43,292 nucleotides of DNA from a virus. The stretch's first letter is position 1; the number at the start of each line of letters is the position of its first letter. A model generated the notes under the pieces. That model was not told where the DNA came from. It made no database searches and was given only the letters and a program-made list of their open reading frames with translations. Below, one piece after another: positions 1 to 43,292 of this stretch. Position numbers and translations under genes: made by a program. The DNA lies in the IMG/VR virus record IMGVR_UViG_3300025362_000019, positions 1-43,292 of that record. One strand, given 5' to 3'.

Positions 1-1433
1 GGGGGGATTGCCTGTCCTGTGGCTACTGGCCCCCGTTTTGTGCCTCCAATCGGGGCTTCCCCTTCTGCCCCTGGTAATATCTGGTCGCTACGATAGGGCG
101 CTTGACGCAGATTAGACAGTCTGCCGGAGCGCAAGACGTCTCTTAATACTGGAACCATATCCACCCACGCCCTGCGTTCTTCAATTTGAACGTCCAAGCC
201 TTGTTTCCCTTTGACGTAAGGTGCTGGTGACTGCTTGAGTTTAGTCAAATAACCATTCACATCTTGAACAAGCCGAACCTCGCTATCCTTCCCACGATTA
301 GCAGCAACACGTCGAACCAAACGAGGAAACTCTTTCTTAAACCGTTCTGGCGTCCAATCGTATTGTCTATAAAAAGCCTTGGGAAGAAGATGAGCAGCGG
401 CGGCTGAACCTGCTCCGAAAGCAGCAAACCCAGCTTCCGTTTGAATAAATTGGATTGCCTTCTGAGCCGCTATATCTCCGGCTGTATCTGTAGGAGCAAC
501 AACTGGCATTTCTGCTGCACCATAAACAGCACCAGCACCAAGTCCTATACCTGCTCCTTGCAACATCTTTTGCGATAATGTTCTTGCTGCCGTTGGTAAC
601 AATTTTTTAGCCGCCTTCGCTCCTACTCCGACCAAGCCCGCGCCTGGTGTTGGCAACACGAAACCAGCTACCGTTCCTAATATATTTGCTAAATGTCCAC
701 TAAAATCCTTGGCCTTTTCGGGTTCCATCGCAAGAGCTACTTGATAGGCATTCACTACGCGCCTTGCAGATTCCCGACGTTCTTCTGGTGTCATCTGGTC
801 GGCTTGCCCTAAGTTCTGCGAATTAAGTTGACGCCCATAATAAGACATACCCGCCGCAGGAAGATTCATGTAAGCAGTAGCAAGGAATGATTTGGCTGCT
901 TTACGCAGGAAGCTACTCTCTTGTTCGTCAACAGACTGGCCGGTCATCAATTTATTATAAACAGGTTGTTGCTGTAGTTCTTGGAGTGCTCGGTTCAATT
1001 CATTCTTATATTCTATAACGCCAGCCGTCTCTGGTTCCGATATACCTTCTTGGTCGTCAACCTGCCTGCTGGACGCTGTGGGAACATTTTGAGTTACACC
1101 GCTTGACCAGTCAGACTGCCGCTTATAATCATCCTCTGCCCTGCTGGTTTCGCCTTCTTGCGGGGCGGTGGGGGCGGGTGCGGTAGGTTCCGGCTGTGAA
1201 GGTGCCACAGTTTCCCCTGGAACTACTTGTGAGTCTTTCAACAATTGCTGAATGTCTGACGGTGCTTCCGGTTCAGCTTCTTTTTTCGCAGGGGCAGGAA
1301 CAGGAGCCGCCTTATCCGCGCTACTCAACAGTTGTTGTAAGTCCGTAGGGAGTGCTTCCTGCGGTGCGAGTGGAGTTACAGTTAAATCATTTGCACCCAC
1401 AACAGGGTTAAAAGGATTGATAGTGGTTGGCAT
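1..1433 (-). CDS. Large late virion protein, C-terminus cut by window edge (putative internal/ejection protein)
   Basis: An open frame runs from ATG at 1433 to the window edge without a stop, so at least 477 residues are present and the C-terminus is missing. An AAGGA ribosome-binding site lies upstream. The first ~110 residues are Pro/Ala/Gln-rich and low-complexity. A Gly/Ala-rich hydrophobic stretch follows at roughly residues 240-310, which could insert in or cross a membrane. It is the last visible gene of the late operon, 33 bases after the 1003-residue gene. In podovirus-like phages this place is usually taken by internal proteins ejected with the DNA. I see no lytic-transglycosylase motif in the visible part. 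The role is inferred from size, composition and position only. Confidence 0.75.
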   Translation of the reverse strand, partial: MPTTINPFNPVVGANDLTVTPLAPQEALPTDLQQLLSSADKAAPVPAPAKKEAEPEAPSDIQQLLKDSQVVPGETVAPSQPEPTAPAPTAPQEGETSRAEDDYKRQSDWSSGVTQNVPTASSRQVDDQEGISEPETAGVIEYKNELNRALQELQQQPVYNKLMTGQSVDEQESSFLRKAAKSFLATAYMNLPAAGMSYYGRQLNSQNLGQADQMTPEERRESARRVVNAYQVALAMEPEKAKDFSGHLANILGTVAGFVLPTPGAGLVGVGAKAAKKLLPTAARTLSQKMLQGAGIGLGAGAVYGAAEMPVVAPTDTAGDIAAQKAIQFIQTEAGFAAFGAGSAAAAHLLPKAFYRQYDWTPERFKKEFPRLVRRVAANRGKDSEVRLVQDVNGYLTKLKQSPAPYVKGKQGLDVQIEERRAWVDMVPVLRDVLRSGRLSNLRQAPYRSDQILPGAEGEAPIGGTKRGPVATGQAIP

Positions 1434-1466
1434 TATTCTTTATGCTTTCCTTTTTTGCTCGGTATC

Positions 1467-4400
1467 TTAAACCCATTTTCCGTCTTTTAAAATATGTTTT
1501 ATTCCATCAGGAGTAATAACACTTGTCGTCCATTTTTCATCTTTTTTGGTTTGAGTATATTTATTTCCTTTATAACTAGCCGTCCACACTCCTGGGGATT
1601 CTTCTTGGAAGATTTTACCTTCTGCTGCACCCTCTACTGCAAGTTTTTTACCTGGAGGCAGGTCTTTTTCAAGTGCTGGTTGTTCGCTGGGTAACAACGC
1701 CCATTCTGCGGCTGAACCACGCCCTGTATCTGATTCCGTTACCTGTTTGGAAACTGCCTTAGTTTCAGCCGAACCGCTAACCCGAATCAACGCATCCCTG
1801 AGTTGTTGACGTTGTGGTTCCGTTATATCAGTTCGTAATATTGCCGCTCTTAGCTTGCCAGCCAATTCCTGACGTTCTGGTGAAAGAGTTGGCGGGGCTT
1901 CGGTAATGGGTTCCTTGGCTGATGGTTGATACCAACTCCCTGAACTTCCCGCCCGTGATTTACCAACCAATTTAGTGCCAGCCACTTCCGTTTCCTTGCC
2001 AAACGGATCAACGCTTGGTATGGCCTTATCGAAAAGCGGCTCAACTAAGAGCGAAAACTTTTTAGCCAACGCATCCCTATCTTCGGGTGTTAAGTCTCTG
2101 TGCGATTTGATTATATCCATCTGACCTATCAGTGTATCCAATCTATCAGCATCGCTCATCCCTGTCATGTTTATTGCTGGCCCCTTCTGGTAACGCAGGC
2201 GAGCTTCCATCAATTCGATGTTCTGCCTAAGTACGTTTGCCTTTTCGGATTTTAATTGACTACTGTGCATTCCGGCCAAATCCGTTTCAGCTTTAACCAG
2301 TCGGTTATAATCCAAGTCACCAGCAGCAGGAACGGGAATAAATGCTTGGTCGTTTTCGAGTGCATCCTCAATCTCTTTTCGCACCGAACTACTCTTGGCA
2401 ACCTTCACTTTTTCTACGGCACGTTTAGCCTTTGCTGTATCTTTTTCTTCCGTATTAAGAGCACTGTATCTCCGCGCCTCATCTTCCGTTCTGAATGTTT
2501 CATCCACGTTAGCCGTTCCATCTTCAAATGCGGGGAACAACTTATCTTTGGCAAGCTCTTTCCTCTTCTTATCTTTGGCAAGATTGACGCTTGCATGGCC
2601 TTTGGTCATTACCGCCGAAAAGTCATTACGCGCCTTATCAAACTCAGGGCTTGTGGGCTTACCGGAATCCATCAAGGCAAACTGATTGGCAATCTCATTC
2701 TGGAATGCGGGATTGTCGCCAGCCCAACTTACCATGTGCGCCTTGAATAATTCATCAACCTGTGCGCCTGTAATGTCAGCGTTCATATTGACTTGAGCAA
2801 GTGTGCGAGCAAAGTTTGGCATATCTCTTAGCATTACCTGTTCTTGGCCTTTAGTCTGATATTGCAGTCTAACGCTTGCCAAGGCCGTCATGTTACTGCT
2901 GATACTCTTCCACATATTGCCGTATGCCACGCCCTTGTCTTTCTGCGCCGAAATGCTTTGATCTTCTGCGGCGTATCCAACGGCAACATTTACCCTGTTA
3001 CGCGCCGTATTTTCTTGGAGTTCACGCATAGCTGGCTCTGCGCCTGTAGTCACGTATTCCTGTGCGAGCGAACCTACCGCCGCCGCTATGCTTTCCTGCG
3101 CCTTATCAGATAAATCCTTGTCGGCAATGGCGTCCTTATACACTTGGGACGCAACTTCATTGATCGTCATGTCCGGATTTTCGCTGATAACGTCATTGAA
3201 TGCCTCTCGGCGTTCCTCTATTTGCGTGGAAGTGGTTGCCACGGCCTCTACGTCACGGCCAACAAGTTGACGCATTATACCCTGCGCTCCACCAAGGCTT
3301 TTAACAATCTGCTGGTTTTCGATTGCCTTACGCGTTTCGACGGTGGCGTTGGTATCGTCAAGAACCTTGTCCATTACTTTAGGGTTTGTGCGATCAACGA
3401 CTGCCGCGCCTTCACCTCTCTCAATCTGGCCTTCAACTACTGCGGCTCCCAGCCGTGCATCCAGTTTGGCGGCTTCCGATGGTTCGGACGCATCCTTTAA
3501 CGTCAGGTTGTTAAGTGCTGTTGACACTTGGCTGGCTTTAATTGACGCCTCTGTTTGACGATACTTCTGGGAATCTATCTGCTGTTTGAATTGCCGACTG
3601 CGCTGGGCTTGAATCTCATCCCTGCGGTTACGGAGCTGGCTTTCAACGTCTTGTTTCCATTCGGTAAAACGCTTGCGGATTTCAGGGCTTGTCGCATGAG
3701 TTTCGGCTTGACGCCGCATGAGTTTCCTCTGGCCGGGAGTGAACATCTCAAGTCCACTGATACCCGCTGGCAAACGGGCCTTGGCTGCCGCCGCTTCAGT
3801 TGCATTTGTCGAACGAGCCGCAATCATATCAGCATACTTATAAGGATCCATGCTAAGACCAGCAGGAACTCCCGAAACATACTGCTCAGTAACGGCATCA
3901 ATTTCGGCATCCGAAACGAACCCTTGCGTTTCATTTATCAAATCCATAGGGATTTCGGGTTCGGCTTGAGCCTCCGCTTGCGTTAATCCAGCCTCTTCAA
4001 ACGGCAATTCTGGTAGTCCAGGCGTTGCAGTAAATGGCCTTTGGGCTGTTATACCTTCCCTGAATGACTCCTGTCCGGCAAAGCGTTCTTGTTCACGCGC
4101 CTGAAAGCTGGTGACGTCCTCACCTTCAATCGTTCCCGTGGCGGCAGGTGTCGGCTGGCGAGCAATGTCCTCTTCAAATGTAGTGTCGGGTGTTGGCGAA
4201 ACCTGTTGTTGAGCTAATCTTGCGGATGCGGCATCTGATATTCCCGGTGTGCGGCTTTGAATGAGCTTCTGCTTCTGGTCAACTATGGACGCCATCTTGC
4301 GCTGTTGCGTGTCGGCGGGAGCCTCAAACTCTTCGCCAGCAGGCGTGAATATGCCCGTAGGCTCCGGTATGCGGTTCGGGATAGGCTCACGTTTCAATAA

Positions 4401-4478
4401 TGCCTCACGTTTCTTGCGTCTAAGCTCGGCATCGTCAAGTGCGTTACCAAACGGTTCATGTCTGAATGTTCGTGCCAT
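1467..4478 (-). CDS. Very large, mostly helical late virion protein (putative internal/ejection protein)
   Basis: This 1003-residue frame starts at an ATG behind a strong AAGAGGTGA ribosome-binding site. It is rich in Ala, Gln, Glu, Lys and Arg and appears largely helical. There is no signal peptide and no obvious membrane segment. The N-terminal ~200 residues are Pro/Glu-rich and low-complexity, and residues ~250-850 look like long charged helices. The last ~60 residues contain a short Lys/Trp/Gly-rich beta-like segment. A gene of this size and composition at the end of a podovirus-like late operon fits an internal virion or ejection protein, but I recognise no family. A promoter-like site lies at 4496-4524, so it may also be expressed separately from the genes before it. 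Confidence 0.8.
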   Translation of the reverse strand: MARTFRHEPFGNALDDAELRRKKREALLKREPIPNRIPEPTGIFTPAGEEFEAPADTQQRKMASIVDQKQKLIQSRTPGISDAASARLAQQQVSPTPDTTFEEDIARQPTPAATGTIEGEDVTSFQAREQERFAGQESFREGITAQRPFTATPGLPELPFEEAGLTQAEAQAEPEIPMDLINETQGFVSDAEIDAVTEQYVSGVPAGLSMDPYKYADMIAARSTNATEAAAAKARLPAGISGLEMFTPGQRKLMRRQAETHATSPEIRKRFTEWKQDVESQLRNRRDEIQAQRSRQFKQQIDSQKYRQTEASIKASQVSTALNNLTLKDASEPSEAAKLDARLGAAVVEGQIERGEGAAVVDRTNPKVMDKVLDDTNATVETRKAIENQQIVKSLGGAQGIMRQLVGRDVEAVATTSTQIEERREAFNDVISENPDMTINEVASQVYKDAIADKDLSDKAQESIAAAVGSLAQEYVTTGAEPAMRELQENTARNRVNVAVGYAAEDQSISAQKDKGVAYGNMWKSISSNMTALASVRLQYQTKGQEQVMLRDMPNFARTLAQVNMNADITGAQVDELFKAHMVSWAGDNPAFQNEIANQFALMDSGKPTSPEFDKARNDFSAVMTKGHASVNLAKDKKRKELAKDKLFPAFEDGTANVDETFRTEDEARRYSALNTEEKDTAKAKRAVEKVKVAKSSSVRKEIEDALENDQAFIPVPAAGDLDYNRLVKAETDLAGMHSSQLKSEKANVLRQNIELMEARLRYQKGPAINMTGMSDADRLDTLIGQMDIIKSHRDLTPEDRDALAKKFSLLVEPLFDKAIPSVDPFGKETEVAGTKLVGKSRAGSSGSWYQPSAKEPITEAPPTLSPERQELAGKLRAAILRTDITEPQRQQLRDALIRVSGSAETKAVSKQVTESDTGRGSAAEWALLPSEQPALEKDLPPGKKLAVEGAAEGKIFQEESPGVWTASYKGNKYTQTKKDEKWTTSVITPDGIKHILKDGKWV

Positions 4479-4495
4479 AATTCACCTCTTGGTCT

Positions 4496-4524
4496 TTATT
4501 ATCCTATTGTGGTTGTGTTGTCAA
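4496..4524 (-). promoter_or_regulatory. Candidate promoter before the 1003-residue virion gene
   Basis: On the minus strand a perfect TTGACA (4524-4519) is followed 15 bases later by GATAAT, or 17 bases later by TAATAA. It sits in the only real gap (75 bases) of this part of the late operon, 18 bases before the gene's start codon. The assignment rests on motif matching alone. Confidence 0.45.
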
Positions 4525-4553
4525 CGTTAATTTGCTATCATCCCTGACGGGCG

Positions 4554-5654
4554 TTACCAGTATTTGTTGGTGCAGTAGAGAAATGTTGGCTGGAAAAGTG
4601 CCTGTCTTTCTACCAACGAGAAACCTCTTTCTGTAACTTCATTTGTTGGAGGCGGCAAGCACCATGTAGCATCTGAAGATACATTGCACTCCATTACAAT
4701 ATTTGTATTTGATCCGACATTTTCATCCATCCATTGATAAAACCTGTCTGGCAAAATGTTAGGTGATTCGTTTGCATCATAATAATTTGTATCGCTCCAG
4801 GTGGTGCTTACCCATACACCTATTTTTCCGTTCAAACCGCATATATTAAACACCCCTATGCGTGAAGTTAGCCAAACGAATTTATAAGCTCTTGCCCCCG
4901 AAGGATACCGTACTCCTAAAGTGGCTGACTCTGACGCATATCCACCGTAGACGGGAAAGTTACCACTTGCGGTGGTGGTGGTATTTGTCGGTGAAGCGCT
5001 GTTTTCATCGGCAATGGTCTTAGCATCATCCCAAATAGGTTCAAGATTTCCAGACCATCCTGACCTATAAGTATTTGTAATAGAAAAAATATCTACTTTG
5101 CAGTATTTCAACGCCTCCAACACCTTGTACCGCTCCTGCCATGCAACAACATAATTGCGCCACGCCCAAGGGCCGTAGGTTGCGATATTGGTTCCGATGG
5201 CAGGGATGGCTGTAAAGTTTGTATGGTCGCCAAGGTCAAGAGAAGTCAAGAGTCCTGTAAATGTGTGCATAATGATATTGGTTGTGCCGTCGTACACGGA
5301 ATTGGTATCCACGTAATAGGGCACAAGTGCCTTGATCTTGGCATCCAGTTCCACCTTCATTGACAAATCATCCCGCCATGCAATCGCGTTGGTCATAATC
5401 ACGCTTGCCCCGTTCGTGTCCGTCCATGTCCTGACAATGGATGGCGGATCAACGGCATAGACTGGTTCACCCGCCCCGTTTGTCCCGGTCTGCGTGGCAA
5501 GGCACCGCTCAACAACCGCCAATGTCACTTCGATTCTATCCTTGGTTGTAATCCGGTTGAGAACATTATCGGCGACAAAAATTGACCCCGTACCGATGGT
5601 AAGAAGTGCCAAGACCTTCCAGCCATATTTCAATGATGTTGTCGCTATGCTCAT
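4554..5654 (-). CDS. Late virion-region protein with N-terminal membrane anchor
   Basis: The product is 366 residues. Residues ~12-32 form one hydrophobic segment (WKVLALLTIG and following), resembling an uncleaved signal anchor. The rest is Asn/Thr/Trp-rich and probably beta-rich, with many TN dipeptides as in the other Asn/Thr-rich virion proteins here. Its ATG overlaps the stop of the preceding gene by ATGA, so the two are translationally coupled. I recognise no family. Position among large virion genes suggests a structural or host-envelope role. A membrane-anchored product made late could also act during assembly or lysis. Confidence 0.7.
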   Translation of the reverse strand: MSIATTSLKYGWKVLALLTIGTGSIFVADNVLNRITTKDRIEVTLAVVERCLATQTGTNGAGEPVYAVDPPSIVRTWTDTNGASVIMTNAIAWRDDLSMKVELDAKIKALVPYYVDTNSVYDGTTNIIMHTFTGLLTSLDLGDHTNFTAIPAIGTNIATYGPWAWRNYVVAWQERYKVLEALKYCKVDIFSITNTYRSGWSGNLEPIWDDAKTIADENSASPTNTTTTASGNFPVYGGYASESATLGVRYPSGARAYKFVWLTSRIGVFNICGLNGKIGVWVSTTWSDTNYYDANESPNILPDRFYQWMDENVGSNTNIVMECNVSSDATWCLPPPTNEVTERGFSLVERQALFQPTFLYCTNKYW

Positions 5655-6097
5655 ATATTCCCCGCCGTGGCCCCGGTGATATGGATGTGGTTCTTTGTGA
5701 CGTTGTAAATCTCATACCCTTCCGGCATCGGCGAAATCATTGCCTCAATCCACGAGCTTGACCCGTCTGCGCCGATCTGCAAAAAGTCATAGCCCTCTGT
5801 GTTTTCTCCCGGCGTGTATTCAATGCCGCCAACGTAGATATGGTCATAATCCATGCCGCTACTGCCGCCCAAATACTCCGGCTCAACTTGAACGCCCCAG
5901 TCATCCGGCGAAGACGCTTGGTTGTCTACAGACTCATCCAGCCTGTCTATTTCGCTCTGGACATCACGGCTAATAGGTGGCGAAAAAACACTATCAAGTA
6001 TCGTTCGTTCTGGGATTTCAATACGTGCTCCACCCAATTCCTCTTTCTGCGCCATTTTGCCTTTAACATCTTTCAATATATCTATTGAAGTTTCCAT
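5651..6097 (-). CDS. Hypothetical acidic late protein
   Basis: This protein has 148 residues, is acidic, and lacks a signal peptide or membrane segment. The N-terminal 60 residues are charged and probably helical. The rest is Gly/Tyr/Ile-rich and probably beta. It starts 12 bases after the 1142-residue gene and ends in an ATGA overlap with the membrane-anchored 366-residue gene. It could be a small tail or fibre-associated protein or a chaperone for its large neighbour. I do not recognise a family. Confidence 0.65.
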   Translation of the reverse strand: METSIDILKDVKGKMAQKEELGGARIEIPERTILDSVFSPPISRDVQSEIDRLDESVDNQASSPDDWGVQVEPEYLGGSSGMDYDHIYVGGIEYTPGENTEGYDFLQIGADGSSSWIEAMISPMPEGYEIYNVTKNHIHITGATAGNI

Positions 6098-6109
6098 ATC
6101 TATCCAGAA

Positions 6110-9100
6110 TTACGACCAAGTTCCATGACCAGTATGCGTACCATTTTCCGCAGTTGACTTCCACGCACTATACGTTCTGGTTATTTTTATTGATTGATAT
6201 ATTATAAACCCATTACGAAGTCCTATTACACGTGGAGCTACCGACTTGGAATCAGTGTTTGCGGCAAAATTGCCATAATTGGTTGTTGCGGTTGCTAAAC
6301 TCGTTCCGCGATATTCTGATTGCACAACCTTGACGCACATCCACCTATCGGAAGTATCATGCACGTGCTGGTATGATTGCCATGTTACCGTATCATTATA
6401 CCAGCCGTAATAAGTGGTTTGATAATTCCAAACGAATACACTGTCCATTGCCACGTTTTCAATATCATAAAAGCCGTTAGGTTTGGGAATCCTTTTGCGG
6501 TAAGAAAGGACATAATCACCCGCCACGTTTTCGGTTGACGCTGCCGTCCACGCCGCAGCCAAGCCGTCGGGGTGAACATTAAGCCAAACCGTTCTTTTAG
6601 TGCCACGCCGCGAACCCACGGTGGGTTTTTCCTCAACGTAAATAGCTACGCCATCCTTCTTTGTTTGCACCTTCTCAATGATAGCCTCACCGTTCCCGCG
6701 CTCTGTCATCCTGATTGCATCTATGGCATGGTCGGCGTCGGCTGTTGCAGCAGCTACTATGGCCGCAGCACTTGCCACCGGAACGCCTGTAGCTACTTCG
6801 TGCTTACGCTCGCCTATTTGATCTGGATTATCTATGGCGACTTTGACGTAATCTGGTGTCGTATTGCCCCAATCCGGCGTTCCTTCCTTCAGTCCACGCA
6901 TCATAAACGTGCCACCGCTATTCAAACTCACCTGTATCTGCCCCTTCATGGGGTCGCCGAGGAATGTCTGCAAGGTACTGAATATGGTTGCAAGATCGGC
7001 ATACGCTATTTCAGGGTATTCGTTGACAGTAACCAGCATCGTAGCTTCTTTTAGACCATGCGGATTTATGGATACCTGCGTTTGATACTCGGCAACAGTG
7101 TATGAGGCTGGCTTCTTGCTGATCTTCTGGCGGATGTTCCCCGTCTTATCACCTGCATCCTGACCACTGGCACTCTGAATGGTGTCGCCAGCAGCCACGG
7201 CATAGGGCGCTGTACCGGCCAAAGCGAGTGCAACGGCAGTAGCCAGCGCGTCCTTATCTGTCAGGTTTATATCAATCCACAGGCGTTCCTGAGCCTCTTG
7301 GTGGAACTGCGACGGCTTGACCGATGAAATAGAACCTAATGCCCTCGGTGCAGACTCTTTCGTGCGCCAATTATAGGTAATATCTGCTGATCCGTGTCCA
7401 TTATCGTTATCGGCAATATTCAATATAATGACATCGGCCAAAGCATTTATGGCATCTTTGACTGTATCAATTGAGGCAAAGGGAACACTCAAATAGACCG
7501 TTGTGGCGCGTGTAACAAGACCAAATGCGTGAGTATATACCCGTTGATGAACGGCACTGGTCGTAAAGGGCGTTTCTTGAATCTTCGTTAATTGCTGGAC
7601 TATGGTTATCGTTCCGCGAGCGCCCTGTTGTTTCGTAACGGAATCAACCTTGTATCCTGCTGGTGGAGTTTGGCTGGTAACATATTGGGCATCGGCAGTA
7701 GTCTTGTTGAGGCCAAGGTAGATATTTGTCAGACGTTCGCCCTCGAATGTCGGGAACTCAATCGCAGATTCAAAGCCATCGGTGTTTTGCTTGACAACCA
7801 CTCGCACGACATCGGCTGAACCTGTGCCGTTAAAATTATGGCTGATGGACGCCACGGAATATCCCGCAGGTTCAACGGCCAGCGTGGTTAACATGGTATC
7901 AAGGTCGGCGTCCTTAATTGACAGCCACTTCTTCGTGATAACTTCACCGTCACCCCACCATTCAAATTCCTTGGCAATCGTACGACCAAGATCTTCGGAC
8001 GGCGTTTGCATTATCTTTGAAAGCTGTTGCACCACGGCCAAGGCTGAACGCCACTCAATGATGCTGACGTTATCCACCTTGTAGTCGGCATCTGTGGAAG
8101 TTTGAAGTGTAACGTAAAGGGCATCGGCCGTTGTCTTATCAAGCCCAAGATAATTATAGGTCAACCGTTCGCCCTCAAACAATGGAAACTCAATGCGTAT
8201 CTGTTCGGCGGTGGAATCGCCCTTGGTTATCATCGTCCGTATTACATTGGCCGAACCAGTACCACTATAATTATGACCAACGCGGATAACGGTATAACCA
8301 CTCGGAGCCGTGGAAAGTGTGGTCATTGCGGCATCTAAGTCACCATCTGGCACACCGAGCCATAGCGTAGTGCGAATGACCCCGCTGGTAATCAATTGCA
8401 GGTATTCTTCATCGGTGGTCGTTCCGTTAGTGGCTGATACCGCGCCGACAAACAACTTGTCTTGCGTTTGAACGATAGTGGCAAACCCGCCGCCAGCATC
8501 CGTGGAGTCAACAAGTGACGCAACCTTATACCCTGACGTCGCTGTGCCAAGCGTAACCTTGAATGCCGCAAGGCTGGTGAGGGCGATATGCGAATAGGTA
8601 TTGATGATCTGATTGGCGGCGAACGTCGGGTGCCGTGTCTGGTGCTCCCATTCCTGCGAGAGCGTTCCTTCCCAGGTGTTCGTGTGCGTGAGAACCTGAA
8701 TATTGAACGAGCCGTCATCAGCCTTGATTGCCTTGGCATCAATTACATCTGACGTAAGCGCGATAGTGTCACGTAAGGTTTGCGCGTAAACAGGATCAAT
8801 CCAGCGATATTCCCAAACGTAAATGTTCTTCTCTGACGTGGTATCATGGGCAAACGGAGATAGCAATGCCTTGTCGTCACTTAGGAGAATAGCCGTGGGA
8901 AGTTCGTCGGGAGTTTGAACAAGATTCTTCGCAAGTGTCTGCGTGATAATCCCGCTGCCATCTGCCGCCCTTGAAGGTTTGCTGGAAAGTATGCGCCACT
9001 TCAAATCGCTTGGAGTAGTTGCCGGAGCAGTAATCGGGCCGTCATAAGTTTTACCCTCAATCACCGGATTGGTAATATACTTCGTGGACTCAATAGACTC

Positions 9101-9538
9101 TATCATATCCCCTATTTTTGTAAAATCTAACGCGACGTATTGGCGTTGTAAAAACCGTTCGGGTTGCAAAGGGATATTGTCGCCGCCGACTAGTCGCGCT
9201 TCCGAATCAATCAGCGAAGTCGCCCAACCAAGGATCAGGGTTTGGATGATAACCCCTTGCTCCTTGACACTTTCTTGTGTCTCTACCAATGCTCCGCGCC
9301 ATGTTCCAGGGTATTTTACACCATTTACAAGAGGGTCTGTAACAGAATAATACTTCTGCCCGTTGCTAGGATTCTTCACACTGGTTCGCAATCGCAAAAC
9401 TTCTGATAACCCGGTAATGTATAGCGAATTTATTTGTGTCCATTTGCGTTTGAGCGTCCTATCCGACACAAGGCCGGAAACCTTCAAACCTTCAATGTCA
9501 TAAATTGCGTTCTGTTCGGAAATCTGTTCTAAGTTCAT
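6110..9538 (-). CDS. Giant modular virion protein with repeated beta modules (tail/fibre candidate)
   Basis: The product is 1142 residues. At least two modules of ~147 residues are clearly related; their DNA lies around 8330-7900 and 7890-7450. Each module carries GYxV, then GTGSA followed by V/I-V-R, then FEGERLT, YLGL(D/N)KTTADA, YKVD and VVQQL/IVQQL blocks. Degenerate versions of the GYKV and IVQ elements occur before and after them. There is no signal peptide. Its ATG overlaps the stop of the upstream GIY-YIG gene by four bases. The repeats resemble stacked beta-domains of tail fibres or spikes. However, the position directly after the adaptor-like gene (ignoring the endonuclease) is where a tail nozzle protein would be expected in podovirus-like phages. 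Confidence 0.75.
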   Translation of the reverse strand: MNLEQISEQNAIYDIEGLKVSGLVSDRTLKRKWTQINSLYITGLSEVLRLRTSVKNPSNGQKYYSVTDPLVNGVKYPGTWRGALVETQESVKEQGVIIQTLILGWATSLIDSEARLVGGDNIPLQPERFLQRQYVALDFTKIGDMIESIESTKYITNPVIEGKTYDGPITAPATTPSDLKWRILSSKPSRAADGSGIITQTLAKNLVQTPDELPTAILLSDDKALLSPFAHDTTSEKNIYVWEYRWIDPVYAQTLRDTIALTSDVIDAKAIKADDGSFNIQVLTHTNTWEGTLSQEWEHQTRHPTFAANQIINTYSHIALTSLAAFKVTLGTATSGYKVASLVDSTDAGGGFATIVQTQDKLFVGAVSATNGTTTDEEYLQLITSGVIRTTLWLGVPDGDLDAAMTTLSTAPSGYTVIRVGHNYSGTGSANVIRTMITKGDSTAEQIRIEFPLFEGERLTYNYLGLDKTTADALYVTLQTSTDADYKVDNVSIIEWRSALAVVQQLSKIMQTPSEDLGRTIAKEFEWWGDGEVITKKWLSIKDADLDTMLTTLAVEPAGYSVASISHNFNGTGSADVVRVVVKQNTDGFESAIEFPTFEGERLTNIYLGLNKTTADAQYVTSQTPPAGYKVDSVTKQQGARGTITIVQQLTKIQETPFTTSAVHQRVYTHAFGLVTRATTVYLSVPFASIDTVKDAINALADVIILNIADNDNGHGSADITYNWRTKESAPRALGSISSVKPSQFHQEAQERLWIDINLTDKDALATAVALALAGTAPYAVAAGDTIQSASGQDAGDKTGNIRQKISKKPASYTVAEYQTQVSINPHGLKEATMLVTVNEYPEIAYADLATIFSTLQTFLGDPMKGQIQVSLNSGGTFMMRGLKEGTPDWGNTTPDYVKVAIDNPDQIGERKHEVATGVPVASAAAIVAAATADADHAIDAIRMTERGNGEAIIEKVQTKKDGVAIYVEEKPTVGSRRGTKRTVWLNVHPDGLAAAWTAASTENVAGDYVLSYRKRIPKPNGFYDIENVAMDSVFVWNYQTTYYGWYNDTVTWQSYQHVHDTSDRWMCVKVVQSEYRGTSLATATTNYGNFAANTDSKSVAPRVIGLRNGFIIYQSIKITRTYSAWKSTAENGTHTGHGTWS

Positions 9539-10296
9539 TGAGATTTTACCTCGTTATTTTTGCGTAATTTCCAATATCTTTTGCTGGCCTCACCTATTTT
9601 TCGACGATGTTCAGGAGTTTTAATTTTGCCTTTAGCCGCTTCGCTCATCCTTGACCTGGTTTCTCGCGACCTTATCTTCCCCTTGCGAGATTCGCTGAGT
9701 TTCTTGAGCGTCTCTTTGGATGGGTGTTTCCCAGACATTGGGTTTTTGCTTCCCATCTTCGCAATGCTTAATTTTTGGCAAACCTCTTTTGAACGATGCG
9801 TTCCGTAAATCCAGTGATTTTTGCCTCTTTTGGCCTCACTCATTTTTTTACGAGTTTCAATAGAATGATGTGTCCCATATAAAGGGTGGTTTACTCCCCG
9901 AAAAGCCTCGCTCATTTTACGACGGGTTTCTATGGATGTAACACGTCTTTTTCTTGCTATACTTAATTTATTACGAGTTTCTTGAGAATGACGATGCCCC
10001 AATACACCATCTCCGCCATCGGTTTGATTTACCAGTCTCCACCCTTCGGCGCGTCCATATGCAATCCACGCACGTTCCTCCTTGCATCCATCACCCGCAA
10101 CCTCTCCGATAAGTTGTATTAGGGGCAGATGACCAGTAGACAAAACAGATCGCATCCAGTTGTAAAGATAAGTATTTTCACCTCGACGCGCATTATATAA
10201 ATGCGCCCAAAACCTTTTAGCAAGAGCACGAATAGTTTTGCCAATATATCTTATTTCACCATCTATCTCACAAATAACATATATTTTAGTTTTCAT
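9535..10296 (-). CDS. GIY-YIG homing endonuclease with NUMOD3 repeats
   Basis: Free-standing homing endonuclease of 253 residues from the ATG at 10296. A TTG six bases earlier is possible but less likely. The N-terminal GIY-YIG nuclease has IYV near residue 6 and RYIGKT near residue 17, with a conserved EERAWI segment (catalytic Glu) near residue 75 and VNxTxGG near 90. The C-terminal half is a string of NUMOD3-type DNA-binding repeats (SxETRxKxSEAxxG). It sits between two virion genes: it starts two bases after the adaptor-like gene's stop and overlaps the next gene by ATGA. It is a close paralogue of the enzyme at 17636-18577; the segment from the YNW motif to the VN motif is nearly the same. 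It probably acts as a selfish element that cuts related phage DNA. Confidence 0.93.
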   Translation of the reverse strand: MKTKIYVICEIDGEIRYIGKTIRALAKRFWAHLYNARRGENTYLYNWMRSVLSTGHLPLIQLIGEVAGDGCKEERAWIAYGRAEGWRLVNQTDGGDGVLGHRHSQETRNKLSIARKRRVTSIETRRKMSEAFRGVNHPLYGTHHSIETRKKMSEAKRGKNHWIYGTHRSKEVCQKLSIAKMGSKNPMSGKHPSKETLKKLSESRKGKIRSRETRSRMSEAAKGKIKTPEHRRKIGEASKRYWKLRKNNEVKSQ

Positions 10297-10298
10297 GC

Positions 10299-11180
10299 TC
10301 AATACCCAACAAGGTTGAGATTACTGGGCGTGCTCCGCGTCAAACTGCTACTTGAAAACATCATGTTTGGCCGCATTATGGGAACTTCGGGTTCCATCGC
10401 CTTCATCCTTCCCAAAGCCTTGTCGTAATCTTCGGTCATCCTGTCGGCCTGCCAGTCGCGCTTTACCATTGACAGCAACTTCTGTTCTGCCTTTATCCTG
10501 ACAGCGGCACAGTCACCAGGCAATTCTATTACATCTTCGTCCCTTGATAGTGGCAACGGCGTCTTGATATACGTTATCTCAACGTCAGTTGGACTTATCG
10601 CAACAGCCGACGGCCCTGAAAATGCCAGCACTGGCGTCCCGATAGGTCGTATGGAGAATATCGCCTGACTCTCGCTTACGCCACGGAAATAATCGGCTAA
10701 CGTAATTGACGATGTAGATGCCCACGCGCTAATCTTATATATGCCAGCGTTAGACCCTATGCGGATGTACTCGTTAGCGCAAGTCGTCGCGGGGAACTCG
10801 GCTGTGGCAGTAACCGCAGTCCCGTAATCGGCAACCACCAACGTCGTCCCTGACGCCAGCACAGTTGCTACCGGCGTATCCAAATACCAGTTATAATTGA
10901 ACGCCGAATACACGCTCTTACCGCCAACAAAATTATACGGCTGTTTGTTTTCGTCAATAACACGCAGTATCCGTAAGCAATCGGCTGGCACAATATAAAC
11001 GTCATCCGTTAGTGTTGCGGTTTTCTTCAACTGTTGCCACGGGTATGAGGACACCACTTCTTGATACGACTCATTCAGTTTGGACAGCAATGTCTTTTTC
11101 CATACTGCGTCCGCAGTGGTACGAGGATCATTCAGGCTGTTTGCAACTTGGTCTAATAATATTCCGCATGGTATGCTCAT
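10299..11180 (-). CDS. Putative head-to-tail adaptor protein
   Basis: The product is 293 residues and begins behind a GAGGTAAATT ribosome-binding site. The first 60 residues (SLNDPRTTADAVWKK, then LNESYQEVVSSYPW) match the general pattern of phage adaptor or tail-tubular proteins of the gp4/gp11 kind, whose helical start carries an N-E-x-Y pair and a Trp. A long beta-rich insertion follows, and then a helical C-terminus. In podovirus-like phages such a protein bridges portal and tail. The assignment rests on this weak pattern and the position in the late operon. Its stop is followed almost at once by the inserted GIY-YIG gene. Confidence 0.7.
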   Translation of the reverse strand: MSIPCGILLDQVANSLNDPRTTADAVWKKTLLSKLNESYQEVVSSYPWQQLKKTATLTDDVYIVPADCLRILRVIDENKQPYNFVGGKSVYSAFNYNWYLDTPVATVLASGTTLVVADYGTAVTATAEFPATTCANEYIRIGSNAGIYKISAWASTSSITLADYFRGVSESQAIFSIRPIGTPVLAFSGPSAVAISPTDVEITYIKTPLPLSRDEDVIELPGDCAAVRIKAEQKLLSMVKRDWQADRMTEDYDKALGRMKAMEPEVPIMRPNMMFSSSSLTRSTPSNLNLVGY

Positions 11181-11197
11181 AATTTACCTCTTTATGC

Positions 11198-12064
11198 TTA
11201 ATTCCACGACCCATAAGTCCACGGGCCAACTTCCTTAACAGCCTTCCGCTGAGCCGCCGCTTCGTCGGTTTGGCTGAATACCGTCCACTCGCCAGCGATC
11301 AGCCCTTTGCCCCTTGGCACGATATTGTTATATGCGTCTTGATACTCGGCCTTAATCTGTGCCGGGCTTTTCGTTTGCCCATACATCGGGTGGTGATGCC
11401 ACTCGTATGCCAGCCCTTGAATGCTTGGCCCAACAGCATGTTCCCATCCTTGATTGTGGACAATAATAGGCTTGCGTGTGTACTTCCGGTATATCTGTGC
11501 AAGTAACTCGCATTCGCCGGGAGTAAACATCTTGCTGGCTTCCCAAGCGATACACCAGAACGGAACCACCGGATCAAGTTTCGTGACAAGTGCTTTTACC
11601 ACCCGCTCGATCTCTACCGCATCCTTCCGCGCATACCCGTTATTATCCTCACAACAGAAGCCGCCTGGTATCGGCCACAACCCCCAAGTCTGGATTGAGG
11701 CCAAGCTGTAGGCATAACATCTGTCGAGTTCGTTCTCGTCGATCGGCGCACCGCGCTTATTGCCGATTGTCGGGTACATCTGCCCGTCGTCATTGAAATT
11801 GAGAGCGGGGAAGCAGGTCGAACCAACGCTTTTCTGGTAATTCAGCATCCGGATAAGCTGATCTATCGGTGCGTTCTTGTCAAAAAAATTGAGAGTGCTT
11901 GTGTATCTTCCGGGGTACGGAGCAAACTCACGGACGCCCTGCGTGTCCCTGTCGTCTGCTGGATACAGAAACCGGCAGTTGAATGTTGATGGCATCGGTG
12001 GCAACGTCTTGGCAAACTCAAGTGATTGCGGGGATACGCTTATTTTAGGTAGTAGTCTGTTCAT
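11198..12064 (-). CDS. Glycoside-hydrolase-like TIM-barrel protein
   Basis: This product has 288 residues, choosing ATG 12064 because GGAAGGGAAGGAAAA lies directly before it; the upstream ATG 12106 would read through the preceding gene. It shows features of a (beta/alpha)8 glycosidase. WCIAWEA near residue 175 ends a beta strand with a candidate acid/base Glu. YEWHHHP follows near 221, and IAGEWTVF near 259 supplies a candidate nucleophile Glu. There are several Cys residues and no signal peptide. It follows a cluster of tiny membrane proteins, so it may be a lysin or a virion-borne polysaccharide-degrading enzyme. The exact glycosidase family and substrate are unknown. Confidence 0.6.
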   Translation of the reverse strand: MNRLLPKISVSPQSLEFAKTLPPMPSTFNCRFLYPADDRDTQGVREFAPYPGRYTSTLNFFDKNAPIDQLIRMLNYQKSVGSTCFPALNFNDDGQMYPTIGNKRGAPIDENELDRCYAYSLASIQTWGLWPIPGGFCCEDNNGYARKDAVEIERVVKALVTKLDPVVPFWCIAWEASKMFTPGECELLAQIYRKYTRKPIIVHNQGWEHAVGPSIQGLAYEWHHHPMYGQTKSPAQIKAEYQDAYNNIVPRGKGLIAGEWTVFSQTDEAAAQRKAVKEVGPWTYGSWN

Positions 12065-12206
12065 TTTTCCTTCCCTTCCTTTCATTCCAAGCCCACTTAG
12101 CGACAATCACGGCAACCCCCAGGGCCAGCACCGCCGTCGCACCACGGGGATCTTGTGAGATATAATCTATTGCCGATTGAGATATGACATGGACGATGTT
12201 CGTCAT
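12045..12206 (-). CDS. Small single-span membrane protein (holin-like)
   Basis: This 53-residue peptide starts at ATG 12206, in a four-base ATGA overlap with the preceding tiny gene, and ends 20 bases inside the glycosidase-like gene. It has a short polar start, one strong hydrophobic helix at residues ~24-41 (ATAVLALGVAVIVAKWAW), and then a very basic tail (NERKGRKNE). Small size, one span and a charged C-terminus are what many phage holins or lysis accessory proteins look like. The family itself is not recognisable. Confidence 0.6.
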   Translation of the reverse strand: MTNIVHVISQSAIDYISQDPRGATAVLALGVAVIVAKWAWNERKGRKNEQTTT

Positions 12207-12307
12207 TTGCGCCTTGCCTTCCCGCGCTTCCGTAGTTTGCGAATAATCCGCTCAACAGCCCACTCGTCACGCAAGTATCGGAACAGGTCTATGAGCATAT
12301 TTATCAT
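12203..12307 (-). CDS. 34-residue basic peptide, coupled at both ends
   Basis: A tiny gene that overlaps the DUF1353 gene's stop by ATGA (12307-12304) and whose own stop overlaps the next ATG in the same way (12206-12203). The peptide starts MINMLIDLFRYLRDEW and ends in a dense Arg/Lys cluster. It could form an amphipathic membrane-associated helix. Perfect four-base overlaps on both sides argue strongly for translation. Longer in-frame starts upstream would lie inside the DUF1353 gene. The function is unknown; a lysis-related role is only suggested by context. Confidence 0.5.
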   Translation of the reverse strand: MINMLIDLFRYLRDEWAVERIIRKLRKRGKARRK

Positions 12308-12705
12308 GGCTCCCTCTTGGTAAACGGGTGTCCGGCCTTTCGGTGTTTGCGCCATCCATACCAGCCGCCCAGCCGCAAGCCAATCCACCGTACCCAAGAC
12401 CTGATAGGATGGGAAAAATCTTGCAACGCATAACGAAACCAAATATCAGCCCATGATCGTGCTTGCCGCTCGCTACTCACCGGACTTGGCAAAAACGGGT
12501 TGGCGCACCCAAGGTAATACAAATAATCATGCCCCACCCCTGCCGGATGCTTCATGCCCAGCGCATAATCTGGCACAAGCGTAATTCCATCGCTGTACTT
12601 TTCGTAGCCATCGGCATACGCGGCAAGGATAACTTGGGCCACAATCTCGCGGGGCTTAACCTTCTTGAGAATTGCCCTGATTAATTTGGTATGATCTTTG
12701 CTCAC
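12304..12705 (-). CDS. DUF1353-family phage protein
   Basis: The product is 133 residues when started at GTG 12705, which has AGGAAGGG eight bases upstream and overlaps the previous stop as GTGA. The sequence has the DUF1353 layout: VPDYALGMKHPAGVGHDYLYYLG, carrying the conserved H-D-Y-L-Y core, then a QARSWADIWFRYAL helix and a C-terminal G-W-W/Y-G-W-R segment. DUF1353 proteins are common next to phage lysis and tail genes, but their function is unsettled. An older idea of a hydrolase-like or accessory lysis role fits the neighbours here. Confidence 0.72.
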   Translation of the reverse strand: MSKDHTKLIRAILKKVKPREIVAQVILAAYADGYEKYSDGITLVPDYALGMKHPAGVGHDYLYYLGCANPFLPSPVSSERQARSWADIWFRYALQDFSHPIRSWVRWIGLRLGGWYGWRKHRKAGHPFTKREP

Positions 12706-12884
12706 AATATTCCCTTCCTGTTCGGTTCCTTTTCCCACTTCTCCAAGTGCTTGATGTCGTTCCGCAACACTTTGGCCTCATCCTCAAGCAACTCGCGGTC
12801 ATGGTCGGCGTGGACGCAATCTATACATCTTTCCAGTTGCACCAGTCTTTCGCGCATCATTTTAAGCTGTGGGGAGTCGGGCAT
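12702..12884 (-). CDS. Small coiled-coil protein
   Basis: A 60-residue, strongly charged, helical peptide with heptad-like spacing (RERLVQLERCIDC, ELLEDEAKVLRNDIKHLEKWEKE). It starts in a TAATG overlap with the preceding membrane-protein gene and ends in a GTGA overlap with the DUF1353 gene. It has two Cys in CIDC. The family is not recognised. Its position inside a chain of coupled lysis-region genes suggests it partners one of the membrane proteins. Confidence 0.6.
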   Translation of the reverse strand: MPDSPQLKMMRERLVQLERCIDCVHADHDRELLEDEAKVLRNDIKHLEKWEKEPNRKGIL

Positions 12885-13177
12885 TATAACGTCCTGAATT
12901 TCTCAAGCAACCAGACACACGCACCGCCGATAACAGCAAGGGCGGCAAGAATCATTGAGCCGATGGCAACCAGTTTCGCGGGTTTTTCTTCAAGCACCTT
13001 TATCCGGTTGCGCAACCCCTCGCCCTGCACACACCCGTTGGCCGACAGGTTATCAATCTTGGCAAATAGAATGTTGTTGGCAACTGTCTGGTCATCGCGT
13101 GATTGCTCGGTTTGCTTCATCAGCGTTTTCACATCTGCAATCAAGCCGCCAAAAACCTGTGGGTCTATATCGGCCAT
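12884..13177 (-). CDS. XhlA/holin-like protein: coiled coil plus C-terminal membrane helix
   Basis: This product has 97 residues. The first ~65 are polar and helical, and residues ~71-92 form one membrane helix (IGSMILAALAVIGGACVWLL). A short basic tail (EKFRTL) ends the protein. A soluble helical start followed by a single C-terminal span is typical of XhlA-type phage lysis proteins and some holins. The family call rests on this layout. The gene overlaps the 42-residue gene before it by 13 bases and the next one by one base (TAATG). Confidence 0.65.
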   Translation of the reverse strand: MADIDPQVFGGLIADVKTLMKQTEQSRDDQTVANNILFAKIDNLSANGCVQGEGLRNRIKVLEEKPAKLVAIGSMILAALAVIGGACVWLLEKFRTL

Positions 13178-13293
13178 TTTATCCCTCGCCTTTCATTATC
13201 ACGTTTAACGATCTTATTAAGCCACCGATACAGAACCGCCGTCAGAAAAATGGTTGCCGTAATTGTCAAGACTATAAATGCTTTTGATGACAT
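13165..13293 (-). CDS. 42-residue membrane peptide
   Basis: It begins at ATG 13293 behind TGAGGAATT, a good ribosome-binding site. A hydrophobic helix at residues ~5-22 (FIVLTITATIFLTAVLY) is followed by a basic stretch with several Arg and Lys, and the gene stops at 13165. Its end overlaps the start of the XhlA-like gene by 13 bases. One span plus a cytoplasmic positive tail is compatible with a small holin, antiholin or spanin-like peptide. No lipobox is visible. Confidence 0.55.
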   Translation of the reverse strand: MSSKAFIVLTITATIFLTAVLYRWLNKIVKRDNERRGIKWPI

Positions 13294-13299
13294 AATTCC

Positions 13300-13854
13300 T
13301 CACAGCCCACGGCAGGGCCAAACGTATAAGGCGAAAGTCTCATCAATTAAATCCCTTTGGCCATCTTTCGCGTCAATGGCCGTATACTGAATACTCGTCC
13401 AGTAAGAGGCAGATTGGACGCTTGTAAACGGATGGCCCAGCGGTAGTGCTGGATCATTTGCGCTATAAGCTTCGTCAACCAACCCGTTGGTTGCATACCC
13501 CCTGCTAAACTCTGTGAGGCTCGGCAACCGCCAATCGCTGTAAGTGGCGTATGTCAGATTGGAGCAATACGCAATCGCATTAGTCCAGTTTTTCGTACCG
13601 TCAATGTTCGCATCCCGCACCCACGTCCTGCCGCTGTCGTTATCCAACACCACGTCTTGGTTCGTATTAAAAATCGTGAACCGGCCATCGCAGTAATTTG
13701 TGTAGGTCGTCGGTACTGCCTCCGTCGCCACCCCCCTAACACTCCCCGCGCCCGTCCCCCGCACGCTCCCCGCACCCGTGCCTTTGATGATCACGGTCTG
13801 CGCGTGGAGCGTGGCGCAGGTCAGGGCTAAGATAATTGTTAATAGGTGTTTCAT
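13300..13854 (-). CDS. Secreted DUF1566 (Lcl-like) domain protein
   Basis: This product has 184 residues with a clear signal peptide (MKHLLTIILALTCATLHAQ, likely cut near residue 19). A short repeat GTGAGSVR GTGAGSVR follows. Then comes a DUF1566 domain with RTWVRDAN (76-83), WTNAIAYCSNL, the hallmark SDWRLPSLTEF (106-116) and a C-terminal SASYWTS near 145-155. DUF1566 domains occur in bacterial surface adhesins and, in some phages, at fibre tips as C-type-lectin-like binding modules. Here it sits just after the fibre and LamG genes and may serve as a receptor-binding tip. The signal peptide is unusual for a virion protein. Confidence 0.8.
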   Translation of the reverse strand: MKHLLTIILALTCATLHAQTVIIKGTGAGSVRGTGAGSVRGVATEAVPTTYTNYCDGRFTIFNTNQDVVLDNDSGRTWVRDANIDGTKNWTNAIAYCSNLTYATYSDWRLPSLTEFSRGYATNGLVDEAYSANDPALPLGHPFTSVQSASYWTSIQYTAIDAKDGQRDLIDETFALYVWPCRGL

Positions 13855-13855
13855 T

Positions 13856-14611
13856 TTAATATGGATGCGTCAGCGGCGTAAAATTGGCCGTCCATCGCGC
13901 TATGCCTTTCGAGACACGGAACTCATCAATCTCACCATATAAACTATGAGCCGAGTATTGCCCGATGAATGGGGTCGTACCACTTAAATCAAAAGACTTT
14001 CCAGACACGTCGTTGGTCAGTTTTGACGCACCCCCTACATACCATGTTAAAGTATTGCTATTTCTCACAACGGCGACGTGATACCAAGCATATTGTATTA
14101 TTGTATCCCCAAATGTCCCAGTAAAAATACTCCCGTCCGAGTATACTTCAGCATAAAAACTACTGGAATATACAGCCAGATTTATTCTGTTAGTGACATC
14201 GGTTATAAATGAAAACACGCCGTCATCACTCGTTATTAAGTCCGAACGAACCCAACATTCAATCGTAAAATCTCCGCTCCCAAAATCCCAATCCGAAGTG
14301 GCCGGGACAGTCACATAATCCCCTTTTGTATCGCATGTCAAACAGGCGGTTCCAAATTGCTTAGTACTCGTTGTCAACCGCGCATTAGATACAAAAGTTA
14401 GCTTCTGGCCTGTTTCGGCTGTATAATTTGAAACTGCATGCGCCCCGTCAAAGTGAACAAGGAGCGTGGTGTAACCATCCATTATTTGTACACGATTAGT
14501 AATAACGATAATCTGATTATTTACTTCTGCGATTTGGATGCGATAGTCCGTTGCACCGGCCATCGCCAGCAACCCGCACACCGCAACAATGATGATTGAT
14601 ATTCGTTTCAT
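13856..14611 (-). CDS. Secreted LamG/concanavalin-like lectin protein
   Basis: The product is 251 residues from ATG 14611, one base after the fibre gene's stop. A signal peptide (MKRISIIIVAVCGLLAMAGA) is followed by ~40 polar residues. A LamG (Laminin_G_3) jelly-roll domain then starts at TLLVHFDGAH and includes FTIECWVRS, WYHVAVVR, LTWYVGG, and the closing GEIDEFRVSKGIARW. Such domains bind carbohydrate, and in phages they are found on fibres. The upstream in-frame ATG at 14737 lies inside the fibre gene and was rejected because the signal peptide begins at the downstream Met. Confidence 0.85.
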   Translation of the reverse strand: MKRISIIIVAVCGLLAMAGATDYRIQIAEVNNQIIVITNRVQIMDGYTTLLVHFDGAHAVSNYTAETGQKLTFVSNARLTTSTKQFGTACLTCDTKGDYVTVPATSDWDFGSGDFTIECWVRSDLITSDDGVFSFITDVTNRINLAVYSSSFYAEVYSDGSIFTGTFGDTIIQYAWYHVAVVRNSNTLTWYVGGASKLTNDVSGKSFDLSGTTPFIGQYSAHSLYGEIDEFRVSKGIARWTANFTPLTHPY

Positions 14612-14612
14612 T

Positions 14613-17600
14613 TTACCATCCGAAATTGGCAGAGTTCGTTCCAAAGTGAAACAAACAATTTGAACCTTGATCCGTGATATAATTAGTGCCACCAAAATAA
14701 CAAGTCCCACCAGCAGGAAGATAAATTGCCACTTCATTAGTCAGCGGCCCCGTCATCGTTCCGCCCGTCTTCGGCAACGCCGCCGCCGCAAGTGCCTTCG
14801 TGTTCGTGTAGGCGTTGGAAACCACAAGGTCGGCTGCAATAGCAGCGTTGGAAACAACCGTGCCGACTGAATCAGCGTAGGCGAGCGCGGCATTAGATAC
14901 CACCGTACCCACGGAGTCGGCATAGGCAAGAGCCGCGTTGCTGACGACAGTTCCTACGGAGTCGGCATAGGCAAGAGCCGCGTTGCTGACGACAGTTCCT
15001 ACGGAGTCGGCATACGCAAGGGCAGCATTTGAAACGATTATGTCACCCGCCCCAAACGCATTGCTAACAATCGTCACCACGGCTTTGGTTGCAAGGTCAG
15101 GTGCACCGAAGTACACTTTCGTACCACTCACACGCATGACAACATTGCTCTCGCCGTCAAACGATACCGTGTTGGTTTCCTGTATGCTGTCGAGTGCCAC
15201 CAAATGCGCTTCCACGTTGGCGTCTGCGGTGTAATTCGTCGCCGTGAATGCCACGTTGATTCCGCTGGCGTTGGTCGTGCCGGTGCCGCCTGCCCCTGCA
15301 TTCGTCACACACCCGCTCAAGAGGCGTGTAACGGGGTCATAGGTCAGATAGTTGCTGGAACTGGCAACGGAGGTGAAGTTGGTCATGGATTGCAGGATGG
15401 AAGAATACGTCAGGTTGCTATATGCAATCGAATGTGGCTCATTAGTGATTGCCGCCGCCGCGTGTGCTTTCTCTGCCGCCGTCAAGTGCTGGATGTCCGC
15501 GCTCTCGTTATTCGTGTGGGCGGAAAAAGCAACATCAATCACACCTACCGTGCCGGTTGTGGCGTAGGCGGCGTCCGATTCGACCTTCGTATAAACATCG
15601 GTTACACCATATCCGCCAACACCAATAGTCGTCGGCGTGCCAGTCATCATGGCCCAATTTAAGAGATTCGTAGCCCAGTTACCCCAATTCCAAGCTATGA
15701 AAGCGTAATTTGTAAATCCGGCATTAGCCGTTATCTGCGTCTGTAGCGTATTCGTGCCGATGAAATTCGTGGCGGTAGAACCATCGGTTGCGCCCTGCGT
15801 CCATGACTGCGTGTCACCTGCGCTGATGGCGTAGGCTACGGAGGCGGTGAAGATGGGATCGGATTCGGCACGGACTACCGTTCCCGTGACAAACGGCACA
15901 TCGTTGTTATAGTCTGATAGGTTCGTGGATGTGGCCGCAAGGTCGTCATTATACTCGGATAGGTTCGTCCATGCACCTGCCTCGCCAGTTTTTATAAACC
16001 CATTTGTAGTGGGGATAGTCGGTGGGTTTGTAATCGTGTTATAATTAGGTTCATCCCACGGACGGGCGTTGGTCAGAGCGACAAGATAATCGGCATCGTT
16101 TGTCGCCACCGCCCCGGCCTGTGACGCCGTAACGCCGTGAGGGTTAGCCGTGTCAGCAATATGCACCGCAGGGTTGGTCATTATCGCGCCATAAGCTCGT
16201 ATAACTCCTCCTACATTCATGTCGCCAGCCGCATTGATAGTGCCCCCCGTGGAAGCCCTCACGTATATATTCGACGCATTGCATAGCGACAAACCAGAGC
16301 CATCGAGTTTTATCACTAAATTACTTCCAGTATCTTCAAAGGAGAAATAGTTGCTGTAATTGTTGACAGCAGTATGCGGCCCAAGCGTAAACCCAGCAAT
16401 CGAAAGCGTGGAAGTTCCACTTGCCCCGACCTTGCTGTAGCCGTAAACGTAAGTCTTTCCAGACACCAGCGCAGTAGCGCCAGTGTAAGCCACCGTAGTC
16501 AACGAGCCGGTATAAACTCCTTGCGTCAGTCCTGATATATTCGCGTCCAACTGAGAGCGATCAGCAACATAGAGGGAAGTAAAGATATTCGTGGCAGAAG
16601 TTATAAATCCTTGTCCAGACCAATCGCCCCACCCATAAGCAGTAATCCCATAGGCGGCTTGTGCCAACAAAGAGGCATTAGTCGCTGGCTGTGTCGTAAT
16701 TCGGAAGGTTTCATTTGACCCAATCCGAGATTCAAACTCCGTATTTGTAGTAGCCTGCGCCGTCACATGAGCGTTATACGTTACCAGTGAAACATCGCTT
16801 GTGCCATTCGCGGTAATCGCCGCCAGCAATGCCGCGTTCGTGGCCACCTGATTCGTCCGGAAAGTATAGACCTCGGTATTGGTCGCGGCTTGTGCGGCTA
16901 CATGGGCGTTATAGGTTACAAGCGATACGTCGCTGGTCCCGTTAGCCACTATTGCCGCCAATAATGCCGCATTGGTATTGGCCTGGGCTGTTGACAGGGT
17001 TTCCTCGGCTGCAATACGGGATTCATAGTCAGCGTTAGTGTTCGCCTGTGCGTCAAACTTCGCCTGGAATACCACACTGGTTGCGTTGGCGGATGCGAGG
17101 TTGGCGGTGATTTGGCTTTGGAGCGTGTTAGTGTCAAAATCGCTCCACGGCAAATTTCCAATCGAAGTCAAAATATCCCAGTTCACGCGATTATTCAAAT
17201 CCCAAATAGTAGTTGATCCTGAACTCGGGGATTTCTTTACCCTTACCAAACCCTGCCCGCTTGTTATTTTTGTGGAACCATTTTGCAAAAATATCTCGCC
17301 AAAATAATCGCCTGAAGCTGGAAATGCGTTCGTGGCACAATTAAAAGTAACCACCCCAGTTGCCGCGTTCACGGTTCCGGTAATTGTTTTCAAGGCAGTA
17401 GCATAATCCGATTTAGAATAATTAAATTCCGCTGACCACCCCGCGCCAAGTCCAGTAAAATTGCTTCCGCCCGATTGGATATTTACTGTAATGGTAGGCG
17501 TATTACCTGCATAGGTTTGCACCTCGAAAACACTGGGAATTTCTGTGTCTACGCTAAATGTAATAGAAGGAGAAGCCGCAAAAAGAGAAAGCGCAAAAGA

Positions 17601-17639
17601 AAATATAGAAAATAAAAACCAACATAATGTTTTTTTCAT
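14613..17639 (-). CDS. Tail fibre protein with signal peptide and internal repeats
   Basis: The product is 1008 residues. It starts with a Sec-like signal peptide (MKKTLCWFLFSIFSFALSLFA). An N-terminal beta domain follows that resembles the BppU-type fibre-attachment domain (SVDTEIPSVFEVQTYAGNT). The long Asn/Thr/Ala-rich shaft contains two ~44-residue repeats (NGTSDVSLVTYNAHV) and, near the C-terminus, four copies of a 15-residue unit (VVSNAALAYADSVGT). Just after these stands LPKTGGTMTGPL, a well-known phage fibre motif preceding the receptor-binding tip. The start codon overlaps the stop of the upstream GIY-YIG gene by ATGA. It probably recognises the host, with the LamG and DUF1566 proteins acting beside it. 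Confidence 0.88.
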   Translation of the reverse strand: MKKTLCWFLFSIFSFALSLFAASPSITFSVDTEIPSVFEVQTYAGNTPTITVNIQSGGSNFTGLGAGWSAEFNYSKSDYATALKTITGTVNAATGVVTFNCATNAFPASGDYFGEIFLQNGSTKITSGQGLVRVKKSPSSGSTTIWDLNNRVNWDILTSIGNLPWSDFDTNTLQSQITANLASANATSVVFQAKFDAQANTNADYESRIAAEETLSTAQANTNAALLAAIVANGTSDVSLVTYNAHVAAQAATNTEVYTFRTNQVATNAALLAAITANGTSDVSLVTYNAHVTAQATTNTEFESRIGSNETFRITTQPATNASLLAQAAYGITAYGWGDWSGQGFITSATNIFTSLYVADRSQLDANISGLTQGVYTGSLTTVAYTGATALVSGKTYVYGYSKVGASGTSTLSIAGFTLGPHTAVNNYSNYFSFEDTGSNLVIKLDGSGLSLCNASNIYVRASTGGTINAAGDMNVGGVIRAYGAIMTNPAVHIADTANPHGVTASQAGAVATNDADYLVALTNARPWDEPNYNTITNPPTIPTTNGFIKTGEAGAWTNLSEYNDDLAATSTNLSDYNNDVPFVTGTVVRAESDPIFTASVAYAISAGDTQSWTQGATDGSTATNFIGTNTLQTQITANAGFTNYAFIAWNWGNWATNLLNWAMMTGTPTTIGVGGYGVTDVYTKVESDAAYATTGTVGVIDVAFSAHTNNESADIQHLTAAEKAHAAAAITNEPHSIAYSNLTYSSILQSMTNFTSVASSSNYLTYDPVTRLLSGCVTNAGAGGTGTTNASGINVAFTATNYTADANVEAHLVALDSIQETNTVSFDGESNVVMRVSGTKVYFGAPDLATKAVVTIVSNAFGAGDIIVSNAALAYADSVGTVVSNAALAYADSVGTVVSNAALAYADSVGTVVSNAALAYADSVGTVVSNAAIAADLVVSNAYTNTKALAAAALPKTGGTMTGPLTNEVAIYLPAGGTCYFGGTNYITDQGSNCLFHFGTNSANFGW
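14847..15041 (-). repeat. 45-bp tandem repeat within the tail fibre gene
   Basis: Units of 45 bases start at 14847, 14892, 14937 and 14982, with a partial fifth copy from 15027. The 14937 and 14982 copies are almost identical at the DNA level and the outer ones have drifted. Each unit encodes 15 residues, so copy-number changes keep the reading frame and would lengthen or shorten the fibre shaft. Confidence 0.9.
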
Positions 17640-18577
17640 ACCACCCTCTTAGATTGAAAATAACGTAAAAGACTATTGCTTATTTTTTTACGATATTCGG
17701 GAGTCATTCTCTTTTTGGTTGTTTCACTCATTCTGCATTTTAATTCGTCCGAGGCATGACAACCTTGTCTTGGATGTCCCTTTGCAGCAAATTGCCTTAA
17801 GGTCGCTTCACTTATTTTTTGACGAGTTTCTGCTGACTGATGTCTTCCCAAGTTTGCCAACCCTATTTTTCGTCTGGTTTCTTCGGAAAGATGTTTGCCA
17901 TAATTAAAATGCTTTTCACCTTTATGAGATTCCGACATCCTTCGTTTTGATTCTTCAGAATGATGTTTTCCTGAAAGGGGATGTCCATTTTGAGCTAATC
18001 GTGTTTTTGTGAGTTTGCTTAATTTTTGACGTGTTTCTATAGAAACAATACGATTTCTATTCGCTTTTGATATTTTACGTCTTTGATCTATTGAAATTAT
18101 TTTTCCTTTATTTCCTAATCCTATTTTACGGCGGTGTTCTTTGGTGAAATGTTTCCCTTTTTTAGCCAATGACATTTTAAGCCGAGACTCTTCTGACCGA
18201 TGAGTTCCTAAGCAGCCATTGGGCTTGCCTACATGAGAATCATGTAATTTACGACGTGTTTCTTCCGAAGGATTTAATATCCCTTCTCCACCTGAAGTAG
18301 AATTTACAAGTCGCCATCCCTCACCCTTGCCATAAATAATCCAGGCACGTTCTTCATTGTTTCCATTACCTATGACTTCGCCAATTAGTTGTATCAGGGG
18401 AAGATGACCAGTGGATAATACGGAACGCAACCAATTATAAAGATGATTTTGGTCGCCACGACGAGCAACATAAAGATGACTGCCCAACCTTCTTACAAGA
18501 GAATTAACGGTCTTGCCGATGTATCGGATTTCAGCAGTAGGTGAGCAGAGGGCGTATATCTTTGTCATCATCGCCAT
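17636..18577 (-). CDS. GIY-YIG homing endonuclease with NUMOD3 repeats
   Basis: This product has 313 residues from ATG 18577, placed six bases after AAGGAGGG; an ATG at 18583 overlaps the ribosome-binding site and is less likely. The N-terminal GIY-YIG domain has KIYAL, then RYIGKT, EERAWIIYG and LVNSTSGG. It is followed by at least eight NUMOD3-type repeats (SEETRRKIGLANLG style), more than in its paralogue at 9535-10296. It lies directly before the tail fibre gene and overlaps its ATG by four bases, so it may be translated along with the late message. It is probably a mobile homing gene, free-standing and not inside an intron. Confidence 0.93.
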   Translation of the reverse strand: MAMMTKIYALCSPTAEIRYIGKTVNSLVRRLGSHLYVARRGDQNHLYNWLRSVLSTGHLPLIQLIGEVIGNGNNEERAWIIYGKGEGWRLVNSTSGGEGILNPSEETRRKLHDSHVGKPNGCLGTHRSEESRLKMSLAKKGKHFTKEHRRKIGLGNKGKIISIDQRRKISKANRNRIVSIETRQKLSKLTKTRLAQNGHPLSGKHHSEESKRRMSESHKGEKHFNYGKHLSEETRRKIGLANLGRHQSAETRQKISEATLRQFAAKGHPRQGCHASDELKCRMSETTKKRMTPEYRKKISNSLLRYFQSKRVV

Positions 18578-18605
18578 GAGCATCCCTCCTTCATCAGGAA
18601 AGAAC

Positions 18606-18645
18606 GGGCGGGCAAGGTAAGGTTTTAATTCAACTGTACCCGCCC
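18606..18645 (-). terminator. GC-rich hairpin between structural gene and GIY-YIG gene
   Basis: GGGCGGG (18606-18612) and CCCGCCC (18639-18645) form a stem with a ~26-base loop, extendable by two weaker pairs. It sits in the 88-base gap after the 338-residue structural gene. No clear U tract follows on the minus strand, only GTTCTTTCC, so it may slow transcription or protect mRNA ends more than terminate. Confidence 0.4.
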
Positions 18646-18665
18646 AATTCTCTCATCGCGATTAG

Positions 18666-19682
18666 TTACGGATTGAATACATTGGATGTACAAATGCCAT
18701 TAACAAATGTCGTCACATTAGTATAACCTGTAGGGCCATTAGTAATAATTCCAGTATATCCATTATCAGCCGCAATCGTACTGGCCGCAAAGTCACCAAC
18801 TACAGCAACATTCGCCTCCGTAATCGTCAGCGTGTTAGTATCACTTTGGTCTATCGTAGCCCCGCCATCAAACAATATGGCGTTGTCGCAACCGGTAATA
18901 TAAAGACCATTGAACCAGTCAAGGCCATTCGACTTGATATACACAGCAGAGAAGTTAGCACTTGCATTTATCGTTGCACCTGTATTGATAGACGAATCAA
19001 GCGTAATGCCTGAAATCTGCTCAGTAGCACCAATAGTATAAGTTGCTTCAGATTCAACAGTTGCGGTTATGGCGTCAAACGTGCCAGCATCGCTTTGAGT
19101 CGAAACCCCGGATTGCTCAGCATAAGCCCAGAGTCCAGCATGAACTCCCTCGCCGATGTTGGCTCCACGAAGTCTTAGTTGACTCTCAGTTCCAATAAAG
19201 GTAGACGAATTGGTCTGGCTTTCACTTATCAGAAGCCTGGAATATTTCGCCGCCATGACCTTGCCAGCCGAAACCACAGTAGAAACCTCGTTAAACTGGC
19301 CGAAACCAGCCATAGTATGAGTCTCGTCTGTATCAGCCAACGGAGCGTGTTCACCTGCATAACCCCATCCACCGATGTCCATGCGGTCACTAATATCCAT
19401 TGACACTATTGTTACAGTTCCATCCGCCTCTATCTTGGTATAAACATTCGTAGTTGACATGATAAACAACGCATCATCATCGGCGTTTGCCACCATATCA
19501 CCAGGCCGAATGTAAACCGTATTCATATCAGCCGCAGACGGAGCACCACCAACACCGAGAGAAACACGATACATACGTGGCGGTCTCCCGAAATGTTGGC
19601 TATAATCAAGTGCTTGACAACTCCACGCCACAGCCAACGTAGCCAAAAACAATCCAACTTTTTTTACAATTCCATTCATCAT
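18666..19682 (-). CDS. Secreted-type structural/fibre-like protein
   Basis: The product is 338 residues using ATG 19682, five bases after AAGGAG; neighbouring ATGs at 19685 and 19679 are equally in frame. A signal peptide (KKVGLFLATLAVAWSCQA) is followed by a short basic segment and then a long Gly/Ala/Thr/Asn-rich beta domain. That domain has repeated ITLDSS/INTGATINAS-type strands resembling trimeric fibre or decoration proteins. It lies downstream of the capsid gene cluster and upstream of the fibre endonuclease. It could be a head fibre or a tail-fibre component; no family was recognised. Confidence 0.65.
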   Translation of the reverse strand: MMNGIVKKVGLFLATLAVAWSCQALDYSQHFGRPPRMYRVSLGVGGAPSAADMNTVYIRPGDMVANADDDALFIMSTTNVYTKIEADGTVTIVSMDISDRMDIGGWGYAGEHAPLADTDETHTMAGFGQFNEVSTVVSAGKVMAAKYSRLLISESQTNSSTFIGTESQLRLRGANIGEGVHAGLWAYAEQSGVSTQSDAGTFDAITATVESEATYTIGATEQISGITLDSSINTGATINASANFSAVYIKSNGLDWFNGLYITGCDNAILFDGGATIDQSDTNTLTITEANVAVVGDFAASTIAADNGYTGIITNGPTGYTNVTTFVNGICTSNVFNP

Positions 19683-19698
19683 CATATCTCCTTGTCCT

Positions 19699-19735
19699 TC
19701 CGGTTGGCCGTAGTTTTTACGCCACGGCAACCGGA
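19699..19735 (-). other. Stable hairpin upstream of the 338-residue gene
   Basis: TCCGGTTG-G-CCGT (19699-19711) pairs with ACGGCAACCGGA (19724-19735), giving a 12-bp stem with one bulge and a 12-base loop. It lies just before the AAGGAG ribosome-binding site. There is no U tract. It may separate or stabilise the messages of abundant structural genes. Confidence 0.55.
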
Positions 19736-19756
19736 TTAAGACTTTAGTGTTCCCGA

Positions 19757-20494
19757 TTAGAAGTTTTTGGCTTGAGGGAACGAATACATGACTCTCATGG
19801 TCGTGGCGGTATTGTGCAAATATGTCCCAATGGTATCACGCACAATGACAGGGCCATCGCACAGGATCACGGGTTCCGCAAACGCTGGCAAAGCAGCCGC
19901 CAACAGAGCATCGGTGGCCGAACCAATAGAACCGCTGGATGCCAGCAAGTTGCCGTCCATATCATAAATGGATCGCACAACAGTCGGTGTGCCGGAAGTG
20001 CCGGGATGACCCGTAATTTCCTTGATTACAACCATACCATGACTCATCGAAGGCGGAGCAATCATCAAGGACGTATGCGAAGAACCATTGGCATTATCAT
20101 CTTTGATTAAGGCATCGCCCCAGACATTCTTCAACTGCACCGTACCGGCAGCAGTTTCAAACTGTGCCGCCGTAGCGTTGCCGAAGATGTCGGAGTATAG
20201 AGCATTGTAGAGTTCGGCTTGGAAGTCACCTTGCAGAACAGCCTGAGTTGATGTGGTATCAAGCCAGTTGTTGATTGACTGCACAACATCACGCAGATTA
20301 AACGTCAGGTTGCCAGTTATTACCACCTCTGTATTGGTAACAGAATCGGCCAAACTGACATCACTAACACCCAAGCTAAGTATGGGCGCAGCCGCCGTCT
20401 TGACCAGCACCAAACTGGCATACGCATACTTGCCGGTGTAACGCACACGGATACAAGGCGCAGCCAAAGCCGCAGATTTTAATTTCATTAACAT
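19757..20494 (-). CDS. Putative head-region structural protein
   Basis: The product is 245 residues, starting eight bases after AGGAG. It is hydrophobic/Ala/Thr-rich and mostly beta by composition, without a signal peptide. It is third after the major capsid protein and would fit a decoration, capsid-auxiliary or tail-tube-like protein. I see no diagnostic motif. Hairpins downstream and near the capsid gene suggest that this whole block is expressed strongly. Confidence 0.65.
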   Translation of the reverse strand: MLMKLKSAALAAPCIRVRYTGKYAYASLVLVKTAAAPILSLGVSDVSLADSVTNTEVVITGNLTFNLRDVVQSINNWLDTTSTQAVLQGDFQAELYNALYSDIFGNATAAQFETAAGTVQLKNVWGDALIKDDNANGSSHTSLMIAPPSMSHGMVVIKEITGHPGTSGTPTVVRSIYDMDGNLLASSGSIGSATDALLAAALPAFAEPVILCDGPVIVRDTIGTYLHNTATTMRVMYSFPQAKNF

Positions 20495-20524
20495 TTCGTC
20501 ATCTCCTGTTATGATTTTTTACTC

Positions 20525-20971
20525 TTACTGTTTCTTGATTAACGCCAACATGATTGCTTCCTTGCTGGCATCTTCGCTTACTTCCACTTTCCGCTTGCTG
20601 CACAAGTCTTTCAATTCCTTGATTGACATGACTTCCAACTCGTCTATCGGTGGCAAGTCCTCGCGGTCATTGAAGTCCGGCACTTCCCTGAAGGAAATAC
20701 CGTGCGACCCATGTGTTCGTAACCTCTCGATACGTTTCTTATTCGCAGGAATGTCGTCTATACGTAGAAAAAACTCCTCGAACGACTCTATTTCGCTGGG
20801 TACATAATTCGATTGACCATGAGACTTATCCATATACCCGGCTTTGAACGCAAGCACCAACGCTGCATCCTTGCTTCGGAACACGACCTGTTTCGGGGAG
20901 TTCTGGGAAACCGGAACTTCCGGCTTCTGTTCCATGACTTGTTCTCCGTTCCTTTCGGTCTGTTTCGTCAT
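20525..20971 (-). CDS. Small head-region protein with SAP/HeH-like C-terminus
   Basis: The product is 148 residues, behind an AAGGGAAGGAAG ribosome-binding site. The N-terminal part is polar. The middle (QVVFRSKDAALVLAFKAG) is reminiscent of small phage head-completion proteins. Residues ~115-145 (MSIKELKDLCSKRK, then the helix DASKEAIMLAL) match the helix-extension-helix pattern of SAP/HeH/Rho-N domains that bind nucleic acid. Such a domain is often fused to small head proteins next to capsid genes. The exact role is unknown. Confidence 0.65.
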   Translation of the reverse strand: MTKQTERNGEQVMEQKPEVPVSQNSPKQVVFRSKDAALVLAFKAGYMDKSHGQSNYVPSEIESFEEFFLRIDDIPANKKRIERLRTHGSHGISFREVPDFNDREDLPPIDELEVMSIKELKDLCSKRKVEVSEDASKEAIMLALIKKQ

Positions 20972-20998
20972 ATCCGCTTCCTTCCCTTGTTAGTGCTA

Positions 20999-21028
20999 CC
21001 GAGGGGAAGGCGAATCCTGTCCCCTCGG
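20999..21028 (-). terminator. Strong hairpin after the major capsid gene
   Basis: CCGAGGGGA (20999-21007) and TCCCCTCGG (21020-21028) form a perfect 9-bp stem with a 12-base loop, 17 bases after the capsid stop codon. There is no U tract, so it is at most a partial terminator. Such hairpins often protect abundant capsid mRNA from 3' decay. Confidence 0.6.
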
Positions 21029-21044
21029 CTACACTTATTTACGA

Positions 21045-22292
21045 TTAGTCATCCTTGATGCCGCGAGTGAACGGGCCACCCAGATTGTCCAACTTGAGCA
21101 TCGTTTCCTCATTCTTGAGCACCAGTGTTCCGCCGGCTACCAGCGTGTTGACTTCTTCCTGTACCTGCGTCGGGAGCTTGGTGTTCATGATCCACTGTTC
21201 GCCGTAGCCGTCGCGTTCACGGTACTCGACAAACGACGGATGCACCAGACGGGCAGAACCCGGAGGCAGACCATCGGGGTCAGGAACCAAGTGAACCGTG
21301 CCGCCATCAACCGTGATCGCCGTAATGTTCACGCCTTCAAGGATCGAAGGGTAAACGGTAGGAACCACGTTGCCGCGAGATGTACTGCGGATACTCGCCA
21401 TGACGTTCTTACCGCAATACATGAACCTGTCACCGGAGTCGTTGTCAAACACGGGGCTGAGGATTTCATTCCAAAGCTCCCATGTCATCTGTCCGATGTC
21501 GTCCAAATCCCACGCATGCGTTTTCACCTGCTCGTCAAACCCGTTCATCTGATACAGGTTGCCGCCACCTTCGTCATGGGCCGCGCCTGAAGCAACTACG
21601 ATCAATGCGCGTTTGCCTTTCCACAAGTCCATGTTGATTTCCTCGCGGAAGTTATGCAGGGTGTTGGCCATCTTCTCAGACATCTTGCCGAAGTTGCCGA
21701 GCATGACGGAATTTTCCTGTTGACGAGTAACATCCACTGCCTTGATGTAGAATGAGCAATAGTTATATGCGTCAGTCGGCATCTTGGACAGGGTTTGCGG
21801 AGTACGTCCTTTTTCGGTCAGGGCATTACCCATTTTGTACAGACGGTCGCCAATACGCATAGCAGCGGCAGTCGTTCCAACAAACCCACGACCATAACCA
21901 GTTGTTGCTGGAGTAGTAATGGTATTAGCGTCGGTAAGAGCCAGAATACGGATGATTTCACCCGTGCGCCAGTTGATGAACTTATCGCCAGGAACCGCAT
22001 TATAGGCGTTAGTCACATCAATGGACGTAGCACCGCTGGCCGCTGTAGCTTGAACGGTCAGATAGTTGAGGATACGTTCCTGCTCACCCCACTGAACCTT
22101 ATCCTGCGTGGCCGTGCGGCCATGCGGAACGGCGGTCAGAAACTTGTAAAACATTGCACTATACGGACGTTTGAACGGAATATCAGGGTCAATATCTCGC
22201 ACCCTGAAAATCCCGCCAGTATTAAGGGCGGTCTGTCCGGCAGTCGCATCATAGGTTAGATACGCGCCGTGAATACTTGCTGTGTTTGACAT
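21045..22292 (-). CDS. Major capsid protein (SU10/DUF5309-like HK97 fold)
   Basis: This product has 415 residues, with GGAGACC before the ATG. It is a good match in length and layout to the SU10/DUF5309 class of HK97-fold capsid proteins. The N-arm leads into DIDPDIPFKRPYSAMFYKFL, and then comes the WGEQERILN strand. A central helix contains REEINMDLWKGKRALIV. The P-domain-like DRFMYCGKNVMASI is followed by VDGGTVHLVPDPDGLPPG and a C-terminal RDGYGEQWIMNTKLP. It follows the scaffold-like gene as expected and is flanked by a promoter upstream and a strong hairpin downstream. Confidence 0.88.
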   Translation of the reverse strand: MSNTASIHGAYLTYDATAGQTALNTGGIFRVRDIDPDIPFKRPYSAMFYKFLTAVPHGRTATQDKVQWGEQERILNYLTVQATAASGATSIDVTNAYNAVPGDKFINWRTGEIIRILALTDANTITTPATTGYGRGFVGTTAAAMRIGDRLYKMGNALTEKGRTPQTLSKMPTDAYNYCSFYIKAVDVTRQQENSVMLGNFGKMSEKMANTLHNFREEINMDLWKGKRALIVVASGAAHDEGGGNLYQMNGFDEQVKTHAWDLDDIGQMTWELWNEILSPVFDNDSGDRFMYCGKNVMASIRSTSRGNVVPTVYPSILEGVNITAITVDGGTVHLVPDPDGLPPGSARLVHPSFVEYRERDGYGEQWIMNTKLPTQVQEEVNTLVAGGTLVLKNEETMLKLDNLGGPFTRGIKDD

Positions 22293-22313
22293 AATGGTCT
22301 CCTACAGCCAAAC

Positions 22314-23021
22314 TTATCCCTTTGGTTTCGTCCCGTCATAGAAACTTGCAGTAACCGTTCCTATAGCGGACACTTTCTTCGTCTTGGTATCCCCATCTGA
22401 GGGACTCCCCGCCGGAGAAGTGGCTGGTAATTTATTTCGATTTTCGGTTTCGTTCGATTCAAAAAGCGACTTGACCATGTTGGCTATCGAGCTTTTCTGG
22501 ACAAGATCACTCTTCTTTTTCTTCAGCGTGCCGAATACAGGGGCTTTGATGTCTATTGGCGCGTTTTTATTGAATGAACGGATAAATTCCGCCATAGCCT
22601 TCGCGCCACCAGACTGCACCGCCTTCTTGAGTTCGAGGTTTTCGGGCTTATCCAACAGTTCGTCAAAACGCTTCCCGTCGTCTTCAGAGAGCGATTCAAT
22701 AAGTTCCTCGTCCGTTTTCTCTTCTTCAGGCGGCAGTTTCGCCTTTGCCTCTGCATCCTTCAATTGCTTGCGTAATTCGCCCAGTTCGGTTGTCTGCCGC
22801 ATAAATGCGGAGTCGGTTTTCTGCCGACCACTCTTCTCTTTCTCTACGGCTGCTTCCGCTGTGGCGACCTTCTCGCGAAGGCCAGTTGCCTCTTTAGCGG
22901 CTTCTGCCATAGCCTCTTCAGAACTGAATCCGAGCGTTTCCCATGTTTTCTCTTCCTGCGACGTTCCCTTTTCTTCCGTGCCTTTTCCCTTATCGGGGGC
23001 ATCTTTGGGGTCGTTTGCCAT
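22314..23021 (-). CDS. Scaffold-like protein preceding the capsid gene
   Basis: The product is 235 residues from ATG 23021, after AAGGATAG; frames extended further upstream are poor. It is Glu/Lys/Ala-rich, with a central coiled coil (EAAKEATGLREKVATAEAAVEKEK to LRKQLKDAEAKAKL) and an acidic segment. A basic C-terminal part (TLKKKKSD and following) could dock on the capsid protein. Charged coiled-coil proteins just ahead of the capsid gene are the usual phage scaffolds that guide procapsid assembly. No protease domain is visible. Confidence 0.75.
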   Translation of the reverse strand: MANDPKDAPDKGKGTEEKGTSQEEKTWETLGFSSEEAMAEAAKEATGLREKVATAEAAVEKEKSGRQKTDSAFMRQTTELGELRKQLKDAEAKAKLPPEEEKTDEELIESLSEDDGKRFDELLDKPENLELKKAVQSGGAKAMAEFIRSFNKNAPIDIKAPVFGTLKKKKSDLVQKSSIANMVKSLFESNETENRNKLPATSPAGSPSDGDTKTKKVSAIGTVTASFYDGTKPKG

Positions 23022-23079
23022 AACTACTATCCTTTCGTCAGGGGGTTTTTGAATACACCTTTTCCCATTTCTGAAATGA

Positions 23080-23108
23080 TCTATACCATATTTTGCGGTG
23101 GATGTCAA
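23080..23108 (-). promoter_or_regulatory. Promoter for the scaffold-capsid block
   Basis: TTGACA (23108-23103), a 17-base spacer ending in ATATGG, and TATAGA (23085-23080) lie in the 116-base gap before the scaffold-like gene. The same ATGG-TA arrangement recurs at the other promoters of this genome. Its place just before the scaffold and capsid genes fits the need for extra capsid mRNA. Confidence 0.7.
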
Positions 23109-23137
23109 CAACAAAATTAAACATACCACCCATAGTG

Positions 23138-23494
23138 TCAATAAGCGTTCTTTTCCAGCCTCGCCTTTTCATCGTTTATTAGCTCTAACTCCTTGTGCAG
23201 AGCGAGTTTACCCTTCTCCAAGTTTGCCAAAACGGTAGGTGCGTGTTCCATATAGTTCACAATCTTTACAATTTCGCCTTTGAAATACTTATGTTTGGCA
23301 TATTCTGTAACAAAATGTTCGGAAAACGGGTCAAGTTCTGTTAAGAGTTTCGCTTCATATTCATGGGATTTCCAGAGAAATGCAATAAAACGGTCAGCAC
23401 CTGGAATCTCACCGATTTCCTTGGACTCCTTAACACTCTTGATTGCGCTATCAATATTTTTGACATCCGACTTTACTTGGGCTTCTAATCTCAT
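23138..23494 (-). CDS. Small helical hypothetical protein
   Basis: The product is 118 residues, highly charged and helical, without a membrane segment. The start follows AAAGGGAAAAAC. Motif-like stretches are IAFLWKSHEYEAKLL and ELELINDEKARLE. It lies between the HNH gene and the scaffold-like gene, isolated by a terminator-like hairpin upstream and a promoter downstream. It could be a head-assembly accessory factor, but no family is recognised. Confidence 0.65.
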   Translation of the reverse strand: MRLEAQVKSDVKNIDSAIKSVKESKEIGEIPGADRFIAFLWKSHEYEAKLLTELDPFSEHFVTEYAKHKYFKGEIVKIVNYMEHAPTVLANLEKGKLALHKELELINDEKARLEKNAY

Positions 23495-23522
23495 GTTTTT
23501 CCCTTTCTATTATATTAAAATG

Positions 23523-23595
23523 AGGCAAGGCAAGAAAATAGTCTTGGCGATGTTGATGTAGTATTTGCTATCGCTCGTACCTTCATGCCTTGCCT
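23523..23595 (-). terminator. Terminator-like inverted repeat after the HNH gene
   Basis: AGGCAAGGC (23523-23531) and GCCTTGCCT (23587-23595) form a perfect 9-bp stem with a 55-base loop. On the minus strand it is followed by CATTTTAATATAAT, weakly U-rich. It lies in the 107-base gap between the HNH gene and the 118-residue gene. The long loop lowers confidence in a classic intrinsic terminator. Confidence 0.45.
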
Positions 23596-23601
23596 TCGTT
23601 T

Positions 23602-24384
23602 TTACGCTCCAAGAGCCACACGTTGCGTTTTGTATTGTTCCCATTCTTCCATCGTTCTATCGTTCTTTTGGCAATTGTCTTTTGCCCATAAAGGTTGCAA
23701 GTTAGCTAATGCCCAACACACACGAAATTCTTGATCTTCTGGATGCTCATAATGAAATCTTGCTTTGGGTACGATGTGATCAATTGCCCACCCATCCTTG
23801 CCGTAATTATCCCATGACATTCCATCAGTAAATTTTGATTCAAGATGAGCGTGCAATTCTCCTACCGTGTAACCCACCAACAACTCCCACGAACGACCTG
23901 CTTTATTACCACGTATGGCAAGATAAATTTGAGAACTCATGCTATCATCTAACCTCCCCCTTGGGGTTAAACGTCTTTTTTTGTCATATTCACGATGTGA
24001 CAGCCTGGCTCTTTCTAAATTATTTCGTGTATATTCCGAATGATAACCAGGATGATTTAATTCCCAAACTTTTTTCTTTTCCATCATTCTTCCAAAATTA
24101 TTTTGCTTCCATCTTTTGGAGGTTTCTTTATATTTTGACGAGTTTTTAGATACACATTTCGCCTTGCTTTTTTTGTGTTTTTCGTAATTGTTTTTCTGCC
24201 ATTTTTTAGAATATTCATTACATCTTTTCCGATGAACCTTCTGCCGATGATTAGTGTCTTTAATACTACAAACCTTGCACCAACTATTTATTCCTTCTTT
24301 CTTTGATTTGTTTTTGAAAAATTCCGAAAACGGTTTTGTTTCTCCGCACTTTGAACATCGCTTTAGTTTTGGGTTGCTTTCCAT
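23602..24384 (-). CDS. HNH homing-type endonuclease with N-terminal zinc finger
   Basis: The product is 260 residues. The N-terminus has a CxxC...CxxC zinc site (C10, C13, C36, C39). A long, extremely Lys/Arg-rich helical linker follows (KKWQKNNYEKHKKSK and similar repeats), and then a C-terminal HNH nuclease: WAIDHIVPKARF, CWALANLQPLW and KDNCQK. This layout is common in phage homing endonucleases. Its ATG overlaps the portal stop by one base (TAATG), so it rides on portal translation. It is AT-richer than its neighbours, which fits recent arrival. Confidence 0.9.
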   Translation of the reverse strand: MESNPKLKRCSKCGETKPFSEFFKNKSKKEGINSWCKVCSIKDTNHRQKVHRKRCNEYSKKWQKNNYEKHKKSKAKCVSKNSSKYKETSKRWKQNNFGRMMEKKKVWELNHPGYHSEYTRNNLERARLSHREYDKKRRLTPRGRLDDSMSSQIYLAIRGNKAGRSWELLVGYTVGELHAHLESKFTDGMSWDNYGKDGWAIDHIVPKARFHYEHPEDQEFRVCWALANLQPLWAKDNCQKNDRTMEEWEQYKTQRVALGA

Positions 24385-26222
24385 TAAACTTGAAGCCCTC
24401 CACCAGTAAGTCCTTTACCACCCGTGATAGGAGTTTCCTTTGGTGCCTCTCCACCACCCTTACCAAGGCTTTGCAATATACGCATATTTTCTTCACGGTC
24501 AACTCCGCTGAATAATCGCTTCGATTCCTTATCATTCCCAATAAACCAATTCATTAGTTCATCCCTGTTTACTCCCTCGTGTTGAATGGCGCGGTCGAAT
24601 ATCATAGATTTACGAGTCATTTCACTAAGCTCGTTACGAAGCTTATCTTGAAAGCTTAACTGCACCGTATATACTCTGCGAATATCTGCACGACTGATCT
24701 CAGAAAAATCAAATTTGTTTTTCTTTGACTCCGGTACATAAGAAATAGACGGCAGGTATTGCTTGTCTTTGGCTAACATCTGGCTCAATACCAAGGTATT
24801 TTCGATTACCGCAGAAAACCACCCGTTCTCAACATGTCTTGCCGTCAGCTTCTCTCTCCCTGACGTTGACTGCAACAGCGATTCCATCGCGCCCGACCCA
24901 CCGCGCACCAGCCCTGGCGTTCCCTGCCCCTGCAATGACTTCGGTTGCCCGACACTGGCCGTATCATGCTCTTCCAGTTTGTTGCCAGCCTCAAACACAT
25001 ACGCCGGTAATTGCGGCAACTGCGCCCATGAAATCACGTCTGCGGCTTTTGCTGAACCGCTGATATACGTGCGCCCGTAAGGTTGCATGTCGGTCTTCTG
25101 GTCTTCACTTAACAACGCGTCACGATTGACAATCTGGTGCGGATGCAATGACATGGAAATCATATCCATGATGGCGTTGAAGAAATCTTCAGACCCCATA
25201 ATCATCCTGCGCCGTGGGCGAATGATTCCCGGCGTGAACCACTCAACACCGTCAGGATCGAATGTTGCCGCCACCACCGGATTACGTAATGTCTGGTATT
25301 TGGCCTTGGCGCTGTAAATCTCAAACTGGTCACAAGCATACCATGCGTGCTCATCCCTTGAGAAGCACTGCAACACAGGGATGATAACAGGGGTATCGTA
25401 ACCTGATTCATTCATCGCTTGCGCTGGTGAACGCTGCAAGCTGGCAATCTGAGTCGCAATCTGACGCGGTGTAGCTAAATAACCGTTGAATATCTTTGAC
25501 CTTGCGCGGTCTATGATCTTCTCAACCGGCCCTTCAAACGGAGTGTCGGGATTCAATTTTTTATCGAACATTTTTCGGAACGGTTCCTCCTGAAACATCC
25601 TCAGGACGAACACGCAACTAACGTCATCGGGCGTAGCGCCGTCAGGCGTTGGGATTACTGTTCCAAACGGCAGACAGGTATATCCCGGCACCAGTTCGCT
25701 CTTGCCAATCCCCATTATGCGATTTTTTACTTCTTTGCCGCCAGCCAAGACAATCTGCTCTTCGGACATTGGTGGAGTAATAACACGCGGCTCAATTATA
25801 CCATATCCCTTGCCGAGTTTCACCGCTTCACGTAACGTCAGGTATCCGTTCCGCTCAATCTGCATGTGCGTCCGCATGTTGTAGAGAACAAGGTCTCTGA
25901 TCTTGCGGGCTGTTTCATACTCAATCTTGGCGTCCGTTGGTATTAAATCAAACGGGTTATCCGCATCAAACAACCGGCTCATAAGCGGCGGCAACGCTTG
26001 GTCAACGAACAACCGCGCCTGCGCGAGCGTAACATCCGACAACGTAGGTCTGTCAGGGTTCACGTCCTGATTGAACATTCGCACGTCCTCGTTTGCCAAA
26101 TCAAAATACGGACGCGCCTCTTTCCATGCCAGCCGGAACAGCGCGAGGTATTTTCTCAGCTTCTTGTCTGAATCTTCGGAGGGCGTATAAGGGGCATAAG
26201 TATTATTGTTTTTGTCAGCCAT
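24384..26222 (-). CDS. Portal protein
   Basis: The product is 612 residues, the size of podovirus-type portal proteins. It begins with a helical segment (KKLRKYLALFRLAWKEARPYFDLANEDVRMF), then MSRLFDADNPFDLIPTD, EYETARKIRDLVLYNMR and a beta-rich wing. The stem-like region carries NAIMDMISMSLHPHQIVNRDALL. The C-terminal part has long helices and a Gly-rich end. It forms the dodecameric DNA gate at one head vertex and docks the terminase. The gene lies one endonuclease away from the large terminase, the usual neighbour. Confidence 0.82.
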   Translation of the reverse strand: MADKNNNTYAPYTPSEDSDKKLRKYLALFRLAWKEARPYFDLANEDVRMFNQDVNPDRPTLSDVTLAQARLFVDQALPPLMSRLFDADNPFDLIPTDAKIEYETARKIRDLVLYNMRTHMQIERNGYLTLREAVKLGKGYGIIEPRVITPPMSEEQIVLAGGKEVKNRIMGIGKSELVPGYTCLPFGTVIPTPDGATPDDVSCVFVLRMFQEEPFRKMFDKKLNPDTPFEGPVEKIIDRARSKIFNGYLATPRQIATQIASLQRSPAQAMNESGYDTPVIIPVLQCFSRDEHAWYACDQFEIYSAKAKYQTLRNPVVAATFDPDGVEWFTPGIIRPRRRMIMGSEDFFNAIMDMISMSLHPHQIVNRDALLSEDQKTDMQPYGRTYISGSAKAADVISWAQLPQLPAYVFEAGNKLEEHDTASVGQPKSLQGQGTPGLVRGGSGAMESLLQSTSGREKLTARHVENGWFSAVIENTLVLSQMLAKDKQYLPSISYVPESKKNKFDFSEISRADIRRVYTVQLSFQDKLRNELSEMTRKSMIFDRAIQHEGVNRDELMNWFIGNDKESKRLFSGVDREENMRILQSLGKGGGEAPKETPITGGKGLTGGGLQV

Positions 26223-26235
26223 GATTGCACCTTTC

Positions 26236-26841
26236 TTAATGTTTTATGAACATTCCCTTTGGTGTTCGTTTCCAATTTTTACGTCTTTTAGACATCTCAA
26301 TTATTTTTTCCTTAGTAAAAACATGTTTTCCCTTATTGGACTCTCGAATTTTGAGTTTAGTTTCTTCGGAATGATGTTTGCCTTTATTCCATCCTGGTTT
26401 CCCGGCAAAAAAATTACCATCTCTGGCGTTTCGTATTTTTGCAGACTCGCTCATTTTACGACGCGTTTCAAGTGAAAAAGTTTTCTTTTTACTTGCTTTT
26501 GATATTTTAAGACAAATTTCTTTGGAGTAACGTTTATTCTTATTTCCGCCACTGGTCATATTGTATCCATGTTTTCTATCCATGCTTTTATAATATGTTA
26601 TCCAAGCACGTTCTCGAACATCCAACATATTTTCACTTGTTTCCTCAAGTATATGAAATTCAAAATTGGATTCACCATATTTTAAGAAAGCATCTTGAAA
26701 ATGTTTGTTGCGATGTTTGCGTGATCGCAATGCCCAAAGATGCAAAACCCTTCTTTTCCTAATATCAATACTCTGCCCAATATACCATTTCCCATTTATA
26801 ATATTACGAAAACCGTATATGCCAATTTTTTTAGTTTTCAT
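26236..26841 (-). CDS. Classical GIY-YIG homing endonuclease
   Basis: This product has 201 residues. It has the canonical motif: GIYG at 7-10, WYIGQS at 19-24, catalytic Glu 77 in RERAWI, and YNMTSGG near 93. It ends with NUMOD3-like repeats (SLETRRKMSESA, SEETKLKIRES). It is a different lineage from the other three GIY-YIG enzymes here, closer to the Seg/I-Tev type. It sits between large terminase and portal, with gaps of 18 and 13 bases. There is no clear ribosome-binding site, so translation may depend on the terminase message. Confidence 0.93.
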   Translation of the reverse strand: MKTKKIGIYGFRNIINGKWYIGQSIDIRKRRVLHLWALRSRKHRNKHFQDAFLKYGESNFEFHILEETSENMLDVRERAWITYYKSMDRKHGYNMTSGGNKNKRYSKEICLKISKASKKKTFSLETRRKMSESAKIRNARDGNFFAGKPGWNKGKHHSEETKLKIRESNKGKHVFTKEKIIEMSKRRKNWKRTPKGMFIKH

Positions 26842-26859
26842 TTGATAAACTATAAAATA

Positions 26860-28731
26860 TTATTCTTGATTTGTGGAAACATATCGTTTATCATATTGCG
26901 ATCTTAAATCAAGCCCGCGTTGAGAGCCAAGTATTTTTCTGGTTTCGCGAATATGTCTCCCCGCCAAAAAAACATTTGGGAACGTCATGGGGTCGGGGTC
27001 TTTGGATAGCGAAAACTTCCGACTGCGGTTATTTCTTATTTGGTTTTTGGCGAATGTATAAACGAACTGACTGATACCCCACGACACAAGACAATCTGTA
27101 TGCCCGTTCTCGCCGTGGTCAGGCCGACCGCTCTTCCCTACAATACATTCGGAATATTCCTTTAGTAACGCATAATGATAAATCTTCGGATTATCCGGCC
27201 TGTCGTAAATCCATGTGCCAGCCAAGTCGAAGATTACCTTACGGTTTCCCACGGTGGTATCAAACCCGTTGACCTCTTTCAACCGTCTGGTTTTATCGCT
27301 GGTAACAACGTGCTGATAAATGAAGGGGTAATTTATAATTGTCGTTAGGAATACTGCCGCATCTTCGCCACGCGCTTCAGGAGCCATCAGGCATAGGTTG
27401 TAGTAAATTGAGGCATATAGGCACATCCATGCAAATTCTACATTACGCATACGTGAATAGAGCGCGGACACCAACACCGGATCAACTTCTCCCTCGCGTG
27501 GCAACCGGCGAATATACGCGACACTGGCATCGGCGGCGGCTTCGGGGTTTTCGTTACCTTCAGCAATATCAGCCGCCAGCCAGTAGGAATCGGTCTCCCT
27601 GTATTCCTCGTATATCTCCCACACATCATCGCCGCGCTCTTCCACGTTCTCAAACAGCATCTTAATCTTAAGTGCTTCCCTGGCGGTCTCTGGTTTCTGT
27701 GTCGGCCAAATTTTCGCATACGAGTGGCGCGGAACGTAAGTGCGCAAATTCTTTTGAGTCACATCAAATGTATAATACGGCTTCCCTTGCATGTCACTAA
27801 ACTGGCCCCACACTCTCGCTTTCAATTCGTAGGGCTTGTACGTCTTGATCTTCTGATCTACTTTTTTGCGGTTATGATATGGCGAATCGTATTGCGAGCA
27901 GTAGTAAATCTTGCAGTATTTGTTTTGTCCAGAAATAATGGGAAGGTAAACGTCGTGGTATAACCAGCTCAGACCATTTATAGGCGTGAAGGAAGCTCGC
28001 AGATATACGGCGTGTTCCAAAGCACTAATCCAAAACCTTCTGTCCGGCGGTTCCTCGTCAAGAATAATGAGCCACGCCTTTTCAGCCTCAACCCTGTGAT
28101 AGTCCTGCTCATACGTAATGTATGATATGGTGTTCCCGTTATTGAAAAAATATGTCTGCTTTAATTCTGAAAATCCATTTACCCCTCGTTTAGCGTCCAA
28201 AAAATATTGAGGAATTATTTTGGCGAACTTTTTGCGCCACATTTTTTCCTTCGCCTCTTTATACGTACAAATCCATATCTGCGAACCTGCCTTCGGTATT
28301 TTTTCCTTGGGGTATATTCCCACACCGATAATATTTCCGCACGTACCGTCTTCCTTCAACCCAAACCGCGCAATGTTTTCTTCATTGACTACTCGCGGAA
28401 CACCTGTGTCAACACCTTTTTCAAAGCGCATGGAAACTGGCACCTGCCCTGACGCCATGATAACGGCTTCAACCAAGGCTTCCACTGATTTACCTGATTG
28501 CGTGCCAGCAACACTCATCGCCGCGCCGGGCGTCTGCTGTGTGTCCATCAACATGCCGATTTGAAATTCATTGCCGTTAGGGTTAATCTCTATTTCGGCT
28601 TTTTTTGCTGTGTCTATCAGCCATTGTGGGCGCGGGGGGCAATCGAACGGCTCGAACATATTAAAGTCCGTCTGTTCGTTCCCAGCGAGTGCTTGAGAAA
28701 AAAAGGATTTTGGGGGATTGTCGGGTTTCAT
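26860..28731 (-). CDS. Terminase large subunit
   Basis: The product is 623 residues. The N-terminal ATPase has a Walker A GTQSGKS (76-82) and Walker B LIILDEEP (221-228, catalytic E226), with a coupling-motif-like YYCSQ near 277-280. The C-terminal RNase-H-like nuclease has acidic residues in ADIAEG (D388), MAPEARGED (E452) and GHTDCLV (D546). It pumps DNA into the head and cuts concatemers. Its ATG overlaps the upstream 75-residue gene by four bases. The DNA-binding and motor partners are the portal downstream and the putative small subunit upstream. Confidence 0.93.
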   Translation of the reverse strand: MKPDNPPKSFFSQALAGNEQTDFNMFEPFDCPPRPQWLIDTAKKAEIEINPNGNEFQIGMLMDTQQTPGAAMSVAGTQSGKSVEALVEAVIMASGQVPVSMRFEKGVDTGVPRVVNEENIARFGLKEDGTCGNIIGVGIYPKEKIPKAGSQIWICTYKEAKEKMWRKKFAKIIPQYFLDAKRGVNGFSELKQTYFFNNGNTISYITYEQDYHRVEAEKAWLIILDEEPPDRRFWISALEHAVYLRASFTPINGLSWLYHDVYLPIISGQNKYCKIYYCSQYDSPYHNRKKVDQKIKTYKPYELKARVWGQFSDMQGKPYYTFDVTQKNLRTYVPRHSYAKIWPTQKPETAREALKIKMLFENVEERGDDVWEIYEEYRETDSYWLAADIAEGNENPEAAADASVAYIRRLPREGEVDPVLVSALYSRMRNVEFAWMCLYASIYYNLCLMAPEARGEDAAVFLTTIINYPFIYQHVVTSDKTRRLKEVNGFDTTVGNRKVIFDLAGTWIYDRPDNPKIYHYALLKEYSECIVGKSGRPDHGENGHTDCLVSWGISQFVYTFAKNQIRNNRSRKFSLSKDPDPMTFPNVFLAGRHIRETRKILGSQRGLDLRSQYDKRYVSTNQE

Positions 28732-28955
28732 AATATTAAGAAGCGTTTAGAATGTGTTTCGATGACTTTAAGAAAACGCGAATCCAGATTATCCAAGCAC
28801 CCATCAATCAAGATTAAGTCCCACTCTCGCAGCTCTACAAACCGGAAACCGCTTTTATAACATAGAAACGAAACGCTCGTGGTTTCGGTTTTGATAGTCT
28901 TTATGTTAGACGGCTCTTTGCAATGACGTGGCTGAATGATAAGAATGTTTTTCAT
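28728..28955 (-). CDS. Small hypothetical protein upstream of terminase
   Basis: The product is 75 residues, from ATG 28955 in an ATGA overlap with the preceding gene's stop; a GTG at 28997 is possible but would lie inside that gene. It ends in an ATGA overlap with the large terminase. It begins MKNILIIQPRHCKEP, contains the strand LILIDGCLDN and ends KRFLIL. Its alternating strands and helix resemble a tiny Rossmann-like or receiver-like fragment. The function is unknown. Confidence 0.6.
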   Translation of the reverse strand: MKNILIIQPRHCKEPSNIKTIKTETTSVSFLCYKSGFRFVELREWDLILIDGCLDNLDSRFLKVIETHSKRFLIL

Positions 28956-29137
28956 AAGCGGTAATCCGGAGAATAAAGTCTGAGTTGTCCACTCCACTTA
29001 AAAAATTTCCACTCTAAGACAATGTAGTTAAATGTTCTTGTTTTTGCAGAATGGGCCATTAAGTCAGTTCGCAACACAAGAAAGCCAACGTCCAAAAACA
29101 TACTGAGATACGGCAAATTAAAACGTCTTTTTTTCAT
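28952..29137 (-). CDS. Small basic hypothetical protein
   Basis: The product is 61 residues from ATG 29137, six bases after AAAGGG; a GTG at 29164 overlapping the previous stop would add nine residues. It is basic and hydrophobic (LSMFLDVGFLVLRTDL, FNYIVLEWKFFKWSG). It has no clear membrane helix or known motif. It is coupled by ATGA to the next gene and lies between the terminase subunits, so a packaging-related role is possible but unproven. Confidence 0.5.
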   Translation of the reverse strand: MKKRRFNLPYLSMFLDVGFLVLRTDLMAHSAKTRTFNYIVLEWKFFKWSGQLRLYSPDYRL

Positions 29138-29160
29138 TTCATTCCCTTTGTGTTTTTTCA

Positions 29161-29655
29161 TCACTCGTTTCCCAGCGGCTCACCCACAGCCTGTGCAATA
29201 TCAGCAAACTTCTTCTGATCCTCGACCAGTGGAAACTTCGACTTAATCTCCCGCGCCAGATTCGACAGCCAAACCTTCAGGCTACCCTTACTGATAAACC
29301 CTTCCTTCGCCAGTTCAAAGTCCACCTTGGAGAGCGTGCTGATCGTCTTCGTCAGCCGACAGATAGCCATGACCTTTGACGCATCATCGCTTTCCGTTGG
29401 CTTTTCCCTGAAGTTCTTGAGCATTTCAAGCGTTGTCGCCCGAAGCAACTTAATCTCGCCATGCAAGTCGCGTACCTGCCGTGCGCCGTCACCCTCGGCC
29501 TCTACCTTGTCAAAGTATTCGTCATCTTGGTGGTAAAGCGATGGCCTTATATTCGGCGGTCGGCCCATCTTGGGCTTCACGGAAGTGGCCGGAGCGACCA
29601 GAGCAGCCGTATCAACCGGCTTTCCTGGCGCAAATTCGTCTTGTACTTCATCCAT
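29161..29655 (-). CDS. Putative terminase small subunit / first late gene
   Basis: The product is 164 residues from ATG 29655, downstream of AAGGA; an ATG at 29691 lacks a ribosome-binding site and overlaps the promoter. It contains an AT-hook-like KMGRPP, then long helices (RQVRDLHGEIKLLRATTLEMLKNF; RLTKTISTLSKVDFELAKEG) and a C-terminal tail. It is the first gene of the late operon, two small genes before the large terminase, and has the size and helical make-up of small terminases. There is no clear helix-turn-helix, so confidence is moderate. Confidence 0.62.
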   Translation of the reverse strand: MDEVQDEFAPGKPVDTAALVAPATSVKPKMGRPPNIRPSLYHQDDEYFDKVEAEGDGARQVRDLHGEIKLLRATTLEMLKNFREKPTESDDASKVMAICRLTKTISTLSKVDFELAKEGFISKGSLKVWLSNLAREIKSKFPLVEDQKKFADIAQAVGEPLGNE

Positions 29656-29681
29656 ATACTTTGGTTCCTTGTTTGAAAAAC

Positions 29682-29710
29682 ACACTACCATAACACAGGA
29701 GAAAAGTCAA
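29682..29710 (-). promoter_or_regulatory. Leftward promoter of the late operon
   Basis: TTGACT (29710-29705), a 17-base spacer ending ATGG, and TAGTGT (29687-29682) precede the first late gene by about 27 bases. The spacer end and -10 (ATGGTAGTGTGTTT) closely resemble the divergent rightward promoter (GTGGTAGAGTGTTT), suggesting that both are read by the same polymerase. Confidence 0.65.
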
Positions 29711-29725
29711 GAATAAAAATAGTTG

Positions 29726-29754
29726 TTGACAAAACTGGTCTCTTGTGGTAGAGT
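29726..29754 (+). promoter_or_regulatory. Rightward early promoter
   Basis: A perfect TTGACA (29726-29731), a 17-base spacer and TAGAGT (29749-29754). Transcription would start near 29761 and run through the structured leader into the CHC2/HNH/primase genes. It diverges from the late promoter, with the -35 boxes 15 bases apart, so one bound regulator could affect both. Confidence 0.75.
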
Positions 29755-29823
29755 GTTTGCAGAAATGAGGAATGGAACCCTCAAAATGGAATCAAATGTA
29801 TTACACCCAACAAAGACAACAAG

Positions 29824-29906
29824 GCGGCGGCAGGCCATTCAAGGGGTATCAGTATCGTCAAGATACGTGGTTCCACCCTGGGTTCCACCTGACCGCCGCT
29901 TTTTTT
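29824..29906 (+). terminator. Attenuator-like intrinsic terminator in the early leader
   Basis: GCGGCGG (29824-29830) and CCGCCGC (29893-29899) form a GC-only 7-bp stem followed directly by seven T (29900-29906). The 62-base loop contains a small hairpin, GTATC-GTCAA-GATAC. It lies between the rightward promoter and the first early gene, so it would end transcription before the operon unless overcome. Confidence 0.6.
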
Positions 29907-29916
29907 AGGAGGAACC
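29881..29916 (+). promoter_or_regulatory. Predicted ribosome-binding-site sequestering hairpin
   Basis: GGTTCCACCT (29881-29890) is complementary in nine of ten positions to AGGAGGAACC (29907-29916), the ribosome-binding site of the CHC2 gene. Its loop contains the 3' arm of the terminator stem, so the two folds exclude each other. A second GGTTCCACC copy at 29869-29877 could compete for the same site. Confidence 0.5.
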
Positions 29917-30147
29917 ATGAAAGATATTGTTGACGTTGTTGGCTCATATTTCAAATTATCGAAGACCGTAAACGGGCTTTTTGTTTCAAAATGTCCATTT
30001 CATAAAGGCAAAATTAAATCATTTATAGTGAACAAAAACCTTCAAACATGGCATTGCTTTGCTTGCGGGCGTCATGGTGGAGCAAGAGAATTTATTATGG
30101 CATATGAAGAAGTGGGCCTTGATAGAGCAATTAAAATGTGTAAATAA
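29917..30147 (+). CDS. Stand-alone CHC2 zinc-finger (DnaG-type primase N-terminus)
   Basis: The product is 76 residues, with a strong AGGAGG ribosome-binding site that may be hidden in a hairpin. The zinc site is C26-P-F-H29 ... C47-F-A-C50-G, with the typical SFIVNKNLQTWHCFACGRHGG sequence of DnaG/T7-gp4 primases. It contains only this domain; a normal primase continues into a catalytic TOPRIM domain. Two genes downstream, the 547-residue protein supplies a TOPRIM-like part and a helicase. The two probably work together to prime replication at the fork. Confidence 0.88.
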   Translation: MKDIVDVVGSYFKLSKTVNGLFVSKCPFHKGKIKSFIVNKNLQTWHCFACGRHGGAREFIMAYEEVGLDRAIKMCK

Positions 30148-30162
30148 AACAAAGGAGAGGTC

Positions 30163-30567
30163 ATGAGCAAACATTCCAGTATGTTGCGCGATCCGCGTTG
30201 GCAAAAAAAACGTCTTGAAATAATGCAACGAGACAACTTTCAGTGTGTCGCTTGTTTGAGAAAAAACAAAACACTTAACGTCCACCACAAAAAATACATC
30301 GGAAAACCTTGGGAAGCCAAGGACGATGACCTGCAAACCCTTTGCGAAGATTGCCACAAAGACCTTGGGCCACATCCCAAAGGAGGGATTTGGTGGGAAC
30401 CAATTGACGATAAAAGCGGCCACGGCGTAGGTTTTTCTTGGAGTAATTGCCCAATTTGCGGGAGCACAGACCTACGAGAAAAAGGGCATTATGATGCTTG
30501 TAACCAGTGCGGACATCGTATCATTCCAAATACAAAATCTGGCTTTTTTGAAAACGAGGTGGAATAA
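30163..30567 (+). CDS. HNH endonuclease with C-terminal zinc ribbon
   Basis: The product is 134 residues with AAAGGAGAGG upstream. The HNH core is DPRWQKKRLEIMQRDNFQC, C28/C31, VHHKK (H41, H42), the LQTLCEDCHK segment and C61/C64. A second zinc ribbon (C96, C99, C113, C116) ends the protein. It splits the CHC2 gene from the primase/helicase gene and overlaps the latter by TAATG, as homing endonucleases often do in replication genes. Alternatively it is a replication-linked nuclease. Confidence 0.9.
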   Translation: MSKHSSMLRDPRWQKKRLEIMQRDNFQCVACLRKNKTLNVHHKKYIGKPWEAKDDDLQTLCEDCHKDLGPHPKGGIWWEPIDDKSGHGVGFSWSNCPICGSTDLREKGHYDACNQCGHRIIPNTKSGFFENEVE

Positions 30568-32210
30568 TGACCAGTCCCACTCCTGAAAAAACACTACTCA
30601 ACCTCGAAGCCGTCACCAATACCGTTGCGGCTGGCAACGCCGTATTCATTGTTGAAAACCAAGAGGCTTTGGAGCGGTTTATTGGGCTAAACCTATGCGC
30701 CACAGCACACTACAGCAAACGCAACAACTGGACGAAGCTTAATACTGACGTGTTAATTGGCGCAAGAGTCTATATCGTAACCGATAAAGCAGATAACGAA
30801 AAGACTTTTGGCCACTTGGTTGCTACCGTGCTCTACGGCAAGGCCAAATCAGTCTATATCATTTCCTTACCACCGACCAGCACCCGTGAACAAATAATCG
30901 CAATATGTAAGTCAACATTGGAGTGGAAGCCAGTCGAGCTTCCCAAACCAGAGGAGTTTTTCTACGACAAAAACCAGAAGGAATACCTGCTCAAAAACAA
31001 GCGTAAATGCTGGCTATCACTATCTGAAACACAGTTTAAGAAGGAGCTTGCCCACCGGGGAATGCGGCCCCACAAGGAAAAAGGCGAGAATTTATCCGAG
31101 GCCGATGAGTTTATTATCCAACTCCGCGACGAACGGGATGTTGATTACGTTGGCTCATTAGCCGGTTATAACAGCGGTTTCTACGAGATTGATGGACGCC
31201 GCATACTTGTCACTGACTCACCAAATATCATCAAGCCCGTTGCTGGCGAGTGGAACAACATCGGCTCTCTCATATTAAACATGCTCCTCGATGAAAAAAT
31301 AAAACAAAAAGACTATCTCTTTGGATGGCTCAAAATAGCTTATGAATCCTTGGCCTCCCAAAAACTACGAACTGGGCAAACCCTCGTATTATGTGGCAAA
31401 AAGGACAGCGGCAAATCCATGCTCCAAAAAATCATCACCCTAATTATTGGCGGACGGTCGGCAAAACCCTACCAGTTTATGACCGACACTACATCCTTCA
31501 ATTCCGATATGTTCAAGGCAGAGCACCTGTGTATTGGCGACGAGCAAGCAACCACCGATATTCGATCCCGCCGCGCTTTCGGCGCACAGGTTAAACAAAT
31601 ATCCGGCGAAGACACCCAGCGTTGCCACCCTAAACACGGCGAGGCTATTATATTAACCCCATTTTGGCGATTAACCATATCCCTGAATGACGACCCAGAA
31701 GAACTGATGGTATTGCCACCGATCTCGGACAGCATCGAGGACAAAATGATTATCCTTAGAGCTGTGCAAGCCCCTATGCCTATGCCTTCTGGAACCCATG
31801 ACCAACGTATCGCATTTTGGAATCAACTCGTTTCAGAAATACCCGCATTCATTGATTTCCTATGCCAGTGGCAAATACCAACCGAATTACAGAGCCAGCG
31901 ATACGGTATCACCCATATACAACACCCAGACCTTCTACAGGAAATAGACGCCTTGGCCCCAGAATACCACTTGATGATGATGCTCAATAAGGTGCTATTT
32001 CCCGACAACCTCTCTACGACCTGGCGTGGCACAGCCGAAGACTTGGAACTTAAACTTACCGCCGATGCCAACTATACCTATGAATCTCGCAAGCTCCTTA
32101 GTTGGTCGAATGCCTGCGGAACCTATCTGTCCCGCCTTGCCAAGAAATACCCAGAACGCTTTACCCAAGAACGCACCGCCCACAAGCGGATTTGGTCTAT
32201 CGAGCCGTAA
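30567..32210 (+). CDS. Primase/helicase (TOPRIM-like plus SF3/D5-type AAA ATPase)
   Basis: The product is 547 residues. The first ~110 resemble a TOPRIM core: VFIVENQEALERF (Glu 30) and VYIVTDKADNE (D73, D76), followed by a VYIISLPP strand. The C-terminal part is a D5-N/SF3-like helicase: Walker A GKKDSGKS (277-284), Walker B CIGDE (322-326) and a sensor Asn in LTISLND (N374). It unwinds DNA and may prime synthesis with the separate CHC2 protein. It overlaps the HNH gene by one base. Replication origin-like repeats lie just downstream. Confidence 0.85.
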   Translation: MTSPTPEKTLLNLEAVTNTVAAGNAVFIVENQEALERFIGLNLCATAHYSKRNNWTKLNTDVLIGARVYIVTDKADNEKTFGHLVATVLYGKAKSVYIISLPPTSTREQIIAICKSTLEWKPVELPKPEEFFYDKNQKEYLLKNKRKCWLSLSETQFKKELAHRGMRPHKEKGENLSEADEFIIQLRDERDVDYVGSLAGYNSGFYEIDGRRILVTDSPNIIKPVAGEWNNIGSLILNMLLDEKIKQKDYLFGWLKIAYESLASQKLRTGQTLVLCGKKDSGKSMLQKIITLIIGGRSAKPYQFMTDTTSFNSDMFKAEHLCIGDEQATTDIRSRRAFGAQVKQISGEDTQRCHPKHGEAIILTPFWRLTISLNDDPEELMVLPPISDSIEDKMIILRAVQAPMPMPSGTHDQRIAFWNQLVSEIPAFIDFLCQWQIPTELQSQRYGITHIQHPDLLQEIDALAPEYHLMMMLNKVLFPDNLSTTWRGTAEDLELKLTADANYTYESRKLLSWSNACGTYLSRLAKKYPERFTQERTAHKRIWSIEP

Positions 32211-32211
32211 C

Positions 32212-32286
32212 CCAATGACGGGGTCTGCAACTGCCAATGACGGGGTCAAATTGGCCTCCCACCCTTTACCAGCCGTATCAATGACG
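32212..32286 (+). repeat. Direct repeats after the primase gene
   Basis: CCAATGACGGGGTC occurs at 32212-32225 and 32234-32247 (22-base period), with a partial copy CAATGACG at 32279-32286. The latter is preceded by AGCCGTA, as is the first copy (AGCCGTAACC...). They begin right at the primase stop codon and could be protein-binding sites. Confidence 0.7.
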
Positions 32287-32848
32287 TTGTGACGGCAAGT
32301 TATTACCTTTGTGTTCTACACACATACCATAATACGGCAGTATATCCTCTTGTCTTATATATTAAATACTTTATTTCAAATAAGGTGCTAAGTAACTGTC
32401 ATGGCGTCATTTTGCAACGACTTACAACTAATTTCTCCGTTCTGAATGGGATTTTGACTCTTTCGGACTGCTTACGCTAAATGCTTTCTTACATTGAAAA
32501 TCCTAATTTTTTCAAAATTCAGGTTCCGCTTTTGGCGATTGTTGCACCCCGTGGGTCGCCAACCCTTCCCTCGTTCTTTCCCTCTGGGCGGGAGTGGGGA
32601 TAAAACCAAATAAGCATCTGAACCGGCAACGGCGGCGGGGAACCCTCCCCCCATGTCTGAGCGTGCCGTGAGACGGGCTGTGAGTCGGTACAGAGCGGCG
32701 GATTAGGCCGAAGCGGCACTATAGCGGCAGAAGCGAGTCAGGCCGAGGACGGCCATCAGGCGGTTGATTTTTGGCTGGCTGGCTGGGCCGTGCCGTCAGC
32801 CGGACGCCCGTCTGACAAGAGGCTGTGAAATGTGGGGTCATGTCGCAT

Positions 32849-32863
32849 AACATAACTTATGTT
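32849..32863. promoter_or_regulatory. Perfect palindrome, possible operator
   Basis: AACATAA-C-TTATGTT is a perfect 7-bp dyad around one base, of the type bound by dimeric regulators. It lies in the non-coding region, 630 bases before the accessory operon. Only the symmetry supports it. Confidence 0.5.
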
Positions 32864-33117
32864 GCCTATCCACTTTGCGTAAGTACTTGCTAATCAATAT
32901 AGTGCGAAAGTGGACAATAAACCAGACGGACACAAAACAAGCGCCATCAATTACACCCAATGTTTGCAGGCATACGGTGACACGGTGGAGCGTCAGCCCT
33001 ATTGACGGGAACTAACACGCTGCAGATCAATGGTTTACGCCTGAAACGGGACGCGCCCAGCGAAAACACGGCGAACCTGGAACGAAAAGAGCGCGGGAGA
33101 GACGGACAATCCCATTG

Positions 33118-33148
33118 CACAATTATTCAACCCGGTTGCAAGATTGTG
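33118..33148. repeat. Nested inverted repeat at the putative origin
   Basis: CACAAT (33118-33123) pairs with ATTGTG (33143-33148), and inside it CAACC (33128-33132) pairs with GGTTG (33134-33138), all centred on 33133. An AT-rich stretch including the palindrome ATAATATTAT follows to about 33205. This order is typical of replication origins. Confidence 0.65.
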
Positions 33149-33265
33149 ATAAACAGCAATAATAAAGGATTTGCACGATAATTAATGATAATATTATACG
33201 ACGTAGAATCGCATCGTGGCACTACTTTCCGAGCGAATGTGTGCCATAACGCCCCAAATCGGCGT

Positions 33266-33371
33266 GTAAGTGTGACAATTTTCATGGTAAGTGTGACGTT
33301 TGACCGTAAAGTGTGACACGATCCTTGTTATTGTCTACTATTGATAGAGACAAACGGCTGGCGGGTGTGAC
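33266..33371 (+). repeat. Iteron array (GTAAGTGTGAC)
   Basis: GTAAGTGTGAC at 33266-33276 and 33287-33297, GTAAAGTGTGAC at 33306-33317, and GTGTGAC at 33365-33371. The first three are spaced 20-21 bases apart, two helical turns, so a bound protein would line up on one face of the DNA. This is an origin or operator signature; it is not CRISPR-like because the gaps are too short. Confidence 0.75.
33331..33353. repeat. Inverted repeat inside the iteron region
   Basis: TTGTCT-A-CTAT (33331-33341) and ATAG-AGACAA (33344-33353) form a 10-bp stem with a single bulged A and a two-base turn. It lies between iterons three and four and could be an operator dyad or a cruciform at the origin. Confidence 0.6.
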
Positions 33372-33424
33372 ACAAAAAAAAGATTATCAATGCCCGCTTG
33401 ACTATTATTGATTGTGCGTAGGAC

Positions 33425-33453
33425 TTGGCACGGTTTAAGCTACTATATATAAA
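33425..33453 (+). promoter_or_regulatory. Promoter of the accessory operon
   Basis: TTGGCA (33425-33430), a 17-base spacer and TATAAA (33448-33453), with a further TTGACT at 33398-33403 just upstream. It precedes the first gene of the 33.5-kb operon by 40 bases and directly follows the iterons, which may regulate it. Confidence 0.6.
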
Positions 33454-33492
33454 CATGAACAGACAACCACAAACGAACAAGGGGGGGGCGCG

Positions 33493-33678
33493 ATGAAGGT
33501 ATTAAAGAAAACCGAACAACCATATCAAGGCCAGTATCTCATACACCTGAGCAACCAAGGATCGCAAGCATCATGGGGCGATAAGGATTCAGCCTTGCAG
33601 ATATTCCCGGTTGACGTAGACCTTATCAAGCAACAGTTACATGGGCGCAAGGTGAAAGTCGAACAGGGCGAAGTATAA
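33493..33678 (+). CDS. Small hypothetical protein, first of accessory operon
   Basis: The product is 61 residues. It follows a ribosome-binding site made of eight consecutive G (33481-33488), a run prone to slippage. It is basic at both ends, beta-like in the middle (YLIHLSNQGSQASWG, LQIFPVDVDLIKQQL), and resembles a small single-domain phage protein of unknown family. The next gene begins 32 bases later. Confidence 0.6.
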   Translation: MKVLKKTEQPYQGQYLIHLSNQGSQASWGDKDSALQIFPVDVDLIKQQLHGRKVKVEQGEV

Positions 33679-33709
33679 CATGACCACCACGAACACGAAA
33701 GGGAACGCC

Positions 33710-33907
33710 ATGAACGGCCCAAAAATACATAAGCACACAAACGGGTTTGAAACATTTATATGCAGTAAGTGTAAGGTCGAAAAGGAACGGCTGAACGGAT
33801 ACCGGACTTCCGGTAATTCTAACAAGCCACGGTTCAAATGGCTTTGTGATTTGTGTTATGCCCAAGCGATAATGAACCATCAACCAGTAACAAGGGGGAC
33901 GCGATGA
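33710..33907 (+). CDS. Small zinc-ribbon protein
   Basis: The product is 65 residues from ATG 33710, which has AAAGGGAACGCC before it; an ATG at 33680 has no such site. The sequence FICSKCKVEKERLNGY with a second pair CDLC gives a CxxC-CxxC zinc site. It overlaps the ArdC-like gene by ATGA. Small zinc-ribbon proteins are common among phage early genes and may bind host proteins or nucleic acid. No family is recognised. Confidence 0.6.
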   Translation: MNGPKIHKHTNGFETFICSKCKVEKERLNGYRTSGNSNKPRFKWLCDLCYAQAIMNHQPVTRGTR

Positions 33908-34320
33908 GAACAGAAGCCGACAAGACAGCATGGAAACAGAAGATGGCGGGAATATCTAAGCAGGTAAAAGCAATGGCGCCGGCCGATCGCGAAGCCTTGG
34001 CGCTCAGACTGGGCACACGCACACCGGAAGGTCACACGTTGAGCGCCTGGAATACTTGCTTCTTATGGTTGCAGGCCGGAAAAGCGCTGGCCATAGTGGC
34101 AGGCTTCAAACAGTGGCAGAAGGCTGGGCGGATAGTAAAGAAGGGCGAGCACGCCGCCGGGGACATACTTGTGCCCATGTTTGGTAATGCTACCGCAGAC
34201 AAGACCAGCGAAGACGCCACAGACGACACCAGCGCGGAGAGTAAGCCGAATATGCGCTTCCGGCTGGTGCCGGTGTTTGATATTGGGCAGACAGACGACT
34301 TAAACCAAGCGACAGCATGA
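33904..34320 (+). CDS. ArdC N-terminal-domain protein (antirestriction-like)
   Basis: The product is 138 residues from ATG 33904 behind AAGGGGGACGCG. It matches the ArdC N-terminal ssDNA-binding domain: WNTCFLWLQAG, VAGFKQWQKAGRIVKKGEHAAGDILVPMF, and the closing RFRLVPVFDIGQT. ArdC proteins bind single-stranded DNA and can protect incoming DNA from restriction. The usual C-terminal metallopeptidase domain is absent, so only the DNA-binding part is made. A Thr/Asp/Ser-rich insert (TADKTSEDATDDTSAESK) precedes the last strand. Confidence 0.85.
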   Translation: MRTEADKTAWKQKMAGISKQVKAMAPADREALALRLGTRTPEGHTLSAWNTCFLWLQAGKALAIVAGFKQWQKAGRIVKKGEHAAGDILVPMFGNATADKTSEDATDDTSAESKPNMRFRLVPVFDIGQTDDLNQATA

Positions 34321-34357
34321 CAACCACTAACAACCACCACCCACATGGAGGCAGACG

Positions 34358-34567
34358 ATGAAACAGATTAGCTTTGCGACACTATGGGATGGATTTAAAA
34401 CCGACAAGGAATCAATGCAGGCGCGAAACAAGGCCGTAAAAGAATATCGGGCGCAGGGCGTCAAATGCTCATGTTTTACGCTTCCGAACCAGCTCAAGAA
34501 ATATGACGGAATCGGGCAGCCTAATGGCGGGGTTTGCAGCGTATATATGGCGAATGTTTACGACTAA
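34358..34567 (+). CDS. Small hypothetical protein
   Basis: The product is 69 residues with GGAGGCAGACG before the ATG. It is helical at first (FATLWDGFKTDKESMQARNKAVKEYRAQG), then a short beta/turn part with Cys (KCSCFTLPNQLKKY). The length and the VKCSCFTL segment suggest a small regulatory or inhibitor protein. No family is recognised, and a hairpin (GCGC-GAGG-GCGC, 34582-34593) precedes the next gene's ribosome-binding site. Confidence 0.6.
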   Translation: MKQISFATLWDGFKTDKESMQARNKAVKEYRAQGVKCSCFTLPNQLKKYDGIGQPNGGVCSVYMANVYD

Positions 34568-34609
34568 CGACCACACTAACCGCGCGAGGGCGCAAGGAGG
34601 GAAGCGACC

Positions 34610-34960
34610 ATGAAAGAAACACTCACAACAAGTCAGATCGCGGACAGATTGCTTGCCGATGACAATGCCGGATGGACGTATGCCGGAGCGCGGGCCCTGG
34701 CAGAATACATGGAGCAATACGAAGAGGACACCGGGGAAGATATGGAATTGGACATTGTCGCTATCCGGTGCGACTATTCGGAATACGACGATCTGAAAGA
34801 CTGGGCGATAGATTTTTTCGGAGAGAAGGAAGCGAAAGAAAAGTTTGAAATCGAAAAGGATGACGACTGGGAAGAAGTGGAATCTGAAATTGAGGAATAT
34901 ATAAACGATAATGGCCAGCTGATCAAGTTTGACGGCGGGATCATTGTCAGCGCGTTTTGA
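34610..34960 (+). CDS. Highly acidic phage protein (possible DNA mimic)
   Basis: The product is 116 residues with AAGGAGGGAAGCGACC upstream. It is strongly acidic (EQYEEDTGEDMELD, KDDDWEEVESEIEEY). Its start TSQIADRLLADDNAGWTYAGARALAEY and the IVAIRCDYSEY strand belong to a family seen widely in phages and integrative elements, but its function is not established. The acidity and the neighbouring ArdC-type gene make an anti-defence role, for instance DNA mimicry, a reasonable guess only. Confidence 0.7.
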   Translation: MKETLTTSQIADRLLADDNAGWTYAGARALAEYMEQYEEDTGEDMELDIVAIRCDYSEYDDLKDWAIDFFGEKEAKEKFEIEKDDDWEEVESEIEEYINDNGQLIKFDGGIIVSAF

Positions 34961-34971
34961 CACACACGCAA

Positions 34972-34987
34972 CCCGCGCAGATGCGGG
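34972..34987 (+). other. Hairpin before the 60-residue gene
   Basis: CCCGC (34972-34976) and GCGGG (34983-34987) with a six-base loop, immediately before the GGGGAAAGGG ribosome-binding site. It may tune translation. Confidence 0.4.
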
Positions 34988-35003
34988 GAAAGGGTAACAG
35001 ACT

Positions 35004-35186
35004 ATGAAACACAAAACACAATGGAGAGTGATTCACGGCGCAAGCCGGTTTGAACTGGATTTCGTCAGTTTGAAGGAAGCGAAGGCATCATGCCGGGAAC
35101 GACTTGATTCACAAATTCAAGAACTATCAACAGGCTATTGCCGATATAGCAACCAAAACGGGAAAGTCAAAGCAATCGTTTTGTAA
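35004..35186 (+). CDS. Small hypothetical protein upstream of the ribozyme
   Basis: The product is 60 residues, basic, with AAAGGGTAACAGACT before the ATG. It has RFELDFVSLKEAKASCRERLDSQIQEL, a strand plus helix, then a short strand ending VKAIVL. It looks like a tiny beta-alpha-beta domain. Its 3' end lies ten bases before the hammerhead-like element, so ribozyme cleavage would leave its message with a 2',3'-cyclic phosphate end. Confidence 0.58.
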   Translation: MKHKTQWRVIHGASRFELDFVSLKEAKASCRERLDSQIQELSTGYCRYSNQNGKVKAIVL

Positions 35187-35195
35187 ATAACACCA

Positions 35196-35251
35196 CGCCG
35201 AAACCGGCCCACCCTGGCCGGTCTATGGATTAAGTCCATACCGATGAGGCG
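35196..35251 (+). ncRNA. Type II hammerhead self-cleaving ribozyme candidate
   Basis: Read 5' to 3': stem II arm CGCC (35196-35199); core GAAA (35200-35203); stem III CCGGCC/GGCCGG (35204-35209 and 35216-35221) with a 6-base loop; then T, C (35222-35223), the U16.1/C17 cleavage site. Stem I TATGGA/TCCATA follows (35224-35229 and 35235-35240) with loop TTAAG; core CCGATGA (35241-35247); stem II arm GGCG (35248-35251). All three stems are perfectly paired and every core position matches the hammerhead consensus except C instead of U at position 4. Cleavage is predicted between 35223 and 35224, upstream of the 100-residue gene. Confidence 0.75.
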
Positions 35252-35281
35252 CAAACAATAGCATAAGGGAGGGTGACAACC

Positions 35282-35584
35282 ATGACAACCAAAACGACAG
35301 GGCAGCGGACGCCGGGACCGTATCATGCTGGAGACTTCGGGTTGATATTATCCGAAATAGATAAAATCATTGGGCAAGCCGAAGGGATCAATAAAGACAA
35401 TAACGCCGCCTACATCGTCCAGGCCTGTAATAACCATGACGCACTTGTGAAAGCGTTGCAAGACCTATTCGAGCATTGCGCCATGGTACATAAATGCTGG
35501 GGAGACGGCGACAACACAAAAGAAGCCGCCGCCGCTATCAAAGCCGGTGAAGCCGCCATCAAATCCGCAACCGGCCAGGAGTAA
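35282..35584 (+). CDS. Small phage early protein downstream of the ribozyme
   Basis: The product is 100 residues from ATG 35282, eleven bases after GGGAGG; a GTG nine bases earlier is too close to the site. It contains AAYIVQACNNHDALVKALQDLFEHC and an Ala/Lys-rich C-terminal helix (AAAAIKAGEAAIK). This layout, N-A-xx-I-xxA-xN-x-H-D-xL-xx-AL, is common in phage Ea22-like and related small proteins of unknown function. It is followed nine bases later by the SleB-like hydrolase. Confidence 0.65.
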   Translation: MTTKTTGQRTPGPYHAGDFGLILSEIDKIIGQAEGINKDNNAAYIVQACNNHDALVKALQDLFEHCAMVHKCWGDGDNTKEAAAAIKAGEAAIKSATGQE

Positions 35585-35592
35585 AGGAGAAC

Positions 35593-35988
35593 ATGACAAC
35601 ATTAACATTACTGGCAATCTGCCTCATGCTGGAGGCTGGCGGTGAATCCTATCAAGGGAAACTGGCCGTTGCATCCGTGATATGGAATCGAGCCGAAGGG
35701 AAGGCGACGCAGGTGGAAGCTGCATTGACAAAGCGCAAACAGTTTTCATGCCTGAATAATGGACAGGCACACGCGGCGGCATCGGTTGACCGCATGATAA
35801 TGGGGCAAGGTGGCACAGAAGTATGGCGGGATTGCCTGCTGATCGCCGGGGAGATAATGGACGGCACGTTTGAACCGACGACAAAGGCCAACCACTATTA
35901 CAACCCTTCCAAAGCCTCCCCGTCCTGGGCGAAAGCATTGCGGGGGAAAGTGACTGTGGGGTCGCATGTTTTTGGCTCGTTAAAATAG
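35593..35988 (+). CDS. SleB-like cell wall hydrolase (endolysin)
   Basis: The product is 131 residues, a single Hydrolase_2/SleB domain. LEAGGESYQGKLAVASVIWNRA carries the catalytic Glu (E14) and the conserved E18. RKQFSCLN and the ending ANHYYNPSKASPSWAKAL follow. SleB-type enzymes cleave peptidoglycan glycan strands. No signal peptide is seen, so a membrane-disrupting holin would be needed. It lies in the early, plus-strand operon and not next to the holin-like genes at 12-13 kb on the other strand. Confidence 0.85.
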   Translation: MTTLTLLAICLMLEAGGESYQGKLAVASVIWNRAEGKATQVEAALTKRKQFSCLNNGQAHAAASVDRMIMGQGGTEVWRDCLLIAGEIMDGTFEPTTKANHYYNPSKASPSWAKALRGKVTVGSHVFGSLK

Positions 35989-35991
35989 CTG

Positions 35992-36019
35992 TTGACTTAT
36001 TTGAGGAATATGGTATGAT
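35992..36019 (+). promoter_or_regulatory. Promoter before the structured leader and GIY-YIG gene
   Basis: TTGACT (35992-35997), a 16-base spacer ending ATGG, and TATGAT (36014-36019). It starts right after the SleB stop. Transcription would begin around 36026, inside the closing stem of the predicted leader fold. Confidence 0.65.
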
Positions 36020-36021
36020 AT

Positions 36022-36081
36022 TAAGCAGGAATAGGGTAGCTCCCAAAAAGGCAAGTCCCATAGCTTGCTCTGTCCTGCTTA
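36022..36081 (+). ncRNA. Predicted three-way-junction leader RNA
   Basis: TAAGCAGGA (36022-36030) and TCCTGCTTA (36073-36081) form a perfect 9-bp closing stem. Inside are GGG-TAGCT-CCC (36034-36044) and GCAAG (36051-36055) with CTTGC (36064-36068), each a hairpin. The loop of the second contains TCCCATAG. It precedes the GIY-YIG gene. It matches no RNA family I recognise, so it could be a small RNA, a leader or a processing element. Confidence 0.5.
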
Positions 36082-36114
36082 TCTCAATCTATGGCAACTG
36101 TATGGAGTTGTATT

Positions 36115-36867
36115 ATGAAAACCAAGCTGTATGTTCTCCGCGACGAAAACTGGCTCATTCGTTATGTAGGCAAAACTGTTAAGCCATTGCGAGACAGGAT
36201 GTACTCTCATATTTATAGCGCAAAAAGCGGCGAAAACACCCACAAAAGCAGATGGATTCGTTCTATGCAAGCAAGAGGGTTTTTACCAAACATCGCACTT
36301 ATAAGAGAGGTAGACGGAGACGGATGCCAAGAAGAAAAAGATCAAATTAAGTTTTTAAGAGAAAAGGGAATAGATTTAGTGAACACAACTATTGGTGGAG
36401 ATGGAGTTATGTCGGGGAGAAAAATGTCGGAAGAATCTCGAAGAAAAATGAGTCTGGCACGTAAAGGAAAACGGCATTCTTCTAAATGGAATAAAAAAGT
36501 AGGAATTGCCAACAAAGGAAAGGTGCGATCACAAGAAATGAGAAAAAAGCTAAGTTTGGCTAATTTAGGGAAACGGCACTCAGAAGCAACAAAAGAAAAA
36601 ATGCGGATAGTTCAGTCAAATAGAGCGGAGCGACGCAGAAACAGAACGACTTCTTTAAAGGGTAAAAAGCTTTCAGCGGAACACCGCAAGAATATAAGCA
36701 TTGGAAGAATAAACGGTAAACATCGTTCAGCAGAAGAAAGGGCAAAAATGAATCAAGAGAAAAAGAATGTTCCGCTTTCCAAAGAACATTGCAAAAGAAT
36801 TAGTGAAGCCAGCAAAAAGTCATGGAGAAATCAATACAGTTTAAAAAGAGAAGGAGACGCAATATGA
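36115..36867 (+). CDS. GIY-YIG homing endonuclease with NUMOD3 repeats (early region)
   Basis: The product is 250 residues from ATG 36115, with GGAG nine bases upstream. The nuclease domain has KLYVL, then RYVGKT at 16-21, a CQEEKDQIKFL segment with the catalytic Glu and VNTTIGGDG. It continues with six or more NUMOD3 repeats (SEESRRKMSLARKG style). It belongs to the same family as the two late-region paralogues but is clearly more diverged and lies on the opposite strand. The stop overlaps the next gene's ATG by four bases. Confidence 0.93.
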   Translation: MKTKLYVLRDENWLIRYVGKTVKPLRDRMYSHIYSAKSGENTHKSRWIRSMQARGFLPNIALIREVDGDGCQEEKDQIKFLREKGIDLVNTTIGGDGVMSGRKMSEESRRKMSLARKGKRHSSKWNKKVGIANKGKVRSQEMRKKLSLANLGKRHSEATKEKMRIVQSNRAERRRNRTTSLKGKKLSAEHRKNISIGRINGKHRSAEERAKMNQEKKNVPLSKEHCKRISEASKKSWRNQYSLKREGDAI

Positions 36868-37067
36868 CATTGCCAGAATTAAAAACGGGTGACACCCTCG
36901 AAAGCACAAAGGGAAAAACGTATATCGTGCATCGTGTTCACAAGCCAAAGCGCAACACGGGATTTGTGGAACCACTCTATCGGCTTGAGAATGGAATCAT
37001 CGGGAACCAGGAATGGACACTGGATGAAATGCAACAAGCCGGATTAACATTGAAGGGGGAAACATGA
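36864..37067 (+). CDS. Small beta-domain hypothetical protein
   Basis: The product is 67 residues from ATG 36864, behind GAAGGAGACGCAAT. The sequence LKTGDTLESTKGKTYIVHRVHKPKRNTGFVEPLY suggests a small SH3-like barrel. It overlaps the endonuclease stop and the next gene's start by four bases each. A similar layout in the next gene (VGDKIACTK...VLEVFKVDG) hints at tandem related domains. The function is unknown. Confidence 0.58.
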   Translation: MTLPELKTGDTLESTKGKTYIVHRVHKPKRNTGFVEPLYRLENGIIGNQEWTLDEMQQAGLTLKGET

Positions 37068-37270
37068 ACTACGCGCCGTTGAAAGATACGCTCCAAGTGG
37101 GCGACAAGATTGCTTGCACCAAGCATTACGTTAAAGCCGAAGTGCTGGAAGTATTTAAGGTGGACGGCGAGCGCGTCTATTGTATGCGGAATAATGGCAA
37201 CGCCGTGACCGATCCGCTAACTGTCGAGCTATTAAAGTCTTATGACTACGTGAAAATAATCGAAAAATAA
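37064..37270 (+). CDS. Small beta-domain hypothetical protein
   Basis: The product is 68 residues, behind GGGGGAAAC and starting in an ATGA overlap. It is predicted to be mostly beta (LQVGDKIACTKHYVKAEVLEVFKVDGERVYCM). It may be a diverged neighbour of the 67-residue protein. No family is recognised. It ends four bases before the next promoter's -35. Confidence 0.58.
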   Translation: MNYAPLKDTLQVGDKIACTKHYVKAEVLEVFKVDGERVYCMRNNGNAVTDPLTVELLKSYDYVKIIEK

Positions 37271-37273
37271 CGC

Positions 37274-37302
37274 TTGACTTTTGTGTGTGTGTGTGTTAGA
37301 CT
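37274..37302 (+). promoter_or_regulatory. Promoter whose spacer is a (TG)7 repeat
   Basis: TTGACT (37274-37279), a 17-base spacer TTTGTGTGTGTGTGTGT (37280-37296) and TAGACT (37297-37302). The spacer holds seven TG units (37282-37295), so polymerase slippage would change the spacing by two bases at a time. It drives the zinc-ribbon peptide and what follows. Confidence 0.7.
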
Positions 37303-37329
37303 TCTTTTACAAATAGGGAAGGAGTCTAT

Positions 37330-37452
37330 ATGGATAAAAAACCGAAATCTATAACTGGTTGCCCATTGTGCTATTCCAAAAACATCTGGACTAATAAATC
37401 GGGGGTAAAACATTGTCGTAGATGTGGCCATTCATGGGGCAAAACAAAATGA
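37330..37452 (+). CDS. 40-residue zinc-ribbon peptide
   Basis: ATG 37330 lies behind GGGAAGGAGTCTAT, a strong site, and the frame ends at TGA 37452. The sequence contains C-P-L-C and C-R-R-C-G-H, the two halves of a zinc ribbon (SITGCPLCYSKNIW, then KHCRRCGHSWG). It is the first gene after the TG-tract promoter. It probably binds nucleic acid or a protein partner. Confidence 0.65.
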   Translation: MDKKPKSITGCPLCYSKNIWTNKSGVKHCRRCGHSWGKTK

Positions 37453-37483
37453 TAGTTAGAACCTGTAACTTCGGAAGGAAACT

Positions 37484-37804
37484 ATGAAATCAGATTCAAA
37501 TCGGAGTGATGAACCGTCCGCGATTGTATATGCCACAATCGAACAAGCCGTTGATGATATCAGATATCTTGTAAAAAATGGATTAATACGTAAAGGCCGT
37601 GCGGTCACCAAGGCCGAATGGCCCAAAACACCAAAAGGGAAGATGCGTAAGTTTGGATTTTTCAAGCCTTCTGATGTAAGCGAGGTTGTGTATTTTTTCA
37701 CTCATGGCGATTTCAGGCGAATGCTTGAAATGGCAAACAGTACGATAGACTGTGATGCGGCATTGTCGAGGTTGGGATTGAAGGATGAAACCGAGGAGAA
37801 ATAA
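37484..37804 (+). CDS. Hypothetical protein
   Basis: The product is 106 residues with GGAAGGAAACT before the ATG. It is helical in part (ATIEQAVDDIRYLVKNG, FRRMLEMANSTIDCDAALSRLG) with a beta segment in the middle (GKMRKFGFFKPSDVSEVVYF). There is no membrane segment. It sits in the accessory operon after the zinc peptide. I recognise no family. Confidence 0.6.
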   Translation: MKSDSNRSDEPSAIVYATIEQAVDDIRYLVKNGLIRKGRAVTKAEWPKTPKGKMRKFGFFKPSDVSEVVYFFTHGDFRRMLEMANSTIDCDAALSRLGLKDETEEK

Positions 37805-37805
37805 C

Positions 37806-38027
37806 ATGAATACCTCTACCATATACCCCGAAGGCATGAGAACAATGAATAATAGTCAAAGTCGCCCAGTATGTTGCGGTAAGGGCTGGGGATGCGACAA
37901 GCAGTTTCAGCCGTTGAACCCGCCTGATTCGATTGCTAATGATCTTTCTAATCCGGTGGAAGTGCCGAGTTGTCTGAATGCGAGGCAGTTTTTGGATATT
38001 ATGGAAGCATCACCGGCTGAAGGATAA
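37806..38027 (+). CDS. Small Cys-containing hypothetical protein
   Basis: The product is 73 residues from ATG 37806, behind GAGGAGAAATAAC. It has a CCGKGWGCDKQF segment with three Cys. The rest is polar and Pro/Asn-rich. It starts two bases after the preceding stop. The function is unknown. Confidence 0.5.
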   Translation: MNTSTIYPEGMRTMNNSQSRPVCCGKGWGCDKQFQPLNPPDSIANDLSNPVEVPSCLNARQFLDIMEASPAEG

Positions 38028-38028
38028 C

Positions 38029-38340
38029 ATGAAAACCTTTACCATTGACAACACGGCCCTGTATTTGTGCTTGAAGCGTCGCAGTAAGTATTTAAGATTC
38101 CATTACATTCCACCTGTAGCTTTTACAAGTGACGTTTTTGATATTCTCAGCACTTGGAACTTCAACGCCCTGGATGTGGAAAAAATAGTACCGTACAAAA
38201 TGATTAACCCAGACCAAGTGCAACGCATGAAAAGAGGATTGCCATACATAATGATGACTGAAAAAGGGGCGGTAAAAATAACGCCAAAAAATAGGCGTGA
38301 CGCCAAGGGGCGGTTCGCAAGGAAAGGAAAACATAAATAA
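38029..38340 (+). CDS. Basic hypothetical protein
   Basis: The product is 103 residues from ATG 38029; only two bases separate it from the previous stop. The N-terminal part is aromatic and beta-like (LYLCLKRRSKYLRFHYIPP). The C-terminal 25 residues are very basic (ITPKNRRDAKGRFARKGKHK), suggesting nucleic-acid binding. No family is recognised. Confidence 0.58.
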   Translation: MKTFTIDNTALYLCLKRRSKYLRFHYIPPVAFTSDVFDILSTWNFNALDVEKIVPYKMINPDQVQRMKRGLPYIMMTEKGAVKITPKNRRDAKGRFARKGKHK

Positions 38341-38341
38341 C

Positions 38342-38578
38342 ATGAAAGGCCACACAATAGCCTCACGCGCAAGACGCCGCCTGGAACTCAAGGCGCAAAA
38401 GGAAGAACTAACCAGCCCGCCGCTAACCGGGTGGATGAAGAAAACAGACGCCAACATAGATTGGCTGGGCGAAGAAGTAACCCAAAGCAAACTACCAGAT
38501 CACGCTCTGTGCAGGGTAATCGAGCAACGCAAATCCGGTAAAAAGACAGGGTTAATCGCGCTGGCGAGGGTAACGTAA
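38342..38578 (+). CDS. Small helical hypothetical protein
   Basis: The product is 78 residues from ATG 38342, behind AAGGAAAACATAAATAAC. It is basic and largely helical (SRARRRLELKAQKEEL; DANIDWLGEEV), with a short IEQRKSGKKTG segment. It is followed at once by the next gene. The function is unknown. Confidence 0.55.
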   Translation: MKGHTIASRARRRLELKAQKEELTSPPLTGWMKKTDANIDWLGEEVTQSKLPDHALCRVIEQRKSGKKTGLIALARVT

Positions 38579-38579
38579 T

Positions 38580-38777
38580 ATGAGTAACATCAACATGGTG
38601 GTAGGCAACATCACGCAACTGACGGATAATGTGCCACTGAATAAGGCGCGTTGCCGTAAATGCAAGGAGATATTCTATGCTGTAGAGTTGATTGGCGGCT
38701 TGTGCGACGATTGTAGGGATGAAATTAAACGAAAGGAAAGACACGATGAACGAAATAGTGAAAACAGAAGCGACTAA
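38580..38777 (+). CDS. Small zinc-finger-like protein
   Basis: The product is 65 residues. It carries CRKCKEIFYAVELIGGLCDDC, a CxxC...CxxC zinc site, and a charged C-terminal tail (EIKRKERHDERNSE). Its end overlaps the RecT-like gene by 32 bases, so the two are read from overlapping frames. It may assist DNA transactions of the recombination module that starts here. Confidence 0.6.
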   Translation: MSNINMVVGNITQLTDNVPLNKARCRKCKEIFYAVELIGGLCDDCRDEIKRKERHDERNSENRSD

Positions 38778-39657
38778 CGTAACGATGTATGACAAGATCA
38801 GCGACCCGATGGACGCGATTGCCAAGATGGGCGAATGGATTAGCAAGTCCGGCCTGTTTGGGTGTGACAAAATCGAGCAGGGCATGGTGCTGGCAATGAC
38901 CAGTTACGCCGAACGCCGCCCCGTGACGGACATTTGCAGACGCTATCATATCATGGACGGCAAGCTTTCTATGAAGTCCGAGGCGATGCTGGCTGAGTTT
39001 AATCAACGCGGCGGCACTCACTTCTGGGAGAAGTCAGACGACAAGGAAGCGGTATTACTGCTATCGTCAGGCCGGTTTGACGACTTTAAGGTGTCATTCA
39101 CCATCAAGGACGCGGAACGCGCCGGATTGTGCGGCAAGGACGGAGCGGTGCGAGCAGGGCAGAACAAGCCTGGTGGTTGGCAGAAGAACCCTGACGCCAT
39201 GCTCCGCGCCCGCGCCGTGAGCAAGGGAATCCGCATGGTTGACCCATCCGTGGTGGTGGGTGTCTATACGCCGGAGGAACTAACCGACATGAAGCATGAA
39301 AACATCACGGACGCCCCGCAACGGTCACTCTTGGGCAAGAATCCGCCTGTAACTGTGGATGCTGAAGTTATACAGCCGGTTGTCGCGGATGCTACGGCCA
39401 AATCGGAACCCGTGGAGACCAATACAGAGCCAAAGGTAGAGAAAACTGCTGTTGACAAGCTAAGTGCGGCTCTTGAAGGCATGACCGGCGATGCGAACGG
39501 CTGGCTGGTTGAAAAGGGCTGGGTAAAAGCTGGTCAGACGTTCCGCGACCTATCCGAAGCTAAGATGAATGAAGTCCTTGGACGGTTGTCGAACTTCAAA
39601 CAGGCCGTGAAAACATGGAAGCGTCTTAAAGAGGAGAAGGCCAATGGAAAGACCTAA
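38746..39657 (+). CDS. RecT-like single-strand annealing protein (candidate)
   Basis: The product is 303 residues from ATG 38746, behind GAAAGGAAAGACACG. It has the layout of a phage family often annotated RecT-like: RRYHIMDGKLSMKSEAMLAEFNQRGG, a beta segment FDDFKVSFTIKDAERAG, and the conserved NPDAMLRARAVSKGIRMVDPSVVVGVYTPEEL. The C-terminal ~120 residues are low-complexity, then a small helical end. It would bind and anneal ssDNA ends made by the nuclease encoded directly downstream. The two genes overlap by 14 bases. Confidence 0.65.
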   Translation: MNEIVKTEATNVTMYDKISDPMDAIAKMGEWISKSGLFGCDKIEQGMVLAMTSYAERRPVTDICRRYHIMDGKLSMKSEAMLAEFNQRGGTHFWEKSDDKEAVLLLSSGRFDDFKVSFTIKDAERAGLCGKDGAVRAGQNKPGGWQKNPDAMLRARAVSKGIRMVDPSVVVGVYTPEELTDMKHENITDAPQRSLLGKNPPVTVDAEVIQPVVADATAKSEPVETNTEPKVEKTAVDKLSAALEGMTGDANGWLVEKGWVKAGQTFRDLSEAKMNEVLGRLSNFKQAVKTWKRLKEEKANGKT

Positions 39658-40693
39658 ACATCACCCGACGTTTGCCCCATCAAGCCATGATGCGCTGGTG
39701 CGGTGTCCGTTTTATGCCAGTGACCCATCAGGGAGTGAGGCAACGCGGAAAGGAACGGAGCAACATGAGTATGCCGAAACCCTGTTGAATGATCTTGAAA
39801 TTGCCAACAAAGGAGATTTATCCGCCGAAGACCGTGACAACGTGGAATGGTATGTTGACTTGGTTCGCGCTCAAGCTTCCGGCGACCTTGAGATTGAGAT
39901 TGCCGCCGAACTCCAAGACAAGAATTATGGAGTCATAACTTGGGGAACGATTGACGCGGCGGCTGGTGGCGAGATATGGGATTATAAGTCAGACCGCGAG
40001 GAACGTGACCACAAGCACCAGATGGCCTGTTACGCGCTCATGCGGATCAGGCAGAAGGGATTAAAGCAGGTTACGGCTCATATCTGTTACGGCAAACTCC
40101 GCAAGGTGGTGTCAAAAACATACACCGAGGAGGAAGCTTGGGATATGGTTGAAACCGTGTTGGCAATTAAACACAATCCCGAACGTCAACAAATGCCGAA
40201 CGAGTATTGCGGCTGGTGCGTGAATAAGTTGACCTGCGCGGCTCTGACCCGTCACGTTACGGTGGTGGCTTCCAAGTATGCACCGGATGAAAGCGACAAG
40301 ATACAGATGTGGAATCCGAACGAGATGACCGATCCTGCGCAAGTTGGACGCGCCCTGTTCATTGCCAGGATTGTCGGCCCGTGGTGTGCTGGCGTGGAGA
40401 AACACGCAAAGCTGATGATGGAGAACGGCCACGTGATAGCCGGATGGAGCATCTTGGAGCGGTCAGGAGCGCGGCAGGTCAAAGATATAACCAAGGCATT
40501 CGCCCTGACAGGATTGCCGGAGGATGTGTTCTTGAAATGCTGTTCCGTTAAAATCGGTGAATTGGAGGAAAAATATGCAACATCGAAGGGAATGAAAAAG
40601 GCTGTAGCGAAACGTGAACTCAAGGAATTACTCGCAGATGTGATAGAAAACAAGCCAGCAATGAAACTGTTGGTGAAACAGAAGGAGGTATAA
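39644..40693 (+). CDS. Cas4/RecB-like Fe-S exonuclease
   Basis: The product is 349 residues. PD-(D/E)XK nuclease residues are visible: an H41-E42 helix motif, D104 in GTIDAAAGG, D113-Y-K115 in IWDYKSD and Q126 in HQMACYA. C21, C189, C192 and C198 are spaced as in the 4Fe-4S cluster of Cas4/AddB-type nucleases. It would resect DNA ends for the RecT-like protein. The C-terminal ~140 residues are helical and specific to this phage group. It is followed one base later by the ssDNA-binding gene. Confidence 0.85.
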   Translation: MERPKHHPTFAPSSHDALVRCPFYASDPSGSEATRKGTEQHEYAETLLNDLEIANKGDLSAEDRDNVEWYVDLVRAQASGDLEIEIAAELQDKNYGVITWGTIDAAAGGEIWDYKSDREERDHKHQMACYALMRIRQKGLKQVTAHICYGKLRKVVSKTYTEEEAWDMVETVLAIKHNPERQQMPNEYCGWCVNKLTCAALTRHVTVVASKYAPDESDKIQMWNPNEMTDPAQVGRALFIARIVGPWCAGVEKHAKLMMENGHVIAGWSILERSGARQVKDITKAFALTGLPEDVFLKCCSVKIGELEEKYATSKGMKKAVAKRELKELLADVIENKPAMKLLVKQKEV

Positions 40694-40694
40694 G

Positions 40695-41120
40695 ATGCAC
40701 TACACTTATAATGATGAGGATAATCGTGCAGATTTTTGTCCGGCTGGTATTTATGCCGGAACAATCAAGTGGGCTGATGATACAAAACTGTCCAAGGGCG
40801 GAGATGAACAACTCAATGTGCGTTGGGTCATGGATGATAATGGTTCAGGAGCATTTGATCGTCTGACCTTTTCTGAAAAGGCCGGATGGCGTGTTGACAC
40901 GTTTCTCAAAGCTACTGGTCATCAGCCGGACGCTAAAGGCAAGGAAGTTGAACTGACCGCCGACATGGTTATGGGTTGGAGAGCGTATCTTAATGTTGGC
41001 GTGGAGAATGACAGAAAGGTTGAAGGAAAAAAGAACAACATCATTCTCAACTATGTGACCGATAAGGGCATTCCGCCAGCATTGCCGGAAGATGGCAATA
41101 AAGAGGAAACCCCATTCTAA
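40695..41120 (+). CDS. DUF669-type ssDNA-binding protein
   Basis: The product is 141 residues. It matches the DUF669 phage layout: CPAGIYAGTIKWADDTKLSKGGDEQLNVRWVM, then FDRLTFSEKAGWRVDTFLKATG, DMVMGWRAYLNVGVE and a NIILNYVTDKG strand. An acidic tail (GNKEETPF) resembles the partner-binding C-terminus of SSB. It probably coats ssDNA during replication and recombination, next to RecT-like and Fe-S nuclease genes. Confidence 0.8.
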   Translation: MHYTYNDEDNRADFCPAGIYAGTIKWADDTKLSKGGDEQLNVRWVMDDNGSGAFDRLTFSEKAGWRVDTFLKATGHQPDAKGKEVELTADMVMGWRAYLNVGVENDRKVEGKKNNIILNYVTDKGIPPALPEDGNKEETPF

Positions 41121-41137
41121 CCAAGGAGGTGATACAA

Positions 41138-41272
41138 ATGGCAAGAGGAAGCACAGGTAAAGGTGGAGGTCGCGGACAAGGTGGTGGTGGGCGCGGTGGC
41201 CGTGGTTCGTGTGGCGGAGTCCGCAAGTTTGACGGCAAAGGCCCACGCTCACAGGCAAAGAGGAAACGTTAG
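41138..41272 (+). CDS. 44-residue RGG-rich micro-peptide
   Basis: It starts at ATG 41138 behind AAGGAGGTGAT, the strongest ribosome-binding site in the window and nearly a full match to the 16S rRNA end. It encodes MARGSTGKGGGRGQGGGGRG and a basic end (GKGPRSQAKRKR), with five or more RG/GR pairs and one Cys. RGG tracts bind RNA or ssDNA. It lies between the SSB-like and ERCC4-like genes and ends two bases before the latter starts. Confidence 0.7.
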   Translation: MARGSTGKGGGRGQGGGGRGGRGSCGGVRKFDGKGPRSQAKRKR

Positions 41273-41273
41273 G

Positions 41274-41834
41274 ATGAAGTTTCAGTATAAAGAACGTGAT
41301 AAGCCCCGCCGCCCAGACACGGGGGCGGGTAAAGTGCTCGGAAAAGTTGATGAGAAACTTTGCATTACGATTGACACGCGGGAGCAGACGCCCTTGGTGT
41401 TCGATAGCGATTATATATCGGCTAACCGTGGAACTGTGCCGGTATTTGATTATGCCCTGAGCAATGACGAATCAGGCTGGGCCGTGGAGCGCAAGTCGCT
41501 GGCCGACTTCATTCAGTCCGTGGTGTTGTCGAAATCGTGGAAGCGGGAACTTACGAAGATTGCCAAGGCTCAAGAGCGGCTTCTGCCCGTGGTATATGTA
41601 TGCGAGTTTGGCTTTGACGACATCCAATCTTACGATTACGCCCTGTTCCATTCAGGCCGCGTTCAAAGCCAATTCGTTTATCGGCGGGTGGCCGAGATGA
41701 TTTATATTCATAACGTCCATGTGGTATTTGCCGGAAGCCGGGAAGGTGCAAGTTACGTAATTGCATTGCTCCTTAAACGCCGAAAGGAAGCTTTGAAATG
41801 CGCGAACGCCTGCCAGATAAACGGGAAAGCATAA
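41274..41834 (+). CDS. ERCC4-type nuclease
   Basis: The product is 186 residues from ATG 41274. The ERCC4 nuclease core is clear: ITIDTREQTPL (D34, R36, E37), a second acidic part VERKSLADF (E72, K74), a helix SWKRELTKIAKAQ, and VVYVCEFGFDDI. ERCC4 domains cut branched DNA such as flaps and crossovers. It likely resolves replication or recombination intermediates. It overlaps the following gene's start by 37 bases. Confidence 0.85.
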   Translation: MKFQYKERDKPRRPDTGAGKVLGKVDEKLCITIDTREQTPLVFDSDYISANRGTVPVFDYALSNDESGWAVERKSLADFIQSVVLSKSWKRELTKIAKAQERLLPVVYVCEFGFDDIQSYDYALFHSGRVQSQFVYRRVAEMIYIHNVHVVFAGSREGASYVIALLLKRRKEALKCANACQINGKA

Positions 41835-42187
41835 CGCGAAAGCTGGTCTTGCTTTATGGCCGCACACCGAAGAAGATGGAGCGCATACATTTTTATATCA
41901 CGGTTGGGCTTTATCCTGATGGTCGGCCAGCAGAATTATTTATCACGGTGAACGGCGGTACGGAAATAATCAAAGGGTTTTGTAATGTATGGGCGATTTC
42001 CGTTAGCCTGTGTCTGCAAGCTGGGATAAAAGTTGAAAAGCTCTATGAGAAGTTCGCCTTCCAGAATTTTGAACCTAAGGGATTTACGGAAAGCGAAGAC
42101 ATAAGAAGCTGTACGAGCGTGGTTGATTACGTGATGAAGTTTATGAAACAGCGGTTTTGCAAAGAGGAAGGTGAGGGGGCGAAATGA
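41798..42187 (+). CDS. Stand-alone TSCPD-domain protein
   Basis: The product is 129 residues. It fits the TSCPD domain, normally the C-terminus of adenosylcobalamin-dependent ribonucleotide reductase: ELFITVNGGTEIIKGFCNVWAISVSLCLQAGI, KVEKLYEKFAFQNFEPKGF and the closing SCTSVVDYVMKFM. No full reductase gene is visible in the window. It might regulate or complement a host reductase, or be a remnant. It is coupled by ATGA to the next gene. Confidence 0.65.
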   Translation: MRERLPDKRESITRKLVLLYGRTPKKMERIHFYITVGLYPDGRPAELFITVNGGTEIIKGFCNVWAISVSLCLQAGIKVEKLYEKFAFQNFEPKGFTESEDIRSCTSVVDYVMKFMKQRFCKEEGEGAK

Positions 42188-42354
42188 ATGCGTATGAAGA
42201 TTCCATTTTCTACCGCCGCCAAGACTGTTGTGAGGATGAACGCCAACAGGCGCGTATGGCCGCATTCTGGCAACTGAGTCCTGAGGATTGGGCGGCAGAG
42301 GAAAGGCATTGGAATCTGGTGCGTGGTGTGGCGGTGGAAGGAAGTAAACAATGA
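42184..42354 (+). CDS. 56-residue acidic/aromatic hypothetical protein
   Basis: It starts at ATG 42184, in an ATGA overlap with the TSCPD gene, and stops at 42354, overlapping the next ATG by four bases. It is charged and Trp/Glu-rich (FYRRQDCCEDERQQARMAAFW; SPEDWAAEERHWNLV). The double overlap supports real translation. It may be a partner of the PP-loop enzyme that follows. No family is recognised. Confidence 0.6.
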   Translation: MNAYEDSIFYRRQDCCEDERQQARMAAFWQLSPEDWAAEERHWNLVRGVAVEGSKQ

Positions 42355-42974
42355 AGCATATCGTATCATTTTCAGGTGGCAAGGATTCCACGGCCATGCT
42401 CCATAAGCTGATCGAGCAGGGCGTTAAGATCGATAAGGTGGTTTGTTTTGAGTGTGAGTGGGACTTCCCGCAAATGGAAAAGCACCTAAAACTTGTGGAG
42501 GATAAAACAGGATTACAAATAGTCAAGGTGCGTTATTACCGTCATTTTAATGAGCAACTGGCTTGCTGGGGCTGGCCAAAATCTTCCGGGGGATGGTGTA
42601 CGGCATGCAAACATCGGACTTGTCTCAAATATATTCGCGGGATTAAAGGCGACAAAACGGAGTATATCGGATTTTCTGCCGACGAAGTTAAACGAACGCA
42701 AACAGGCTGGATGTTAAACCGTAGATGGCCGGTGAAGTTTCCGTTGATCGAATTAGGGTGGGGAGAACTCGACAGCCTGCGTTACTGCAAATCGCTCGGC
42801 TATGATTGGGACGGTCTTTACGATGTATTTGACAGGGTATCGTGCTTTTGCTGCCCGAAAGGTGGCAAGACAAAACGGCGGTTGATTCAACAGCATTACC
42901 CTGAATTATGGAAAGAATGGCAGCGGCTCGACGGCATTGCCACCGGGCGTGAACGCGAGAACGAGGGGGGGTGA
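42351..42974 (+). CDS. PAPS-reductase-like PP-loop ATPase
   Basis: The product is 207 residues. The PP-loop SFSGGKDST (6-14) is intact. GWCTACKHRTC (C83, C86, C91) and SCFCCPKGG (C165, C167, C168) give two Cys clusters that could hold a metal or an Fe-S centre. The fold is that of phosphoadenosine phosphosulfate reductase-type enzymes, which in phages can serve nucleotide or DNA sulfur chemistry. The substrate is unknown. Its ATG overlaps the previous stop, and its stop overlaps the next gene's start. Confidence 0.85.
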   Translation: MKHIVSFSGGKDSTAMLHKLIEQGVKIDKVVCFECEWDFPQMEKHLKLVEDKTGLQIVKVRYYRHFNEQLACWGWPKSSGGWCTACKHRTCLKYIRGIKGDKTEYIGFSADEVKRTQTGWMLNRRWPVKFPLIELGWGELDSLRYCKSLGYDWDGLYDVFDRVSCFCCPKGGKTKRRLIQQHYPELWKEWQRLDGIATGRERENEGG

Positions 42975-43186
42975 TGAACAAACAAACTAACACCGCATTA
43001 AGTTTTCCGCAGAAACGCCTACTTGGGAAGTTGTCGAAAGCATGGATTGACGTGCCGGCGGCTACAAGAGGCACAACAATCAAGGCGCTTATGCGAAAAG
43101 GACTAATTCAGCATCGCTGGAAAGAGCCGCATCATTACATGGATTGGTATATATGGGGCCAGATTCGGTTGCAATCGCCCGCATAG
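42974..43186 (+). CDS. Small winged-helix-like hypothetical protein
   Basis: The product is 70 residues from ATG 42974, overlapping the previous stop as TGATG; a GTG three bases earlier is an alternative. The core LSFPQKRLLGKLSKAWIDVPAATRGTTIKALMRKGLIQHRW looks like a winged-helix domain with R-G-T-T-I-K-A-L-M-R-K-G-L-I as the recognition part. It may bind DNA. No family is certain. Confidence 0.6.
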   Translation: MNKQTNTALSFPQKRLLGKLSKAWIDVPAATRGTTIKALMRKGLIQHRWKEPHHYMDWYIWGQIRLQSPA

Positions 43187-43189
43187 AAC

Positions 43190-43204
43190 TCTCCCGCAGG
43201 GAGG
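43190..43204 (+). other. Short hairpin before the last visible gene
   Basis: CTCCC-GCA-GGGAG lies ten or so bases before the ATG of the final partial gene and next to its ribosome-binding site. There is no U tract, so it is more likely a translation-tuning or spacer element than a terminator. Confidence 0.35.
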
Positions 43205-43216
43205 GGAAAGGAATAT

Positions 43217-43292
43217 ATGAGAATTATGGAAGATACGCGGACAGTAAAATCAATAACCCTTGAAGATGGGTCTTACTCTGTTGGGGCAGGAG
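43217..43292 (+). CDS. Partial hypothetical gene at the right edge
   Basis: An ATG at 43217 with GGGAAAGGAATAT before it opens a frame of 25 residues (MRIMEDTRTVKSITLEDGSY and on) to the window end. Only the start is visible. It has a promising ribosome-binding site and belongs to the same operon. The product cannot be named. Confidence 0.5.
   Translation, partial: MRIMEDTRTVKSITLEDGSYSVGAG

Follow-up and report, generated by a model that had tools for sequence, protein, structure and literature searches.

Positions 37274 to 37302 of a virus record carry a putative promoter in which the segment between the −35 and −10 hexamers is filled almost entirely by a TG repeat. What, if anything, does this repeat do? 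The original prediction for the site was phase variation, wherein slippage of the dinucleotide tract would alter promoter spacing and thereby switch a phage accessory operon. We have evaluated this and other explanations by analyzing the complete 43,292-base virus record, hereafter the window, to which all coordinates refer unless another sequence is named (Table 1).

Results

The TG run resides in a probable member of a phage promoter class

Direct reading of the sequence confirmed that the hexamers TTGACT and TAGACT are exactly 17 nt apart and that the intervening bases are mostly TG. The spacer, TTTGTGTGTGTGTGTGT, has the form TTT(GT)7, with (TG)7 followed by a T, and it also supplies the TGn of an extended −10 element, wherein TGT immediately precedes the −10 hexamer. 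Taken alone, the hexamers are weak. They match nine of 12 consensus bases, and sites with this degree of match are in modest excess over shuffled sequences (20 found, 12.2 expected in 10 kb).

Sites across the whole window, on either strand, were ranked by a position-weight scan that used textbook promoter frequencies and serves for ranking only. The 37274 site came second, between those at 29726 (+) and 35992 (+). These top three sites are all intergenic and are oriented with their genes. The site at 29710 (−) was seventh in the scan and stands back to back with that at 29726, where the two arms of the genome diverge. Five sites (37274, 29726, 29710, 35992, and 23108) are alike beyond their hexamers, and these define a promoter class by a TGn before the −10 and by a start-site block. 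This block, RAAYRRGG, lies at a near-fixed distance in the five promoters, 36 to 38 nt after the start of TTGAC. The extended pattern AAAATA-N4-TTGAC occurs three times in the window (at 29716, 35982, and 37264), always on the + strand and in intergenic sequence, where 0.017 occurrences are expected.

When the 37274 site was omitted from a model of the class, it ranked fifth among 86,434 positions, below the four training sites only. Its leave-one-out score was 32, and the best nonmember under the full model scored 17. The site has a TTGACA-like −35, a spacing within the 16 to 18 nt range, and the TGnTAnnnT form, as expected for sigma70 promoters with an extended −10. Given the features shared with other promoters of this phage and the leave-one-out rank, there is a very high probability that 37274 to 37302 is a genuine promoter of the sigma70 type. 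Together with the orthologous site described below, these observations lend good support to the portion of the original prediction that called a promoter with a TG-run spacer. A scan of viral contigs with the class pattern recovered the general strong sigma70 form and no relatives.

The RAAYRRGG block begins at an A located 7 to 8 nt past the −10, and therefore we infer that transcription from the 37274 promoter starts at about A37309.

Table 1. Features of the window relevant to the 37274 promoter, and homing-endonuclease-like genes
Feature	Coordinates	Strand	Remarks
Upstream gene, 68 aa	37064..37270	+	Homologous to L140 16142-16351
AAAATA box	37264..37269	+	4 nt upstream of −35; resembles a proximal UP element
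−35 hexamer	37274..37279	+	TTGACT
Spacer	37280..37296	+	17 nt
(TG)7 tract	37282..37295	+	
−10 hexamer	37297..37302	+	TAGACT
Predicted RNA hairpin	37297..37328	+	UAGACUUCUUUU/GGAAGGAGUCUA; 12 bp (9 Watson-Crick, 3 G-U), 8-nt loop
Predicted transcription start	37309	+	A, 7 nt after −10; conserved start-site block
Shine-Dalgarno (SD) sequence of the 37330 gene	37319..37325	+	AAGGAGT
37330 gene	37330..37452	+	40-aa CxxC...CxxC zinc-ribbon-like protein; weak zinc-finger family matches only
Same-class promoter, head of rightward arm	29726..29754	+	TTGACA-17-TAGAGT
Same-class promoter, head of leftward arm	29682..29710	−	TTGACT-17-TAGTGT
Same-class promoter before GIY-YIG gene	35992..36019	+	TTGACT-16-TATGAT
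Same-class promoter-like site upstream of 22314-23054 gene	23080..23108	−	TTGACA-17-TATAGA
Homing-endonuclease-like genes	9535..10302; 17636..18583; 26236..26841; 23602..24384	−	
Homing-endonuclease-like gene	36091..36867	+	

Spacer length, rather than the repeat, appears to be conserved in a related phage

A relative of the window, contig L140, was reached through its helicase (59% identical) and is collinear with the window from the helicase to 38777. Over the shared stretch, contigs L141 and L142 match L140 exactly, and thus the arrangement is present in just two distinct phages. Directly after the homolog of the 37064 gene, L140 has an orthologous promoter, TTGACA-TTCTGGACTTTGTGTGG-TATTCT, whose spacer is likewise 17 nt. 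The distance from TTGAC to the ATG is 56 nt in both phages, and their sequences align here without gaps. Counting TG units in related phages had been proposed as a check on phase variation, and the L140 spacer has no TG run at all. As judged from these two promoters, it is length that is conserved and not the repeat.

Other searches were less productive. No close relatives were found among viral contigs queried with RecT, the 37484 protein, and the exact TG-promoter string, nor were relatives found among genome contigs queried with RecT and a gapped flank pattern. The phage collection, queried by DNA and with the 37330, 37484, helicase, and 37785 proteins, yielded nothing, and its exonuclease matches were to Akkermansia phages only, which at 24 to 28% identity are too distant to help. 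Separately, a methyltransferase-like gene (L140 15535-16145), recognized by reading of its DPPW motif, lies between the L140 homologs of the 36864 and 37064 genes.

Phase variation is an improbable role for the TG run

No other dinucleotide run in the 43,292 bases reaches five units. An order-2 Markov model built from the window predicts about 1e-4 (TG)7 or (CA)7 runs, and the tract is the sole period-2 array listed by TRF. This run, far above chance, falls exactly within the spacer, which is where simple repeats reside in repeat-spacer phase-variable promoters such as those with the hif TA-repeat and porA poly-G spacers (PMC3899988). If the promoter were phase variable, six or eight TG units would create spacers of 15 or 19 nt and lower expression of the gene, and the hairpin described below, which adding or removing TG units would not disturb, would stop read-through from masking the off state. 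The seven units also exceed the cutoff used in one phasome screen, wherein dinucleotide tracts of at least six units were candidates for phase variation, although its authors warn that such cutoffs also admit tracts that perhaps switch too rarely (PMC6321876).

Several observations weigh against this explanation. The TG run is missing from the orthologous L140 promoter even though the 17-nt length is kept, and no second allele of the tract was found among viral contigs searched with the exact TG-promoter string or genome contigs searched with the gapped flank pattern. Contig L002, which matches 20 kb of the window at 99.995% identity, gives no tract allele because it ends at 37097, 185 bases before the tract. 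The tract is short, and the 37330 product is not a surface protein. Furthermore, slippage changes the spacing alone and leaves the extended −10 intact, and the gain or loss of one unit may therefore reduce promoter activity without eliminating it. In light of the repeat-free ortholog, the retained 17-nt length, and the lack of a second allele in these searches, phase variation is not supported, and we consider it unlikely.

We favor another role, wherein the TG run would be a spacer under length constraint, probably expanded by slippage and tolerated because it preserves the TGn of the extended −10 as well as the 17-nt length. A repeat that catches the eye can be the lesser part of a regulatory site.

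Similar spacers exist elsewhere. The pattern TTGAC-(TG)6-TANNNT was present in 12 records of the phage collection, representing seven distinct loci versus two for a scrambled control. This is suggestive of recurrence, but the counts are small and some loci are not promoters. Among these, the locus in contigs L004, L007, and L011 was rejected as a promoter because a gene ends there (its 3′ end). These contigs are 99.8% identical and differ by one TG unit at this position (six versus seven), an example, by sequence comparison, of a short phage TG run that has slipped in nature. Such a polymorphism would be in keeping with phase variation, but it is at an unrelated locus and outside any promoter. 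A promoter-like site in L006 (at 1511) and L014 (at 2914) has a TG run of about 10 units and 20-nt spacing. The two contigs are identical there, and the site is possibly an off-length variant.

The −10 region is predicted to pair with the SD of the downstream gene

Immediately after the spacer, the RNA is predicted to form a hairpin, overlooked in the original prediction, with a folding energy of −12.3 kcal/mol (z −3.85; none of 200 shuffles as stable). Its 5′ arm begins with the −10 and ends one base before the predicted transcription start, such that TAGACT forms the outer half of the arm and A37309 is the first base past it. The 3′ arm contains the SD of the 37330 gene. In the predicted read-through RNA, the core of this SD is unpaired with a probability of 0.002, the lowest among 31 right-arm genes, and the occlusion of the wider SD was equalled by four of 2000 shuffles of the upstream 60 nt. 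An RNA begun at 37309 lacks the 5′ arm, and its SD has a predicted unpaired probability of 0.40 to 0.76, which is only partly open in some contexts.

A counterpart of 9 to 11 bp is predicted for L140, where the pairing partners are the −10 region, UAUUCUUCU, and the SD with the bases that follow it, AGGAGGAUA. The L140 SD core is unpaired with a probability of 0.001 and ranks first of 32 in its right arm when, as in the window, a uniform 6-nt core is used, whereas a wider SD window places this gene third of 30. Six of 1500 shuffles matched the L140 occlusion, and the predicted unpaired probability of the SD is 0.011 in read-through RNA versus about 0.79 in promoter-started RNA. Controls were less occluded (probabilities of 0.20 to 0.66), including the genes of the four other class promoters, with the paralogous 29710 leader among them, and those of three unrelated TG-spacer promoters.

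Between the two phages the arm sequences differ and the SD has shifted, together with the 3′ arm, by about 3 nt, and therefore the predicted pairing is kept although the sequence has changed. Because of this shift, we do not claim strict column covariation. The stop codon of the upstream gene is 27 nt from the stem in the window, and 27 to 32 nt across both phages, which exceeds the usual reach of a terminating ribosome. A search of Rfam gave no match. The stem was also considered as a terminator and rejected, since no T run follows it on either strand.

Could the hairpin nevertheless be incidental to a plain promoter with an unremarkable TG-rich spacer? Pyrimidine-rich starts might pair with purine-rich SDs by default, and indeed the start regions of the class are T-rich, and shuffles equalled the occlusion at a frequency of about 0.002 to 0.004 in the individual tests. 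However, the same outlier appears in L140 despite its different arm sequences, the −10 hexamer itself is paired in both phages, and other leaders of the class have no such fold. We therefore regard an incidental hairpin as unlikely.

The genes behind the promoter differ in the two phages

In place of the zinc-ribbon-like gene of the window, the gene behind the L140 promoter encodes a 52-aa protein with a weak match to Arc-like repressors (phrog_2639, E 0.0019). Since these downstream genes are unrelated, it is the promoter-hairpin unit that has been retained while the gene behind it changed. Both products could be small nucleic-acid-binding regulators.

This resemblance to nucleic-acid binders, including the Arc-like match, is compatible with the main structural rival to an RNA hairpin, namely that the inverted repeat is a DNA operator through which the small protein represses its own promoter, and in each phage some two helical turns separate the arms. 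However, RNA is favored by two observations. Where the repeat departs internally from symmetry, in the window and in L140 alike, the RNA strand has a G-U pair, and the 3′ arm follows the SD. The half-site TAGACTTCTT also has no further close copies above chance in the window. On balance, an operator seems distinctly unlikely.

Translation may be tied to initiation at the internal promoter

Given the arrangement of the promoter and the predicted hairpin, we consider it likely that 37274 is an internal operon promoter and that translation of the 37330 gene is tied to transcription starting there. The site would be an internal sigma70-type promoter of the rightward operon, and its −10-to-start region would double as the 5′ arm that hides the SD. 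The promoters at 29726 and 35992 read toward the 37330 gene, and terminator scans were unspecific. Read-through mRNA from these promoters would carry the entire hairpin and leave the 37330 gene untranslated. In contrast, mRNA begun near A37309 would start past the 5′ arm, such that its SD is open and the gene is translated. With the former blocked and the latter open, output of the gene would be coupled to its own promoter.

We infer that this arrangement most likely serves to place one gene under its own promoter in an operon that is otherwise read through, since no late sigma factor is apparent here. The 37274 promoter resembles those upstream, and no timing switch of the phage T4 type is evident. 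It is highly improbable that a slippable TG run and an insulating ribosome-binding-site hairpin together form a phage switch for a small regulator. If this were true, phase changes would silence the regulator despite operon read-through and create heritable variation among the progeny of one phage.

Additional features of the window

This 43-kb phage has five free-standing homing-endonuclease-like genes, four GIY-YIG/NUMOD3-like and one HNH-like. That at 36091-36867 was identified by family search, and the other four by reading and mutual similarity. One GIY-YIG/NUMOD3-type gene on the − strand (17636-18583, start 18577) has a strong SD, GAAGGAGGG, that is predicted to be buried by a short local hairpin (unpaired probability 0.013), which is reminiscent of the control of T4 homing endonucleases. 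A large structural gene contains 2.4 copies of a 45-bp in-frame repeat (14911-15020), and a short ORF at 33904-34317 matches an ArdC N-terminal (antirestriction) domain (E 1.1e-8).

Discussion

Extended −10 sigma70 promoters with a proximal UP element are a known general type. The class described here has the same TGn, TTGAC, 16- to 17-nt spacer, and upstream A-rich box, to which it adds the phage-specific start-site block RAAYRRGG. As in the hifA/hifB promoter of Haemophilus influenzae and the porA promoter of Neisseria meningitidis, a simple repeat occupies the spacer at 37274. Here, however, the promoter serves a phage gene and keeps its extended −10 upon slippage, and the L140 ortholog lacks the repeat.

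The closest parallels are found in T4-type systems. For the T4 genes e, soc, 49, and I-TevI, long early transcripts bury the ribosome-binding site, whereas the start points of late transcripts exclude the 5′ arm (PMC3014915, PMC2988022). In these cases, as well as in segB and in mobE of Aeh1, the SD is hidden in a stem of the read-through RNA, and folding predictions place the SD in a stable read-through stem in both the window and L140. The T4-type promoter resides in the 5′-arm region and makes a transcript without the arm. The same is predicted at 37274, where the −10 itself is part of the arm. Here the promoter is of the sigma70 type, like those upstream of it, rather than a T4 late promoter, and the gene is a small zinc-ribbon-like ORF in an unrelated phage. 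T4 provides the best-known case of start-site-dependent translation, the timing of which derives from a phage sigma factor. A version that uses a host-type promoter, from an environmental phage unrelated to T4 and with small genes that differ between the two relatives, would point to a general means of keeping one operon gene under the control of its own promoter.
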